A stretch of DNA of 64,000 bases from Oceanospirillaceae bacterium (lineage in GTDB: Bacteria > Pseudomonadota > Gammaproteobacteria > Pseudomonadales > Balneatricaceae). The notes beneath the pieces are model-generated. The model was not told where the DNA came from, ran no database searches, and saw only the letters and a list, made by a program, of their open reading frames with translations. Location: contig JABSQZ010000001.1 of the NCBI GenBank assembly GCA_013215505.1, forward strand, positions 310,001 to 374,000, in the 5' to 3' direction. Both the position numbers and the translations under genes were made by a program. Below are positions 1-64,000 of the stretch, one piece after another (position 1 is the stretch's first letter; every line of letters begins with the position of its first letter).

Positions 1-1286
1 GCGACTGGTCAAACGCCGCTCCGGCTTACCGTAAAAAAATCCTGCTAAAATGGGCTGAGTTAATCGAGCAACACGCCGTTGAAATAGCGGTGCTCGGGGT
101 ACGCGATAATGGCACTGACATTAACACTGCCCTCAAAGGCGAGCCATTAGGCGCCGCTAATACGCTTCGCTATTACGCAGAGGCCTGCGATAAGCTCTAC
201 GGTGAAATCGCACCGACCAGCGACGCTGTGCTGGGATTAATCCATAGGGAACCGGTGGGCGTTGTCGGTTTAATTATCCCCTGGAATTTTCCGTTGATGA
301 TCGCAGCCTGGAAATTGGGCCCGGCTCTGGCGGCGGGTAACTGTGTCGTGCTCAAGCCAGCGGAAAGTGCTTCCCTGACCTTATTAAAAATCGCTGAGTT
401 AGCCGCCCAGGCGGGCATGCCCAGCGGAGTGTTAAACGTAGTGACGGGTTTAGGCTCAAGCTGCGGTGAGGCTATTGGTCTGCATATGGACATCGATGTA
501 TTGGCCTTTACCGGATCCGGCCCAATCGGCAGGCGACTGTTGGAGTACTCGGCCAGGTCTAATCTGAAACGTATATATTTAGAGCTGGGCGGCAAGTCGC
601 CGAATATCATTTTTGCCGACGCCGCCAACCTGGACAGAGTGGCTAGAGAGACAGCGGCGTCTATCTTTAGAAACTCGGGCCAGGTCTGCGTCGCAGCCTC
701 CAGAGTGATCGTAGAAAACAGCATCAAAGAAGAGCTTACCGAAAAAGTATTGGCCTACGCCAGAACCTACCGCATAGGTGACCCTCTGTTGTTAAGCAAC
801 AATGTCGGCGCTATTGCCAACAGCACTCAATTACAAGTGATCACCGATAAAGTTCAGCAGGGAATTGATCAGGGAGCAACTCTGGCTCTGGGCGGCAAGC
901 GGATTTTAGCCGACTCCGGCGGCTATTATTTCGCCCCCACTATCTTTTTAGATGTTCAGCCGAGCATGTCTATTGCCACGCAAGAAGTTTTCGGTCCGGT
1001 ACTGTCAATCATTGGCTTTGACACTATGGATGAGGCGATAGAGATAGCTAATAGTACCGAATACGGGCTCTCCTCAGTGGTCTGGACAGCTAACTTAGCC
1101 ACCGCTCACACTATGGTTAAAGCTATCCAGGCGGGAGTAGTACAAGTGAACTGCTTTAGTGGTGCCGATATCACAGTGCCACTGGGGGGAGTCAAGCAGT
1201 CTGGTAATGGCTCCGACAAGTCGCTGCATGGCTTTGACAAATATATTAATGTAAAAACCGCCTGGATTTCATTGGATGCCAATTAA
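1..1286 (+). CDS. Aldehyde dehydrogenase, PuuC-like, 5' end outside window
   Basis: NAD(P)-dependent aldehyde dehydrogenase that oxidises an aldehyde to its acid in the cytoplasm. The reading frame is open to the left edge of the window, so the N-terminus is missing; an internal GTG at 90 is not the real start. Visible ALDH features are the PWNFP segment, the FTGSG cofactor loop, LELGGKSPN with the general-base Glu, and the catalytic Cys in GQVCVA (codon 687-689). The stretch RYYAEACDKLYGEIAPT resembles the PuuC / gamma-glutamyl-aminobutyraldehyde subgroup. The substrate cannot be read from the sequence. A link to the aromatic or amine catabolism encoded at 12-18 kb is possible but not shown, since unrelated genes lie between. 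Confidence 0.88.
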   Translation, partial: DWSNAAPAYRKKILLKWAELIEQHAVEIAVLGVRDNGTDINTALKGEPLGAANTLRYYAEACDKLYGEIAPTSDAVLGLIHREPVGVVGLIIPWNFPLMIAAWKLGPALAAGNCVVLKPAESASLTLLKIAELAAQAGMPSGVLNVVTGLGSSCGEAIGLHMDIDVLAFTGSGPIGRRLLEYSARSNLKRIYLELGGKSPNIIFADAANLDRVARETAASIFRNSGQVCVAASRVIVENSIKEELTEKVLAYARTYRIGDPLLLSNNVGAIANSTQLQVITDKVQQGIDQGATLALGGKRILADSGGYYFAPTIFLDVQPSMSIATQEVFGPVLSIIGFDTMDEAIEIANSTEYGLSSVVWTANLATAHTMVKAIQAGVVQVNCFSGADITVPLGGVKQSGNGSDKSLHGFDKYINVKTAWISLDAN

Positions 1287-1409
1287 TCACTGGCCGTGAA
1301 CACCTGTTGAGCGCAGCAGTTTTGTTTCATAGGAATTACATACTGCTATTAAGTCTCCACTAAACTGCCCACTCTGCTAAATCCCGGTTGAATGGTCAGG
1401 ATGATCTGT

Positions 1410-3377
1410 CTATGGGTAGTGGAGCTGTTGTGGGAATTGGATTTTGATGAGTAAACCACTACCTTGCGGACTGCTGGCAGAGATTTTTCCCTGCAGTGAA
1501 TGAGTTACCAGATTGTAGATCAGATGGGCCCCTAAACCGCTGGCCCCGGTTCTGCGGCTGGTGGTATAAAAAGGATCGAACAGCTGCTCGAGCTGGGCCT
1601 CCTGCATGCCGGGACCATTGTCAGAGTAAGCTAGCGAGATATTGCTCTCCTGGCAGCACAAGGATAGGTCAATTAAAACATCCTGGCTTCGCAGCTGTGA
1701 GTGTTTAATCGAATTGGCGACTAGCTGAGTTAAAATCTGTGCTAGAGCATCCACATTAGTCGTAATGTTTATGATTTCTCCACAGATAAAATTTATTTGT
1801 TGACTAGCCATTTCCAGTTCGGACAAGTTAGAGCTGATTACCTTCTGTAAATACGACTTCAGTTCTATCTGTTGCAGGGCACGAGAGGATTGCACTGCAG
1901 ACATTTGCTTAAAATTTTTCATCAGCTTCCCGGAGCGACGCATATTAAGGGCAATCAGCTCTCCTAATTGCAGCCTATCGCCGGCGTACTTTTCAAGATT
2001 TGCAGCAGTCAGTTGTTTATCCAGTAGCTTCTTGTAGAACAGTTTATCAAGATTCAACAAATGACTGACTGCCGTGATGCAAATGCCCAGTGGGGTATTT
2101 ACTTCGTGGGTTACTCCAGCCACTAAACCACCCAATGCCGCCACTTTTTCATTTTCCAATAATTGCTGCTGAGTGCTGTGTAAATGCCTTAATGCCTCTA
2201 TCAGATGCCGATGCTGATCTTCTATCTTTTGGTGTTGAGCGGTGATTTTTTGTTGTTCAAGCAAAGTTCGCTCAGTTTTTAAGTGTATTTCCAAGGTGCG
2301 GGCTACGTGGTTAGCAACAAATTGTAAAAGTTCCAGATCAGCTTCAGTGTAGATTATTTCAGGCTCATAACTCTGTAATATGATTACCCCATAAACGTTG
2401 CTACCGGAGATCATAGGTGCGCCAATCCAACTGTTAAACATGGCATTTCCCACTACCGCTTTAATCTCCCCGGTGGCCATTGCAGCTTTAAGAGAGTCCT
2501 GATCGAACAGTGCGCCTTTGCGCCTGGCGATTAAGTAGGAAGTCATGCTCTCTCTCATTGGTATTGTTTTGCCTAGATACGGCTCCATATCATCTGAATC
2601 TACAATATAGGCATAGTTTAAGGTGTTGTCTGCCTCACTGTAGCGAGAGATCAAGATATTACTGGCATCGAAAATAGTATTGAAGATAGCATGGACTTTT
2701 CTATACAGGTCGTTCAGCTCTATGTGGGTGCGAGTCAACGAGGCAATATCAAAAATGGCCTGCTGAACTCTGTCAGATTGGGTTTCTCTTTGTAACTCTC
2801 GCTGCAGCATAAGAGTTCTGTTCAGGACTATTTGCTCTATTTCGTCAACGCGGCTGTACTTCGCCACTGCGCAGGCAACCAGAGTTGCAAATAGTCGAAA
2901 CAGTGCCTGTTGCTGGTCATCGAACAAACACTCGCTATCATAACTTTGGATGACTAAAGCGCCGATACAAATCCCCCCCTGGCTTTTTAAAGGCATTCCA
3001 ATCCACTGCTCTGGGTGGGCCCCTCTGCCCCAAAAATTATCCAGGCTTGAATCGGCGGGAATATAAATCAATTCTTGAGCATGAGTGATAACCCAGGCGG
3101 TAGTGGATTCTTGAGGATCTGGCAACGGTTGCTTTATATCGCTGTGTACATCCGGATCTCTTTCATCAACCTGGTAGATAAACTCAATGCTATTGTCCGA
3201 TTGCTGATAGACCCAAAGTAAAAAATTATCTGCCGTCATTAACTTAGCTATCAATAGATGCGCTTTTTTAATATAGCTCTCTAAATTGGGCTCGGCTTTT
3301 ACAGCTTGTGATAACTCCCATAACACCGACATACTGGTTGTTTGATCAAAGGGTTTTACTAATTTTCTCAAGGGCAT
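1410..3377 (-). CDS. Cytoplasmic GAF-GAF sensor histidine kinase (intact H-box)
   Basis: Soluble sensor histidine kinase of 655 residues with no membrane segment. Order: GAF-like domain about 35-185, second GAF about 220-365, a coiled coil rich in Gln/His about 365-412, dimerisation/H-box with His424 in VTHEVNTPLG, then a GHKL ATPase domain about 520-650. The ATPase has the N-box LVANSIKHS, G1 DNGPGM, F-box LFDPFYTT and G2 SGLGAHLI. It should autophosphorylate on His424 in response to an unknown small ligand or redox cue. No response regulator lies nearby, so it is an orphan. The next upstream gene on the same strand (3530-5491) is a clear paralogue that lacks the acceptor His. The 152-bp gap between them could hold a separate promoter. 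Confidence 0.9.
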   Translation of the reverse strand: MPLRKLVKPFDQTTSMSVLWELSQAVKAEPNLESYIKKAHLLIAKLMTADNFLLWVYQQSDNSIEFIYQVDERDPDVHSDIKQPLPDPQESTTAWVITHAQELIYIPADSSLDNFWGRGAHPEQWIGMPLKSQGGICIGALVIQSYDSECLFDDQQQALFRLFATLVACAVAKYSRVDEIEQIVLNRTLMLQRELQRETQSDRVQQAIFDIASLTRTHIELNDLYRKVHAIFNTIFDASNILISRYSEADNTLNYAYIVDSDDMEPYLGKTIPMRESMTSYLIARRKGALFDQDSLKAAMATGEIKAVVGNAMFNSWIGAPMISGSNVYGVIILQSYEPEIIYTEADLELLQFVANHVARTLEIHLKTERTLLEQQKITAQHQKIEDQHRHLIEALRHLHSTQQQLLENEKVAALGGLVAGVTHEVNTPLGICITAVSHLLNLDKLFYKKLLDKQLTAANLEKYAGDRLQLGELIALNMRRSGKLMKNFKQMSAVQSSRALQQIELKSYLQKVISSNLSELEMASQQINFICGEIINITTNVDALAQILTQLVANSIKHSQLRSQDVLIDLSLCCQESNISLAYSDNGPGMQEAQLEQLFDPFYTTSRRTGASGLGAHLIYNLVTHSLQGKISASSPQGSGLLIKIQFPQQLHYP

Positions 3378-3529
3378 TCATTCAACCTGTCTGAGTAAGA
3401 CTTTCCAGTAAACGCATGACATATAAATATAAAATAACCTGTAGATGACAGCTATAGGAACTAATTGTAGTTAGTTAGAGATTCTCAGAAACTGACTTTG
3501 ATCATGACAAGGCACTATAGAAAGCAACC

Positions 3530-5491
3530 TCAATACTGCAGCTGCATTGGAAAAGTAATGCAGAAGGCCAATCCACCCACTTTTAAGTTTTTTACTTCAA
3601 TTTTACCCAGCAGTGATCGCGTCACTAAATTGTAAATAAGATTAGTGCCTAAACCTGTACCGCTAGTATTTTTACTGGTAAAAAAAGGATCAAACAGGTG
3701 CTCGAGATCGCGATCGTTCATACCTCTGCCAGAGTCGGAATAATTGATAATAAGATTTTCATGGAAACGTCCGATAGAAATATTGATCTTGCCCTCTGGT
3801 TGTTTTTCGAAGCCATGTTTAATGGAATTAGCGACTAAGTGCTTTAAAATTTGCGTCAGTGCCGTGCAGTTAGTGGTAATTGTTATCCCGGTATCACATT
3901 GCAGTAAAATACTGTGGCCCTGAACATCAGTACTCTGCTCAATAGCATGGATAGTATCTTTAAGATAATTGTTTAAATCTACATTACGCAATTCATGCCT
4001 GGATTGATCAACGGCAATTTTCTTAAAATTATTGATCAACTGGGCGGCTCGGTGCAAATTGTCCTGCAGCACTTCTTCTACCTTTTGCACATTTTGTACA
4101 TAGTTGATCAGCGTCTCTTCACTGAGCTGCACATTTTTAAATTGCCTTTGAAACTGCCGGTCAAAGGCTTCGATACGATTAATACTTTCAAGACAGTTAT
4201 TGATTGGCAAATTCACTTCACTGGCCAAGTTCGACACTAGCGATCCCAGAGATAACATCTTTTGTTTTTTGATCAGCTCTTGTTCAGTGGCATGTAATTC
4301 TTTGAGGGTGAGATCTAACTGTCGATTTTCTGCTTCTAACAAATGATGCTGCTCAGCCAGGTGCATTTGCTCATCTTTAAGCTGCGCAGTTCTGATAGTG
4401 ATTTCTATGGAGCTGGCAACGTAACTAGCAACAAACTCTAATATGTCTAAATCGGCTTGATTGTACAGCAAGCTAGCGCTGTAACTTTGCACATAAATAA
4501 CACCATAGACTCGGTTGGCCGAAATCAACGGCGCCCCTATCCAAGTGCTGAAATTTTGCGCCCCCAACACCCCCGGCATTTCCCCTGACTGTAAATTAGC
4601 CGAAACTATTTCCGGGGTAAAAAGGCAGGGGCGACGCTCCCTGATCACATAGGAGCACATACCAGGTCCAAAGGGAATGATCGCACCGCCCAAGGTTTCT
4701 TTATCGTAGATGTCTATTACATAATCATAATGTAACTGATTTTTACTCTCGTCATAGAGTAAAATCCCAACATTTGAGGCGTCCAATAAAGTACTAAAAA
4801 TAGCATGCAGTTTAGGATACAAATCCTTTAACTCGATAAAATCACTGGTTAACGAGGTAATTTCAAACAGCGCCCGGTGCAATTTTTCATCTTTAATTTT
4901 ATTCTTCAACTGCACCTCAAGACTCTTAATCTTGATCCCAACTTGTTGCTCAATACTTTTGTGGGCCGAATACATATCCAGGGCAATGGCTATATATATG
5001 GCCATTAGCGCAAATACCTTTTGCTGTTCACTGGTATAGCTACAACTTTGTTCGAAGCTGGATACCACTAATGCGCCTATACATCCATCTGCAGCACTAA
5101 GCGGAAAACCCAACCACTGCTGCAGTGAGCTATCGCGGCTAAACTCACTGTAATGCTGCAGTTGCTGCCCCCAGTTACAGCAGAGCTGATCATTATTATC
5201 TAGCAACTGGTAAAGAGCAGAATGCTTTAAAGCCGCCAGGGGCAGCGACGATCTGTTTAATTGAGTGGCAACTTTCAGCCGGTCTTTTTGTTCACAGCCA
5301 AACACATATTCAACAATGGTGCTTTTAGTATCGTAGAGAACCAAAAAATAATTTTGTGATTTAAGCTGTCGGGATAACAGTGAATTCACAAACCCCAGGT
5401 AATCAGATGCATTGGAATAGCTGTCATAGCATTGCGCTAACTCGGACAACATTTCAAGGCTGTCATGCAAGTCTGATCTTTTTGTCGACAT
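3530..5491 (-). CDS. GAF-GAF histidine kinase paralogue lacking the acceptor His (Ser424)
   Basis: Protein of 653 residues, collinear with its neighbour at 1410-3377: two GAF-like domains, a coiled coil, an H-box region and a GHKL ATPase domain. In the H-box the expected HEVNTP is SEVNLP; the codon at 4220-4222 reads AGT, so residue 424 is Ser where the paralogue has His424. The ATPase motifs are intact: LVANSIKHGF, DSGRGM, LFDPFFTS and GTGLGTNLI. The protein probably binds ATP but cannot phosphorylate itself at the usual site. It may act as a pseudokinase, or as a heterodimer partner that phosphorylates His424 of the neighbour. The reading frame is clean over 1.9 kb, which suggests selection rather than decay. 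Confidence 0.88.
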   Translation of the reverse strand: MSTKRSDLHDSLEMLSELAQCYDSYSNASDYLGFVNSLLSRQLKSQNYFLVLYDTKSTIVEYVFGCEQKDRLKVATQLNRSSLPLAALKHSALYQLLDNNDQLCCNWGQQLQHYSEFSRDSSLQQWLGFPLSAADGCIGALVVSSFEQSCSYTSEQQKVFALMAIYIAIALDMYSAHKSIEQQVGIKIKSLEVQLKNKIKDEKLHRALFEITSLTSDFIELKDLYPKLHAIFSTLLDASNVGILLYDESKNQLHYDYVIDIYDKETLGGAIIPFGPGMCSYVIRERRPCLFTPEIVSANLQSGEMPGVLGAQNFSTWIGAPLISANRVYGVIYVQSYSASLLYNQADLDILEFVASYVASSIEITIRTAQLKDEQMHLAEQHHLLEAENRQLDLTLKELHATEQELIKKQKMLSLGSLVSNLASEVNLPINNCLESINRIEAFDRQFQRQFKNVQLSEETLINYVQNVQKVEEVLQDNLHRAAQLINNFKKIAVDQSRHELRNVDLNNYLKDTIHAIEQSTDVQGHSILLQCDTGITITTNCTALTQILKHLVANSIKHGFEKQPEGKINISIGRFHENLIINYSDSGRGMNDRDLEHLFDPFFTSKNTSGTGLGTNLIYNLVTRSLLGKIEVKNLKVGGLAFCITFPMQLQY

Positions 5492-5721
5492 AAGGCTATT
5501 CCATGAGCTTAAGTTTCAATAGTCCTTTAAACAGGCTGGGATAGAGGTAAGTGCAAGTTGCTCGGATGTTGCTTTGCGCAGTGCCCATCTTAAACATTTA
5601 AAGCAATATTCCTATAAGACAAACCAGTATTTGCTTAGAGATCATGCTAATAAGTGCAGTGACTGAGCTGCAACTTCAATACAAGTTGAGAGTATAAAAC
5701 ATGCTCATCACAGCCGCTGAC

Positions 5722-7656
5722 TCAAGCACTACGTTTGGTTTTAGTACTCTTTTTAGACGTGCGCCGGCTATTTTTCTTGAAAGTAAATTTCTTTCCCTCG
5801 CCTTTTAAGCCGATGAACGAGCGGGGATCGACAGCCTGCGACAACTGCTGAATGACTTGTTGCAAGTCATGCATGAATTGCTGGTAGTTAAATTGCCGCT
5901 GCGCAATCATCGACAACCGAGATTCCCAAAGGGCGGTCATATCCGGAGTAGTCGCCATATCCGGCAAACTGCCGATCAGTTTTTGGCCGATGGTCGTTGA
6001 TTTAATTAACTTGCCCTCTCGGGCTAAAAACTCTCGTTTAAACAACAGTTCGATAATCCCTGCCCGGGTAGCCTCAGTACCAATGCCGTCGGTGTCTTTG
6101 AGGATTTTTTTCAACTCGACATCTTGCACGAAACGATTGATACCGGTCATAGCTGCGAGCAGTGTGGCGTCGGTAAAAAAGGCCGGCGCACTGGTCATCT
6201 TATCGCTGATGCCGGCATCGATACAAGACACAACATCAGTCACTTTTAAGCTTGGCAGGCGCTGCTGTTCGCTATTATTCTGGGATTTTTTACTCTTAGG
6301 CTGCAGTGCCTTCCAACCTTGATCTGTGGCCTGCACTGACTTACCGGTAAACAAACCCCCGGCGATTTCTACCTCTAATTGGCGTTCATCAAAGCTATAG
6401 GCTGGGTAAAATTGATAGAGGTACGACCTGGCGATCAACTGATAAATTAATCCCTCATCTCTGCTTAGAGATCCGGTTGCTCTGCTCTTTTGCGTGGGAA
6501 TGATAGCGTGATGAGCATCGACTTTGGCATCATTCCAGGCTTTAGATTTACGTGAAAAATCCGCGTTTGCTACCGCCTGCGCCAATTGTTGATCCACCGC
6601 GCCTATAGCGACGCCGACACTGCTCCCCTGGGCAAAGTGCTCCACAGGCAGATAGCGGCTATCCGATCGGGGATAAGTGATAAGCTTGTGCCTCTCGTAC
6701 AAGCTTTGGCAGGTATCCAACACTTTTTTAGCACTGAAAGCAAAAGCTTTAGCTGCATCAATTTGTAGTGTTGATAAGTTGTAAGGCAGTGGTGGAGGCT
6801 GTTTTTTAGCTTTAGTTTGCGCACGCAGCACTTTCCCCAACTGACCTTTAATGCGCCTGGCGACGTTTTCCGCCAGCGCTCTGTTGAGTACTCGCCCCTC
6901 CTCATCTTGATAGGGAGCGCAGCTGGCACTTGGTTTCCACTTAAGCTTAAAGTCTTCACCGGCAGCAGTTTTCAGCTGTGCCCAGACTTCATAAAAAGCC
7001 CTGGGCTGGAAATTGGCTATTTCCAGGTCCCTGCGCACGACCAGCCCCAGTAGCGGGGTCTGTACTCTACCGACAGACAACACTCCCTGAAACCCGGCAC
7101 TGCCTCCGTGTATGGTACAAAGCCTGGTCATATTCATACCGTACAACCAATCGGCCCGCGAGCGCGCCAGTGCAGACGTAGACAGGGGGATAAATTCGCT
7201 GTTTGAGCGCAGATTTCCCAGTGAGCGGCGCACGGCCGCTAAATTGAGATCGCTGATTAAACAGCGCTGGGCACTGCTGCGTTTTCTAACACCCACTTTG
7301 AGGTGTGCCAGTACTTCATCAACCAGTAACTGCCCCTCCCGGTCAGGGTCACCCGCATGTACTATAGAATCCGCTCTCTTTAACAGTGCTCGCAATACGC
7401 TCAACTGTTTAGCAGTGTCCTTTTTGGCTTTTAACTGCCACTGCTGTGGCACTATAGGTAAATGCTCTAACTTCCATTGTTTGTACTTAGGGTCATAGGC
7501 ATCGGGTTCAGCTTGCTCTAACAAGTGCCCGATACACCAGCTGACAATATCACCGTTACCGACCTCAATATAGCCCGGTTGCTTTTTGTGCGGTTTAGGA
7601 AGCGCGTCGGCAATAGCCCGCCCCAAACTAGGTTTTTCGGCAATGTATAAAATCAT
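5722..7656 (-). CDS. topB: DNA topoisomerase III
   Basis: Type IA topoisomerase that decatenates DNA and resolves recombination and replication intermediates. The 644 residues match the usual TopB length. The N-terminal Toprim domain starts IAEKPSLG and carries the metal-binding DPDREGQLL motif. The active-site Tyr is in ITYPRSDSRYLP, residue 328, the same number as in E. coli TopB. The C-terminus is a basic Lys/Arg/Ser tail (last about 25 residues) without a zinc ribbon. The ATG overlaps the stop of the upstream dacB-like gene by 4 bp (ATGA), which suggests translational coupling. Confidence 0.96.
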   Translation of the reverse strand: MILYIAEKPSLGRAIADALPKPHKKQPGYIEVGNGDIVSWCIGHLLEQAEPDAYDPKYKQWKLEHLPIVPQQWQLKAKKDTAKQLSVLRALLKRADSIVHAGDPDREGQLLVDEVLAHLKVGVRKRSSAQRCLISDLNLAAVRRSLGNLRSNSEFIPLSTSALARSRADWLYGMNMTRLCTIHGGSAGFQGVLSVGRVQTPLLGLVVRRDLEIANFQPRAFYEVWAQLKTAAGEDFKLKWKPSASCAPYQDEEGRVLNRALAENVARRIKGQLGKVLRAQTKAKKQPPPLPYNLSTLQIDAAKAFAFSAKKVLDTCQSLYERHKLITYPRSDSRYLPVEHFAQGSSVGVAIGAVDQQLAQAVANADFSRKSKAWNDAKVDAHHAIIPTQKSRATGSLSRDEGLIYQLIARSYLYQFYPAYSFDERQLEVEIAGGLFTGKSVQATDQGWKALQPKSKKSQNNSEQQRLPSLKVTDVVSCIDAGISDKMTSAPAFFTDATLLAAMTGINRFVQDVELKKILKDTDGIGTEATRAGIIELLFKREFLAREGKLIKSTTIGQKLIGSLPDMATTPDMTALWESRLSMIAQRQFNYQQFMHDLQQVIQQLSQAVDPRSFIGLKGEGKKFTFKKNSRRTSKKSTKTKRSA

Positions 7657-8864
7657 TTCAGTTTCAGCAACGCCTGGGCTACCTGGAAGCGATAATCGCT
7701 GGGCATTCTTTTATTGATCAGTAATACAAATGGCTGCCATTGCTGGTTTTTATCGACTATATAGCCCGCCAGCGAATGGTTATCAGAGAGAGTGCCGGTC
7801 TTTACTTTCAGTCCTTTACGCCGCTCCGGCAGCAGATCTATCCAGGGCTTAAATACTTCTAATACCTGCAACAATTGCTGGCTGCTGATTTGATTCTTTC
7901 TGGATAATCCGGCCCCGTCGACAAAATTGGCTCCTTTAAAGGCAAACTCTTTCTCCAGCAACCCGGTATAACTTTTCTGCGCTGCCTGCACATCTAACAC
8001 CGCCTGGTTTTCACTGGTCTCAGGCAGCATCAGGAACAATTGATTGGCAATGAAATTATTTGAATATTTAAGCATAACTCTGAGTAATTCTGAGAGCGTC
8101 TTGGAGCTCTGATGACGATAGATAAATTTAGCTGACGTTGGCAGTTCGGCGACGCTGATCGTTAAATTTCGCTTGAAGTGCAATTTGGAAAACACTTCTG
8201 CAAAATATCTTGCCGCCATATCCCGCCCACCGGGCAAGGATATGCGTTTTTTCCCGGGGGCTAGTTTTGATCCCAGGCTGACCGCCAACGGTGTGATCGG
8301 CGTCTGCGACTCTGCACTGCTAACGCCCTTCTCAGTCTTATCAACAAATAGGGTATTGAAATTAACAACTAGTGCAGCATTACCGGCATCATAGGGGTTG
8401 TCACTGTCACCTCTCCCATCCAACCGCAACTCTGGAAAGTATGAATTATCGACCTTAATAGCACTGATTTTTCCAAGTTTAAGCGTTTTCAGTGCTGCGC
8501 TCATCAGTAACAGCTCTTCAGAGGTCACATAGGGATCACCAAAACCTTTGATCCACAACACCCCTTCCTGGTAGTAAAAGTCAGTATAGAACTTATGCTC
8601 TAAGCCCCAGCGCTTTATGGCCAGATAGGCGGTGACTACTTTCAAAGTGGAGGCGGGTACCAGCAGCTGGTCGGGCCGGATACTGATGCCACTGGCGTCT
8701 TTAGTTTCTGCTAGCAGCAGTGACGCCTGAGGGATAGCGGAGATGATTTTGTCGTGCTTATCGATCGCTGCAGCTGTAGAGGCGAGACTAAAGCAGCCCA
8801 GTAAAATAAAACTGAAAAGCTGAGTGAGCATTGTTGTTTTCATCGACACTGCTGTTTTTCCCAT
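7653..8864 (-). CDS. dacB: D-alanyl-D-alanine carboxypeptidase/endopeptidase, S13 (PBP4-like)
   Basis: Periplasmic low-molecular-mass penicillin-binding protein trimming peptidoglycan peptides. The three serine-acylase motifs are present: SxxK as STLK, SxN as SNN (in KYSNNFIAN), and KTG in KVKTGTLSDN. A Sec signal peptide covers the N-terminus, ending near STAAA. ATG at 8864 is preferred because GAGAGG lies 6 bp upstream; a longer TTG-initiated frame to 8882 would put that RBS inside the gene. The protein is about 403 residues, somewhat shorter than E. coli DacB. Its stop overlaps the topB start. Family assignment is firm; DacB rather than another S13 paralogue is less certain. Confidence 0.88.
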   Translation of the reverse strand: MGKTAVSMKTTMLTQLFSFILLGCFSLASTAAAIDKHDKIISAIPQASLLLAETKDASGISIRPDQLLVPASTLKVVTAYLAIKRWGLEHKFYTDFYYQEGVLWIKGFGDPYVTSEELLLMSAALKTLKLGKISAIKVDNSYFPELRLDGRGDSDNPYDAGNAALVVNFNTLFVDKTEKGVSSAESQTPITPLAVSLGSKLAPGKKRISLPGGRDMAARYFAEVFSKLHFKRNLTISVAELPTSAKFIYRHQSSKTLSELLRVMLKYSNNFIANQLFLMLPETSENQAVLDVQAAQKSYTGLLEKEFAFKGANFVDGAGLSRKNQISSQQLLQVLEVFKPWIDLLPERRKGLKVKTGTLSDNHSLAGYIVDKNQQWQPFVLLINKRMPSDYRFQVAQALLKLK

Positions 8865-9433
8865 TATATTCCTCTCAATCAATTAGTATTTCCAGAAGTC
8901 TGAATATCTTCCAGGCAAACCTATCTAGCGCAACAATATAAAGACCGGAGCCGCAAAACCACTGTCCTTATGATGCATTAAAACGGCTGGAAACTCTTGT
9001 CATTTTTACAGTCAATAACTGCTGCAAAAAAATATCCATAGCAGATTCCTAAAAATTACAAAATATTCTTAGCTGTTATGCATAATCGCTTATAACCAGA
9101 GCCTTATAATTTTTATCATAAGGCCAACTCACCAATCTAAACGTCTGTTTCTAAATAGTTTTATTTAGACTTGCAAATTTCTCCCGGATACTGTTAATAT
9201 TTAGTGCATTTGTCTAAAAAATGATCTACTTGCGGTTGTTGGCGCCAGCCTAGAAAACTTGGTATTGATATTGCAGATGTCGTTTAAAGTTGCTTTAAGA
9301 CAAACAGTTGTCGATAAATAATTTAACCGTGATCAGTGATTTTTAGTTGTTTGTAAACTAACTGTTGGCAGTCATATTTACCTACTTTTCCAATAAAAAA
9401 AATAGGGAAAAGCACTACACCAAGGAGCAACAA
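8865..9433. other. AT-rich intergenic region between dacB-like and CBS-domain genes
   Basis: Divergent intergenic stretch without a credible gene. It holds a perfect 8-bp inverted repeat (TCTAAATA, 4-nt loop, TATTTAGA at 9150-9169) and further TCTAAA copies at 9136-9141 and 9213-9218. The cluster is listed as a possible regulatory element. Nothing else was recognised. Confidence 0.5.
9136..9218. promoter_or_regulatory. Cluster of TCTAAA half-sites including a perfect inverted repeat
   Basis: TCTAAA occurs at 9136-9141, 9150-9155, in reverse as TTTAGA at 9164-9169, and again at 9213-9218. The middle two form an 8-bp inverted repeat with a GTTT loop (9150-9169). The cluster is about 215-300 bp upstream of the CBS-protein ATG at 9434. 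It could be a binding site for an unknown regulator; the sequence is AT-rich, so chance is possible. Confidence 0.3.
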
Positions 9434-10087
9434 ATGGCTTTACTTATCTTCAACAATGGGACTTTGACACCGGGTGTGTCCCGCAGACAACAGACTAATC
9501 CTGGTGTTGTTAACCACTCTTTAAAACAGCTAGATTTATCGCTTCCGCTGGCGAACGACTACCAGCCACAATACCAGTCTCAAGGACGTCAGCAAACTGC
9601 CGGCCCACAAAAAAAAGCGGCTACTTTGGCCGCCCCCGGCCAAACTCTTAGCTATATCAATACCAGTAAAACAGCCAATACTTTGGAAAACCGACGCCGC
9701 TTAAGTGCCGCTCATGTCATGAGTTCTCCCGTGATCACGGCGGTGGCACACGATCTGGTTTCCCATGCTCAACAATTGATGCAAGAAAATGATATTTCAC
9801 ACATTGTTATAATTGACAGTGAAAACCACCCGCTGGGAATGATCAGCGCCAATGAATTGTTAAAAATTGAGTCCCCTCAATCCAGCTTTATTCAAAGCAT
9901 GCTCGGGGCAAAAGTGCTAGCTGTCTCTGAGGACACTTTGGTTCGCGATGTAGCCATCACTATGATGAAATACAAAGTGTCAGCTTTTTCGGTAGTGAAT
10001 GCTCGTCATCAAGTCACTGGAATCATTAGTCGCAGTGATTTACTGAGCCTTTTAGTTCGAGGTCCCAATCAGCGGACCACAGCTTAG
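9434..10087 (+). CDS. CBS-domain protein
   Basis: A 217-residue cytoplasmic protein with a Gln-rich, poorly structured N-terminal half (about 1-85) and a pair of CBS motifs (about 95-150 and 158-212) that normally form a Bateman module binding adenine nucleotides. Recognisable CBS features are SAAHVMSSPVITA, HIVIIDSENHPLGMIS and SAFSVVNARHQVTGIIS. ATG at 9434 is chosen because AAGGAG lies at 9422-9427; an upstream TTG (9365) has no RBS. It has no fused catalytic or transport domain, so the output partner is unknown. Similar stand-alone CBS proteins with a MAL-type N-terminus are common in marine gammaproteobacteria (from memory). Confidence 0.82.
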   Translation: MALLIFNNGTLTPGVSRRQQTNPGVVNHSLKQLDLSLPLANDYQPQYQSQGRQQTAGPQKKAATLAAPGQTLSYINTSKTANTLENRRRLSAAHVMSSPVITAVAHDLVSHAQQLMQENDISHIVIIDSENHPLGMISANELLKIESPQSSFIQSMLGAKVLAVSEDTLVRDVAITMMKYKVSAFSVVNARHQVTGIISRSDLLSLLVRGPNQRTTA

Positions 10088-10213
10088 TGCGGGTATGTAA
10101 GTATCTTGCCAGCGCTGAGCACTAGTATTATTTATTAGCAGCGCCCCCTAGCGGCTTACCCAGCGGGCAGATAAGCGCTTTCCCTCCGCCAATCCAGGCA
10201 AAAATATCTGCTG

Positions 10214-10747
10214 TTACAGTAATTTACTCAAACTCAGGCTGAGATCCTGCGCATCTGAAGTGAGGTAGATCTCACCCGCGCTAATAGACACAGTCAATTG
10301 CATTTTGCGCTCGACAAATTGTTCCAGTTTAGCCGCTTGTTTATGGTCAAACTTAAAAACCTCAATATGCGGCAGAGCCCGATAGGCGGCCTCGGCTTTT
10401 TGCCACCAAATATCTGTTTCACTACCATAGGCATACAAGATCACTTTTGGTGAACGGCTAATTCCCTTGCGCATTCTCTCGGCGCTGGCCTGGCCCACCG
10501 ATATCCAACTCTGAACTTCCAGGCTGGGTGATATTTGCCACAGATCGGGCTCGTCCTGGGATGAAAGTCCTTTAGTAAACTGCAGATCACTGTGGTAGTT
10601 GAGGGAAAATACCATCAACCTAATCATCATTCTAATCTGGGTTTCTGAAGGGTGCTGGGCGATGGTAAATTTGCAGTTGTCGTAAACATTTCTATCGGTA
10701 TCAACTAACTGCAAATCGACTTTGTATAAGGTAGGTTTTAATGCCAT
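10214..10747 (-). CDS. yaeQ: YaeQ family protein
   Basis: Protein of 177 residues matching the YaeQ family nearly end to end: an opening MALKPTLYKV, then HPSETQIRMMIRL and DEPDLWQ, all family hallmarks. YaeQ folds as a variant of the PD-(D/E)XK nuclease superfamily, but its biochemical role is not established; an early report proposed suppression of an rfaH defect. The start abuts the stop of the upstream TIGR02647 gene (10748), so the two are probably one operon. Confidence 0.93.
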   Translation of the reverse strand: MALKPTLYKVDLQLVDTDRNVYDNCKFTIAQHPSETQIRMMIRLMVFSLNYHSDLQFTKGLSSQDEPDLWQISPSLEVQSWISVGQASAERMRKGISRSPKVILYAYGSETDIWWQKAEAAYRALPHIEVFKFDHKQAAKLEQFVERKMQLTVSISAGEIYLTSDAQDLSLSLSKLL

Positions 10748-11005
10748 TTAAGATGTGGTGTCCAATTTAGCAGGGGTGGTTAGAATACTTTGTAAACGCT
10801 CGAAATGATCAGCGGCATCTTTGCCCAGATCGGTGAGATAACCGCCATCGTTTTGCGAGATTAAGCCTTTGTCAAATAGTCTTTGTGCCGCATCGATAAG
10901 ATTCTGCGATGCCTGGGTATGAACTTTAATGCCCTCAAAAGTAGAGCTTAATTTAAATTGAGAGAGTAGTGTTAACTCATCAATAAGATCTGCATTTAAT
11001 TTCAT
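10748..11005 (-). CDS. TIGR02647-type small conserved protein
   Basis: An 85-residue protein with the family pattern LxLLxxFxL.T..EGIKVH, followed by A..RLFDKGLISQ.DGGYLTDLG.DAA. This family is annotated as TIGR02647, a predicted winged-helix-like small protein of gammaproteobacteria without an assigned function. ATG at 11005 is preceded by AAGGAT at suitable spacing. It lies directly upstream of yaeQ with no gap between stop and start, suggesting co-translation. DNA binding is inference only. Confidence 0.85.
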   Translation of the reverse strand: MKLNADLIDELTLLSQFKLSSTFEGIKVHTQASQNLIDAAQRLFDKGLISQNDGGYLTDLGKDAADHFERLQSILTTPAKLDTTS

Positions 11006-11307
11006 CTTTGTATCCTTTTATAATTTTCCCTATTTGCTCAAACACCTTACTCTGGCAGCAGCATAGTTTCAAGCAGTTAGCTTATAAAACAGCTGCCGTT
11101 AGGGAAGCTGACATAAAGCCCTAGGTTTCTTGGCAACAGTGTGAGCGGTCGGGGAAGTGGGTGGCATGCGGGCAAGTCTGAGCCAATCTGTCAAACAGCT
11201 CTGGCTTGCCCTGCTGTCATTACTTAGTTAGATTCACTGTAGCAGTGAATTGGAAAACTCGCGCGGCAACTTGCTGAATTTATTTGCAACCCCTCTGTCA
11301 GGCTACT
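11006..11307. other. Intergenic region between hpaR and the TIGR02647 gene
   Basis: No coding sequence is supported. It contains a 19-bp perfect hairpin at 11232-11250 and a looser GGGCAAG...CTTGCCC inverted repeat at about 11171-11217. It should also hold the promoter of the minus-strand TIGR02647-yaeQ pair, though no clear -35/-10 pair was found. Confidence 0.45.
11232..11250. terminator. Perfect 8-bp hairpin downstream of hpaR
   Basis: ATTCACTG, TAG loop, CAGTGAAT forms a perfect stem about 58 bp past the hpaR stop. No T-run follows on either strand, so rho-independent termination is doubtful; it may be a protein site or an mRNA-stabilising 3' hairpin. Confidence 0.35.
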
Positions 11308-11766
11308 TTAGGTAGGCAGCTGAACCGGTTTAACTTTGATGTTACTCAATTCGATTAAAGACTCAATATCCGTATAGATCTGTGCGATTAAATCGCTGCC
11401 CCATGCCTGCTCAATCAGCTGGTATTGCTGTTGCACCAAAGGAATTATTTCTCGGGCCAATTGTTCACTTTTAGCGGTCAACGAGATCAGTACCCGCCTT
11501 TTATCGCCTTTGAGAGGCTGTCTGTCAATCAGACCCATTTCACCCAGTCGCTTGAGAATTCCGGTCATGCTCGGACTTAAAATTTCACAGCACTCACACA
11601 AGTAACAGGGCTCCGCTGTGCCCTCTTCAAACAGTACCCGCAATACCCGCCACTGCTGTTCTGTCAGTCCAAAGTGTTTGAGAATCGGCCTGAATTGAGA
11701 AATGATAGTCTCGCGGGCCTTGGTTAATAATAACGGTAAGTTTCTCTGTGAAATATGTTGATCCAT
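11308..11766 (-). CDS. hpaR: MarR-family repressor of homoprotocatechuate degradation
   Basis: A 152-residue MarR-type regulator. The pattern LLLTKARETIISQFRPILK...LTEQQWRVLRVL, then LSPSMTGILKRLGEMGLI and DKRRVLISLT, matches HpaR closely: helix-turn-helix about 50-90 with the wing after it. In E. coli, HpaR represses the hpa meta-cleavage operon and its own gene and is released by pathway aromatics. Here it is divergent from hpaG1G2EDFHI, the expected arrangement. The 324-bp gap contains two copies of TAACATRTTAG, the best candidate operators. A possible -10 TATAAT for hpaR lies at 11811-11806 on the minus strand. Confidence 0.93.
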   Translation of the reverse strand: MDQHISQRNLPLLLTKARETIISQFRPILKHFGLTEQQWRVLRVLFEEGTAEPCYLCECCEILSPSMTGILKRLGEMGLIDRQPLKGDKRRVLISLTAKSEQLAREIIPLVQQQYQLIEQAWGSDLIAQIYTDIESLIELSNIKVKPVQLPT

Positions 11767-11805
11767 ACTATTTTCCGATGGTTATTTTAATAGTTAACTC
11801 AAATC

Positions 11806-11835
11806 ATTATAAACTGGGAAGCTGCGAACATTTCA
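11806..11835 (-). promoter_or_regulatory. Possible hpaR promoter
   Basis: On the minus strand a perfect TATAAT lies at 11811-11806. A weak CTGAAA at 11835-11830 is 18 bp upstream of it. Transcription would begin about 33 nt before the hpaR ATG. The -10 is good and the -35 poor, as fits a regulated promoter. Confidence 0.4.
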
Positions 11836-12020
11836 GCTACCCGCCGAATATTAGGCATTCGCCGATCTGGGCACCGCGGTCACAGGCATGCATTACCAGC
11901 CATACTGGCTGTCTTCAAAGCTGCAGCAACAAGCCTGCACCTTGAGCAAGCCGATACTCAAGAGATAAGATTTTACTAGTATTGGTAATAATAGTTCCGG
12001 TTTAACGCTTATGTTACCAG

Positions 12021-12063
12021 TTGACAAATTAACATGTTAGCGATTATATTACTAACATATTAG
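12021..12063 (+). promoter_or_regulatory. hpa operon promoter with duplicated HpaR-type operator
   Basis: A perfect -35 TTGACA (12021-12026) is followed after 18 bp by a -10 TATATT (12045-12050). The 11-mer TAACATRTTAG occurs twice: TAACATGTTAG at 12030-12040, in the spacer, and TAACATATTAG at 12053-12063, over the start site. Their starts are 23 bp apart, about two helical turns. The first contains the perfect palindrome TAACATGTTA; the second sits in ACTAA-CATA-TTAGT. Placement in and just after the core promoter is typical for repression. Assignment to HpaR is inference from divergence. Confidence 0.72.
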
Positions 12064-12090
12064 TGAATTGTAGTGTTTCAGGAGTTTTCA

Positions 12091-12792
12091 ATGTCGATAC
12101 TTATCAATCAAATAAAACAGCAAAGCCTGCCAGAGGTCTTACGCTCTATAAACAGCGCGGTCTATGGAGTCGTGTTAAATGATCAAAAATCCGTCGCCGC
12201 AATGCAATCACAATTTAGCAGCCCCCCCTATAAAGCCTCCCCTATTGCACCTGTGTTATACATAAAGCCGAAAAACACTTTCGCCCAGAACAACGCGCAA
12301 ATAACCCTACCCGGGGATGAGAGCGGCGTTGAAGTTGCTGCCAGTCTCGCCTTAGTAATTGGCCAGAAAACCACTGCAGTCTCCGCTGATCAGGCCCTGG
12401 CGCGAATCGCCGGTGTAGCTTTAGTCGCCGATTTATCCCTGCCCCATGCTAGTTACTACCGCCCGGCAATTCGCCAGAAATGCTTTGATGGCGCGCTGCC
12501 AATTGCCGATTCATTAATTAACATAGATGATGCAGCCGCGATTTCCCAACTGTGCCTGGATACTTATATCAACAATGAGTTAGTTAAGAGCCACCGATTA
12601 GACAACTTAGTACGCAGTGCTGAACAGTTACTGGCAGATGTCAGTGCCTATATGAGCTTACGCCCGGGAGATCTACTATTGTTAGGAATCAGCTATCAAG
12701 CACCGCTGGCCAAACTCGGTGATAAAGTAAAGGTCTCTATTGCAGGCCAGGCTGAAGTATCTTTCACCATTAACTCAGGAGCGCAGCAATGA
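12091..12792 (+). CDS. hpaG1: OPET decarboxylase/HHDD isomerase, N-terminal-type subunit
   Basis: First half of the HpaG function, which decarboxylates 5-oxopent-3-ene-1,2,5-tricarboxylate and isomerises the product. It belongs to the fumarylacetoacetate hydrolase fold; 233 residues with LYIKPKNTF, ALVIGQ and LRPGDLLLLG. Where HpaG2 has the metal-binding E-x-E (ECELAVVIGK), this chain reads AASLALVIGQ, so the acidic ligand pair is absent. The N-terminal half of fused enteric HpaG also lacks it (from memory). ATG at 12091 has CAGGAG at 12079-12084; an upstream in-frame GTG at 12073 would lie before this RBS. It overlaps hpaG2 by 4 bp. Confidence 0.9.
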   Translation: MSILINQIKQQSLPEVLRSINSAVYGVVLNDQKSVAAMQSQFSSPPYKASPIAPVLYIKPKNTFAQNNAQITLPGDESGVEVAASLALVIGQKTTAVSADQALARIAGVALVADLSLPHASYYRPAIRQKCFDGALPIADSLINIDDAAAISQLCLDTYINNELVKSHRLDNLVRSAEQLLADVSAYMSLRPGDLLLLGISYQAPLAKLGDKVKVSIAGQAEVSFTINSGAQQ

Positions 12793-13550
12793 AACACGGA
12801 CGCATTTACCACAATGGCGCGATAGTGCCAGTCACTGAAGAAAATGGACGTGTACGACTTGCCAGCGGTCGATTGCTAGATGAAAAAACGCTGCAGTGGC
12901 TACCGCCAGTGGAACCTGGCAGCGTCTTTGCACTAGGCCTCAACTACGCCGATCACGCCGCCGAGCTGTCTTTTAAAGCGCCCGACAAGCCACTGGTTTT
13001 TTTGAAAGGTGCCAATGCTTTTACCGGTCACCGCTGTATCACCCGGCGCCCCGCCGATGTCACTTATATGCACTACGAGTGTGAGTTGGCGGTAGTCATA
13101 GGCAAAGAGGCAAAGAACATCTCTCGTAAAGACGCCTACGATTACGTCGCCGGTTACACCATTGCCAACGACTACGCCTTTCGGGATTATCTGGAAAACT
13201 ATTATCGGCCTAATCTGCGGGTGAAAAATCGTGATCACTGTACTCCGCTGGGCCCCTGGTTAGTTGACCGTCAGGACATCCCGGATCCGATGAAGTTAAG
13301 TTTGTGCACTTATATTAACGGCGAAAAAACTCAGCAGGGCTCGACCTCAGACATGGTATTCGATATACCGGCACTGATCGTCTATCTATCAGAGTTTATG
13401 ACCTTAAGCCCGGGTGACATTATTTTAACCGGTACCCCGACCGGCATCGCTGATACGCAGCCGGGAGATGAAATCATCACCGAAATTGAAGGTATTGGGC
13501 AACTTATTAACACTGTTGTCGATGACAAAACCTGGTATGCGAGTAACTAA
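12789..13550 (+). CDS. hpaG2: OPET decarboxylase/HHDD isomerase, C-terminal-type subunit
   Basis: FAH-family catalytic subunit of the decarboxylase/isomerase, 253 residues. Hallmarks are FALGLNYADHAAEL, PLVFLKGAN, MHYECELAVVIGK (metal-binding E-x-E), IANDYAFRDYLENYYRPNLR and LSPGDIILTGTPTG. Together with HpaG1 it converts 5-oxopent-3-ene-1,2,5-tricarboxylate to 2-oxohept-3-ene-1,7-dioate plus CO2. In enteric bacteria G1 and G2 are one fused polypeptide; here they are separate genes with ATGA overlap, which should enforce balanced synthesis. The next gene, hpaE, begins 2 bp after the stop. Confidence 0.94.
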   Translation: MKHGRIYHNGAIVPVTEENGRVRLASGRLLDEKTLQWLPPVEPGSVFALGLNYADHAAELSFKAPDKPLVFLKGANAFTGHRCITRRPADVTYMHYECELAVVIGKEAKNISRKDAYDYVAGYTIANDYAFRDYLENYYRPNLRVKNRDHCTPLGPWLVDRQDIPDPMKLSLCTYINGEKTQQGSTSDMVFDIPALIVYLSEFMTLSPGDIILTGTPTGIADTQPGDEIITEIEGIGQLINTVVDDKTWYASN

Positions 13551-13552
13551 TA

Positions 13553-15004
13553 ATGATTAAACATATTATCAACGGCGAAAAAGTTAGCTCTGACGAGAGC
13601 TTTGACACTATCAACCCGGCAACCGGAAAAGTCATTACCCAAGTGGCACTTGGTGGACAAGCTGATATTGACGCAGCGGTAGCTGCAGCCAAAGCCGCAT
13701 TTCCGGCCTGGTCGAAACGCCCGGCTGCCGAGCGCGCTGCCCTGATGCGCAAGCTCGGGGAGCTGATCGATCAACATGTACCAGAAATCGCCGCCATGGA
13801 AACTCAAGACTGTGGTCAGACCATACACACTACCGGCAAAGTACTTATTCCGCGCGCCTCACACAATTTCAATTTTTTTGCAGAAATATGCACCCACGTC
13901 GATGGCGAGTGCTACCCAACTGACGATCACCTCAACTACACAACCTATGAACCCGTCGGTGTCTGTGCACTGATTTCGCCATGGAATGTACCTTTCATGA
14001 CGGCTACCTGGAAAGTTGCTCCCTGCCTGGCGCTTGGCAATACTGCAGTGCTGAAAATGTCTGAGCTGTCTCCCCTAAGTGCTAATCGCCTGGGTGAACT
14101 GGCGTTGCAAGCGGGCATTCCGGCGGGGGTACTCAACGTAGTCCACGGCTACGGAAGCACGGTGGGAGATGCATTGGTCACGCACCCGGATGTGCGGGCT
14201 ATATCTTTCACCGGCAGTACCGCCACTGGCAATACTATTATGTCCCGCGGAGGCCTGAAAAAGTATTCAATGGAGCTAGGGGGTAAATCCCCGGTTATTA
14301 TCTTCGAAGATGCGCACCCGGAGCGGGCTATGGATGCTGCATTGTTTATGGTCTTTTCGGTCAATGGTGAGCGCTGTACGGCGGGATCACGGATCTTAGT
14401 TCAGCGCAGCATTTACGATGAGTTTGTCGAGAAATTCGCCGCACGCAGCAACAATATTAAAGTGGGTGACCCCATGGATGAAACCACTAAAATAGGTCCG
14501 ATGATCTCTAAAGAACATCTGCAAAAAGTCAAAAATTATATCGAAATAGGTCAGTCGGAGGGAGCGAGATTAGTTGCCGGAGGCGGCACACCCATACTCC
14601 CCGCTGAATTTGCAGATGGCAACTGGGTCGAGGCGACAGTGTTTGCCGATGTAGATAACAGTATGCGCATCGCCCAGGAGGAGATTTTTGGCCCTGTGGC
14701 TTGCCTGATCCCCTTTGAAGATGAGGCTGAGGCGATTCGCATTGCCAATGACAGCAACTTCGGTCTGTCTTCCTATGTATGGACTGAGAACAATGCAAAG
14801 GCGCTGCGGGTGTCCAAGGCAATGGAGGCCGGCATGGTGTTTGTCAACAGCCAAAATATACGTGATTTACGTCAACCATTTGGTGGTACCAAAGGCTCCG
14901 GAGTCGGCCGTGAGGGCGGACACTGGAGCTTTGATGTATTTTGCGAGCCGAAGTTTGTCTGCATGAGTTTAGGCGAGCATCGCATCCCAAAATGGGGTGT
15001 TTAG
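13553..15004 (+). CDS. hpaE: 5-carboxymethyl-2-hydroxymuconate semialdehyde dehydrogenase
   Basis: NAD-dependent aldehyde dehydrogenase of 483 residues. It oxidises the ring-cleavage product of HpaD to 5-carboxymethyl-2-hydroxymuconate. ALDH landmarks: SPWNVPFMTATWK, FTGSTATG, MELGGKSPVIIF with the general-base Glu, NGERCTAGSR with the catalytic Cys, and EEIFGPV. Length and sequence match HpaE, and its place between hpaG2 and hpaD supports the assignment over other ALDHs. The start is 2 bp after the hpaG2 stop, so it depends on the operon message. Confidence 0.94.
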   Translation: MIKHIINGEKVSSDESFDTINPATGKVITQVALGGQADIDAAVAAAKAAFPAWSKRPAAERAALMRKLGELIDQHVPEIAAMETQDCGQTIHTTGKVLIPRASHNFNFFAEICTHVDGECYPTDDHLNYTTYEPVGVCALISPWNVPFMTATWKVAPCLALGNTAVLKMSELSPLSANRLGELALQAGIPAGVLNVVHGYGSTVGDALVTHPDVRAISFTGSTATGNTIMSRGGLKKYSMELGGKSPVIIFEDAHPERAMDAALFMVFSVNGERCTAGSRILVQRSIYDEFVEKFAARSNNIKVGDPMDETTKIGPMISKEHLQKVKNYIEIGQSEGARLVAGGGTPILPAEFADGNWVEATVFADVDNSMRIAQEEIFGPVACLIPFEDEAEAIRIANDSNFGLSSYVWTENNAKALRVSKAMEAGMVFVNSQNIRDLRQPFGGTKGSGVGREGGHWSFDVFCEPKFVCMSLGEHRIPKWGV

Positions 15005-15069
15005 CCGCATTTGCAACAGCGTTTGCAGTGCAAAAAAAAGTTATAGAATTCTGATTGTGGAGAATAAAA

Positions 15070-15921
15070 ATGGGCACTTTGGCACTAGCGGCAAAAATCA
15101 CACATGTCCCCTCGATGTACCTTTCGGAAATGGACGGCCCACACAAAGGTTGTCGCACGGCGGCGATCGATGGGCACAAAGAGATTCGCCGGCGCTGCAT
15201 TGAACTCGGGGTAGATACACTGGTGGTTTTTGATACCCACTGGCTGGTGAACTCGGGTTTCCACATCAACAACGCCGCGCATTTTTCCGGTATTTATACC
15301 AGTAACGAGCTGCCGCACTTTATCAAAAACATGCCCTATGAATATCAGGGTAACACTGAGCTAGGTGCATTGATCGCCACCGCGGCAACCGATGCTGGGG
15401 TATTTACTCGAGCTCACAGCGATACCACCTTGCCTCTGGAATATGGCACTTTAGTGCCGATGCGTTATATGAACGAAGACCAACGTTTCAAAGTCGTGTC
15501 AATATCGGCTTTTTTAACCGTGCACGAGCTGCTCGACAGTGCCAAGTTAGGTGCCGCGCTGCGCCAAGCGGTCGAACAGAAATATTCGGGCACAGTGGCA
15601 ATTCTGGCCTCGGGATCGCTATCGCATCGCTTTGCCCAGAACGGTGTTTCAGAGCAATACTTGCACAAAGTGTGGTCGCCTTTTTTACAGCAAACCGATG
15701 CCAGCGTGGTGGAAATGTGGCAAAACGGTGACTGGAAAGTTTTCACCCAAATGCTCGATGAGTACGCCAATAAATGTCATGGCGAGGGCAACATGCACGA
15801 TACCGCTATGTTGCTGGGGGCGCTGGGCTGGGATCAATACCGGGGAAAAGTCGAAGTGATCACCCCCTACTTTGGCAGCTCAGGCACTGGCCAGATCAAT
15901 GCCATATTCCCGGTGTTATAG
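15070..15921 (+). CDS. hpaD: 3,4-dihydroxyphenylacetate 2,3-dioxygenase
   Basis: Ring-cleaving extradiol dioxygenase that opens homoprotocatechuate to 5-carboxymethyl-2-hydroxymuconate semialdehyde using a mononuclear metal and O2. It is the class III (LigB-like) type, 283 residues, nearly collinear with enteric HpaD: LALAAKITHVPSMYLSEMDG, VVFDTHWLVNS, YTSNELPHF, EYGTLVPMRYMNED, LASGSLSHRF and GEGNMHDTAMLLG. ATG at 15070 follows GGAG (15059-15062) at 7 bp. An in-frame TTG at 15055 lies before this RBS and is not favoured. Confidence 0.95.
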   Translation: MGTLALAAKITHVPSMYLSEMDGPHKGCRTAAIDGHKEIRRRCIELGVDTLVVFDTHWLVNSGFHINNAAHFSGIYTSNELPHFIKNMPYEYQGNTELGALIATAATDAGVFTRAHSDTTLPLEYGTLVPMRYMNEDQRFKVVSISAFLTVHELLDSAKLGAALRQAVEQKYSGTVAILASGSLSHRFAQNGVSEQYLHKVWSPFLQQTDASVVEMWQNGDWKVFTQMLDEYANKCHGEGNMHDTAMLLGALGWDQYRGKVEVITPYFGSSGTGQINAIFPVL

Positions 15922-15964
15922 ACTGGAAATAATCCGTTATGCCATTAATTAGCAGGAGAAATTT

Positions 15965-16357
15965 GTGCCACATTTTGTTGTTGAATATACAGACAATATT
16001 AAAGATGAGCTCAACGTCCGGGCGATGTTAGTCAAAGTCAACCAGATCATCATCGCTCAACATGAGCTTTTCCCGATAGGCGGTATCCGCTCCAGGGCAA
16101 TAGAGCTACAAGATTATGTGATGAGTGATGATCAGGAGGACTACGCGTTTGTGCATGCCTCTCTGACTGTCGGCGCCGGTCGCAACCAGCAACAGATTGA
16201 TAAAACTTGCAGCGAAATTTTCCAGATGATGAAAGCGCATTTAGCCGAGTTGTTCGACCAGCGCTACATCGCTCTGTCTATGGAATTTCGAGAGTTCAGT
16301 GAAGCGGGAACTTATAAACACAACAACGTGCACGCTCGCTTCAAAAACAGGGGATAA
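15965..16357 (+). CDS. hpaF: 5-carboxymethyl-2-hydroxymuconate delta-isomerase
   Basis: Isomerase of the tautomerase superfamily, 130 residues, converting 5-carboxymethyl-2-hydroxymuconate to 5-oxopent-3-ene-1,2,5-tricarboxylate. It starts with GTG, supported by CAGGAG at 15953-15958, so the second residue is Pro. This becomes the N-terminal Pro-1 used as catalytic base in this superfamily, which strongly supports the start. Family features: [21 protein letters not shown] and [12 protein letters not shown]. It sits between hpaD and hpaH in pathway context. Confidence 0.94.
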
Positions 16358-16359
16358 CT

Positions 16360-17163
16360 ATGATAGATCTAAATACCGCCAAGCAGTTGGCGCAGGAGCT
16401 ACACCAGGCAGAAAAATCCGGCGAGCAGTTACAGCAGATATCACTGCGCTACCCGGATATCAGCATCGATGAAGCTTATGCTATTCAGCGCCAATGGGTG
16501 GCTATAAAACTCGGCGAAGGGCAACAGATTAAAGGCCATAAAATAGGTCTGACCTCCCGTGCCATGCAGATGTCCTCGCAGATCACTGAGCCCGATTACG
16601 GCACTTTACTGGATGAAATGTTTTATGCTGATGGCAGTGAAATCCCCATTAGCCGCTTCATCGACCCCAAAGTTGAAGTGGAGCTGGCGTTTATTTTAGG
16701 CAAAAAGTTACAGGGCGAAAATATCACTATCTTTGATGTGCTATCGGCCACTGACTATATCACCCCGGCCGTAGAAATCATCGATGCCAGGGTACACAGG
16801 GCAGACCCAAGCAGCGGCAGAATGCGCAAAGTGATGGATACTATCGCTGACAATGCTGCCAATGCCGGTATTATTTTAGGCGGCCGCCCGGTGAAGCCAC
16901 AAGAGGTAGATTTACGTTGGGTCAGTGCGCTGCTGTATAAAAATGCGCTGATCGAAGAAACGGGTGTGGCCGCCGGGGTGCTTAACCATCCGGCCAATGG
17001 CGTCGCCTGGTTAGCTAAGAAGTTTGCTCCCCACGATATTGCCCTGGAGCCTGGACAGGTAATTCTGGCCGGGTCATTTACCCGCCCGGTAGCCGTATCG
17101 GCTGGCGACACGATACATGTTGACTACGGTCCACTGGGAAACATTAGCTGTCAATTCGTATAA
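16360..17163 (+). CDS. hpaH: 2-oxo-hept-4-ene-1,7-dioate hydratase
   Basis: Hydratase of the MhpD/HpcG family, 267 residues, adding water to 2-oxohept-4-ene-1,7-dioate to give 4-hydroxy-2-oxoheptane-1,7-dioate. Family patterns are [44 protein letters not shown] (metal-binding Glu pair) and [12 protein letters not shown]. It starts 2 bp after the hpaF stop, and 28 bp separate it from hpaI. Best read as HpaH because every flanking gene belongs to the same pathway. Confidence 0.94.
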
Positions 17164-17191
17164 ACCCCAGTCACTATAAAATGAGAACAGC

Positions 17192-17995
17192 ATGAGCACA
17201 CCCATCAATACTTTTAAACAGGCATTACAAGATGGCCGGACACAGTGGGGTTTTTGGCTGGGTCTGGCATCCCCTTACACTGCGGAAATATCGGCAGGTG
17301 CCGGATTCGACTGGTTGCTGATTGACGGCGAGCACGCGCCTAATGATATTCAATCGGTACTCGGGCAATTACAGGCCATTGCCCCCTACCCGACTGCGGC
17401 TGTCGTTCGACCGGCTGAAGGCACTACCGCCATCATCAAACAATTGTTGGATATAGGTGCGCAATCACTGTTAATCCCTATGGTTGAATCGGCAGCCCAG
17501 GCAACCGCGTTGGTACAAACCTGCCACTACCCGCCCCAGGGGATTCGCGGTGTGGGTACAGTACTGGCCCGCGCCGCCCAATGGGGACGCCACCAAGACT
17601 ATCTGACAAAAGCCAATGCTGAAGTTTGCCTGCTGCTGCAAGTTGAATCCCGGGCGGGGTTGGATGCGCTATCTGAGATAGTCAACACTGCAGGCGTAGA
17701 CGGAGTCTTTATTGGCCCGGCGGATCTCGCCGCCTCTCTGGGATATTTAGGTCAACCGGCACACCCCGAAGTGAAAGCAATTATTGAACAGGCACTAAAG
17801 ACCATTCGTGCAGCGGGTAAAGCGGCGGGGATTCTCGCCACAGATAAAGCACTGGCAGAACACTACCGCGGCTGCGGTGCGCAGTTTATCGCCATCGGTG
17901 TCGATACTTTAGTACTGGCAAACGGAGCCTCGGCGCTGGCGGCGTCAGTCAAAGGTGATTTGGCAGCGCCGGAGCCAGGCAACGGTGGTTATTAA
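17192..17995 (+). CDS. hpaI: 4-hydroxy-2-oxoheptanedioate aldolase
   Basis: Class II metal-dependent aldolase, 267 residues, splitting 4-hydroxy-2-oxoheptane-1,7-dioate into pyruvate and succinate semialdehyde, the last step of the pathway. Key elements: [11 protein letters not shown] with His48, VVRPAEG with the substrate-binding Arg, [21 protein letters not shown] (metal Glu) and [12 protein letters not shown] (metal Asp). Collinear with E. coli HpaI. The operon ends here; no succinate-semialdehyde dehydrogenase follows, and a gene elsewhere must finish the route. Confidence 0.95.
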
Positions 17996-18078
17996 AAAGA
18001 GAACTACAGCATAGCAGTTTACATCTCAGCCCTTTTAGGCGCAGATAGTTTAATAATAGCTAACGGTGCCTCTGCGGC

Positions 18079-18134
18079 GGAAGTCGGAAGTCGGAATTCG
18101 GAAGTCGGAAGTCGGAAGTCGGAAGTCGGAAGTC
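18079..18134 (-). repeat. Heptamer tandem array, 8 copies of GACTTCC/GGAAGTC
   Basis: Eight uninterrupted 7-bp units on the plus strand: GGAAGTC x2, one variant GGAATTC (18093-18099), then GGAAGTC x5. Read on the minus strand the unit is ACTTCCG, sharing the ACTT register with three other arrays in the window. It lies between the convergent ends of hpaI and the broken kinase gene, 84 bp after the hpaI stop. Confidence 0.95.
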
Positions 18135-18172
18135 AAATATAATCTAGTGGCACTGAAGATTGGCAACGACGT

Positions 18173-18708
18173 TTATTGAATATGCTGGTTAGTTGCATTA
18201 AGCGATGTACTAGTTTTGATATTTTCTCTGATAATTCGCTTATCACCCTGATATTGGTGATAAAACCGTAAATGAGCAGTGCGTGAGAAGCAATCCTCGC
18301 GGCTGCTATAATTGGCGATCCAATCTAATAACATCGGCAAGTTCTGCTCCTGAGCTTGCTTACTTGGATATTTATGCGCTTCCCAGGGACGACTTTTAGC
18401 GTTTTTAATACATTGCTCAACGCTTAAGTGCAAAAATATTAGCGGGTTACTTTCCAATTGTACAAAGCCAAAAGATCGGCATAGCAACCTTCGACCATCC
18501 AGACATCATTCTTTCTGATTAAAGTATCAATCAGAGCCTTTGGCTCAGTCAGTGGCTTCCTTATCGGTGCAGTACAGTCCTGCCAGGCCAACGTATCCAG
18601 GTCTAAATGTGCCAGCTTATACTCAGTACACAACTGCTTCGCCAAGGTCGACTTACCCGATCCAGAGTTACCAAAGATTAAGATTTTTGGCAATACAATA
18701 GTCCTCAT
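18173..18708 (-). pseudogene. Frameshifted P-loop kinase (adenylate-kinase-like)
   Basis: Two overlapping minus-strand frames together make one P-loop NTPase. Frame 1 (18708-18439) carries the start and Walker A GNSGSGKST, then LAHLDLDTLAW and VWMVEGCYADLLAL. Frame 2 (from about 18487 to 18173) continues with NPLIFLHLSVEQCIKNAKSRPWE and LPMLLDWI. The join falls near 18460-18466, where one missing base would restore a continuous reading of about 178 residues. Intact relatives annotated as shikimate/adenylate-kinase-like ATPases run without a break here (from memory). Either a real recent frameshift or a sequencing error; both halves keep good coding quality. No strong RBS is visible. Confidence 0.8.
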
Positions 18709-18726
18709 GGTCAGATCAATAGAATT

Positions 18727-19137
18727 TTATTGGCGCTGGGGAGGAATCGAATAAGTCCCCACTGCATGGGCTACCGCTCTGTCATCACCCTCACTAAATA
18801 ACTCAACTTCACCTACCACCAGGGACCTACCCAGTTTAAGTAATCGACATTTAGCGATAAGTGCAAAGTCGGCATTGGGTTTGCGCAAAAAATTGATGGT
18901 CAATGAAGTTGTCACCGTCATAGCCACTAAACCTATCTCGCCCAGTATGGCCACATACAAGGCGACATCTGCCACCTCCATCATCACCGGCCCTGAAACC
19001 GTACCCCCTGGACGCAGCTCTGCCAGACCTATAGGATGGCGAATAATAGCGCCACGGCCACCCACTGCTTCCACTACACATTTAGTCTGCGGATATTCAG
19101 CATCCAGAAACTCAATTATCTGGGTTTTATCGGCCAT
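18727..19137 (-). CDS. PaaI-type hotdog thioesterase
   Basis: Protein of about 136 residues of the hotdog-fold thioesterase superfamily (PaaI_thioesterase), likely hydrolysing an acyl-CoA. The segment HPIGLAELRPGGTVSGPVMM, followed by ADVALYVAILGEIG and the strand-rich ending, fits the fold. ATG at 19137 is chosen because AGGAG sits 5 bp upstream; an in-frame start at 19170 would place that RBS inside the gene. The substrate cannot be told. It lies 18 bp upstream of the frameshifted kinase on the same strand. Confidence 0.8.
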   Translation of the reverse strand: MADKTQIIEFLDAEYPQTKCVVEAVGGRGAIIRHPIGLAELRPGGTVSGPVMMEVADVALYVAILGEIGLVAMTVTTSLTINFLRKPNADFALIAKCRLLKLGRSLVVGEVELFSEGDDRAVAHAVGTYSIPPQRQ

Positions 19138-19479
19138 AGTGACTCCTGAGAAAATTGATTTAATAGGCATTTAGTGACATTAGTACAAGCTGGCATCAAC
19201 CCTAATGTACTATTGATTGCGATTAACTGCCCAGAAAAACTTTATCTATTTGAAGTATTTAATAATATCTGTTTGGATATAACAGCCAAGTAGATTTGCA
19301 GTGACTGATTGCAGCTGACAACAGCCACTCAGAGTCCATCAAATATCACTGACAAAAGCCTTATTTCTGATTAAACTAGTGGCTTGGCTTAGGAGGGGCT
19401 AAACTCTAGAGCTGGTATTATTATCTATACATAACACTAATAACTTTTTGCAGTATTTATTTCTCAGGTTCTAACATTA
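19138..19479. other. Intergenic region upstream of the exported hypothetical protein
   Basis: AT-rich divergent region without a gene. A loose inverted repeat TAGTACA...TGTACTA lies at about 19182-19213. No convincing promoter was identified. Confidence 0.35.
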
Positions 19480-19953
19480 ATGAAGCACGCTTTATCCAGC
19501 ATCGGGCTGTTTATCTACCTAAGCCTAATCACTACCTTCAGCGCTAACACAACAGCGGCAACAAAAAGCCAGGAGTACAGCAGAGGTTACACTGCTGCCC
19601 TGGAGGTGACTAACCCACAGACTGCGGCGCGAAGAGACAGGAGGGCTAAACTCAAGCACTATTATATGTGCAGTATTGTCAGTACCGTCTTAGCTTTTCC
19701 GGGTAAAAAATTCCGGGTGATGGCCTTTAAACTGAATAACATCGGCTTGGACCGGCTGACAGTGGTCGATATTTTACTGGATAAGGCCCAAGCTAAAGGT
19801 GCAGCGGTGGCTACACTGGAAACTGCCATAGCAGTAGAAACTCGCTTTACTCATCTATCAAGTATGCAATTGCGAAAGAAGGTTTATGATCAGCAATATG
19901 AAAGGCTCTGTCTGCCGTTAATTTATGGAGACGATTTTTCTAGATTGAACTAA
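19480..19953 (+). CDS. Exported hypothetical protein
   Basis: Unrecognised protein of 157 residues. A hydrophobic N-terminal segment (about 5-22) ending near ANTTA is a likely Sec signal peptide, so the mature chain is probably periplasmic. The mature part is basic, has two Cys (in YYMCSIV and ERLCLPL) that could form a disulphide, and no repeats. There is no strong RBS before the ATG. The gene converges on ada with only 12 bp between stop codons, leaving no room for a separate terminator. Confidence 0.6.
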   Translation: MKHALSSIGLFIYLSLITTFSANTTAATKSQEYSRGYTAALEVTNPQTAARRDRRAKLKHYYMCSIVSTVLAFPGKKFRVMAFKLNNIGLDRLTVVDILLDKAQAKGAAVATLETAIAVETRFTHLSSMQLRKKVYDQQYERLCLPLIYGDDFSRLN

Positions 19954-19965
19954 ACATGCACAATA

Positions 19966-21039
19966 CTAAGGCCTTAGGTTTAACTGTAGATGCATTGTTT
20001 GTTCGTGATCAAGTAGCCACTGCTTGCGCTCCAACCCGCCGCCGTAACCAGTTAATTTGCCATTCTTTGCTATCACTCTGTGGCAGGGAATAACAATGGC
20101 AATACGGTTGGCGCCATTGGCGACCGCAACTGCTCGCACTGCTTTTTCATTATCAATATCTTTTGCTAACTGCTGATAAGAGGTCGTTTGTCCACAAACT
20201 ATGCCCTGTAATTTCTCCCAGACCGTCTGTTGAAAAGCTGTGCCCGGGGTATGTAATTTTAAGGAAAAAGCGCGGCGCTGCCCTAAAAAATATTCTGCCA
20301 ACTGCTTTTTTAGCTGCCTGATATGAGAGTTTTCAGCGGCGATTATCTTCGCCTTCAAGCGCTGTTGCAGGTCTTTAAATTCGCTCTCCAGCTTTACTCT
20401 ATCGACAAATTCCAGCAGGCAAATCCCCTGCTCAGTAGCGCAGGCAAACATCGGCCCCAGCGGCGTAGTCAACCGACTAATCAGGATGATAGCGTTTTGC
20501 TGGCTATTGCCCGGCGATTCCCCCAACAATTTTTTGTAGGTATAAGCAAAGCCACTGAGTGATTCATAGCCCGCATCAAACGCTGTATCTGTGGTGTTTC
20601 TGCCGCTTTTTAATTCAATCAGGGCATTATTAATCCGATACATGCGCTGATACGCCTGGAAGGTCATCGCATAGCTTTTATTGAACCAGCGGCGTACTAG
20701 CGCGGGGCTGATAGCCAATTGTTTTAAATCATAGTCAGTAATTTTTTGTTTGGGGTTATCTTTCACCAACTTGATTGCCGCCTCCACAGCTGCGGGGGCC
20801 TGGTTGGCGTTTTGTGTAGGTTTGCAAATTTTACAGGGACGGTAGCCATTCGCCAATGCCTCTTTAAAGGAGGTGTAAAATTCAACATTTTGCCGTTTTG
20901 GTTTTCTGGCCCGACAAGTGGCGATGCAAAATACCGAGGTGGTTTTCACCCCAACGTAAAAGATTCCCACATAGCTACTCTTGCGATCCAGCAGTGCCTG
21001 ATAGTAGTCATCGATGGTTTTTTGTTCAGTAATTAACAT
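19966..21039 (-). CDS. ada: Bifunctional methyl-DNA repair protein and regulator Ada
   Basis: Adaptive-response protein that repairs methylphosphotriesters and O6-methylguanine and activates transcription when methylated. 357 residues in the canonical order: zinc domain with Cys38, Cys42, Cys69 and Cys72 (same numbers as E. coli Ada), AraC-type helix-turn-helix about 90-180, and a C-terminal methyltransferase domain with the acceptor Cys319 in IPCHRV. All catalytic Cys residues are present. No alkB or aidB neighbour is seen. Confidence 0.95.
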   Translation of the reverse strand: MLITEQKTIDDYYQALLDRKSSYVGIFYVGVKTTSVFCIATCRARKPKRQNVEFYTSFKEALANGYRPCKICKPTQNANQAPAAVEAAIKLVKDNPKQKITDYDLKQLAISPALVRRWFNKSYAMTFQAYQRMYRINNALIELKSGRNTTDTAFDAGYESLSGFAYTYKKLLGESPGNSQQNAIILISRLTTPLGPMFACATEQGICLLEFVDRVKLESEFKDLQQRLKAKIIAAENSHIRQLKKQLAEYFLGQRRAFSLKLHTPGTAFQQTVWEKLQGIVCGQTTSYQQLAKDIDNEKAVRAVAVANGANRIAIVIPCHRVIAKNGKLTGYGGGLERKQWLLDHEQTMHLQLNLRP

Positions 21040-21690
21040 TTTATTCTCTGGCTGGGTCTGTGCTTAATGCAATATTTTTAGCGGGCACTCATGTCAAGCA
21101 CTGCAAGTGTCAATGCACTGTAGTCGGTGTTTTCTGCTACTTTGATATTGCCACATCCCAGACAATACCGATTATAGTGCGCGCGGTTGCTGCTACGTTG
21201 TCTTGAAAAGTATCGCTTTGATGTTGTTCTCTGCTGTTGTCACCGCAAAGATGATGAGATGCAGTATCCAGACTTGTAGAATGTTTAACAACCGAAAACT
21301 GAACAAGTATTTTTTATTGCAGTGGCAGCTAGTCTCGCCGGCACATTCAGATCAGAAACAAATCCTGGTGCGGCTATATAAACGCTTCCGATTAGGCCTA
21401 TACGCTAAAATAATTTAGTAAGGGGCGATAAACGACCGCCCTTAAGTAGAGAGCTAACGCGTCCAGGGGATAACAGGAAAATATTCATTGAGTACCTTTG
21501 CGGATCAATTAATAGATGACGGGTATAACGCTTAATAAAAACTTGCCCGCCATAAAACTGTCTCCCAGTGCGACATCCGCTCAACAAAAAATTGCTCTCT
21601 TGATAAATTCAGTACACCAAGCATGAGTCTGTTCAGGTACCTGAGGCAACTCTTGTTGCCCTTTTTCTCTATGCTGTTAAATAGCGGTGG
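21040..21690. other. Non-coding region between ada and the SnoaL-like gene
   Basis: About 650 bp. Short open frames on both strands (for example 21203-21418 plus) lack RBS, family signal and normal composition, so they are not called. An imperfect AAGGGGCG...CGCCCTT hairpin lies near 21420-21444. It must contain the ada promoter, but no clear element was recognised. A decayed gene cannot be excluded. Confidence 0.4.
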
Positions 21691-22071
21691 TTATAGGTTT
21701 TGTTGCTGCACCCATTGAGCCCGCCATTGCGGGGCCTGATAATCATCCGGCCAATACTCTAGCTGCTTGTAGATCAAGCCGTTCTCCACACAGTGAAAAG
21801 TAATGGCGCGGGCCGTTTGGTTTTCATCACTGACAGTGACATCCGTTACCACAGACTCATTTTCCGCCAGTACCGAATTTATCTGGAAATGCCATTTTCC
21901 TGAAGAGGGATAGGCGGTATTGATCAGCGCAAAGTTATGGCGACCAACAATGCGCTCAGCGGATTGTGGCCAATCAAGATAAAAGTCTTCGCTCAACCAT
22001 TCACTAGCCCGATAGAAGTCATTGGTTTGCATTGCCTGCCAATAGGCCATTACCACTTGTTTAGCGTCCAT
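21691..22071 (-). CDS. SnoaL-like / NTF2-fold protein
   Basis: A 126-residue protein with the pattern of SnoaL-like NTF2-fold proteins: AYWQAMQTNDFYRASEWLSEDFYLDWPQS near the N-terminus and FHCVENGLIYKQLEYWPDDY towards the C-terminus. This fold makes a small cone with a ligand pocket, and members range from cyclases to binding proteins, so no reaction is claimed. It is 69 bp downstream of the dienelactone-hydrolase-like gene on the same strand and may be co-transcribed. Confidence 0.72.
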   Translation of the reverse strand: MDAKQVVMAYWQAMQTNDFYRASEWLSEDFYLDWPQSAERIVGRHNFALINTAYPSSGKWHFQINSVLAENESVVTDVTVSDENQTARAITFHCVENGLIYKQLEYWPDDYQAPQWRAQWVQQQNL

Positions 22072-22140
22072 CTGCTATCCTCTGTGACTGCCAGGGAACA
22101 CTCTCAATATGCAAAACACCCTCGAAAAGCATCGCCCCTT

Positions 22141-22686
22141 TTAACAGTACTTAGCCGCTAATAGCCGCAGTTGTTGCCGCTGAGCCTGTTTATCATAATT
22201 GACCGAGCACTGATTCATAAACCCATGTAAGTACTCTGTTTTAACTATAGTCAGGTTTTCGCAATCAGCCAAATCGGCGGCTAATTGCGCGATGTTAAAA
22301 TGTTGTTCAACTTTTGGTAAAATTAATTGCAGAGGGAATTTAGGGACCAGATTTAAAGAGTGCCGGATTTGCGAGCCGTAAAAACAGTAGCCGCGCTGCA
22401 ACTTACCGCTGAGCGGATTAGCTGCATAGCGCCACAGCACCGAGGCGCCAACGCTAAAACCAACGGCAACTGTGACAGCGGGTTGCTGCCCCAGATTAGC
22501 GCTAAACAGCTGCAGGTAAGTATCTATGCCTACATGCTCGCAGAAGTATGCATAGGCCTGAGCCTCATCACTAAAGTGCATTTTTGCCCCAGCATAGGGA
22601 TCGACGATTACGGCGTCTAATTGGCTACTCATTGCCAATAGACCATCAGTGATACCAAAAACATCTGTTACTAAGACTAAATTCAT
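22141..22686 (-). CDS. Dienelactone hydrolase family protein
   Basis: Small alpha/beta hydrolase of 181 residues, shorter than typical dienelactone hydrolases (about 230-240). The N-terminal LVLVTDVFGIT matches the family opening. The nucleophile elbow is GFSVGAS with Ser in G-x-S-x-G, and the catalytic His is probably in YLHGFMN near the C-terminus. The acid residue was not assigned with certainty. The substrate is unknown; no chlorocatechol genes lie nearby. Confidence 0.75.
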   Translation of the reverse strand: MNLVLVTDVFGITDGLLAMSSQLDAVIVDPYAGAKMHFSDEAQAYAYFCEHVGIDTYLQLFSANLGQQPAVTVAVGFSVGASVLWRYAANPLSGKLQRGYCFYGSQIRHSLNLVPKFPLQLILPKVEQHFNIAQLAADLADCENLTIVKTEYLHGFMNQCSVNYDKQAQRQQLRLLAAKYC

Positions 22687-22732
22687 CTAAGACCTTGCAC
22701 TGGAAATCTGTTGCAATATTTTGCAGGGTATA

Positions 22733-22987
22733 TTATTCAGATTCAACATTATTATCTTGGTCTATGGATCTTTTATGCGCCTCTACAATAATTCTTTTAT
22801 TGAGAATGCGTACTTCACCCACCATTAATAAACGCATATCTTCGATAAGATAATTCCCCAGCGACTGATCGCTTATTTGTGACCCTTGAATATCTAACCT
22901 AAATCCTTGACCTTGAATCCCACCACTGTTGCTAAAGTCTATCTCAAAATCGAACAAGACCCTGTATTGAAGTTGCCTATCTGCCAT
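22733..22987 (-). CDS. Conserved small protein of unknown function
   Basis: An 84-residue acidic protein. The middle part, with GGIQGQGFRLDI, LGNYLIEDMRLLMVG and EVRILNKRII, looks strongly conserved in type and resembles a widespread small family seen from memory in other bacteria, but no function is known to me. There is no signal peptide, membrane segment or Cys motif. It is divergent from the Tus-like gene, so the 240-bp region holding the LexA box and Ter-like sequence may also serve it. Confidence 0.65.
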   Translation of the reverse strand: MADRQLQYRVLFDFEIDFSNSGGIQGQGFRLDIQGSQISDQSLGNYLIEDMRLLMVGEVRILNKRIIVEAHKRSIDQDNNVESE

Positions 22988-23022
22988 GCGAAGCTCCTGA
23001 TTGTTATTTTAATCGTTATGTA

Positions 23023-23036
23023 TTAGTTACAGATAC
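23023..23036 (-). promoter_or_regulatory. Ter-like sequence upstream of the Tus-family gene
   Basis: On the minus strand the sequence reads GTATCTGTAACTAA. E. coli TerB contains GTATGTTGTAACTAA, so nine bases (TGTAACTAA) match exactly and GTAT is present but one base closer. A length difference inside the core would be unusual for a true Ter site. Its place in the promoter region of a Tus homologue, as with E. coli TerB and tus, is what makes it notable. Confidence 0.35.
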
Positions 23037-23138
23037 TAAACTCAGGCAGTTTTTTTAACTAGGACAAAATACGGTCTAAAAGGGACAAATAGTTTTTATC
23101 TGGCACATAAAGCGCTAAAAACTTTACTATTTTTCATA

Positions 23139-23158
23139 TACTGTATATAAATACAGTA
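23139..23158. promoter_or_regulatory. LexA (SOS) box
   Basis: The 20-mer at 23139-23158 differs from the E. coli consensus TACTGTATATATATACAGTA at one position (A for T at position 12), with both CTGT and ACAG half-sites perfect. It ends 69 bp before the Tus-like ATG and is 152 bp from the divergent small gene. SOS control of the Tus-like gene is the simplest reading. Confidence 0.85.
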
Positions 23159-23227
23159 TATATATTTAGCTATAAGAGTTCAGCAGGTTAAGCGCAATTA
23201 TATTGCATACAAAGCAGCGGAGAAATT

Positions 23228-24112
23228 ATGTCCAACAGTCAGCTGGCGCCACTCACATTGACCTTCGAGGCCATGAGCCAGGCTCTGCTAAATTATCATC
23301 AGCTACTTTTGAGCTCAACACTGCCCTTGTGGCTGCCCCTGTCAGAAGTTGAGTGTCAAAGTCATCTGAGTATGCGGGGAAAAGCCTGTGTCCTGACTAC
23401 AGATATTTGGCACAGTGGTGATGGCGATGGCAGAGTAACCCAAAACTGTCACGGCCTGATTGGTGCCAGCACTGAATTAATCACTGCCGCAACTCACTTA
23501 AATCTTTGTAAAGATGCATTTAGGCAGGCACTGGCCGATTTAAAAGATAAAGATCCAAAAAACATCAATTTGTCGCTGCGTGCCCGCAGCCAGAAACTGG
23601 CCCAGATATTAAAGCGCGAGGGCTTATCCAGATTGCATCTTAAGCAGTGTTATAGGCACATACCGATACTTGCACCCGGCTGTCTCAAAGTGCAATTTAG
23701 CTGGTATAGCAGTGGCCGAAGTATCAAGAGAATAACGGTTGAGGAGAGTTTGCAAAAACTGTTAAAGCTCAGTCAGTCCAGCAGCCATATACAAATCCAA
23801 ATTAATAAACTGGGCAACCTGCGCCCAGGTACGGCGCTGGCGCAAGTACAGGCACAAGTACCTATCATGCGTGTCAACGCGGTCTGGCCGTCTGTTGAGC
23901 AAGCCATAGGAGAAAAGCAATGGCTGCGAAAGGCTCGCAATGCCCCGCTGCCGCTCTTAGTACCACTGTCTGCAGGACAGCAACTGCCGAGCTTTAATCA
24001 ACCGCCGCTGCAACCACCAAAAATCAGATTGCGAGCGCTACGCAGTGATGCTTTGATTGAGCCAACCGCACTGCTCCCCAGCTTGAGAGTACATTGTTAT
24101 CGCCAAGCGTAA
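23228..24112 (+). CDS. Tus-family replication-terminus binding protein
   Basis: A 294-residue protein that resembles E. coli Tus (309 residues) over most of its length. Tus binds Ter sites and blocks replication forks from one side. Shared stretches are QCYRHIPIL versus NAYRTLTVL, LKVQFSWYSSGRSIKRITVEE versus LRFGWANKHIIKNLHRDE, and the C-terminal APLPLLVPL and LPSLRVHCY. The residue aligned with Tus His144, in the cytosine pocket, appears to be Arg, so the lock mechanism may differ. A LexA box lies 69 bp upstream. The call rests on recalled alignment and needs a profile search. Confidence 0.72.
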   Translation: MSNSQLAPLTLTFEAMSQALLNYHQLLLSSTLPLWLPLSEVECQSHLSMRGKACVLTTDIWHSGDGDGRVTQNCHGLIGASTELITAATHLNLCKDAFRQALADLKDKDPKNINLSLRARSQKLAQILKREGLSRLHLKQCYRHIPILAPGCLKVQFSWYSSGRSIKRITVEESLQKLLKLSQSSSHIQIQINKLGNLRPGTALAQVQAQVPIMRVNAVWPSVEQAIGEKQWLRKARNAPLPLLVPLSAGQQLPSFNQPPLQPPKIRLRALRSDALIEPTALLPSLRVHCYRQA

Positions 24113-24134
24113 CTTCAGCAGCTGCCCCCTTAGC

Positions 24135-26237
24135 TTAAGCGCAGTCTCTGTCGGCGGCCAGCTCTAAGTTAATTTGACTGCCGCCCTGCTGCAGGTATTC
24201 GCTGAACTCAATGGCCGGCATAGGCTTGCTATAGTGGAATCCCTGAATCAATAAGCAGTCGTTTTCGATCAAAAATTCAGCCTGACGGATAGTTTCTACC
24301 CCCTCGGCAACCACTGACACATTGAGACTTTTAGCCATTGATAGTATCCCTTTAATCAGCTCATCATCATCGCTGTCTATATCGATATCCTGAATGAATG
24401 AACGGTCTATTTTAAGGGTGGTAATAGGATATTTCTTTAAATAGCTAAGCGATGAATAGCCGGTGCCGAAATCATCGATTGCCAGAGAAATACCCATGTC
24501 ACGGATCTCTTGTAACTGACTCAATATTTGTTGATCATCCCCCATCAACAAACCCTCGGTTATCTCCAGCATTAAGTGTTTACCATCCAGCCCGGTCTCT
24601 TCCAGTATCCCGGCTATCTGCTCGGCCATATTACATTTTTGAAATTGTCGCGAGGATACATTGACTGAGACCACAAAGGGCTCACTGAGATTTTCAACCC
24701 ATTTAACTGCAGTACCGCAAGCTTCTCTTAATACCCACTCGCCTATCGGCAGGATAAGGCCAATTTCTTCGGCCAAGGGAATGAACTCAGTGGGAGGGAT
24801 GTAACCCCGAGCCTCATCTTTCCAGCGAATTAAGGCTTCCACCCCAGCAATGCCACGGCTCTTAGATTTGATAATCGGCTGATAGTGCAAACAAAATTCC
24901 TGCGCCTCAACAGCTTTATACAGCGCTGCTTCTAATAGCCGACGTTCGTTAGCTTCAATGTCCATTTGCGCAGTAAAGAATTGGTAGTTATTACGGCCGG
25001 CATCTTTGGCCTTATACATGGCGCTATCAGCTTTCCTTAACAGTGTTTCGCTATCTTTACCGTCCGTTGGATAGACAGTTATACCAATACTGGCGGAGAC
25101 AAAAGCGTCATTTCCCGAGAGGCGGAAGGGACATGCTAAACTTTTCAAAATACGGCTAACGATTAAATCCACTGTCTGTAGCTGTTCAATATCGGAGAGC
25201 ACCATGGCAAATTCATCGCCGCCAAAACGCGCTGCAGTATCTGTTGCACGCAGCACTTCTTGAATGCGCGAAGAAGCCTCCTGCAACAACTTGTCACCGA
25301 TTGAATGCCCCAGTGTATCATTGATGAATTTAAATCTATCTAAGTCCAAAAAAAGCAACGCAACAAAGGTGTTATTGCGGTCAGCGCGAATACTTGCCTG
25401 CTTAAACCGCTCCAGAAACAAATTCCTATTGGCAAGTTTGGTCAGCGGATCGAAGTTAGCCTGATACTGTATTTTTTTATGTGCTTGCTCTGCTGCCAAC
25501 TGACTCTGCATTAATTGCAGTTCGGTTTTCTTGCGCTCTTGAACTTCGCTGATCAAGTGAGAGTTACTGTCCTTGAGCTCTTTAGTACGCATATAGACAC
25601 GTTGCTCCAAAGTACGTTGTAAAGTGAGCAATTTTTTGTTGTTGCTAAATAGGTATATCACCATAAGGATACCTATGACGAAAGTCACAAGTATCAATAA
25701 CACGCTGTTTTGATAGGAAGATAAAGTTTTCTTTTGTTTCGCTAAGACTAAATCCTCGTTCTGAAAAGCCCACTGGGTTTGAAATTGATGAGTTTCTATG
25801 ACCAACTCATTAAAAAGCTGCTCAACTCTCAGTAGATTGGCTTCCTCGCGAATATCCTTACGGGTAACTAACAGCTGGATTCGCTGCAAATTCGCTTTCA
25901 GTAGATTGAGATTTAACCTGTTAAATATTTGACTGTGCTGCTTCTGGACACGCTCCAGACCCTGATAACGACTTAACAGCATATTGAACCACTTAGTAAA
26001 TTCTCCGTGCTCGCTACTGTCGTTGTGGTGGTTATATTCTTCGGTGAAAGCCATAGTGCTGCGCATCAACTCGTATTCATACTCGTTGATAAAATTAACT
26101 AACTCTGTGCGCACCGGCCCTAGTTGCAGATTGGCAATTTGCCGATACAATATCACTGAACTTATCAAGCTCAATAGAATGATACTTAGCATGCAAGATG
26201 CTAAGAATATGGATGTTTTAGAGCTATTCTTAGGCAT
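24135..26237 (-). CDS. Membrane GGDEF-EAL c-di-GMP enzyme
   Basis: A 700-residue inner-membrane signalling protein. Order: transmembrane segment about 9-31, periplasmic region about 32-175, second transmembrane segment about 177-199, coiled coil about 205-255, GGDEF domain with intact RFGGDEF (GGDEF at 339-343), and EAL domain with EAL at 467-469. The EAL side keeps NVSSRQF, LEITEG, DDFGTGYSS, LKIDRSFI and VAEGVET, so it should be an active phosphodiesterase. The GGDEF side may be a cyclase or a GTP-binding regulator. The input is probably sensed in the periplasm; the ligand is unknown. Confidence 0.93.
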   Translation of the reverse strand: MPKNSSKTSIFLASCMLSIILLSLISSVILYRQIANLQLGPVRTELVNFINEYEYELMRSTMAFTEEYNHHNDSSEHGEFTKWFNMLLSRYQGLERVQKQHSQIFNRLNLNLLKANLQRIQLLVTRKDIREEANLLRVEQLFNELVIETHQFQTQWAFQNEDLVLAKQKKTLSSYQNSVLLILVTFVIGILMVIYLFSNNKKLLTLQRTLEQRVYMRTKELKDSNSHLISEVQERKKTELQLMQSQLAAEQAHKKIQYQANFDPLTKLANRNLFLERFKQASIRADRNNTFVALLFLDLDRFKFINDTLGHSIGDKLLQEASSRIQEVLRATDTAARFGGDEFAMVLSDIEQLQTVDLIVSRILKSLACPFRLSGNDAFVSASIGITVYPTDGKDSETLLRKADSAMYKAKDAGRNNYQFFTAQMDIEANERRLLEAALYKAVEAQEFCLHYQPIIKSKSRGIAGVEALIRWKDEARGYIPPTEFIPLAEEIGLILPIGEWVLREACGTAVKWVENLSEPFVVSVNVSSRQFQKCNMAEQIAGILEETGLDGKHLMLEITEGLLMGDDQQILSQLQEIRDMGISLAIDDFGTGYSSLSYLKKYPITTLKIDRSFIQDIDIDSDDDELIKGILSMAKSLNVSVVAEGVETIRQAEFLIENDCLLIQGFHYSKPMPAIEFSEYLQQGGSQINLELAADRDCA

Positions 26238-26757
26238 AAATAACTACTTTAAAATATCGATGAATAGTGCTGAATAATAGATACAATGGAATTTCCCTGC
26301 TCAAAGCCAACATAATGTCATATTCTTTATTGGCAGAAGTTTGCCTGGTAAATTTAATCCAATGCTGACATACGAGAAAACCGTTACAGAATAAATACAG
26401 TCCCAGCTCGCAGAAATAAAACAAGCCTATAAATTCTGTCAACTGTCTATTAGTAACAACAGTAATGAAATTAAATATTTACTGGGGCTATTATGCTGCT
26501 TTTACTGGCAATGTATCGAAATAAAAACAAACAAGCGTTCAAATTCAGCCAACAAAACACTTAACAGTTTGATTTTAAATGTGATAATTACTAATGAGAA
26601 ACAAATTCGAACAAAATTCTTCGAATCAGATTCTCTGGACACTGCTCAGAGTTCACTTACTCAGCAACACAATGCAAAGCAGACATGCAAACTGTATTAG
26701 TTAGCAGTGCTTTTGTTACAATCCCTGTTTATGTCCCGCAAAGTTTTAGGAGTTTCT
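26238..26757. other. AT-rich intergenic region between GGDEF-EAL and small membrane protein
   Basis: No gene is supported in this divergent 520-bp stretch. A perfect 7-bp inverted repeat (ATTCGAA, 8-nt loop, TTCGAAT) lies at 26605-26626, followed at once by GAATC-A-GATTC (26623-26633). These are about 125 bp upstream of the next start and could be operator-like. Confidence 0.4.
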
Positions 26758-27051
26758 TTGAATAAGAACGTCAAACATCATTTCGCCACCGCCATTGCCT
26801 TCGCCTTTCTGGTGTTTTGGTACTATCTGCTACAGAGATTTGGCTTTTTTGATTTCACGACTGAACTAATGTCAGAAGAATATGCTGGATCAGGTTTAAT
26901 GCTAGGCATAGGCATTGGCATGACCCCCGCTTTTTTCATTTGGAGTCGCTTTAATCGCTGGGTCGAAAAAAAGCTGCAGATCAAAGGTATATATTACGAA
27001 GACAGTTATTATAAAAGCGCTGATAGTGACAAGAACGACAAGCAGAAATAG
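26758..27051 (+). CDS. Small inner-membrane protein, unknown function
   Basis: Unrecognised protein of about 97 residues with two likely transmembrane segments (about 11-28 and 48-66) and a charged C-terminal tail, which is Tyr-rich then Lys/Asp-rich. TTG at 26758 is preferred because TTAGGAG lies just upstream at 26746-26752; ATG at 26731 in the same frame would place the RBS inside the gene. A strong terminator follows 15 bp after the stop. Confidence 0.6.
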   Translation: MNKNVKHHFATAIAFAFLVFWYYLLQRFGFFDFTTELMSEEYAGSGLMLGIGIGMTPAFFIWSRFNRWVEKKLQIKGIYYEDSYYKSADSDKNDKQK

Positions 27052-27066
27052 TAAAATTCACAATAA

Positions 27067-27086
27067 AAAGCCCCAGATGGGGCTTT
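27067..27086. terminator. Bidirectional rho-independent terminator
   Basis: AAAGCCCC, AGAT loop, GGGGCTTT forms a perfect 8-bp stem between the convergent small membrane protein gene and sthA. A-rich sequence on the left and TTT on the right allow termination in both directions. Confidence 0.88.
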
Positions 27087-27114
27087 ATAATGCACTGAAA
27101 AAACTGTTAATTAT

Positions 27115-28515
27115 TTACAAGTGTTGGATCCTGTTCAGGCCGGCGATCGCCGCCACCCGATAAGCTTCTGCCATAGTCGGGTAGTTAAAAGTAGTATTTA
27201 CAAAATATGCCAGGGTATTAGCCTCGCCCTTTTGCTGCATAATCGCCTGACCGATGTGGATAATCTCTGAAGCTTGGTCACCAAAACAGTGGATACCTAA
27301 AATCGCTAAAGAATCAGGGTCGAACAAGATCTTCAGCATTCCCACTGGCTGACTGGTAATTTGTGCCCTGGCGGTGTCTTTGAAAAACGCCTGCCCCACT
27401 TCGTAGGGAATACAGGCCGAGGTCAACTCTTCTTCGGTTTTACCCAGGGAGCTAATCTCAGGAATTGTATAGATACCGGTGGGCACTTCATCAATATAGC
27501 GAAAGTCTTTATTGCCAATTATATCAGCGGCGGTAGAACGCCCCTGATCAATAGCAGCAGAGGCCAGAGATGGCCAACCTATCACATCCCCAACAGCCGA
27601 GATGCCTTCTACAGGAGTGCGATAGCGATCATCTATTTCCAATTGACCGCGGCTATTCGCTGTCAAGCCAGCATTTTCCAGCGCCAGTTCTGCAGTATTA
27701 CCGGTGCGTCCATTACACCAGAGAAATGCATCGGCGCGAATTTTCTTGCCGGACTTAAGGCACAGTACTACACCTCTGTCATCCCCGGTAACACTGGAGT
27801 AATCTTCGTTGTGACGGATTTTAACGGAGGTGTTGCGCAAGTGATAACTCAGTGCATCAGATATTTCGCCATCGAGGAAAGATAACAACCGACCTCTGGT
27901 ATCAATCAAATCAACTTTAACCCCTAAACCACTAAAGATTGAGGCGTATTCGCAGCCGATAACGCCGGCGCCAAAAATAATGATAGTGCGCGGAGTGTGA
28001 TTGAGCTTTAAAATGGTATCAGAGTTGTAAATCCGCGCGTGCGTGAAGTCAATATCTGGTGGACAGTAAGGGCTAGAACCCGTGGCTATGACGATATTTT
28101 TAGCTCTGATTACCTCGTCGCCTTTCACCGTTCCTTTCACTAACAAAGTGTTGGCATCTTTAAATTCAGCTTTGCCAAAAAACACATCGACTCTGTTACG
28201 CGCATAAAAATTGGTGCGTAACATGACTTGATTGGCCATCACTTTTTCCGCGCGATTCAATACTTTTTGAAAGGAGAACCAACGTGGCTCGCCTATTTCA
28301 CGGAACATAGGGTTAGTGTTAAATTCAACAATTTGCTTTACTGAATGGCGTAGTGCCTTAGAGGGGATAGTGCCCTTGTGGGTACAGTTGCCACCCACGG
28401 CTTGCTGCTCTTCGATAACCGCAACTTTCTTGCCGTGCTTGGCAGCGTTCATTGCCGCCCCTTCGCCAGCAGGCCCCGAACCAATCACTACTACGTCATA
28501 GTCATACTCAGCCAT
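27115..28515 (-). CDS. sthA: Soluble pyridine nucleotide transhydrogenase
   Basis: FAD flavoprotein of 466 residues that transfers hydride between NADPH and NAD+, mainly reoxidising excess NADPH. It has the N-terminal FAD motif [13 protein letters not shown] and [17 protein letters not shown], where the disulphide pair of related reductases is replaced as is typical for SthA. The NAD-binding [13 protein letters not shown] and C-terminal dimerisation domain follow. ATG at 28515 has AAGGGG about 7 bp upstream. It lies downstream of the nqr operon on the same strand but is separated from nqrM by a 160-bp gap with a heptamer array. Confidence 0.95.
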
Positions 28516-28638
28516 CAACAACCCCTTTCATCAGTACTGCATAACACAGCGACCATTATAATTATTGCAACTAGCAAACACTACTGCACTGCTAATCCTT
28601 GAGAACTCCCGTTAAGCACAAGACTTCTAAATTTTGTT

Positions 28639-28687
28639 TCTTACTACTTACTACTTACTACTTATTTTTTATTTCTTACGACTTTTT
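28639..28687 (+). repeat. Heptamer array (ACTTACT type) overlapping the nqrM stop
   Basis: Seven in-phase 7-bp units: TCTTACT, ACTTACT x2, ACTTATT, TTTTATT, TCTTACG and ACTTTTT. The units decay but keep the 7-bp register. The complement of the nqrM stop codon (28676-28678) lies inside the TCTTACG unit, so the last codons of nqrM are made of repeat sequence. Confidence 0.8.
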
Positions 28688-28927
28688 AGTGATTGCTTCA
28701 TAACCCAAATTTACCAGCTTGCTCTCGCGTGCTTCACGGGCAACTCTTTCGTTTTCATCTTCACATACCTGCTTATCGCCGGCACAAATATCACAGGCAG
28801 TGTCCATGCCCAGTGCTGCCATGCCACCACATGACCCGGCTATAGGCTTGCCGCCAAGCAGTACACCCACCGACATAGCAACCACAACTGCCATTAACAC
28901 CACAAATACTGCTATAAATGTTCCCAT
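28676..28927 (-). CDS. nqrM: Na+-NQR maturation protein NqrM
   Basis: Small membrane-anchored protein of 83 residues needed for assembly of the Na+-NQR complex. One N-terminal transmembrane segment (about 3-25) is followed by the family motif GSCGGMAALGMDTACDICAG with four Cys, thought to deliver iron for the NqrD/NqrE centre. Position directly after apbE in the nqr operon is typical. The C-terminus runs into the heptamer array at 28639-28687, so the last residues are probably variable. Confidence 0.93.
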   Translation of the reverse strand: MGTFIAVFVVLMAVVVAMSVGVLLGGKPIAGSCGGMAALGMDTACDICAGDKQVCEDENERVAREARESKLVNLGYEAITKKS

Positions 28928-28961
28928 GATTTCCTCACTTGAGCGCTAAAGGTCGCTATCT

Positions 28962-30020
28962 TTAATTTTCTATACGACTGGCAAAACCAGGCGTCATTTT
29001 TTCTATAAAACCATCGTTACTTTTACTGATAAAAAAGGCATCAATGCCATTATCGCTGGCGTATTGATAAGATTTTTCCACTCCCATCGCCAGAAAAGCG
29101 GTCGCTAGTGCATCTGCAAGAGCACAATTATCCGCCAATACTGTCACAGATGCCAGGTTATGCGTAATAGGCCGACCGGTTTTAGTGTCAATAATATGCG
29201 AGTATCGAATGCCTTTATCTTCAAAGTAATTGCGGTAATCCCCAGAAGTCGCTACTGCAACATCATCGACTCTGACAATACGTTGAATAGTCCGACCAGC
29301 GGTGGGGCTCTCAATGGCAATTCGCCAGGGCTGCTGATTGGGCTTCAAGCCCTTGGTCAGTAATTCACCCCCTACTTCAACTAAATAGGCGCTGTAGCCA
29401 GCACTGCCAAGCAAATTAGCCAATTGATCTACCGCATAGCCCTTGGCGATGGAAGATAAATCCAAGTATAAGTTTGCATGTTTGACAATGGTGTTATCAC
29501 CGAGCAAAGCTAGATGTTGATAACCCACTCTGCTGCGTATCGCAGCGATTTTCTCAGCGCTCGGTGCTTTGGTGATACGCTTATCAGGGCCAAAGCCCCA
29601 AAGATTAATCAATGGCCCGACGGTAATATCGTAAGCGCCATTGGAGTCTCTGCTGATCTGTTGAGCTTTGCTCAAAATATCATAGAGTGCCGTGGACACT
29701 TGTGCTTTAGTACCTGAGGCGCTCTGATTAAACAACGACAGTTCGGAATCACTGATGTAAGTAGACATCGCCTGATTGATATCACGCAGCAACTGGTCGG
29801 CATCGCTTTTAAAAGTAACAGCCTGATCAGCTGCTTCATCGCTATTGGCAACCCACTTAATGTGATAAGTAGTACCCATAGTTCTGCCTTCTATGGCCAC
29901 AACTTTTTCGGTGGCAAAGACAGTGCTAAAAGGCAGAGCTATAAGTACAAAAACGGCCAGCAGATTAACTGCCAGCCGTTGCGAGGCACGCAAAAGCGCA
30001 CCTGATAGAGACTTAACCAT
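28962..30020 (-). CDS. apbE: FAD:protein FMN transferase
   Basis: Periplasm-facing flavin transferase of 352 residues that attaches FMN covalently to Thr in NqrB and NqrC. It has a signal peptide (hydrophobic 17-36, ending TVFA) without a lipobox Cys, the family opening GRTMGTTYHIKW, and DLSSIAKGYAVDQLA in the flavin/metal core. It starts 5 bp after the nqrF stop and precedes nqrM by 34 bp, so it belongs to the nqr transcription unit. Confidence 0.94.
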   Translation of the reverse strand: MVKSLSGALLRASQRLAVNLLAVFVLIALPFSTVFATEKVVAIEGRTMGTTYHIKWVANSDEAADQAVTFKSDADQLLRDINQAMSTYISDSELSLFNQSASGTKAQVSTALYDILSKAQQISRDSNGAYDITVGPLINLWGFGPDKRITKAPSAEKIAAIRSRVGYQHLALLGDNTIVKHANLYLDLSSIAKGYAVDQLANLLGSAGYSAYLVEVGGELLTKGLKPNQQPWRIAIESPTAGRTIQRIVRVDDVAVATSGDYRNYFEDKGIRYSHIIDTKTGRPITHNLASVTVLADNCALADALATAFLAMGVEKSYQYASDNGIDAFFISKSNDGFIEKMTPGFASRIEN

Positions 30021-30025
30021 TGTGT

Positions 30026-31255
30026 TTAACCACCAAAGTCGTCCAATAAGATGTTTTCAGGCTCGACACCTAAATCTTCCAACAGTTTGATAACTGCTGA
30101 GTTCATCATTGGTGGACCACACATATAGAATTCACAATCTTCAGGCGCTTCATGGTCCTTGAGATAGTTTTCAAATAATACGTTGTGGATAAAGCCAGTC
30201 ATCCCGTCCCAGTTATCTTCTGGTTGCGGATCAGAGAGCGCCAAATGCCATTTGAAGTTATCATTTTCGGCCGCTAGCTGATCGTACTCTTCAGAGTAAA
30301 ACGCCTCACGCAGTGAGCGTGCGCCATACCAGAAAGAGATTTTACGGGTAGAGTTCAAACGCTTCAACTGATCGAAGATGTGTGAACGCATCGGCGCCAT
30401 TCCGGCACCACCGCCGACAAAGACCATTTCTGCATCAGTGTCTCTGGCGAAAAATTCGCCGAACGGACCGTATACGTCTATGGTATCACCCGGCTTCAAG
30501 TTGAAGACGAAAGATGACATGATTCCCGGAGGAATCCCCTGACTGCCTGGTGGTGGTGAAGCGATCCGGATATTGAACTTAACAATACCTTTTTCACCAG
30601 GATAGTTGGCCATAGAGTAGGCGCGGATAGTCGTTTCAGTTACCGTTGAGACATTGTCCCAGACGTTGAATTTATCCCAGTCACCGCGGTACTCTTCTTC
30701 GATATCGAACGTTTTATAGTCGACAACGTGCGGAGGACACTCCAACTGCACATAACCACCGGCGCGGAAGTCTACGACTTCGCCATCGGGAATACGCAGT
30801 GTCAGCTCTTTAATAAAAGTGGCGACGTTAGGGTTTGAATCAACCGTACATGTCCACTTCTTAACGCCGAAGATTTCCTCTTCGAGTTCAAGCTCCATGT
30901 CTTCTTTAACGGCAACCTGACAAGCCAGACGCCAGCCCTCTTTTGCCTCACGTAAAGTGAAGTGAGACTCTTCTGTTGGCAGCATAGAGCCACCGCCATC
31001 TAAAACCTGACACTTACACTGGGCACAAGTACCACCGCCACCACAAGCTGAAGGGATGAAAACACCCATTTCAGAGAGGGTCTGTAGTAACTTACCGCCT
31101 GCAGGCACTATTACTTTTTTATCCGGATCGTTGTTGATGTTGATTGTCACATCACCGGAACTTACTAATTTAGAGCGCGCTGCCAGAATAACTGCGACTA
31201 GTGCAAGCACTACTACAGTAAACATGACAACACCGAGAATTATTTCAGCATTCAT
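30026..31255 (-). CDS. nqrF: Na+-NQR subunit F (NADH dehydrogenase, FAD and 2Fe-2S)
   Basis: Electron entry subunit, 409 residues. An N-terminal transmembrane helix (about 5-25) is followed by a 2Fe-2S ferredoxin domain with [13 protein letters not shown] and a fourth Cys in RLACQV. Then comes a ferredoxin-reductase-type FAD domain with [11 protein letters not shown] and an NADH domain with [15 protein letters not shown]. It oxidises NADH on the cytoplasmic side and passes electrons to NqrD/E and NqrC. The gap to nqrE is 32 bp. Confidence 0.97.
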
Positions 31256-31287
31256 GGCTTAGATATTCCTTTGTTAATTATCATGTA

Positions 31288-31896
31288 TTAAAGCTGCACG
31301 CCTGAGAATGACATAAAGCCAAGCGCCATCAATCCCACGGAGATAAAGGTAATACCTAATCCCTGTAGTCCCGCTGGAACATCACTGTATCTCAGTTTCT
31401 CACGAATACCTGCTAAGGTTGCAATCGCCAGTGCCCAACCTAAGCCAGCACCTACACCATAAACCACAGACTCGCCAAAGTTATAGTCGCGTTCAACCAT
31501 AAACAGAGCGGCACCCATGATGGCACAGTTAACGGTAATCAACGGTAAGAAGACCCCCAGGGCGTTGTAAAGCGCCGGGAAAAACTTGTCCAATACCATT
31601 TCCAATATCTGTACGATCGCAGCGATAACACCAATATATGAAATATAACCCAGGAAGCTGAGGTCAACATCAGGATAACCAGCCCAGGCCAGCGCTCCTT
31701 CTTTTAACAACAAGTTGTATAACAAGTTATTGACCGGAGTGGTGATCGCAAGTACCACAATAACCGCGATGCCAAGACCAATAGCCGTCTGTACTTTCTT
31801 GGAGATAGCCAGGAAAGTACACATACCTAAGAAGAACGACAATGCCATGTTTTCAACAAAAACGGCTTTTACAAACAGACTAATATACTGTTCCAT
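31288..31896 (-). CDS. nqrE: Na+-NQR subunit E
   Basis: Six-helix inner-membrane subunit of 202 residues, homologous to NqrD and RnfA, holding half of the buried iron centre between D and E. Family stretches are [18 protein letters not shown], with a conserved Cys, and [20 protein letters not shown]. It starts directly after the nqrD stop (31897) with no gap. Confidence 0.97.
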
Positions 31897-32556
31897 TTAG
31901 AAAGCCTCCTTTTGAGAGTTTTTGGCAATCACAAAGTCAGGCGCTTCAACTTGACTGGTATCATAAGTACGCATCAACCAGATCATCAGACCAATAATAA
32001 AGAAGGCACTTGGCGGCAACAGTAATAAACCGTTACTCATGTACCAGCCGTCATTGGTGACTAGCGGCAAAATTTCGATACCGAACAAGCTCCCGGAACC
32101 AAAAAGTTCGCGGATAAAGCCAACAAACAATAATACCGCACCGTATCCCAGACCGTTACCTATACCATCTAAAAACGATGGGATGGGTGCATTCTTCATG
32201 GCAAATGCTTCCGCACGTCCCATAACAATACAGTTAGTGATGATCAGACCAACGAATACCGAAAGCTGCTTAGAAGTATCATAAGCGACCGCTTTAAGCA
32301 CTTGGTCAACCACTATTACCAGTGAGGCAATAATAGTCATCTGACAGATGATTCGAATAGAGCTGGGCATATGATTGCGCATCATAGAGACAAACATACT
32401 GGAAAATGCTGTCACTACCATTACCGCAAGGGTCATTACCACTGCTGTTTTTAAGTTTGATGTTACCGCCAAAGCTGAGCAAACACCCAAGATCTGCAAT
32501 GCAATCGGGTTGTTGGCAAATATTGGCTTAACGATCATATCTCTTGTTTCTGACAT
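31897..32556 (-). CDS. nqrD: Na+-NQR subunit D
   Basis: Membrane subunit of 219 residues, paralogue of NqrE and RnfE. It has the conserved [17 protein letters not shown] and [19 protein letters not shown], each with a Cys of the intramembrane iron site. About six transmembrane helices. It begins 2 bp after the nqrC stop and ends at the nqrE start. Confidence 0.97.
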
Positions 32557-32558
32557 GA

Positions 32559-33338
32559 TTAGCTCTCCCCTGCTTTAAGACTGGTCAGGTAAGTAGCATA
32601 GCCATTTTTACCCATCCAAAATTGCACCAGTTTAGTGACACCGTTACTGGTGATAGTCGCACCAGATAAAGCATCTACTTTAAACTCAGAACCTGGAGCA
32701 CCTGGAACGACAGCCACTTTTACCAGACCTAACTTAGGCTCCATAGAGCCCTCTGCATAGACCTTTTTACCCGGCCAAAGTGCTTTCCACTTAGGATTGT
32801 CAACTTCTCCCCCCAACCCGGGTGTTTCACCGTGAGAGTAGAAACCAAAACCTACAACAGTGTTTAAGTCACCCTCCAGAGCCAAAAAGCCGTAGAGTGT
32901 CGACCAGAGACCGTAACCGTGAACCGGTAAGATAACTTTTTTTAGCTGATCATCTTTATTCACCAGGTATACAGGCATTACATCGGCAGTTCTTTTTATA
33001 GAGGCGATGTCTTGCTTGCGGGTAAGCGCAGTGGAAAGCGCAGGATCTTTCGCCGCTCTCTTAGCATCTCTGTAAGTTGCAGGTTTTTCGACATATTTGC
33101 CGGTCTTCAAATCTACATACTTAGTGACAATTTTGTCTGCAAAGAGTTTCTGAATGTCTTGACCTTGATAGTCAATTTGCGCCGCCGCCAGTATATTGCT
33201 CTGACGATCCAGCTCTTTGTTGATCAGTTGCTGTGGCTTTAACAGCACAGCTGCCGCCGATACGATGACCGAGCAGACCACACAGAGCAATACCGTTACG
33301 GTTATCGTTCTGCCGATAGTGTCATTTTTAGCTGCCAT
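32559..33338 (-). CDS. nqrC: Na+-NQR subunit C (covalent FMN)
   Basis: Subunit of about 259 residues with one N-terminal transmembrane helix and a periplasmic domain carrying covalent FMN. The flavinylation motif is DALSGAT with Thr228 as acceptor, target of the ApbE encoded downstream. ATG at 33338 is chosen because GGAGG precedes it and the next residues, [11 protein letters not shown], match NqrC openings; a longer in-frame start at 33398 has no support. The start overlaps the nqrB 3' end by 11 bp. Confidence 0.95.
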
Positions 33339-34536
33339 GACGTAATGCCCTCCGCTTAATGTTTGCCTGAACGACGAAGTTATCGATAAGAGGCGCAAAC
33401 AAGTTACCGAATAGGATCGCCAACATCATTCCCTCTGGGAACGCTGGATTGACAACACGTATCAAGATAACCATCACCCCGATAAGAGCACCGAAATACC
33501 ACTTACCTAAGTCAGTCATAGAGGCGGAGATAGGATCAGTGGCCATATAGAACAAACCAAAGGCGAACCCACCCAAGACAAAATGCCAATAGAAAGGCAT
33601 ACTAAACATAGGGTTAGTTTCAGATCCGATAAGATTAAAGATCAGACTCATGGCAACCATACCGGCAACAACACCTGCGACAATGCGCCAGGCTGCCAAT
33701 TTCATGACCACCAACATACCGCCACCTAGCAAGATAGCTAAGGTAGAGACTTCACCGACAGACCCTGGGATAGTACCAATAAAGGCATCCATGAATGTGA
33801 TGTTCTGAGCGATTATGGCTTCTACACCACCTGCCGCTGCTAATCCTAATGGAGTTGCACCCGTGAAACCATCAACAGCTGTCCAGATAGCATCTCCTGA
33901 CATTTGTGCCGGGTAGGCAAAAAATAGGAAAGCTCGACCAGTCAGTGCCGGATTAAGGAAGTTTTTACCTGTTCCACCAAAGACTTCTTTACCAATGACG
34001 ACCCCAAAGCTGATACCTAAGGCAACTTGCCATAGCGGGATATCCGGTGGCAGCGTTAAGGCAAACAAGATTGAAGTAACAAAGAAGCCTTCGTTAACTT
34101 CATGGCCGCGCTTCATGGCAAACAAGACTTCCCAGAAACCACCGACCACAAAAGTGACCGCATAAATAGGTAGCCAGTAAATGGCACCGTAGATTAAGTT
34201 GTCCCAGATGCTGTTGGCATCAAAGCCTGTCAGTGCACCGGCAAGTGCTCCGCGCCAGCCAGTGCCTTGCGTTAGACCCATCGCATCCATGGCGGTATTC
34301 GCCTGCAGACCCAGGTTATATAAACCAAAGAATACTGCGGGGAAGGTACACATCCACACTAAGATCATCATGCGCTTTAAATCGACACCATCGCGTACGT
34401 GAGCTGCCGTTTTGGTCACATGTCCTGGGGTGTAAAAAATGGTATCAGCCGCTTCATAAAGCGCATACCAGTTCTCGTATTTACCGCCCTTGTGAAAGTG
34501 CGGCTCCATTTTATCAAGAATATTTCTCAAACTCAT
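33328..34536 (-). CDS. nqrB: Na+-NQR subunit B (covalent FMN, Na+ path)
   Basis: Large membrane subunit of 402 residues with about ten helices, forming the Na+ channel and quinone site. The flavinylation motif is DGFTGAT with acceptor Thr228. The N-terminus, with [26 protein letters not shown], matches NqrB of Vibrio closely. It starts 4 bp after the nqrA stop and overlaps nqrC by 11 bp, suggesting coupled translation. Confidence 0.97.
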
Positions 34537-34540
34537 GGTG

Positions 34541-35881
34541 TTAAGCCTCTCTCTCGATGCGTGTTAAATTATCGCGAAGAATCGGGCCGTATTCGTACTT
34601 ACCTGGACAGGCAAAAGTACAGAGGGCCAAATCTTCTTCATCGAGTTCCAGAACACCTAAATCCATAGCGGTAACAATATCGCCGGTAACAATCGCACGG
34701 AGCAATTGTGTCGGCAGTATGTCCATAGGCATCAATCTTTCAAATTGTCCCACTGGAAGCATGGCACGTTCAGAACCGTTAGTCGTGGTCGAGAAACTGA
34801 ATTTCTTAGCGCTGTTCAAAGCAGAAGTAAATATACTTAGTACAGAGAATTGATTGGCACCAGGTACAGCCCAACCCATAAACTCACGCTTGTCACCCTC
34901 TTCGATAACAGTAATTTGAGTGCTGTAACGACCTAGGTAATCCAATGCACCTTCTACAGTGCGGCCATTCCAGATCGAGCCTGTAATAACACGGTTGCCG
35001 GCTGTTTCAGTCAAACCTTTCAATAAGTCACTGACCTTGGCACCTAATCGAGTGCGCAGCAATGCAGGCTTAGTAACTACCGGGCCGACCACAGCGACGA
35101 TACGCTCAACAGACAACTTACCTTGGGTGAACAATTTACCTATAGCCACAACATCTTGATAGCCAATGGTCCAGACCATGTGGTCACGGGAAACCGGCTC
35201 TAAAAAGTGGATATGAGTCCCCACGTTACCCGCTGGGTGAACGCCGGAAAATTCTTCTACAGTAACCCCGTCTGCTGTGGGGATATTGGCACCGGCTGCT
35301 TTACAAAGGAATACTTTGCCAGCAGTTAACCTTGTCAACAAGGTTAAGCCGTTACTAAAATCGGCTGCATTCTCAGCGAGAATAATGGCCGGATCCGCAG
35401 CCAGCGGGTTAGTATCTATCGCTGTTACAAAAATTGCAGCAGGCGTAGTTCCCGAGGCTGGAATTTTGCTAAAAGGACGGGTGCGCAAGGCGCTCCATAG
35501 TCCCGATAATTGTAGCTGGCTGGCTACTTGCTCTGCAGATAAACTAGCCAGTTCAGCGGTAGAGTGCTTGTCAAACTCTACATATTCTTCCTGCTGATCA
35601 ACGGCTATTACCACTGAGAGCAATGCGCGTCTCTCACCGCGGTTAATTTCAGTTACAGTACCCGCTGCTGGCGCTGTAAAATTAACACCTTCTGTTTTCT
35701 TGTCAGAAAAGATCACTTGACCGAGTTTAACTCGGTCCCCCACCTTGACGGCCATCGTCGGCTTACAGCCAACGTAGTCAGGGCCACTCACGGCGACCGA
35801 ACGCACTGGTGCCGACGCAGAAATACTCTGCGGCACAGTGCCTAAAATCGGCAGATCTAGACCTTTGTTGATCTTGATCAT
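34541..35881 (-). CDS. nqrA: Na+-NQR subunit A
   Basis: First gene of the operon, 446 residues, peripheral cytoplasmic subunit contacting NqrB at the quinone site. It opens [14 protein letters not shown] and keeps [31 protein letters not shown] and the C-terminal [15 protein letters not shown] at 35881 is preferred to the one at 35890 because AGGTGA lies 5 bp upstream and the new N-terminus aligns with known NqrA. The promoter must lie in the 35882-36382 gap. Confidence 0.96.
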
Positions 35882-36382
35882 ACACTTCACCTAATCACGA
35901 TTATAAATTTTCGAGAAATTACTGTTGTCTGCCTCAAATGTATGCAACTCTGAGCGCACTATGTTTATAGTTATTTGACAACAATATTCCCCACCAAAAA
36001 ACTTGCCGATTATACATGAGCTTAGTCGGAGTATCATAGAAGCTTAGTAAGAAACCGGGCAAAAACACAAAAAAAGGCGTCAAATACTTAAAAATTTGTG
36101 CAATTGTGTGGCGAGGCGTTAACCGGCGGCGAGTCGTACTGGTCGCTTTTTCAGCAGTGGATATTTATTAGACAAAGGGAATTGGCAACCGTAACTGGCA
36201 ACACCGGGTAGCGGTCAAGTAGATTAATTAGTCATTCAGGAAGAGTACCCGCTGCCAGAGCGCAACAGCAGGGCTGATAATATAAATATGCGCAAATGCC
36301 AGACAAGTTGCAGCTGATCAATCACTGGCAACTTGTCTGTTTGCAAATGCGCTTGAAAGTGACAGCGCATTCAACTGCGACC
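35882..36382. other. Intergenic region between nqrA and aspS
   Basis: About 500 bp with no gene. A minus-strand TATAAT at 35905-35900 is very close to the nqrA RBS and lacks a good -35, so the nqr promoter is not fixed. A 12-bp perfect hairpin at 36300-36339 lies downstream of aspS. Confidence 0.45.
36300..36339. terminator. Long hairpin downstream of aspS
   Basis: CAGACAAGTTGC at 36300-36311 pairs perfectly with GCAACTTGTCTG at 36328-36339 over a 16-nt loop, 44 bp past the aspS stop. No T-run follows on the minus strand, so it may protect the mRNA 3' end rather than terminate. GCAAATGC occurs as a direct repeat on both flanks. Confidence 0.45.
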
Positions 36383-38152
36383 TTAGACGCTGATTTTCTC
36401 GCGCAATCTGATATTTAGCTCTTTGAGCTGTGCTTTGCTGACTTCACCCGGGGCGTTAGTTAGCGGACAGGCAGCAGTCTGCGTTTTCGGAAAAGCAATG
36501 ACTTCACGGATAGATTCAGTACCTGTCATCAACATGATCAACCGATCCAGACCGAACGCTAAACCGCCGTGCGGTGGCGCACCAAATTTAAGCGCATTCA
36601 ACAGGAAGCCAAACTTCTCTTCGGCTTCTTCATCACTGATACCCAAGCAGCGGAATACTGCTTTTTGCATTTCTGCTTTATGGATACGAATGGATCCACC
36701 GCCTAACTCACAGCCGTTTAAAACCATGTCGTAGGCGATTGAATTTGCCGCTAGCGGGTCAGCTTCCAACTCTTCTGGGGTGCAGTTTGGCGCGGTAAAT
36801 GGATGATGAAGTGCAGTGATACCACCGTCCGAAGTCTTTTCAAACATCGGCCAATCAACAACCCAAAGTGGTGCCCATTCGCAGGTAAGCAGCTCTAAAT
36901 CTACACCCACTTTATTACGCAACGCACCTAGCGCTTCATTGACGATGTTGGTTTTATCAGCACCAAAGAAGACTAAATCACCATTTTTTGCCCCCAGTCG
37001 CGCCATGATCGCCATGGCAACATCTTCACCGAGAAATTTAACGATAGGCGATTGCAGACCTTCTGCGCCTTTTTCCAGCTCGTTGACTTTAATCCAAGCC
37101 AAGCCACGGGCACCGTAAATGCTGACAAATTTAGTGTATTCGTCGATCAGCTTACGGGTTAGCTTCGCGCCACCGGGCACTTTCAATGCAGCAACACGAG
37201 AACCGGCGTCGTTGGCGGGACCGGCAAACACTTTAAATTCAATATTCGCCATCAAGTCGCCGACGTCTACTAATTCCATCGGGTTGCGCAAGTCAGGCTT
37301 GTCAGAACCGAAGCGAGACATCGCCTCAGCATAAGTCATACGTGGGAACTCACCCAAGTCAACCGACAATTTATCCTGGAACAGGCCGCTGATCATTTTC
37401 TCAGTAACAGCCATGATCTCATCTTGGTCCATGAACGACATCTCGATATCGATCTGGGTAAATTCTGGCTGACGATCTGCACGCAAATCTTCATCGCGGA
37501 AACACCTGGCGATCTGGTAGTAGCGATCGAAACCTGAAACCATCAGCAATTGCTTAAACAGCTGCGGAGATTGTGGCAAGGCAAAGAAATTACCCTCGTG
37601 GGTACGCGATGGTACTATATAATCTCGGGCGCCTTCAGGAGTAGCACGGGTCAATATAGGTGTTTCAATGTCGAGGAAACCGTTGTCGTCTAAAAAGTTG
37701 CGAATGGCGGAGCTCACCGCTGCACGAAGACGCAATTTTTGTTGCATTTCGGGACGACGCAAATCCATGAAACGGTTTTTAAGACGCACTTCTTCACTGA
37801 CTTGCTGGTGATCATCTAACTGGAACGGAGGCGTCTCCGACTTATTTAATATAACCAGCTCTTTACCCAGAATTTCAATTTCACCAGTACCCATTTCTGG
37901 ATTAATAGTCCCTTGAGGACGATCACGTACCAGTCCTTTAATCTCAATAACGTATTCGTTACGCACTGAATCAGCGATCGCAAAGCTCTGCTCGCGATCC
38001 GGATCGAAAACAATCTGCACTACGCCTTCGCGGTCACGAACGTCTAAAAATATCACTCCACCGTGGTCTCGGCGACGGTGAACCCAGCCGACCAAAGTTA
38101 CTTCTTCACCCACTTGCGCTTTTCGCAAGTCGCCGCAATAAAGGCTGCGCAT
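36383..38152 (-). CDS. aspS: Aspartyl-tRNA synthetase
   Basis: Class IIb synthetase of 589 residues charging tRNA-Asp. An N-terminal OB-fold anticodon-binding domain (1-105) precedes the class II core with motif 2 at [20 protein letters not shown] and motif 3 near the C-terminus at [14 protein letters not shown], with the bacterial GAD insertion between. Length is typical of bacterial AspRS. It is preceded by the fmdB-like zinc-ribbon gene, a common gammaproteobacterial order. Confidence 0.97.
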
Positions 38153-38261
38153 AATTAATTCCTATTGAGTTGATCTTAATTGTTGTCTATCGATGGCATC
38201 TGAAGCTTAAAAATTTGTCGCCAGAACCATCTGAAATATTGGTTGCTAATTGACGCCTGCC

Positions 38262-38549
38262 CTATTCAGCACTAGACGAATCTTTGGCTGCGGCGGCTTT
38301 TTTAGGTGCTGCATCGGCTTTTTTAGGCGCTGTATCGGCGTCATTAGAAGCTAAGTTTTTCTTTTTACCGGTCTTAAAGTCGGTCTCGTACCAGCCACTG
38401 CCCGCCAGCCTGAAAGCCGGGGCAGACACTTGCTGCTTCACATTTTCACTGTCACATGAGGTACATTTTGGTGCGGGAGCATCAGTTCTCATGACGAGCT
38501 TTTCGAATTCGTGATCACATTGCTGGCACGCAAAGTCAAAAATTGGCAT
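38262..38549 (-). CDS. FmdB-type zinc-ribbon protein
   Basis: A 95-residue protein with the FmdB/CxxC zinc ribbon: two CxxC pairs, CQQCDHEFEKLV and CTSCDSENV, in residues 8-40, then SAPAFRLAGSGWYETDFK. The tail (from about 67) is low-complexity Ala/Lys/Asp and probably disordered. The function of the family is unsettled. It is 109 bp upstream of aspS on the same strand, its usual neighbour. Confidence 0.9.
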   Translation of the reverse strand: MPIFDFACQQCDHEFEKLVMRTDAPAPKCTSCDSENVKQQVSAPAFRLAGSGWYETDFKTGKKKNLASNDADTAPKKADAAPKKAAAAKDSSSAE

Positions 38550-38670
38550 TTATTCTGTCCACAATAATCAAAGCGGCGAATTATACCTCAATATTTATCC
38601 TTTGTGTGCTATTTAATCTCAATCTACCGCGCTTATTCTCCAGCCCTAAATTTAGCACCCCGGCAAACTA

Positions 38671-39117
38671 TCAGACGACTGGCTTAAATGACAGATGAGC
38701 TTCCAGCAACGCTGTCACTTTCTGCCTGATCGACTCTATTTCATCTTCCGAGTAGGGCTTACAAGACTGTTTACCCCACACCGGCGCAGGCCAGGCAACG
38801 TCTGTTTCATAGCGCACTATATGATGAATGTGTAGCTGTTTAACCATATTGCCTAAACTTGCCACATTCATCTTGCTGGCATTAAAGCCATCCGCCAGTG
38901 CGGCACTTAAATCACAGGATTCAGACATCAGTAACTGCCTGTCTTTTAGCGACAAGTGGTACAACTCAGATGCATCTACCCGTCGCGGCACTAAAATAAA
39001 CCAGGGAAACTGCTTATCGTTCATCAATAACAGCCGACACAGCGGCATCTCCCCTAAAAACACACAATCATTCTGCAATTGTGCATCTAATACAAACTCC
39101 ATTTCTAACTCGTCCAT
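38671..39117 (-). CDS. HIT-family protein
   Basis: A 148-residue HIT (histidine triad) protein, likely a nucleotide hydrolase or transferase. The triad motif reads QLHIHHIVR near residue 95, with FILVPRRVDASEL and LLMSESCDLSAAL typical of this subgroup. ATG at 39117 has GAGGA upstream. The HIT subfamily and substrate cannot be settled here. Confidence 0.88.
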   Translation of the reverse strand: MDELEMEFVLDAQLQNDCVFLGEMPLCRLLLMNDKQFPWFILVPRRVDASELYHLSLKDRQLLMSESCDLSAALADGFNASKMNVASLGNMVKQLHIHHIVRYETDVAWPAPVWGKQSCKPYSEDEIESIRQKVTALLEAHLSFKPVV

Positions 39118-39390
39118 TGTTTAATCCTCTACAGTGCTCGGTATATTTAAGTTTAGAAGCAGCCAACAAATAGCGCTAGTGTATTAGGAACATGCAAACA
39201 AGTCAGCTAAGCTCCTAGAGTGCAAATAGCAACAGTATGAGCACTGGAGAAAAAAGCGGCAATTATTTTCGACAATCTTTAACTGTTATCAGCAAAATAA
39301 TCATGCTGATGAATTGTTTTAGAATAAAATGCGCTGCAGCTGACAACTTGGTAACATTGCCACACCCTACTATGTATAGATATTTCCACT

Positions 39391-40545
39391 ATGAGCTTTG
39401 AAATCAAGATATTGAACAGTATTGAAGAGATAAACAAAAACCAATGGAACGATTTATGCGGATATCACTATCCCTTTCTGCGCTACGAATTTCTCGCGGC
39501 TCTGGAGCACAGCGACTGCACTAGCGCAGACACTGGTTGGCAGGTAGCTCACCTTACGGTATACCGTAAGGCTGAACTGGTATGCATCATGCCCATGTAC
39601 CAAAAGACCAACTCCATGGGTGAATATGTTTTCGATTGGGACTGGGCAGAAGCTTATAGCAGACACAATTTAGCTTATTACCCTAAATTGCTAACAGCCA
39701 TTCCTTTCAGTCCCTGCTACGGCCCACGCATCTCCAGTAAACTACCTTTGGCAGAGATACTGCCTTTTATCACAAAACAGATAGCAGCTATTTGCGAGGA
39801 ATATGGATTTTCCAGCTGGCACGGCCTATTCCATCCCGAGGCCGAAAGTGTCCAACTACAGCAGCAGGGCCTGCTGATCAGGGAGGGATGCCAGTATCAC
39901 TGGAAAAACAAAGACTACAGCAGTTTCGAGCATTTCCTGGCCAGTTTTACCTCGCGCAAGCGTAAAAACATTAAGCGCGAGCGGCGTATTGTCAGCGAAC
40001 AACAAGTGTCTATTGAAGCAGTCGAAGGTGCTGACATCAGTTTACAACTGCTGCAAGAGTTCTATTATTGCTACCAACTGACCTATTTAAAACGCGGTCG
40101 TAAAGGTTATCTGAATATCGAATTTTTCCAGCTGTTACTTGAGAGCTTAGCCTCGCATATCGTACTTTTTGTCGCTAGCCATCAGGGAAAAACCGTCGCT
40201 TGCGCCTGGTGTTTCAAAAACACTGACCCACAGAACTCCACACTCTATGGACGCTATTGGGGCTCACTGGATAATTTCGACAATCTACACTTTGAAACTT
40301 GTTACTACCAGGGGCTAGAGTACTGCATTAAACACCAGATCCAGCGCTTTGACCCGGGCGCTCAAGGGGAGCATAAGATTCAGCGCGGCTTCGAGCCGAT
40401 CACTACTTATTCAAGCCACTATATTAAGCACCCGCAGTTTAGCGAAGCTATCGAAGATTTCTTGCAGCGTGAAACAAAAGCCATGCAAGGCTATAAACAG
40501 CAGCTGACTGAGCTGCTGCCATTTAAAAAGACCACGGAATCGTGA
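39391..40545 (+). CDS. DUF482 / FemAB-like acyltransferase
   Basis: A 384-residue GNAT-fold protein of the DUF482 (PF04339) family, related to FemAB-type acyltransferases. Features: WNDLCGYHYPFLRYEFLAALE, CIMPMYQKTNSMGEYVFDWDWAEAY, FTSRKRKNIKRERR and YGRYWGSLDNFDNLHFETCYYQGLEYC. The acceptor and donor are unknown for the family. The stop is followed within 3 bp by a heptamer array and the gene converges on ttcA. Confidence 0.85.
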   Translation: MSFEIKILNSIEEINKNQWNDLCGYHYPFLRYEFLAALEHSDCTSADTGWQVAHLTVYRKAELVCIMPMYQKTNSMGEYVFDWDWAEAYSRHNLAYYPKLLTAIPFSPCYGPRISSKLPLAEILPFITKQIAAICEEYGFSSWHGLFHPEAESVQLQQQGLLIREGCQYHWKNKDYSSFEHFLASFTSRKRKNIKRERRIVSEQQVSIEAVEGADISLQLLQEFYYCYQLTYLKRGRKGYLNIEFFQLLLESLASHIVLFVASHQGKTVACAWCFKNTDPQNSTLYGRYWGSLDNFDNLHFETCYYQGLEYCIKHQIQRFDPGAQGEHKIQRGFEPITTYSSHYIKHPQFSEAIEDFLQRETKAMQGYKQQLTELLPFKKTTES

Positions 40546-40548
40546 AGT

Positions 40549-40632
40549 GCGAGTAGCGAGTAGCGAGTAGCGAGTAGCGAGTAGGATTTTGACTGTTACT
40601 TACGACTTATTACTCGCGACTTGCGACTTATT
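40549..40632. repeat. Two head-on heptamer arrays between convergent genes
   Basis: The left block (40549-40582) has a partial unit plus four perfect AGCGAGT units, that is ACTCGCT on the minus strand. The right block (40598-40632) has five in-phase units on the plus strand: ACTTACG, ACTTATT, ACTCGCG, ACTTGCG and ACTTATT. The two blocks face each other over about 15 bp and could form a long imperfect hairpin. They fill the whole gap between the DUF482 stop (40545) and the ttcA stop (40634), and may act as terminator for both. Confidence 0.88.
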
Positions 40633-40633
40633 T

Positions 40634-41578
40634 TTAATTAATACTAAGCGATTCGATGATTTGTACAGGATTGGCTCTGGGGCGGCTTTTGTTCACTTGC
40701 TGACCATCGGCGAATTCAAACGCTTCGCGCTCGCTGCTCCTGTCTATGGCTAAGTTCTCAAAATCAAACAGCGCTCTGTCAGCCAATTGACTTGCAGAGA
40801 CATTTTGCATTGCACCAAAGATGCTCTCATTGCGACCTGGAGTTTCTTCTTCCCACTGCGCCAACATCGCTTTTATATTCTGTCGCTGCAGGTTCTCTTG
40901 GGAGCCGCACAAATTACAGGGAATGATCGGAAAGTTTTTGTAGCCGGCAAACTCGATAATATCTTTTTCCCGCGCATAAGCCAACGGTCTGATGACGATG
41001 TTTCGACCATCATCTGATAATAATTTGGGCGGCATTCCTGCCAACCTGGCGCCGTTGAACATATTCAAAAACAAGGTTTCGATAATGTCGTCTTTGTGGT
41101 GGCCCAGGGCGATTTTATTGGCATTGATCTCCTCGGCAAAAGCGTACAATGTGCCGCGGCGCAAGCGCGAGCACAGACCGCAGGTCTTTTTCCCCTCGGG
41201 AATTTTACTGCGTACTACTGAATAAGTATCACGCTCAACTATATAGTATTCAATGTCCAGTTTTTCCAGATATTCAGGCAGTATATGCTCGGGAAATCCC
41301 GGTTGTTTTTGATCCAGGTTCACCGCAATCAACTCAAAATTGATCGGCGCGTTGCGCTGCAAACTCATCAATAAATCCAGCATCGCGTAGGAGTCTTTCC
41401 CCCCGGAGAGACAGACCATAATACGATCCCCCTCTTCGATCATCTTATAATCCATAACCGCCCGTCCCACTTCGCGGCGCAATTTCCGGTGAACTTTATT
41501 TAACAGCGGGTTAGATTTTTTTTTGGCAGTCGCAGCTGCTGTAGCAGCCGCGACTTTAGTTAGATTATCTTGATTCAT
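40634..41578 (-). CDS. ttcA: tRNA 2-thiocytidine(32) synthetase
   Basis: Enzyme of 314 residues that adds sulfur to C32 of certain tRNAs using ATP and an Fe-S cluster. PP-loop [13 protein letters not shown], CxxC pair [10 protein letters not shown], a further Cys in [12 protein letters not shown], and [18 protein letters not shown]. The N-terminus starts with an Ala/Thr/Lys-rich run (residues 8-22) that is likely disordered. It lies 49 bp downstream of miaE, another tRNA-modification gene on the same strand. Confidence 0.96.
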
Positions 41579-41627
41579 GTTGCTCTACTATATTCAATGT
41601 TAGATCCGCATTGGCGCCATACGGCCG

Positions 41628-42248
41628 CTATTGCGCATCCTCGGTCAGGACAGGAACACCACTGTGAAAGCGGAACTCAGTGTCATCACTTAAGATTAAC
41701 TCTTTTTCTAACGCTCGAAACTCTTCGATACGCTCATCGATGGGTCCATCGGCATAATCTTCAGCCAGCTGCAGATAGTCTTGATAATGACGTCCTTCAG
41801 ACTTTAACAGCGAGCGGTAAAAACGCTCTAGCTCCGGGTCCAAAAAAGGCGCTATTTTGGCAAAGCGCTCACAGGAGCGAGCCTCGACAAAAGCACCGAT
41901 AATCAAAATATCTACCAATCTCTGCGGCTCATAAGTTTTAACGATAGTACGCAAGCCGGCAACATAGCGCGCGGCGGTCAAGTGCACATATTCAATGCCA
42001 CGCTCTTCCATCAATGCCAACACTTGCTCAAAATGAATCAGCTCTTCACGGGCTAAACGCGACATTTTTTTCAACAACTCGGGCCGATCAACATAGCGAA
42101 ACATCATGGTCATGGCCGTAGAGGCAGCCTTTTTTTCGCAGTGCGCATGATCTATTAACATTAATGGCTGTTGCTTGAGCGCTACATCTATCCACGCCTG
42201 GGGCGTTTCACAAGGCAAGAATTGCTTTATTTCTTCAAGTGCTGTCAT
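41628..42248 (-). CDS. miaE: tRNA-(ms2io6A37) hydroxylase
   Basis: Ferritin-like di-iron monooxygenase of 206 residues that hydroxylates the isopentenyl side chain of ms2i6A37 in tRNA. Iron-binding helices carry REELIHFEQVL, EARSCERFAKI and SEGRHYQDYLQL, giving the expected Glu/His set. Length is usual for MiaE. It is upstream of ttcA on the same strand, making a small tRNA-modification cluster. Confidence 0.94.
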   Translation of the reverse strand: MTALEEIKQFLPCETPQAWIDVALKQQPLMLIDHAHCEKKAASTAMTMMFRYVDRPELLKKMSRLAREELIHFEQVLALMEERGIEYVHLTAARYVAGLRTIVKTYEPQRLVDILIIGAFVEARSCERFAKIAPFLDPELERFYRSLLKSEGRHYQDYLQLAEDYADGPIDERIEEFRALEKELILSDDTEFRFHSGVPVLTEDAQ

Positions 42249-42335
42249 GGTCTGTCCTAAATAAGAAGGCCGCCATTATACGCAGCAGCCACAGCACTGT
42301 CCAAGGATCAATTCCCCAGCTAAACAACACCGCCA

Positions 42336-42405
42336 ACTCGCTACTTATTACTCGCTACTCGCTACTTCCAACTTCCAACTTCCAACTTTTACCCCCTAAC
42401 TCCCA
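42336..42405 (+). repeat. Heptamer array of ten units spanning the SDR stop codon
   Basis: Ten consecutive 7-bp units in one register: ACTCGCT, ACTTATT, ACTCGCT x2, ACTTCCA x3, ACTTTTA, CCCCCTA and ACTCCCA. Three unit types that head separate arrays elsewhere (ACTCGCT, ACTTATT and ACTTCC) occur together here. The SDR stop codon (complement at 42396-42398) and its last Ser codon are made of the final two units. Confidence 0.93.
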
Positions 42406-43166
42406 CCTGCAACATCTATTCGATCTCCAGTGGTAAAAGAGGAGTTGTCAGATAACAGCCAGTAGATCGCCTGAGCTACTTCTTCAGGTTGCCCACCTCG
42501 CCCCAATGGCAGCAACTCTTTGACTCTATCCACCCTGCCAGGCTCTCCGCCATCCCTATGCATATCTGTGTAAATTAAACCGGGACGCACCCCGTTGACC
42601 CTTACTCCCTCTCGGCTCATTTCTCTGGCCAGACCCCGGGTTAATGTATCTATGGCACCTTTACTGGCGGCGTAATCCATGTACTCATGGGGCGAGCCAG
42701 TGCGGGCAGCCAGCGATGATACATTGACAATAGCCCCACCTTTACCACCGTGCTTAAAAGCCATACGCAGCACAGCTTCACGGGCACATAAAAAGTAACT
42801 GCTAATATTGGTACAAAACATCCGTTGCAAACGCTGTTGAGTCACTTGCTCGATGCTTATTTGCGGTAACATTAACGCGGCGTTATTAACCAGCGCGTCC
42901 AGCCGGGAGAACCTGGCATCAACGCTATTGAAAAGCGCGACTACACACTCTTCGTCTGAGACATCACCCTGAAACAACAGACAACTTGCCCCCAGTGCCT
43001 GCACTTGCTCTTTAACACTCTCGGCAGCAGCAGTATTAGATAAATAATTAATACACAAGTCATAACCATTGGCTGCTAGCAACAGCGCCGTGGCCCTGCC
43101 TATCCCCCTGCTACCACCCGTGACTATCGCCACTTTTCTAGTATTACCGGTTAACGTCTGGGACAT
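42396..43166 (-). CDS. Short-chain dehydrogenase/reductase (YgfF-like)
   Basis: NAD(P)-dependent oxidoreductase of 256 residues. Rossmann motif TGGSRGIG, NNAA (in LVNNAALM), catalytic Ser in NVSSLAA, YAASK with Tyr and Lys, and the VNGVRPGLIYTDMH stretch typical of YgfF-like SDRs. The substrate is unknown. ATG at 43166 has GTGAGG about 6 bp upstream; a longer in-frame start at 43202 is not supported. The final Ser codon and stop lie in the heptamer array. Confidence 0.9.
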   Translation of the reverse strand: MSQTLTGNTRKVAIVTGGSRGIGRATALLLAANGYDLCINYLSNTAAAESVKEQVQALGASCLLFQGDVSDEECVVALFNSVDARFSRLDALVNNAALMLPQISIEQVTQQRLQRMFCTNISSYFLCAREAVLRMAFKHGGKGGAIVNVSSLAARTGSPHEYMDYAASKGAIDTLTRGLAREMSREGVRVNGVRPGLIYTDMHRDGGEPGRVDRVKELLPLGRGGQPEEVAQAIYWLLSDNSSFTTGDRIDVAGGS

Positions 43167-43378
43167 AAGAACCTCACTTAAAGGGTGATTATAAAACAAC
43201 AAAATATTGGAAAATGCGCATACAGCTCTTGATCACAGCAAGGCAATTGACAAGAGGATGAACCAGTAAAGCGCAGAGCGACCAGTCAGACAGTCTTGGA
43301 GATTTCACACCCAGGACGGCAGCTTCAGCGCTCTTTTTACAGCCAGCCCAAGCGGGCTAGCTAACTGCGTGACTATTG

Positions 43379-44302
43379 CTATTTATCTTCCTCAGTCTCA
43401 AGCTGATAAGGCGTCATCTGATAAACGTAGTAATTCAACCAATTACTGAACAGCAAATTGGCATGTGAGCGCCAGGTACTGTAGGGCTTACTGTCAGTAT
43501 TGTTATCCGGAAAATAATTGCAGGGGATCGGCGTATTTGGCTGCTGCTCCATATCTCGCCAGTACTCTTGCGCCAGAGTTTCAGCGTCATACTCCGGGTG
43601 TCCGGTTACAAACACCCGCTTGCGATCACTGCTGGCCATTAGATAGACCCCGGCTTCTTCAGAGCTGGCCAAAATATGCAAATCGGTGTGATTCTTGATC
43701 ACGCCCACTGAATAATCTGCGTAGCGAGAGTGCGGAGCCTGAAAATAATCATCAAAGCCTCGGGTTAAGGTTTCGTGTTTATGCTTAGTGCGGTGAGAAT
43801 AGACACCTGAAAGCTTTTCTTCACGGAGTTTTTTCGGTAAATCGTAAAAAATATTCAGCGCCGCCTCAACCGCCCAGCATAAAAACATCGTGGATGTCAC
43901 ATGCTGCTGCGACCACTGAATTATCTCTGCCACTTCGTCTTTGTAACGCACTTCCTCCCAGGGAACCCGACCCAGCGGGGCACCTGTTACTATCAAGCCA
44001 TCATATTGATTATTTTTGATATCTTTAAAATCTCGATAGAAACTATTTAAATGTGCTGTCGGAGTATTTTTACTTTCAGTGTGATCAATACGCAGTAGCT
44101 GGAAATCTATCTGTAGCGGGCTGTTAGACAACATGCGGATCAGCTGATTTTCGGTTTCTATCTTCTTTGGCATCAGGTTTAATAACAACACTTTCAGCGG
44201 CCGCACATCTTGATGCATGGCTCGGGTCTCTGTCATTACGAAGATATTTTCACTGCTTAACAAATCCACTGCAGGCAGCAAATCAGGAATTTTAATGGGC
44301 AT
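43379..44302 (-). CDS. metA: Homoserine O-succinyltransferase
   Basis: First enzyme of the methionine branch, 307 residues, activating homoserine with an acyl group. Nucleophile Cys142 in [11 protein letters not shown]; the opening [11 protein letters not shown] and [16 protein letters not shown] match MetA. Residue 111 is Gly in TGAPLGRV. From published work on this family, Gly111 marks succinyl-CoA and Glu111 acetyl-CoA users, so succinyltransferase is inferred. No riboswitch-like element was recognised in the short upstream gap. Confidence 0.95.
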
Positions 44303-44391
44303 AACAACCTCAAGATAATCTTTTACAACAACTCTCTAAACACCCGGCAATCACAACCTGTCACTAACGGCCGATGGCGGGAGACTTACTA

Positions 44392-45540
44392 CTATTTTTC
44401 GCTTGCAGCTAAAGATGGCATTCGCGGTTGATCTTCCATTTCCAAGTGCAAGGTACTAGTGGGAAAGGCAACCTGGGCATTGTGTTGTTGTATTATTTTC
44501 GCCACTTTAAATAACACATCTTCTTTGACTTTATGAAAATGCTCCCAATTAGTGGTCTTGGTAAAGGTATAGACAAAAAAATCTAACGAGGATTCAGCCA
44601 TTTTATTAAAGTTAACCATCAAAGTTTGCTTAGTATCTATTTCCGGGTGCTGCTCTAACATCTGCCGCACATCGACCAGGATGATACTCAAAGTATCTAT
44701 ATCACAGTACCTGACCCCCACTGTCTCATAAATACGCCGGTTGCTCATACGCGAGGGGTTTTCCACAGAAATACTGGCAAAAGTCGCGTTGGGAACGTAC
44801 AGCGGCCTCTTATCAAAAGTGCGAATACGGGTCAGGCGCCAACCAATATCTTCGACCACACCTTCAATATTTTTGTCGGGGGAGCGAATCCAATCTCCCA
44901 CTTTAAAAGGTCGGTCCATGTATATCATCAGCCCGCCAAAGAAGTTAGCCAGCAAGTCTTTGGCGGCAAAACCTACCGCAATACCGCCAATACCACCAAA
45001 GGCCAACACCCCGGAAATACTATAACCCAGGCTCTGCAATACCACTAAGGACACAGTAATGATGATAGACAAGCGTAGCAACTTGGCAAAAGCACTGACC
45101 GTTGTATGATCCATAGAAGTGCTGATCCCGGCAGGATCTATAAGCCTAACTTCTGCCAGACGGATAAAGCGGATAAAAAACCAGGCAAACAACAGTATTG
45201 CGCCCACTTTTCGCACTGGCTGCACCAGGGCCAGCAGCGCACTACTAGAGGCACTCGCTGCATCACTGACCACAAAATTGCCCGCGTAAACAGCTAGTGA
45301 TCCCCCCAGCAGCCAAATCATAAAAATAATCGGCCGACGGATGGCGGCCAGCAAAATATCATCCCACTGGTTTTTAGTTTTTTGTAACTGCAGGGCCAGG
45401 CGATTGAAAAAAAGTTTTGCAAACAGCGCACAGAGCAAAGTCAGAAATATAATAGAAAATACCGCCAGCAACCAACCCCCTTCAGCACCTATCGACAAAT
45501 ACTCTTCCAGCCAGAGCTGGATTGCTGTTACATCTTGCAA
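44392..45540 (-). CDS. MscS-family mechanosensitive channel
   Basis: Small-conductance mechanosensitive channel of 382 residues that releases solutes on hypo-osmotic shock. About four or five N-terminal transmembrane helices (starting 20-45, 65-90 and 105-125) lead to the pore helix and the conserved AFGGIGGIAVGFAAKDLLANFFGG, then the cytoplasmic beta domain with FKVGDWIRSPDKNIEGVVEDIGWRLTRIR. Longer than MscS because of extra N-terminal helices, as in YbdG/YnaI-type members. The subfamily is uncertain. Confidence 0.92.
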   Translation of the reverse strand: MQDVTAIQLWLEEYLSIGAEGGWLLAVFSIIFLTLLCALFAKLFFNRLALQLQKTKNQWDDILLAAIRRPIIFMIWLLGGSLAVYAGNFVVSDAASASSSALLALVQPVRKVGAILLFAWFFIRFIRLAEVRLIDPAGISTSMDHTTVSAFAKLLRLSIIITVSLVVLQSLGYSISGVLAFGGIGGIAVGFAAKDLLANFFGGLMIYMDRPFKVGDWIRSPDKNIEGVVEDIGWRLTRIRTFDKRPLYVPNATFASISVENPSRMSNRRIYETVGVRYCDIDTLSIILVDVRQMLEQHPEIDTKQTLMVNFNKMAESSLDFFVYTFTKTTNWEHFHKVKEDVLFKVAKIIQQHNAQVAFPTSTLHLEMEDQPRMPSLAASEK

Positions 45541-45602
45541 AATCTATACCTTTTCTCTTTATGCTTATTTAAGCAGTTAAATGGAACCCATATATAAGTC
45601 AG

Positions 45603-46616
45603 TTAGATTAACTGGCCGGCAATTTCACGTGCCCGATAAAAGCGCTCTGCATCTATAGCGACGGGGGTCTTGCGCATTTTCACTAACCTGTCGGACTTCT
45701 GCAGCTGTACTTTATCTAAATACTCCAGTACTTGCTGCGCACCCCGTGGGTTATTGCAAACCAGTACAGTATCACATCCGGCACTGAGGGCTGCAGCGGC
45801 CCTATCGGCGTAATTTTCACCGGCGCCAGCTGTTGCCAAACTGGCGCCGTGCATATTTAAATCATCGCTAAAAATAACACCGTCAAACTTTAGCTCCTCT
45901 CGCAGTATTTGCTGCAGCCAGAAGCTGGAAAAGCCAGCGGGGTTTGGATCAACTTGTGGATAGATAACATGAGCGGGCATCACCGCATCTAAGCCCGCTT
46001 CGATAAGCGCGGCGAAAGGTTTCAAATCAGCGGCCCTTATCTGCTGCAAGCTGCGCTCATCTGTGGCGATCTGCAAATGTGAATCGGCACTTACCCAGCC
46101 GTGCCCCGGGAAATGTTTGCCGGTCGAGCGCATCCCCGCTTGCCCCATACCTATAATGAAATTTTTAGTCAGGGCGATAACTTGCTCTGCAGAGGAGCCA
46201 AATGACCGAGTGCCGATGATATCACTGTGAGACCAGTGTAAATCTAACACCGGGGCAAAACTAATGTCTATATCCATGCCGGTAATTTCAGATGCCATCA
46301 GCCAACCCAGTTCAGTCGCTTGTTGCAGCGCAGACTGTGGATTTTGTTGATAGGACAAGTGCAATGCCTGCATCGGCGGCAGTGCCACAAACTCATCACG
46401 AAAGCGCTGCACTCGCCCGCCCTCCTGATCTACCGCGATCACTATAGAATCGTTCTGTTCGCGGATAGCGGCGATCAAATCTAACAATTGCGCCCTGCAC
46501 TGGTAGTTGCGGGCAAACAAAATAAGGCCTCCCACTTGCGGGTGCCCTAAGATATCTCGCTCTGGTGCAGTTAACGCCAGACCCGCCACATCCAACATTA
46601 ATCGACCGTATTGCAT
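45603..46616 (-). CDS. nagZ: Beta-N-acetylhexosaminidase
   Basis: Cytoplasmic GH3 glycosidase of 337 residues that removes GlcNAc from anhydro-muropeptides in peptidoglycan recycling. Motifs: VDQEGGRVQRFRD, STGKHFPGHGWVSADSH with the GH3 NagZ His/Asp dyad loop, and GVIFSDDLNMHGA with the nucleophile Asp. Length is typical. It follows the psrA-like gene on the same strand, a pairing also found in Pseudomonas. Confidence 0.96.
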   Translation of the reverse strand: MQYGRLMLDVAGLALTAPERDILGHPQVGGLILFARNYQCRAQLLDLIAAIREQNDSIVIAVDQEGGRVQRFRDEFVALPPMQALHLSYQQNPQSALQQATELGWLMASEITGMDIDISFAPVLDLHWSHSDIIGTRSFGSSAEQVIALTKNFIIGMGQAGMRSTGKHFPGHGWVSADSHLQIATDERSLQQIRAADLKPFAALIEAGLDAVMPAHVIYPQVDPNPAGFSSFWLQQILREELKFDGVIFSDDLNMHGASLATAGAGENYADRAAAALSAGCDTVLVCNNPRGAQQVLEYLDKVQLQKSDRLVKMRKTPVAIDAERFYRAREIAGQLI

Positions 46617-46702
46617 GAGTTTTCCTTTATAGTGAAGACACTGATATTGAAGGATTTTTAGGCCGCTGTCGGCAGATTGCTCGGCGGCTGCTAAGGTCCG
46701 AT

Positions 46703-47362
46703 TTAAATGCGGCTAAAATATATCTTATCGCCACGCGCCTGCATACCGGCACTTAATACCGGCACCATACGGTGCAAGATGCGCTCAACTTCGGGGTTTG
46801 ATTTAAATTTTCTTTTCTCTATCGCCGCTAACATAGTGAAATTAGATAAAGTAAATATCACTGAACCCATAACAAAATGCAGCCGCCAAAAGAACTCATC
46901 ATCTTCCATCATCGCCGCCTGAGTTCTGATCAAATCAATATAAGGCGTTAGCTTCGAGCCATATCTGCCTATGATAAACTGTCGCAACTCCTCCTGACTT
47001 TTCATATACGCCAGCTCTAACAGACGCGTGAACATCAACAGTGCGTGAGTATTTTCCTGATCTACACGCAACAGGGCGCGCATTAACAGCTCCAGCAACT
47101 CTTCCATTTGCATCGAGCTGTCCATGTCCAGCGCACAGCGCTCCATTAGGGCCTGATCGATGTAATCGGAGAAGGGCCGCAAAAACTGCTCTGCGACAGA
47201 CTGAATTAACCCTTGCTTGGAACCAAAGTGGTAATTAATCGCCGCTAAATTGACATTGGCTTCTTTGGTTATCTGCCTCATAGTGGTTTCAACAAAACCT
47301 TGTTCGGCAAACAGAGCCTCTGCTGCGCTTAATATTTGTTTTGCTGTTTTCGACTGAGCCAT
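46703..47362 (-). CDS. psrA: TetR-family regulator, PsrA-like
   Basis: Regulator of 219 residues with an N-terminal TetR helix-turn-helix (about 8-55: ILSAAEALFAEQGFVETTMR, then ANVNLAAINYHFGSKQGLI) and a ligand domain resembling PsrA, the long-chain fatty-acid sensor of Pseudomonas. The C-terminus HRMVPVLSAGMQARG matches that group. A perfect inverted repeat TTTAAAC-N5-GTTTAAA at 47391-47409 covers its own promoter. The adjacent nagZ fits the Pseudomonas order, but lexA, which lies next to psrA there, is absent. Confidence 0.85.
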   Translation of the reverse strand: MAQSKTAKQILSAAEALFAEQGFVETTMRQITKEANVNLAAINYHFGSKQGLIQSVAEQFLRPFSDYIDQALMERCALDMDSSMQMEELLELLMRALLRVDQENTHALLMFTRLLELAYMKSQEELRQFIIGRYGSKLTPYIDLIRTQAAMMEDDEFFWRLHFVMGSVIFTLSNFTMLAAIEKRKFKSNPEVERILHRMVPVLSAGMQARGDKIYFSRI

Positions 47363-47390
47363 TCAATTCCCATTATATTTACTAAACGAA

Positions 47391-47409
47391 TTTAAACTGC
47401 CTGTTTAAA
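47391..47409. promoter_or_regulatory. PsrA-type operator over the psrA promoter
   Basis: TTTAAAC, 5-nt spacer TGCCT, GTTTAAA is a perfect 7-bp inverted repeat. It contains the AAAC-N-GTTT core known for PsrA boxes. It overlaps the -35 position of a promoter whose -10 TATAAT lies at 47377-47372 on the minus strand, 10 bp before the psrA ATG. Autorepression is the likely role. Confidence 0.7.
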
Positions 47410-47446
47410 ACAATCAAGATACTACAACCTAAGTATTATTAACATG

Positions 47447-48637
47447 TTAGCGCATGAAATTCATTGAACTAGTCATTTTTTCTAAGGTATTTGCAACTAC
47501 TTTAGTCGTGGTTTTCACTGTCATTTCACTAATGCGTTCACCGAATGATTTTTTAATTTCATAGCGTACCTGATAGACATCGGCTGACTGGCAAATTTTC
47601 ATTAAAAAATCATCGGATGTATTTAGCTCATCCACTAAATTTTGTTCCAGAGCACGTCGACCAAACCAAACTTCTCCGGTCGCCACCTTGTCAATATCAA
47701 CATTGGGACGGGCCTGAGCGACAAATTCTTTGAACAGTAGATGGGTATCCTGGATTTCCTCAATGAATTTCTCTTTACCCTTTTCGGTATTTTCGCCAAA
47801 CATGGTCACTGTACGCTTATACTCACCGGCAGTGAAAGTTTCATAATCTACCCCATGCTTTTTCAGTACCCGGTGAAAATTAGGCAGTTGTGCAACCACG
47901 CCAATAGACCCCAGAATAGAAAAAGGTGCGGCAATTAATTTATCTGCTAAACATGCCATCATATAACCACCAGAGGCGGCGACTTCATCGACACAAATAG
48001 TCAATTTTATCTTAGCGGATTTAATGCGCTCCAGCTGCGATGCAGCCAAGCCATAACTGTGCACCATTCCTCCAGCGCTATCTAATCGCAGCACCACTTC
48101 ATCGCTCGGGCTGGCAAAGGCCAACACCGCGGAAATTTCTTCGCGCAACAAATCCACTTCAGAAGCTCTGATATCACCATTAAAATCTAAGACGAAGACC
48201 CGCTTTCGCTCTTCATGCTCATCAGTTGGCTGCTCGCTGTCCTGTTGATCATTGACTGCGTCGCTGTTTACAGCTTCAGTGCTGGTGTCATCACCTGATG
48301 TCGCTGGATTCTTTTCCGCTTGCTTCAATGCCAGCTTAGCTTGCTTAGCGTCAGCCTTAGCCTGCTTCTTTTTCTCTTTAGCTTCTTTCTTTTCTTTTTT
48401 ATGCAGCGCTTTAATTTGCTGTTTATACACTTCAGGGTCTATGACTACAGACTCGATGGCATCTTTCATTTCTTCAAAGTTATCGTTGATCGAAGTCAAG
48501 GTGATTTCACCATGAGCATGATCCCTTTTTCCCCTGCCACCTATCGCCAACAAACCGATTAAGATCAGCATAATTGTCACTATAACCGTTATAGCTTTGG
48601 CCAAAAACATGCCGTATTCGTACAAAAAATCAACCAA
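47447..48637 (-). CDS. sohB: Signal-peptide-peptidase-like protease SohB
   Basis: Inner-membrane S49 protease of 396 residues facing the periplasm. One N-terminal helix (about 11-33), then a long Lys/Ala/Gln-rich charged linker (about 78-145) that makes it longer than E. coli SohB. The catalytic domain has the nucleophile Ser in VAASGGYMMACLA and Lys in FTAGEYKR. TTG at 48637 is the start: GGAG lies 7 bp upstream and the N-terminus aligns with SohB. It is divergent from the SCP2 gene. Confidence 0.93.
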   Translation of the reverse strand: MVDFLYEYGMFLAKAITVIVTIMLILIGLLAIGGRGKRDHAHGEITLTSINDNFEEMKDAIESVVIDPEVYKQQIKALHKKEKKEAKEKKKQAKADAKQAKLALKQAEKNPATSGDDTSTEAVNSDAVNDQQDSEQPTDEHEERKRVFVLDFNGDIRASEVDLLREEISAVLAFASPSDEVVLRLDSAGGMVHSYGLAASQLERIKSAKIKLTICVDEVAASGGYMMACLADKLIAAPFSILGSIGVVAQLPNFHRVLKKHGVDYETFTAGEYKRTVTMFGENTEKGKEKFIEEIQDTHLLFKEFVAQARPNVDIDKVATGEVWFGRRALEQNLVDELNTSDDFLMKICQSADVYQVRYEIKKSFGERISEMTVKTTTKVVANTLEKMTSSMNFMR

Positions 48638-48736
48638 TGTAAATCTCCAAAAATTCGTTACTCGCGCGGAGCATTAATGTACCATAAAAGCCCAAGCAAG
48701 CCATTTTTTCTAAAGCATTTTTACGGGTAAAAGAGT

Positions 48737-49102
48737 ATGCAAGAAAGTTTTCAAGCTAAAGTTTCCACAGAACAGATCATTGCCAAACTACCCTCGCGCT
48801 TTCAAAGCCAAAATGCCGAAAACATGACCGCTGTCTTTCAATTCAGACTCACTGACAAATTTTCTTTTTATATCAGTATTGCCGATGCTAAATGTAGCAT
48901 CGAAATGGCAGAACACGATGACCCCAATATTATTCTGACGATGAATGAACAGACTTTTTATGCCTTAATGACCGGAGAAATCGACGGCATGTCGGCCTTT
49001 TTAAAAGGCGATTTAACGGCCCATGGCAATGTCATATTGGCCACATCACTGGGTAAACTTTTTAAAAAGAAAGCCGGGGATGAGCAAAAGATTCAAAGCT
49101 GA
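48737..49102 (+). CDS. SCP2 sterol-carrier-like protein
   Basis: A 121-residue single-domain SCP2 protein. The pattern FQFRLTDKFSFYISIADAKCSIE, followed by DPNIILTMNEQTFYALMTGEIDGMSAFLKGDL, is typical. Members bind lipids or acyl chains in a hydrophobic pocket, and bacterial ones are often linked to lipid or ubiquinone metabolism. No partner gene is adjacent; it is divergent from sohB. Confidence 0.9.
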   Translation: MQESFQAKVSTEQIIAKLPSRFQSQNAENMTAVFQFRLTDKFSFYISIADAKCSIEMAEHDDPNIILTMNEQTFYALMTGEIDGMSAFLKGDLTAHGNVILATSLGKLFKKKAGDEQKIQS

Positions 49103-49514
49103 GTAATTATTTTCACTAAGCCCTTGCTATTAAAACTGATAATTTGACTTCCGGACTTAATTTACTGAGCCAATACCTCTATAATACGACAAAATTTAGC
49201 AAGTTTAATGACTGCTAATTTCGCTGCACGGAGGGATTGAAAGATTTTTCCTGCTAGCCAGTGACTGTTAGCAACTAAAAACCGGGTATTTTCAAGGAAG
49301 AAGAAAATCTCACTCCAGCCGAGAATACTGGCGCAACAGCTATCGGACAACTATGCTTAGCGGTAACTAGATTATTGATACTTAAGCTTAAGTTTGATGC
49401 GCCAGTACTAAAAGCTGAATATTGCTAGCACAACCGAGCCAGTGCCTTGGATAAAGGCCGTGAAAGCTTTACTGATAACAAAAAATTTACTTACTTTTTA
49501 AGGACATATTTTAT
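49103..49514. other. nhaB upstream region
   Basis: 412 bp without a gene. It holds a likely promoter (perfect -10 TATAAT at 49180-49185, with a weak TTAATT -35 17 bp upstream) and a large inverted repeat forming a candidate structured leader (49326-49407). If that promoter is used, the nhaB leader is about 320 nt. Confidence 0.5.
49326..49407 (+). ncRNA. Candidate structured 5' leader of nhaB
   Basis: TACTGGCGCA (49326-49335) pairs perfectly with TGCGCCAGTA (49398-49407), closing a 62-nt interior. Inside lies the 14-bp palindrome ACTTAAGCTTAAGT at 49380-49393, and GCCTT...AAGGC hairpins follow near 49443-49460. A 10-bp GC-containing closing stem in an otherwise AT-rich leader of a cation antiporter gene suggests a cis-regulatory RNA. 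No known riboswitch class was recognised. Confidence 0.4.
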
Positions 49515-51017
49515 ATGACCATGACTATGACGCAGGCGATGTTTAAGAACTTCTTAGGCAACTCTCCTGTTTGGTACAAACAGACGATAATCGCTTTTCT
49601 GGTTATCAACCCAATTTTACTTTTTGCCACTAACCCTGTTCTCGCTGGATGGGTGTTGATATTTGAATTTATCTTCACTCTGGCAATGGCACTAAAATGT
49701 TATCCGCTACAACCGGGTGGTTTACTGGCAATTCAGGCGATAGTCATTGGTCTGGCAGGGCCTGAAACCGTTTACCATGAAATCAGCAATAACCTTGAAG
49801 TTATTCTACTGTTGATGTTTATGGTGGCCGGTATCTACTTCATGCAGAGCATGTTGTTATTCATCTTTACCAAATTACTACTGAACGTTAAGTCAAAAAT
49901 TCTGCTCTCTCTGCTGTTCTCTATAGTCGCGGCGTTTTTGTCGGCGTTCTTAGATGCATTGACAGTCACCGCCGTATTAATCAGTGTCGGAGTCGGCTTT
50001 TACTCTGTTTATCACAAAGTGGCCTCGGGAAAACACCATGATACTGAACACGACCACACTGACGATGCCGAACTGGACAGCCACCGCAAAGAAGATCTGC
50101 TAAAGTTCAGAGCTTTCCTGCGCAGCTTGTTAATGCACGGTGCAGTAGGTACTGCACTGGGTGGAGTCTGTACTGTAGTAGGTGAGCCGCAAAACTTACT
50201 GATCGCCAATAAAGCGGGCTGGGATTTTCTGGAATTTTTCATGGTGATGGCTCCAGTCTCCATGCCGGTATTAGCGGCCGGCTTGCTAACTTGTGTATTC
50301 GTAGAGAAATTCAAAATTTGTGACTACGGCACTTTGTTACCCGATTCCGTTCGCGAAATTCTGACCTCCTTTGATCTGGAACAAGAAGCGAAACGCACCC
50401 AGCGCGACAGAGTCACTATGTACGTGCAAATTGCCGTCGCTATCTTCCTGATCTTAGGACTTGCCTTCCACTTAGCTGCTGTAGGCTTGATCGGCCTGAC
50501 TGTGATCGTCTTACTGACAGCGTTTAACGGCATCACAGAAGAACATCAAATAGGTAAAGCTTTTGAAGAGGCACTGCCTTTCACTGCTCTGCTAGTGGTA
50601 TTTTTTGCCATAGTCTCAGTCATCCATGAGCAGCACTTGTTTACCCCTATTATTCAAGCAGTGCTGGATATGCCAAGAGATGTACAGCCTGGCATGTTCT
50701 TCATCGCCAACGGTGTGTTATCCGCAATCAGTGATAATGTGTTTGTCGCCACTGTTTATATCAACGAGGTAGCGGCTGCTCTGGCGAGTGGTAGAATTGA
50801 TCGCGAACAGTTCAACGTGCTGGCGATCGCTATCAACACGGGTACTAACCTACCTAGTGTAGCCACACCAAACGGCCAGGCCGCGTTCCTGTTTCTACTG
50901 ACCTCGGCACTGGCGCCACTGATCAGATTATCTTATGGCAAGATGGTCTTCATGGCTCTGCCTTACACTATAGTGATGAGCTTAGTAGGTTATTACGCAG
51001 TCTCTAATTTCTTATAA
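49515..51017 (+). CDS. nhaB: Na+/H+ antiporter NhaB
   Basis: Inner-membrane antiporter of 500 residues, extruding Na+ in exchange for H+. About twelve transmembrane segments; conserved [12 protein letters not shown] near the N-terminus, [45 protein letters not shown] and [18 protein letters not shown]. It starts with repeated ATGs (49515, 49521, 49527); AAGGA upstream fits the first. A strong terminator follows the stop. With nqr it makes up the Na+ cycle. Confidence 0.96.
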
Positions 51018-51030
51018 GATACAACTAAAG

Positions 51031-51055
51031 ATAAAAGGGCTACGGCCCTTTTTTT
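51031..51055 (+). terminator. Rho-independent terminator of nhaB
   Basis: AAAAGGGC, TACG loop, GCCCTTTTTTTTT. The loop is a UNCG-type tetraloop closed by C-G, giving extra stability, and a run of nine T follows. It begins 14 bp after the stop. Confidence 0.95.
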
Positions 51056-52146
51056 TTGCTTAGATTTTGCCATAGCGTCGCTGCAACCAAAGCCGAAAAA
51101 GAGCGCTCTGGGTGAATAACCAGCTTAAGGATATACCCTGCAATTTCCCCGTTACTGTAATTGACAATAGTCAGCCTCCACTAGCCACTTTTCTACCTTG
51201 CCTATACAGCTAACTCACCTGGCACTATTGCCGTGATCCACTTTGCGGGGGAGGGAAGGCTTAGATTCAACCTTAGAGCTTGTTATGGGGGTTGCAAAGA
51301 ATTCATTCCATGCAAGCATCTCCAACTATCTGCGCCTGCCAATTATGCAGTTGCCTGATAGTCGAAATTTCCAGAGACTAAAGTGTTAACTTGCAACAAA
51401 CTAACCAGCAGAGCGTAAAATTTCCTTTTACAGCCAGTGGACATGCCAAGTTAATCCTCTAATTTAAAATATTATTGCGATTATTTATTTTTTATACTGA
51501 CTGTTTCTGCTTACAGTTTTGTCGGCGAATACACCATTACATCACCCTGAACACTGGTTAAAACCTTGTGCATCCCGCCCCGTAGTTGGGCTAGGTAAAT
51601 GTGCCCACATCTACTGTGGATAACTCTGTTAATAGTGTCACTTGATTGTCTTCTAAGCCCGCAAATACAGCGCACAGAACGAATTGATCATTTTTTAACC
51701 ATATATTTCGTGCTATATAAAACAACTACTTACGGCTGTTTTTTACTGCTTTTGTTCATTCAGCTCGAATGTCACGTATTTTCTAGGGTCTGGGATGTCA
51801 ATAGCTTTTTAATAAAAAAGTAAGAGTTTTTATTATTTTTTTCTGAAGGGTGAACTAAAAAATACTTCTTGATTTTATTCGATATTTGTTGGCTAATTTT
51901 CCTTTCGGTCAACTCTACTTATGTTACTTATTGAAGGGCAGCAGAAGAACTCAGACTACAGTGAAGATTCATTCTGTAAATAGATGAATACAGCTGCCAA
52001 TGCACCGATTTATTTCCTGCTACTTTAAGCCAATAGTTAAAATTTTAGATAATTTCCTATAAAATACCGCCACTCGCTGAAGACTCTACCACTGCCAGTG
52101 GCTGCCAAGCTTCACCTTTACCCAACAAGGCGGACCTCTCGACCTC
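51056..52146. other. 1.1-kb non-coding region between nhaB and yigZ
   Basis: The longest gene-free stretch in the window. Short frames (for example 51599-51823 plus) look random. One perfect DnaA-type 9-mer TGTGGATAA is at 51615-51623, and GGGC...GCCC and CCACA...TGTGG repeats lie close by (about 51590-51620). No rRNA, tRNA, tmRNA, RNase P or 6S hallmark was recognised. It may hold decayed sequence or an unrecognised RNA. Confidence 0.5.
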
Positions 52147-52758
52147 ATGAGCTACTACCGACCCAGCAAAGCCGTTGAAGTTACCCAAGTTATCAAAAAA
52201 AGTCAGTTTATTGGTAACAGCGCTATAGTCACTAATTCGGCTGAGGCAATAGCGTTCGTGCAGCAAATCAAAAGGATACACAGCGGCGCCAACCACAGCT
52301 GTCACTGTTTTATCGCGGGTTTACCCGAACAGTCCTCGTATTGGGGCTACAGCGACGACGGAGAGCCTAAAGGCACTGCCGGCATGCCTATGTTCCAAGT
52401 TTTAAAACACAGCGGTCTGGGGAACGTATGTATAGTAGTGACCCGCTACTTTGGCGGAATCAAGTTGGGCACTGGAGGAATAGCCCGTGCCTATAGCTCT
52501 ACTGTGACTTTAACCTTAGAGCACAGCACTACAGAACTAGTGCAACTGCGAACTACACTGTGCCTGACTGTACCTTTTAATCTCACCGGAGTGATAGAAC
52601 ATATCATCAGGCAATCGACAGGCACGGAAGTCCTTGAACGGACCTGGCTGGATAATGGCCAACAATTACAGCTATCCATCGAAGAGCCCTCTCTCAAAGA
52701 ATTTCATGCAGCCATCTCCCCCTACCACAGAGAACTAATTTTACTGGATAACACTTAA
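52147..52758 (+). CDS. yigZ: YigZ/IMPACT family protein
   Basis: A 203-residue member of the IMPACT/YigZ (UPF0029) family. N-terminal domain with KKSQFIGNSA, HSGANHSCHCFIAG, SYWGYSDDGEPKGTAGMPMFQVL and the signature TRYFGGIKLGTGGIARAYS, then a shorter C-terminal ferredoxin-like domain. Eukaryotic relatives bind GCN1; the bacterial role is unsettled. It is upstream of the degenerate GGDEF gene, with a 411-bp gap. Confidence 0.94.
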   Translation: MSYYRPSKAVEVTQVIKKSQFIGNSAIVTNSAEAIAFVQQIKRIHSGANHSCHCFIAGLPEQSSYWGYSDDGEPKGTAGMPMFQVLKHSGLGNVCIVVTRYFGGIKLGTGGIARAYSSTVTLTLEHSTTELVQLRTTLCLTVPFNLTGVIEHIIRQSTGTEVLERTWLDNGQQLQLSIEEPSLKEFHAAISPYHRELILLDNT

Positions 52759-53169
52759 GGGATATGTGGATGACAACTTACAGCTAAAGATTGTTGCATC
52801 TACTAGTGCCTACTGTTTGTTTGAGTATGCAAACACAAGTTAGATATTGGATATTTTTCCATCTGACAGCCAGCAAAAGCGTTACTTTTAACCAACGATC
52901 GTATAATAATTGCACTGAAACAGAGATTAATCAGTGAAAAAGCCAATTTTTTGCCTTTTTTGTAAAATAACTAAGACTTTTTCTTAACTTTCCTGCTTTA
53001 ATGTCGTTATGCTCTATTGAGTGAGTTTTGACAATTATCTGCCTGAACGATTGCATAGCTGTCAATGCACTGAAAATAGCACTGATAGCTAAGGCTACCG
53101 ACTATTTGAGATTAGCAGGCTGCAAAACAGTTTAGCCAGAATAAGCACTAAAAATAAAAAAGGGTTCCA
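52759..53169. other. Upstream region of the degenerate GGDEF gene
   Basis: 411 bp with no gene. A TTGACA at about 53027-53032 is a possible -35, but no matching -10 was fixed. AAGGG precedes the next ATG. Confidence 0.35.
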
Positions 53170-54183
53170 ATGAAATTTGCGGAGAAACCAACACAATCTG
53201 CCGAATATTTGCGCCAGGCAATTCCGTTGATGGTGAAATATAAAATCCCGCCAAATCCATTAAACTATGCGTTGTGGTATACCTACGTATCTAAGCGTGC
53301 ACCTAAACTAAACCTGGAGCTTGAAAAGGCTCTGGACGTATATGGCACTTGCCCGACCTTGCTCTCAGAGGAGATGTTCCGGGAACATCTGATCAAAGAT
53401 GAAATTAATGACGCCGACGGATTCCAAACTAAAGCAATAAGCTTAGTTAACGACTTACATAAAAAAGCCGGCATCGCCAGTCAATGTGCTGCTGAATTTC
53501 AAGATGTACTCACCAGCAGCCTGACTGAATTACGCAACGAACACAGCAAGGTATCTCGAGAGAAAATCATCAAGAGCCTCTCGGACAACACCGACAGTAT
53601 CAGTAAATCTAATTTAGCCTTCCAAGAGCAGATAAGCGCCGCGCAAAAAGAAATCAATATTCTCAAGCACGAGCTTAAAAACTCGCGCAACGATCCCAGA
53701 GTAGACCCGGTCACTAAACTGTTTAACCGTGGGGTATTTGATAGAGAAGTAGACCAGTTAGTACAGCTTTCCGCGGGTACTGTGGCGAGCATTGCCATCT
53801 TTGAACTGGACAACTTTCAGGATTTTAACGAAGAATATGGCCAGCAAATGGGCGATAAAATTATTTTATTTGTCGCCAATCTGTTATCCAATCAATGCAA
53901 GGCCCCCTCTCTGGCTATCCGATTCGCCGGAACCCGCTTCGCCATGATTTTACTGGGATCTGACATAGTCCAGGCGACTGAGATATCCGAGTCGCTGCGC
54001 AAGAAAATTGAATCCATCCGCTTGCGACAAAAAAACTCCAACTCGATAAAAAACGTATTATCAGTTTCCTTTGGCCTAAGTCAAATGCTTGATGGAGATA
54101 GCAGTGATCAATTTACCAGCCGCACTCTGAAAGCCTTAAAAACTGCCAAGACGACTGGAAAAAATAAAATAGTGATCGCTTAA
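53170..54183 (+). CDS. Degenerate GGDEF-domain protein (AGTRF)
   Basis: A 337-residue cytoplasmic protein. The N-terminal region (about 1-100, opening SAEYLRQAIPLMVKYKIPPNPLNYALWYTYV) and a coiled coil (about 105-170) match a known class of diguanylate cyclases. The GGDEF domain begins DPVTKLFNRGVF. The active-site motif reads AGTRF (residues 253-257) instead of GGDEF, losing the catalytic Glu and second-metal acidic residue. The first metal Asp region reads FELDNF, with Glu for the usual first Asp, and no RxxD inhibitory site precedes it. It is probably catalytically dead and may act as a receptor or scaffold. Confidence 0.88.
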   Translation: MKFAEKPTQSAEYLRQAIPLMVKYKIPPNPLNYALWYTYVSKRAPKLNLELEKALDVYGTCPTLLSEEMFREHLIKDEINDADGFQTKAISLVNDLHKKAGIASQCAAEFQDVLTSSLTELRNEHSKVSREKIIKSLSDNTDSISKSNLAFQEQISAAQKEINILKHELKNSRNDPRVDPVTKLFNRGVFDREVDQLVQLSAGTVASIAIFELDNFQDFNEEYGQQMGDKIILFVANLLSNQCKAPSLAIRFAGTRFAMILLGSDIVQATEISESLRKKIESIRLRQKNSNSIKNVLSVSFGLSQMLDGDSSDQFTSRTLKALKTAKTTGKNKIVIA

Positions 54184-54222
54184 GTATCTGAGTACTTCAA
54201 TATTTTGTCTTCGCTAGGCAAT

Positions 54223-54253
54223 AAAAAAGGGCTGATAATTCAGCCCTTTTTTT
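54223..54253. terminator. Bidirectional rho-independent terminator
   Basis: AAAAAAGGGCTGA, TAAT loop, TCAGCCCTTTTTT gives a perfect 13-bp stem between the convergent GGDEF-like gene and gor, with A- and T-runs on both sides. Confidence 0.95.
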
Positions 54254-54312
54254 ATACATCAGTCTTTAGTACATCAACAGTGATTTCAATAATGTCTTAA
54301 CCGAGATCAGTT

Positions 54313-55671
54313 TTAAGATCTGGTTGCAGATCTCATAGTGACAAACTCTTCCGCCGCGGTCGGGTGAATACCAATAGTGGAATCAAACACCGCCTTGGTA
54401 GCGCCGGCTTTTAGTGCGATAGCGATCCCCTGGATTATTTCACCTGAATCGGGCCCCACCATATGTACCCCGAGAACTTTATCTGTGGCTTTGTCGACGA
54501 TCAGTTTCATCAAAGTGCGCTCATCACTACCCGACAAAGTATGTTTCATGGCTCTGAAGTCACTGACATAGACATCGATATCACTATACTGCTCGCGTGC
54601 CTGCTCTTCGGACAAGCCGACCGTGCCAATGTTTGGCTGGCAAAAAACTGCAGTGGCAATCAAGTCGTAATCAACATCGGCACTGCCTTCATTGTACAAG
54701 TGATTGACCAGTGCCATTCCCTCAGCCAGCGCCACTGGAGTCAGCTGCACTCTGTCGATCACATCACCTAAGGCATAAACGGATGGCACTGAGCTCTGGA
54801 AATTTTCATTGACGATGATAGCGCCATTTTTTGCCTGCTCTACACCCAGCTGTTCTAGGCCAATGCCTGCAACTTTAGGTACCCGGCCGGTTGCGTACAT
54901 CACACAATCCGTTTCAATGGTTTTTCCATCTTTGGTGGTCACTAACAGCGATCCGTCAGCCTGCTTTTCGATGGATTCGATATCGCAGTTAAAGTTGAGA
55001 TTAACTGCTTTTTTGGCCACTTCTTGAGCGACAAATTTACGCACTTCATTATCGAAGCCGCGCAGGAATAACTCACCGCGATACAGCAATTCGGTTTTAG
55101 CCCCCAGGCCAGCGAAAATACCGGCAAATTCCACCGCAATATAACCACCACCTACTACCATGGCACGCTTGGGGAAAGTCTCTAAAAAGAATACTTCGTT
55201 AGAACTGATAACATGTTGACTGCCCGGGAACTCGGGAACAAAAGGCCAGCCCCCAGTGGCCACTAAAATACGTTCGGCGCTGTATTGCACTCCGGCCACT
55301 TCGACCGTATGTGCATCGATCATCACTCCGCGCCCTTCAATCAAAGTACAGCCGGAATTGACCAACATGTTATGGTAAATACCATTGAGACGTTCGATCT
55401 CTTTAGTTTTGTTATCTCTTAAGGTTGGCCAGTCAAACTTACTCTCGCCGACACTCCAACCAAAACCTTTCGCTTCCTTAAAATCATCGGCATAGTGCGA
55501 TGAATAGACAAACAGTTTTTTCGGCACACAACCTACATTGACACAAGTACCACCTAAGTACAGATCTTCGGTGATGGCTACTTTAACCCCTTTAGCAGCG
55601 GCCATACGCGCGGTGCGTACTCCACCAGAGCCTGCGCCAATTACAAACAAATCAAAATCAAATTCTGCCAC
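54313..55671 (-). CDS. gor: Glutathione-disulfide reductase
   Basis: NADPH-dependent flavoprotein of 452 residues that reduces GSSG. FAD motif [12 protein letters not shown], redox-active disulphide [18 protein letters not shown] motif [15 protein letters not shown] and the C-terminal [11 protein letters not shown] with the active-site His. GTG at 55671 is the likely start: GGAG lies 7 bp upstream, and the resulting N-terminus aligns with E. coli Gor (450 residues). The TTG at 55689 is less likely. Confidence 0.95.
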
Positions 55672-56148
55672 AACTATTCTCCGGGACAACTACAAAATAT
55701 AATAAAAATAACAGCCAAGAAACAGTAAACTGTCACTGACGATTAGTGCTCTGATACAGATCACCCTAAGGCTGGATAAGTTCCCCAGCCGGTAGATAAA
55801 TATTCCTCTGCTCTGCTCATCAGTACTTTCAAAGCGGACAACTATTGCATAGCCATTGAGCTTTAGCTGCTAGCTTGCAAAAGTTATTGCGATACTGAGA
55901 CGAAAATCCGAGTTCCACAAGGGGACTGCTTAAAGATTGCTAGGATACCTGAAAAGCTGCGGCTACTGGTAGTTATAGCCCTGAAAAACTACTTTTTATC
56001 CAGCAACTCAAAAATCCTCTGTAACAGACTTTGCAACGGCCGCTTTGCAGCGCTTGTAATCACGTATTTTTTGCCAAAGTAACTGCACATTGTGCATTAA
56101 TTTGCTGCTAGAATAGCCGCAAACTTCAACCTACTGGTAGATATCGTT
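55672..56148. other. Divergent region between gor and xthA
   Basis: 477 bp with no gene. It includes a GGCTGG...CCAGCC hairpin near 55771-55791, a 13-bp palindrome at 56084-56096 and a -10-like TAGAAT near 56110-56115 for xthA. No OxyR or SoxS site was recognised with confidence. Confidence 0.4.
56084..56096. promoter_or_regulatory. Perfect palindrome upstream of xthA
   Basis: TGCACA-T-TGTGCA at 56084-56096 is a perfect 13-bp inverted repeat. It sits about 14 bp before a TAGAAT -10 candidate and 53 bp before the xthA ATG, a normal operator position. The cognate regulator is unknown. Confidence 0.4.
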
Positions 56149-56964
56149 ATGAAAATTGTCTCTTTTAATGTCAACGGGTTACGTGCTCGCCCCCATCAAA
56201 TCGCCGAGCTGATTAAAACCCACAGCCCGGATGTAATAGGTATCCAAGAGATCAAGGTCCACGATGACGAGTTTCCGGTAGCAATGATCACTGATCTGGG
56301 TTATCACGTCGATTATCACGGACAAAAGGGTCACTACGGAGTCTGCATGATCTCCAAGAAACCGGCTTTGAATATTCAAAAAGGTTTTGCAACAGATGCA
56401 GAAGATGCACAGCGACGGATGATCATCGGCCAGTACCAAAGCGATAAGGGCAACATTGTCACTGTATTAAACGGCTATTTCCCCCAGGGAGAGAACATTG
56501 CCCACGAGACAAAATTCCCCGCTAAAGAGAAATTTTATCAAGACTTACAGAAACATTTGACTGAGCACTGCGACCCTAAAGACCATGTCATTGTGCTAGG
56601 AGACTTAAATATATCGGCACAGGAGATGGATATTGGCATTGGCGAACCCAACCGCAAACGCTGGTTAAAGAGCGGCAAAGCCAGCTTTCAACCGATTGAG
56701 CGAGAATGGCTGGCAACGTTGATGGGCTGGGGCTTGCAAGATACTTACCGCCAGCATCACCCCGAGAGGGACAATAGGTACAGTTGGTTTGATTATCGCA
56801 GTAAAGGTTTTGCCGACGAGCCAAAGCGTGGCCTGCGTATCGATGCAGTCCTGGCTACCCCTAGTCTATATGCAACTTGTAGCAGTGCTGAGATCGACTA
56901 CGATATCCGCGCCATGGAAAAACCTTCCGATCACGCACCAATTTGGGCAGAATTCGATATTTAA
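56149..56964 (+). CDS. xthA: Exodeoxyribonuclease III
   Basis: AP endonuclease and 3'-5' exonuclease of the EEP superfamily in base-excision repair, 271 residues. Motifs: FNVNGLRARPHQ, GIQEIKVHDDEFP with the metal Glu, LGDLNIS (catalytic Asp/Asn), YSWFDYRSKGF and SDHAPIWAEF with the C-terminal Asp-His pair. Length fits XthA. A terminator-like hairpin lies between it and convergent trpA. Confidence 0.96.
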   Translation: MKIVSFNVNGLRARPHQIAELIKTHSPDVIGIQEIKVHDDEFPVAMITDLGYHVDYHGQKGHYGVCMISKKPALNIQKGFATDAEDAQRRMIIGQYQSDKGNIVTVLNGYFPQGENIAHETKFPAKEKFYQDLQKHLTEHCDPKDHVIVLGDLNISAQEMDIGIGEPNRKRWLKSGKASFQPIEREWLATLMGWGLQDTYRQHHPERDNRYSWFDYRSKGFADEPKRGLRIDAVLATPSLYATCSSAEIDYDIRAMEKPSDHAPIWAEFDI

Positions 56965-57036
56965 TGATGAGCGGCCAAGCAAGTTTTTGATCCGACTTCA
57001 GTGGCTTAAAAACTTGCTGATATAAGCCGCTATTAA

Positions 57037-57070
57037 CATGAAAACTGCCCGCCTCAGGGCAATTTTCATG
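57037..57070. terminator. Bidirectional hairpin between xthA and trpA
   Basis: CATGAAAACTGCCC (57037-57050) pairs with GGGCAATTTTCATG (57057-57070) over a 6-nt loop, with one G-T wobble. AAAA and TTTT lie within the arms. It sits between convergent stops at 56964 and 57085. Confidence 0.75.
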
Positions 57071-57084
57071 CAGCATTATCGCTA

Positions 57085-57870
57085 TCAGTTAGTAGCGCTG
57101 AGTAATTCATCAGCTTTTTGTGAAAAACCACTCAGACCTGCACTTTGATGCGCCCGCAGCAACGCACTGCCCACTACCGCCACATCCACAAGACCGGTAA
57201 TCTCCCTGACATCTGCGGCACTGGCAATGCCAAAACCCAACGCCAGTGGCACTGCAGTATGCTGATTAATCTCGCCCAGGTACTGCTGCAGTTGCTGATG
57301 AGCACTCTGGCTAGCAACCCCCTGCCCTGTCACCCCTTTGCGACTGACACAATACAACAGGCCACGAGCGTGTTCACAGACCAACTCAATACGTTCTTTG
57401 TCCATTCCCGGGATGATCAGCCAGATGGGATCGACTGCAGCCTGCAGCAGTGGCTCAAGCATTTTATGATGATCTATAGGTAAATCCGGAATAATGACCC
57501 CGCCGACATGTGGAGACATGTCCTCTGCTAATTGCTTGAAGCCGTATTGCAACAGCGGGTTCAAGTAACTCATCAACAGTACTTTAGAGTTGGGAAAAGC
57601 CGCCCCCAGCGCACTGATATCTTTTAAACACTGCTGCAGTTTTGGCTGGCTCTGCAATGCTTGATGGCAGGCATTGGTAATCACTGGACCATCGGCTACC
57701 GGATCAGAGAAGGGAAATTGCACTTCCAATATCGATGCGCCTTTTTCCAGCAGAGTCTTCATCATCTGCAAGCTCTCATCAATACTGGGGTAGCCGTAAA
57801 TCACATGAGTCATCAACAAAATCGGCTTTGTTTGACGTTGCTCTTTAATAAATTTAGCCAGAGTATTCAT
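57085..57870 (-). CDS. trpA: Tryptophan synthase alpha subunit
   Basis: Alpha subunit of 261 residues that cleaves indole-3-glycerol phosphate to indole. ILEVQFPFSDPVADGPVI contains the catalytic Glu/Asp region, and GVIIPDLPIDHH and YCVSRKGVTG (phosphate loop area) are present. It begins 1 bp after the trpB stop. No trpF, trpC or trpD is in the window, so the pathway is split. Confidence 0.96.
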   Translation of the reverse strand: MNTLAKFIKEQRQTKPILLMTHVIYGYPSIDESLQMMKTLLEKGASILEVQFPFSDPVADGPVITNACHQALQSQPKLQQCLKDISALGAAFPNSKVLLMSYLNPLLQYGFKQLAEDMSPHVGGVIIPDLPIDHHKMLEPLLQAAVDPIWLIIPGMDKERIELVCEHARGLLYCVSRKGVTGQGVASQSAHQQLQQYLGEINQHTAVPLALGFGIASAADVREITGLVDVAVVGSALLRAHQSAGLSGFSQKADELLSATN

Positions 57871-57871
57871 C

Positions 57872-59095
57872 TTAGTCCTGCCCCTCTAGATAGCTGCGTA
57901 AAAAGTCCTTAAATGGCTGATCTTCTAATGCACTGGCGATAGTAAAGATGTCTTTATCACCGCGACCGGAAATATTAATGACAATATTTTGCGAGGGATC
58001 TAAGCTGGCCGCCTCGCGCAGGCCACCGGCAATAGCATGCGATGACTCCATCGCCGCAATGATCCCCTCGCCTAACATCAGTTGTTTAAAAGCCGCTATC
58101 ACTTCAGTGTCCAGAGCGCTAGTCATGCGCACTAAACCGCGATCCGATAAGTCAGCTAAAATAGGCGAGACCCCCACATAATCCAATCCGGCTGAAATAG
58201 AGTGAGTCGGTGCCAGCTGGCCCTGATCATCCTGCAGGAACATAGTGGCGTAACCTTGCGAGATACCAAATTTAGCTTGATCGGTATTGAAACGCTTGGC
58301 GTGTTCACCGACACCATCACCGCGGCCACCCGCCTCGACACCGATTAACTCAGTGGATGTGCCAACAAAAGGCAGGAAGATACCGCAGGCGTTACTGCCA
58401 CCACCTACACAGGCATAAATTTTGTCGGGCATTGCGCCAAACTGCGCCATCGCCTGCTCTTTTACCTCTTCACCAATCACCGACTGAAAACCCGCCACCA
58501 TTTCCGGGAAGGGCTCGCAGCCACAGCTAGTGCCGATTAAATAATGAGTGTCTTCAAAACTTGAAGTCCAGTCGCGCAGCGCTTCATCCAGTGCATCTTT
58601 TAACGTTTGTGAGCCGGTAGTCACTGGTATTACTGTAGCGCCCAATTGCTTCATCCAAAACACGTTCGGGTACTGGCGGGCAATATCATGAGCACCCATA
58701 TAAATAGTACATTCAAGCCCCAATCGGGCACTGATTAATGCTGTCGCCACTCCGTGCTGACCGGCTCCTGTTTCAGCTATCACGCGCTTTTTACCCATGC
58801 GTTTGGTCAATAGTCCCTGACCAATCACATTATTCATCTTATGGGCGCCACTGTGATTCAGGTCTTCACGCTTTAAATATATTTGCGCTCCGCCCAATTG
58901 TGCAGACAAGTTCGGACAGTGTGTCAGTGGGGTTGGCCTACCAGAATACTGTTGCATCTCACGCTTAACATCGGCGATAAAGCTCGGATCAGCCATAGCT
59001 TCACGGTAGTGTTTCAACAACTGCTGCTGGGAAGAGTAAAGAATTTCGGGAATAAAGCTCCCGCCGTATTGACCAAAATACCCTTGATCACTCAT
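57872..59095 (-). CDS. trpB: Tryptophan synthase beta subunit
   Basis: PLP enzyme of 407 residues that joins indole and serine. The PLP Lys is Lys86 in HSGAHKMNNVIGQ, with the GGGSNACGIF phosphate cup and RGDKDIFT near the C-terminus. trpBA form an operon whose start is 81 bp from a divergent TetR gene. The gap contains an inverted repeat at 59122-59136. In Pseudomonas trpBA is controlled by the LysR-type TrpI; no TrpI gene is present here. Confidence 0.97.
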   Translation of the reverse strand: MSDQGYFGQYGGSFIPEILYSSQQQLLKHYREAMADPSFIADVKREMQQYSGRPTPLTHCPNLSAQLGGAQIYLKREDLNHSGAHKMNNVIGQGLLTKRMGKKRVIAETGAGQHGVATALISARLGLECTIYMGAHDIARQYPNVFWMKQLGATVIPVTTGSQTLKDALDEALRDWTSSFEDTHYLIGTSCGCEPFPEMVAGFQSVIGEEVKEQAMAQFGAMPDKIYACVGGGSNACGIFLPFVGTSTELIGVEAGGRGDGVGEHAKRFNTDQAKFGISQGYATMFLQDDQGQLAPTHSISAGLDYVGVSPILADLSDRGLVRMTSALDTEVIAAFKQLMLGEGIIAAMESSHAIAGGLREAASLDPSQNIVINISGRGDKDIFTIASALEDQPFKDFLRSYLEGQD

Positions 59096-59121
59096 GATAA
59101 CCTCACACTATTAATTTATTA

Positions 59122-59136
59122 ACTAAACGGTATAGT
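59122..59136. promoter_or_regulatory. Candidate TetR operator between trpBA and TetR gene
   Basis: ACTAAACGGTATAGT is an inverted repeat with six of seven pairs matching around a central G. It overlaps TATAGT (59131-59136), a -10-like hexamer for the TetR gene, and lies 27 bp before the trpB ATG. Outer TTAA sequences extend the symmetry. One site could control both directions. Confidence 0.55.
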
Positions 59137-59176
59137 AAAGTTAATGTATTTTATCACTGCCGTCAAGGGGAAAAAT

Positions 59177-59734
59177 ATGGCCAGGGGCCGTCCGTCAAAA
59201 AAACAGCATATTATTGCAGTGGCAAGTCAGCTGTTTGCCAAATATGGCTATCAGGGGACCTCGATCGATCTGGTGGTGCGCGAAGCAGGGGTTTCAAAAC
59301 CGACTGTATACAATAATTTCCCCAGTAAACAAGCGCTACTGCAAGCGCTAATTTCTGAACAGGCAGCGTTAGCTCAATCCCGTTACCTACAGATAATCAG
59401 CGAAGATGCACTGCACTTTAGCGATAAAATACATCACTTGTACCAACAACTCATTATACACCCTGCACAGCTGGCTATTTACAAAATTCTGTATGGGGAA
59501 TCGCATAAATTAGACCCATCATCTGTGATTATGTGTCAGCAATTTGAAAAAAATTTGCAGCATTGCTGCGAGCAAATACTCACCACTGAAAACTACAATC
59601 CGGCACAGCGGCTGGCGATTATCTCAATTTATAAGAACTGCCTGTTAAACTCTGCTCTGTGCGGTGAAATTCCCCCCAGTGCTGCAGAACTTAAACAACA
59701 ATTGCAGGTCTTAGGGCTCACAGCTGTCAATTAG
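59177..59734 (+). CDS. TetR-family transcriptional regulator
   Basis: A 185-residue TetR/AcrR regulator. The N-terminal helix-turn-helix reads MARGRPSKKQHIIAVASQLF, then GTSIDLVVREAGVSKPTVYNNFPSKQALL. The C-terminal ligand domain contains five Cys and is not typed. ATG at 59177 has AAGGGGA upstream; an earlier in-frame start at 59144 has none. It is divergent from trpBA across an 81-bp gap with a palindromic site, so it may regulate itself and trpBA. Confidence 0.85.
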   Translation: MARGRPSKKQHIIAVASQLFAKYGYQGTSIDLVVREAGVSKPTVYNNFPSKQALLQALISEQAALAQSRYLQIISEDALHFSDKIHHLYQQLIIHPAQLAIYKILYGESHKLDPSSVIMCQQFEKNLQHCCEQILTTENYNPAQRLAIISIYKNCLLNSALCGEIPPSAAELKQQLQVLGLTAVN

Positions 59735-59887
59735 CCTGCAACCAGCCATGTATTCAGCTTGTATTAATTAACACTTCGCTATTAGTACAAGCAACATAAT
59801 AGCTGTTGTTGCAACAACGACACTGCATTTATTTTATACTGGCCATTGATTACGGCCATTTTTACCTTGCTGCATTTAGGAGCCCCA

Positions 59888-60499
59888 GTGAAAACATTTG
59901 CCTATTTAGTTATTACAATCTTCACCTTTCTCAGCACCAGTGTCACTGCCACCGACCGCTATGTCAGCGATCAACTCTTTACCTATTTGCACAAAGGACC
60001 CAGCTCACAATATCGTATCATTGGCAGTCTGAATGCCGGTACCCGGATTAAACTGCTGCAGAGCGATAAAAAAACCGGCTACAGTAAAGTCCAGGATCCC
60101 CGCGGTCGCAGTGGCTGGATAACCACTAAGTTTATTACCTCACAAGAGCCGGCAATACTGCGCTTGCCAAAAGTTGAGAAAGCGTTAACCAGTGCCAATA
60201 CTAAATTGAATGGTATAGCCGACAGCAACAAAGCACTGCAGGATAAACAACAACAGAATCTCAACCAACAAATTGCCAGCAATCAACAGCTAGTGACGCA
60301 GCGAGAACAGTTGCTAACACAAATCCAGACATTGGAATTGGACAATTCCAAGTTGCAAACGCGGATTGCCAACCAGAGTGAAGAAGTGGAAATGTATTGG
60401 TTTATGCGCGGCGCCGCAATCATTATCATGGGTATCTTTATTGGCCTGGTACTGCCACATATGCCGCGTCGCAAAAAGAAGAATGATGTTTGGGCTTAA
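59888..60499 (+). CDS. YgiM-like SH3-and-anchor protein (TIGR04211 type)
   Basis: A 203-residue envelope protein. Signal peptide (about 3-21, ending SVTA), bacterial SH3 domain (about 22-90: LFTYLHKGPSSQYRIIGSLNAG, then GRSGWITTKFI), a long Gln-rich coiled coil (about 100-170), a C-terminal transmembrane anchor (about 173-190: AAIIIMGIFIGLVLP) and a basic tail. GTG at 59888 is preferred because AGGAG lies 6 bp upstream; an ATG at 59846 has no RBS. Role likely in the cell envelope, exact partner unknown. Confidence 0.9.
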   Translation: MKTFAYLVITIFTFLSTSVTATDRYVSDQLFTYLHKGPSSQYRIIGSLNAGTRIKLLQSDKKTGYSKVQDPRGRSGWITTKFITSQEPAILRLPKVEKALTSANTKLNGIADSNKALQDKQQQNLNQQIASNQQLVTQREQLLTQIQTLELDNSKLQTRIANQSEEVEMYWFMRGAAIIIMGIFIGLVLPHMPRRKKKNDVWA

Positions 60500-60659
60500 A
60501 GAATAAGTGAACAATATTGCCAGTGCCCCAGTTTGCATGGGGTATTGGGTTGCTGCACTTAGCCCCTTTAAGTACAGCGCAATTATTGACCGCTTCTCTA
60601 ACACACACAAGCTTTAGCTCTATCCAGTACGCTTAGAGTAGCAACCCCTGCCGGTGCAG

Positions 60660-61958
60660 TTAAAAACTCCATTCAAAGCCAGTATAGATTCGATCTCTGT
60701 CTTTAAACTGGCCGTAGAGCCCCGATTTACTGCCGTAAAAAACATCGGCTCCCAGCCACAAGTCAAAGCCGCTGCGTAAGTTGTAGCTTAATTTTGGCCG
60801 GATTAAGCCATCATTATTAGTCGGTGAGTGCAGCGCCAGGGTTGAAAAGCTGATCGTCTGGTTGGCAAAATCTCGCTGGTACGACAGACTCAAAGTGTGC
60901 TCATACTGGTCGCGGATAATCTGTGAATTGTAATCCAGGATATTGCTGAGCAACCACTGCCCGCTGACTCTGTTATCTCCCCCCTGCCAATCGAGTCCGA
61001 TCAGCGATGACAGTTCTGCACTTTTAGTGATGCCGCTGTCGATCAGGTCACTGCGTAAAAAAAAGCTGGCTGTATCCAGGCCTATTTCAGCCCTTAAGGT
61101 GACTCCGGCGAAAGTATTACTCAGCGATCCGCCTATTAAATGACTGCGTTGGTATTCGGGACTGATCACTAGCTTGCTGCCTTGTTGCTGGCGATACAGC
61201 ACGGCAAAATCCCGGTAGTGATAGAGATAGTTCAGACTGATATCCCAGCCGTTTTTAAAGGCTGTGTATTTAACGCCCAATTCACTGTCTGTTAACCAGT
61301 GATCTGGCTTAGCTGCTCTGCGCAGTTGTAATTGTACCCCCGGTGCCGGCACCGGAACTGTCGCCGCACTGCTAAAGCTGTATTCACTGCCTGCCCTGGG
61401 CATTTCGTGATAACTGCTATCGGGAATCCACAGCAGCTGCAACGAACTGCTGTCATCCACTTCCCATTGCGCATTCAGCATCCAAGTGGCAATCCGCGAC
61501 TGATCAAAGTCCTCTAAGATAAATTCACTAAAGCGACTGGGATTTACTTTATCTAACACTTTTAAACCATCGGCCTCTCCCCAGACCAGCTGCTGTTTTC
61601 CCAGACGCAACTGTAGCTGTTGCCAGCTGCTATCTAAGTACAGCTCCTGGACAGTCAACTGTGCCTTACCATTTTCCCAGCTGGGACCGTTAACCGATGA
61701 GTAACTTGGCGGCCGCTCCTGCGCCGTCGCTAAGTGCTTCTGAAAATCGTACTTAAATTCACTGATTACAGTGAAATACGACTCTTCTGCCAAGGGGGTA
61801 TTAAATTCAACCTGCAGCACCGTGGCCATTTTTTGGCTGTCGCCGGTACTCGTATTAAAGGCCCACTGTTGTTGTAAACTGCTGCTTAGTTCTGCCTGAA
61901 CCAAACCGCTGGGCAACAACACACATAAAATCATAGAGTTAAAAAATAAAACCGACAT
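60660..61958 (-). CDS. DUF1302-type outer-membrane protein
   Basis: A 432-residue exported protein: signal peptide 1-22 (ending LVQA), then alternating beta-strand sequence ending in an aromatic C-terminal residue (GFEWSF), as for outer-membrane barrels. The LRLGKQQLVWGEADGLKVLDKVNPSRFSE stretch marks the DUF1302 family. These genes typically accompany an MMPL/RND transporter and a LolA-like protein, as here, suggesting a role in lipid or steroid movement to or through the outer membrane (inference). Confidence 0.85.
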   Translation of the reverse strand: MSVLFFNSMILCVLLPSGLVQAELSSSLQQQWAFNTSTGDSQKMATVLQVEFNTPLAEESYFTVISEFKYDFQKHLATAQERPPSYSSVNGPSWENGKAQLTVQELYLDSSWQQLQLRLGKQQLVWGEADGLKVLDKVNPSRFSEFILEDFDQSRIATWMLNAQWEVDDSSSLQLLWIPDSSYHEMPRAGSEYSFSSAATVPVPAPGVQLQLRRAAKPDHWLTDSELGVKYTAFKNGWDISLNYLYHYRDFAVLYRQQQGSKLVISPEYQRSHLIGGSLSNTFAGVTLRAEIGLDTASFFLRSDLIDSGITKSAELSSLIGLDWQGGDNRVSGQWLLSNILDYNSQIIRDQYEHTLSLSYQRDFANQTISFSTLALHSPTNNDGLIRPKLSYNLRSGFDLWLGADVFYGSKSGLYGQFKDRDRIYTGFEWSF

Positions 61959-61959
61959 A

Positions 61960-62763
61960 TTAACGGCCTCTGCTGAGCGCGTTTTTACGAAACAGACTAT
62001 CTTTAACCAGTGTTTTGTAATTCACTTCAGAGAACTGATACACAGTTTGATGACCGGTTTTATGGTTGAGCACCTCGATCAAATGCCGGGTCCAGATACC
62101 GTCTATCCGGCGAATATCCGAATTAGTAATGCTCTTCAGCAAGTTTCCCCGCAAATCCCAGGCCTGGGTAGCCACCACTATCCAGTTGCTGCTATCCACC
62201 CAGGATTGCACTTTGCTATAGCCGAGTTCCACTGCAATCTGCTGATTGTGTGGCACCCCTGCCAGCTGAATTAATGTTTTACCTTGCTGCTGTTTTTGCC
62301 CGATCACAGAATAGACAAAATCTGCCGGCTCTAACTTCCCCTCCAGTTTCATATCTTCATAGGTCAAATCGGTACCGAGGAAATAATCACCGCGATCGGC
62401 AGCCGAAATCCGCCGTACTTTGCGCATGGCTGGCAGGTATAACCATTGATCGTCATCGCGCGCTTTGTCGGCATAATCATAAGTTAAAAAACCGGTGCCC
62501 TTAACATTTTTTGGCTGCAGATAAAAAAGTACCGTGCGCTTTTCATCCGCATAGTATTTTCGATAACTGATGGTATCGCGCTGTCGAGATTTACCTCTCT
62601 TATCGGTCATGGTCATCAATAATTTACGACTGACGTACTCACCCTCATCAACAGCGTTCACTTTGGCGACAATAGTTACGGCATCTAATTGCTGCGCCAC
62701 GGCTGTGGATGAGAGAATAATACTGGTTGCAATTAAACTTAACGATACGGTTAATTTATGCAT
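61960..62763 (-). CDS. LolA-like outer-membrane lipoprotein-sorting protein (PF17131 type)
   Basis: A 267-residue periplasmic protein with a signal peptide (1-23, ending STAVA). The core motif GTGFLTYDYADKARDDDQWLYLPAMRKVRRI, then DYFLGTDLTYEDM, marks the PF17131 LolA-like family, which binds lipid. It sits between the RND transporter gene and the DUF1302 porin gene, 1 bp from the latter, forming a three-gene export set. The cargo is unknown. Confidence 0.9.
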   Translation of the reverse strand: MHKLTVSLSLIATSIILSSTAVAQQLDAVTIVAKVNAVDEGEYVSRKLLMTMTDKRGKSRQRDTISYRKYYADEKRTVLFYLQPKNVKGTGFLTYDYADKARDDDQWLYLPAMRKVRRISAADRGDYFLGTDLTYEDMKLEGKLEPADFVYSVIGQKQQQGKTLIQLAGVPHNQQIAVELGYSKVQSWVDSSNWIVVATQAWDLRGNLLKSITNSDIRRIDGIWTRHLIEVLNHKTGHQTVYQFSEVNYKTLVKDSLFRKNALSRGR

Positions 62764-62839
62764 TGGCTATCTCCTGGATTATATTTGGCCGCTCTCTACC
62801 CGGCTTTGTGCAATGGCCAAGAGCGGATTTCACACTCTG

Positions 62840-64000
62840 TTACGCTTTTGCACTCTGCAGTGAGACCTCTTCCACAGCATAGATAAACCGGGGTTTAAAC
62901 ACTTTAACCAGTGCTGGAAGTAAGGTAAGACTGGTCAGAAAGCTAGTGCTGACCGAGATAACAACGATGATGCCGAAATTAGTTAATGGCACTACCTGGC
63001 TACTCATTAACACCCCAAAGCCACAGCAAACCGCCAGGAAGTTGAACAGTAGTGCCCGTCCAGTGCTTGGATAAAGTGCCAGGATGGCGGCGTCCCCCCG
63101 CTCACCCAACTGCTTAAAATTGGACTGCAGTCGGTCGATAGTATGAATGGCAAAATCTACCCCTAAGCCGATTGCCACAGAGGCAAACATCGATGTGCCA
63201 ATGCCCAATTTTATATCCAGCAACACCATAGCGGTATACACCAGCAACAGTGAGCTGACCACCGGTAGCAGCGCTAATAAGCCCGCCACCAGGGATTGAA
63301 ACAACCAGGCAGAGATCAGTAATACCAGTGTCAGACTGACAGCCAGGCCGACAAAGTGACTATTGCCCAGATCTTTTATCCAGTGATAGTGCACATTCAC
63401 TCTTCCCGACAGCTTCGCCGTCAATTGATTAGTCGAGAAATGCTGATCAATATATTGCTGCAGCGCAATCACTACTGGCGCAATATCCGAGTAAGCACCT
63501 GAGTCCAAATTTAAACGCAGGTTGGCGATGCGGTAGTCGTAGTCTATCTCCTCCTCGAAATCAGAGGGATCAGCTGAGGCGCTGTAGAGTAAGAAATACT
63601 GAGCGATTAACTGTGAATTGTCGGGTAACTGATAGGCATCAGCGCGCCCTTCATTGAGCGATCGATGCATCTGCTTCAGGTAATCAACCACCGAAGTGGA
63701 GCCGTTGACGTGCGCTAAAGTTTCAGCGAAGCGTTGCAATGCCTCTATCTGTCGCAAATTTTCGATCTCAAACAACCCCTCCTCGACGGCGCTTTCAATC
63801 ACAATATCCAAATTATTACTGCCATCCAGATACTGATTGATCACCTGATCAGCCTGGTAAATGGGCTCACTGGGATGAAAAGTGGCGATTCGGTCTTCAT
63901 CCACCTGCAGTGCACTGGCAGAGATTATCCCCAACACTGCCATGACCACTGCCACTGAAATAGTGGTGCGGGCATACTTAATACTCACTCCACCCAATAC
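62840..64000 (-). CDS. RND/MMPL transporter, N-terminal half outside window
   Basis: C-terminal half of an RND-superfamily (MMPL-type) exporter; the frame is open to the right edge of the window, where GTA then TTG continue upstream, so no start is visible. 386 codons present include one transmembrane segment at about 10-30, a large periplasmic loop, then five helices with LGIGTSMFASVAIGLGVDFAIHTIDR. Full members are about 770 residues. It belongs with the LolA-like and DUF1302 genes in an envelope lipid-transport cluster. Confidence 0.92.
   Translation of the reverse strand, partial: VLGGVSIKYARTTISVAVVMAVLGIISASALQVDEDRIATFHPSEPIYQADQVINQYLDGSNNLDIVIESAVEEGLFEIENLRQIEALQRFAETLAHVNGSTSVVDYLKQMHRSLNEGRADAYQLPDNSQLIAQYFLLYSASADPSDFEEEIDYDYRIANLRLNLDSGAYSDIAPVVIALQQYIDQHFSTNQLTAKLSGRVNVHYHWIKDLGNSHFVGLAVSLTLVLLISAWLFQSLVAGLLALLPVVSSLLLVYTAMVLLDIKLGIGTSMFASVAIGLGVDFAIHTIDRLQSNFKQLGERGDAAILALYPSTGRALLFNFLAVCCGFGVLMSSQVVPLTNFGIIVVISVSTSFLTSLTLLPALVKVFKPRFIYAVEEVSLQSAKA

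Follow-up and report, generated by a model that had tools for sequence, protein, structure and literature searches.

Introduction

The closest described counterpart of the locus reported here is the Tus/Ter fork trap of E. coli and other Enterobacterales (PF05472), in which Phe140 and His144 of Tus are the lock residues. TerB, a site carried on the plus strand just before tus and on the strand of tus itself, lies beyond dif and blocks clockwise forks, the same arrangement as is found here. In Bacillus subtilis the corresponding protein, RTP, is unrelated to Tus. The RTP/Ter system nevertheless works in a similar way, through terminus fork barriers and with an autoregulated gene (PMC10331603).

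The precise function of the fork trap has been called "enigmatic" in one review (PMC4999828). In E. coli, recombination-dependent replication away from oriC follows SOS induction, and re-replication in vitro is held in check by Tus (PMC2764109). The survey of Galli et al. 2019 places resident tus genes in Enterobacteriales, Pseudoalteromonas and Aeromonadales only (PMC6549158). In the open-access papers searched (subscription papers being largely outside the scope) we found no report of an SOS-controlled Tus and nothing joining Tus/Ter with Halomonas; the Ter sequence described below was not found there either, in a text search that letters printed with spaces would escape, and searches for Tus-Ter with marine taxa gave none with Tus-Ter among the matches listed.

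The present locus shares with the E. coli system the fold of the protein, polar sites flanking dif and, in mapped relatives, a gene in the terminus half of the chromosome; some relatives also have a site just before the gene and on its strand, as TerB stands at tus. It differs in the sequence of the protein (20% identity to E. coli Tus), in the lock residues, in the sequence of the Ter site and in its promoter, which carries a LexA box.

Results

A maintained gene behind a conserved SOS box

The window, a stretch of 64,000 nt corresponding to bases 310001-374000 of contig C1 in a draft genome of 5.73 Mb, contains the following features around the gene of interest.

23228..24112, plus strand: Tus-like replication terminator protein, 294 aa (assigned from a conserved family in which relatives match PF05472 remotely, from the Tus fold and from a dN well below dS)
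23139..23158, unstranded: LexA operator (SOS box) TACTGTATATAAATACAGTA, 1 mismatch to the E. coli consensus
23123..23128, plus strand: putative -35 element TTTACT, assigned by eye, kept in 3/3 genomes
23146..23151, plus strand: putative -10 element TATAAA, assigned by eye, 17-bp spacer from the -35, inside the SOS box
23219..23222, plus strand: putative ribosome-binding site GGAG, from sequence, with surroundings conserved in two sister genomes
22733..22987, minus strand: divergent 84-aa ORF, no Pfam match, present only in the three genomes of the genus that bear the Tus-like gene

The reading frame runs from an ATG at 23228 to a stop at 24112, and its closest relatives occur in two 'Osedax' symbiont Rs2 genomes of the same genus (83-84% identity). 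For the three pairs among the window and the two sister copies, dN was 0.07-0.11, far under a dS of 1.0-1.7, indicating that the gene is maintained and that the ORF named in the original prediction is real. The genes around the locus are common to both sister contigs up to the ends of those contigs, and neither the Tus-like gene nor the divergent ORF is present in the remaining four genomes of the genus, which are drafts. An ada-type methylguanine repair gene (window 19966-21039, minus strand), some 2.2 kb away from the Tus-like gene, is also retained on L043, the longer of the two sister contigs.

The SOS box upstream of the gene, also part of the original prediction, withstood scrutiny: 100 shuffles of the window produced no match at up to 3 mismatches, and the whole genome contains 7 boxes at this threshold, whereas the reversed pattern gives none. 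Of the six other boxes, five occur upstream of three umuD-like genes, one umuC-like gene and one dinB-like gene (named from Pfam domains). The box of the Tus-like gene resembles the consensus about as closely as those of the umuD- and dinB-like genes; umuD and dinB act in translesion synthesis, whereas the Tus-like gene encodes a predicted fork barrier. Each of the three umuD-like genes (L124, L125 and L128) has a close box, and a paralogous 274-aa gene is found upstream at two of these loci. The sixth other box (G000:C1:773983-774002, L129; 3 mismatches) lies between ORFs judged by eye to be AraC-like and GGDEF-like, with no clear SOS gene. Two weaker boxes, of 4 mismatches each, accompany lexA. 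The repressor on which the prediction depended is present: the genome encodes an E. coli-type LexA with DNA-binding and S24 domains that is 65% identical to that of E. coli (129/198 aligned positions).

When the three gene-bearing genomes were compared without gaps, 19/20 positions of the box were identical, as compared with 19/60 upstream and 11/60 downstream, and CTTTACT formed a second conserved island. A gapped alignment of the same genomes added weaker patches, ~50-80 bp ahead of the box and at the ribosome-binding site; within the window, a weaker conserved patch upstream of the box (23061-23091) contains two GGACAAA words. The conserved operator overlaps the promoter, whose elements were placed by eye; an automated promoter scan, with a threshold that demands a T ending the -10, listed none.

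The box is carried by 3/3 gene-bearing genomes of the genus and by no other lineage examined. It occurred at 3/30 aligned family loci and in 2/80 of the best 80 stretches (overlapping sets, these two being genomes already among the three), all in this one genus, and was absent from 11/11 distant copies, the best of which had 6 mismatches. SOS control across the whole family was therefore rejected, the box having been seen in one genus and three genomes.

A remote Tus homologue with its own subfamily

Taken alone, the window protein had no match at E<=10 in either Pfam or NCBIfam and lies below the PF05472 cut-off; a PF05472 search of its genome was empty at E<=1e-3, a comparison with PDB sequences gave no related match (one designed protein at E 0.73), and a PDB sequence search with the family profile gave none. 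The original prediction had tied its own survival to a PF05472 match for this protein. The missing match is outweighed by the matches of other family members, by the fold, and by the co-occurrence of the gene with Ter-like sites that are polar about dif.

Members of the family were found in 40/96 genomes, the window's own included; 33 of these had a match at E<1e-40 (hereafter close-gene genomes), seven more had a distant gene only, and 56 were without the gene. A collection of species yielded 284 stretches with a family match, of which the best 80 were kept. PF05472 was matched by 7/30 aligned family members at E<=1 (best 1.6e-7) and NF002810 by 5/30 at E<=1. In whole-genome searches the curated PF05472 cut-off was exceeded in 3/96 genomes (G030, G023 and G093), on a family member only in G030; the match in G023 is a separate full Tus and that in G093 another relative. 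G023 therefore carries a full PF05472 Tus (E 1.1e-46) beside a member of the new subfamily and 9 sites of the new type, and may have two fork-trap proteins side by side.

Profile alignment of the family with E. coli Tus by hhalign gave E 5.4e-5, with a probability of only 66, and the MAFFT alignment of the window protein gave the 20% identity cited above. An AlphaFold2 model of the window protein (pLDDT 85.1, pTM 0.75) recovered four E. coli Tus chains in a fold search (E 4e-13 to 3e-12, TM 0.53-0.62), the only PDB matches at E<=1e-3, with the next match at E 0.34; the predicted model therefore has the Tus fold, as the comparison proposed in the original prediction would have it. The claimed resemblance to Tus thus stands in part: it is borne out by the PF05472 matches of relatives, by hhalign and by the fold, but not by the single sequence, which matches no model. 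The resemblance is real, though too remote to show in one sequence, and we conclude that the window protein is a distant Tus homologue with its own subfamily, outside PF05472 as modelled.

In both the MAFFT and hhalign alignments, Ala125 stands opposite Tus His144 and Ser121 opposite Phe140, positions that are variable in the family; the comparison is one of sequence alignment only, across a 2-residue insertion. An arginine opposite His144, as originally read, was accordingly rejected. The accompanying suggestion that the lock chemistry may differ still holds, neither lock residue being kept, although their loss is no proof that a lock is missing. Tus Arg139 and Gly149 have counterparts in Arg120 and Gly132, invariant in 30 members. 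His137 is likewise unchanged across the 30, and a lock, if there is one, may be made of residues other than those of Tus.

Relatives of the family occur on plasmids in 21 records. Two Halomonas plasmid copies (H1 and H2) carry the annotation "DNA replication terminus site-binding protein", and the records H4-H12 (Vibrio, Pseudomonas and Neptuniibacter; replicons of ~0.17-1.2 Mb) hold distant relatives, called "hypothetical protein" where annotated. A phage origin of the gene was rejected, with no phage record matching.

A candidate Ter site that accompanies the gene

A candidate site emerged from words shared among 80 upstream regions (the best 80 of 284 family stretches), the window being added to give 81: AGATAACGGTATAA lay close to the gene start in 14/81 upstream regions, each time on the strand of the gene, the window not being among the 14. 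We counted the exact pattern KRTAACGGTATAA in genomes, with the reversed pattern as a control. Across 18 genomes, ten of them among the sources of the motif, there were 127 exact sites vs 18 reversed. The 33 close-gene genomes, the window's own included, held 202 sites (median 6; reversed control 22), the seven with a distant gene only held 2 (reversed control 9), and the 56 without the gene held 15 (reversed control 46). At least 3 sites were present in 30/33 close-gene genomes vs 1/56 genomes without the gene (Fisher p 4e-19, a value uncorrected for relatedness, which overstates independence because the genomes are related). The same held inside the window's genus, where three gene bearers had 9, 4 and 6 sites and four genomes without the gene had 0, 0, 1 and 1. 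Exceptions ran in both directions: three close-gene genomes had few exact sites (G039, 1; G089, 2; G092, 0), in which the Ter code may have drifted or the trap may have been lost, and G093 had 3 sites though without a close gene.

The flanks of 40 sites extended the consensus to AAGATAACGGTATAAA, the columns so gained reading A in 29, 37 and 25 of the 40. The underlying logo was drawn from 40/60 sites of six genomes, only those written GATAAC, a choice that fixes its first two core columns. By its distribution, AAGATAACGGTATAAA behaves as a candidate Ter site that the protein would bind. It has no clear unique register on E. coli Ter and does not reproduce the E. coli Ter core; conservation of the C6 base is not claimed, the AG + GTA register giving 6 matches and other registers 7 and 8. 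No Ter-like site at <=2 mismatches was found within the window, and hence none at the promoter of the gene itself; the place that a Ter-like site takes in some relatives is occupied here by LexA control.

Sites are polar about dif

Polarity was examined in eight assemblies with a dif match (the best match being taken), seven of them complete, that carry 4-15 sites each. Every one of their 69 sites obeyed a single rule, with those left of dif on the minus strand and those right of it on the plus strand, and the innermost opposed pair of sites enclosed dif in 8/8 assemblies. In the seven complete assemblies no site was further than 21% of the genome from dif. This count excludes drafts, G064 (4 sites, consistent, dif not found), G097 (sites not searched) and G087 (distant gene only, 0 sites; dif match at 92% of the record, dnaA at its start). 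Draft contigs bearing both strands gave the minus-then-plus order in 7/8 cases of the 18-genome set, the exception being G101:C6, and in 4/4 among the matches listed in the 96-genome count. The gene itself lies 80-874 kb from dif in ten mapped relatives, a distance that does not exceed 17% of the genome in the nine whose length is known.

The window's own genome carries nine exact sites on nine contigs, some of which may be chance occurrences since the reversed control gives 3. GC skew was negative on the strand of the site for 9/9 of them, as the polarity rule requires, and 10/10 sites in the sister genomes followed it as well (skews -0.016 to -0.086). Polar sites flanking the terminus are thus present in eight relatives as judged by dif, and in the own and two sister genomes as judged by GC skew. 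Coding-strand bias, by which most coding bases are expected opposite the strand of the site, fitted 6/9 own-genome sites; 17/23 KOPS-like words at the nine sites pointed in the expected direction and 6 the other way, the wrong direction being the commoner at 3 sites. The cumulative skew of contig C6 has its peak at 77,511, 675 bp from dif at 78,186, and a correctly oriented site follows at 134,946. The Tus-like gene and dif are on separate contigs in this genome; contig C1 was C-rich in 10/10 sampled 20-kb stretches, and the gene and the C1 site therefore probably belong to one arm.

Discussion

Computation established the Tus fold, the sites and their polarity, the co-occurrence of gene and sites, the LexA repressor, and the SOS box with its conservation. 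Given these, we think it very likely that the protein is the terminator of a polar fork trap of Tus/Ter type with its own Ter, AAGATAACGGTATAAA, and that in this genus its gene is controlled by a LexA operator. A Tus-type gene under LexA, as first predicted, remains the best reading of the sequence data, favoured by the relatives, the fold, the polar sites and LexA.

The strongest competing explanation accepts the trap itself and questions only its control: the box might serve mainly the divergent 84-aa gene, with which it may be shared, or LexA might only trim the level of a terminator that is always on, so that termination would not be damage-specific. The divergent ORF occurs in the same three genomes as the Tus-like gene, the sister genomes that bear the gene have retained Ter-like sites, and tus of E. 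coli served as a housekeeping qRT-PCR control in one study (PMC2648988). However, the putative -10 of the Tus-like gene falls inside the box, and a -35 with a 17-bp spacer is conserved on the side of this gene; moreover, the box matches the consensus as closely as do the boxes of this genome's umuD-like genes, which leads us to expect tight repression. We regard this explanation as unlikely, though it deserves to be taken seriously.

Far less probable is that the motif is some other polar terminus element with a distribution independent of the Tus-like protein. E. coli does have polar words that point to the terminus, namely KOPS (PMC2680272), and binding of the motif by the protein is a prediction here; but the motif is uncommon, with 4-15 copies in each of the eight assemblies, lies close to the start of the gene in 14/81 upstream regions, and follows the presence of the gene within the genus. 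We give equally little credence to a Tus-fold DNA-binding protein that regulates transcription or serves plasmids and forms no fork barrier. The plasmid-borne relatives would suit such a role, and the site near the gene start in some relatives suggests self-repression, but gene regulation would not predict sites spread across the terminus half and polar about dif in 69/69 cases. That the Tus resemblance and the SOS box arose by chance, a thought prompted by a protein that alone has no family match, is hardly credible in the face of the shuffles, the genome-wide box count, the PF05472 matches of relatives, the fold, the polarity and the conservation of the box.

For the fork trap under LexA we infer DNA binding, fork arrest, SOS induction and a purpose along the following lines. 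The terminator protein would bind Ter sites, nine exact ones in this genome, on both sides of dif, oriented so that forks would be let into the terminus and not out; the blocked fork would be one that moves 5' to 3' along GATAACGGTATAA. In healthy cells, LexA seated on the operator over the putative -10 would keep the protein scarce. After damage, RecA-stimulated cleavage of LexA would release its synthesis, and forks leaving the terminus would then be blocked. A likely use would be to confine forks initiated or restarted by recombination to the terminus, preventing them from running backward along the arms and over-replicating. Because recombination-dependent replication follows SOS in E. coli and Tus curbs re-replication in vitro (PMC2764109), an SOS switch on the trap would gain a purpose.

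Chromosomal traps of this type also appear in Amphritea, Marinobacterium, Neptuniibacter, Neptunomonas and Halomonas relatives, where they are presumably resident. We consider it somewhat probable, with less assurance than for the trap itself, that the trap is conditional, its Ter sites permanent and its terminator made only on LexA cleavage, and that it represents a Tus subfamily apart from the known one, which has a Ter code of its own and resides in chromosomes of marine Gammaproteobacteria outside the three clades for which the survey reports resident tus. The new Ter code widens the map of fork traps past the clades of Galli et al. 2019, and a trap wired to SOS points to a purpose for fork traps in controlling forks that arise after damage. 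If the trap is indeed conditional, the chromosome would keep an ordinary open terminus while cells grow and have a closed one-way trap once DNA is damaged.
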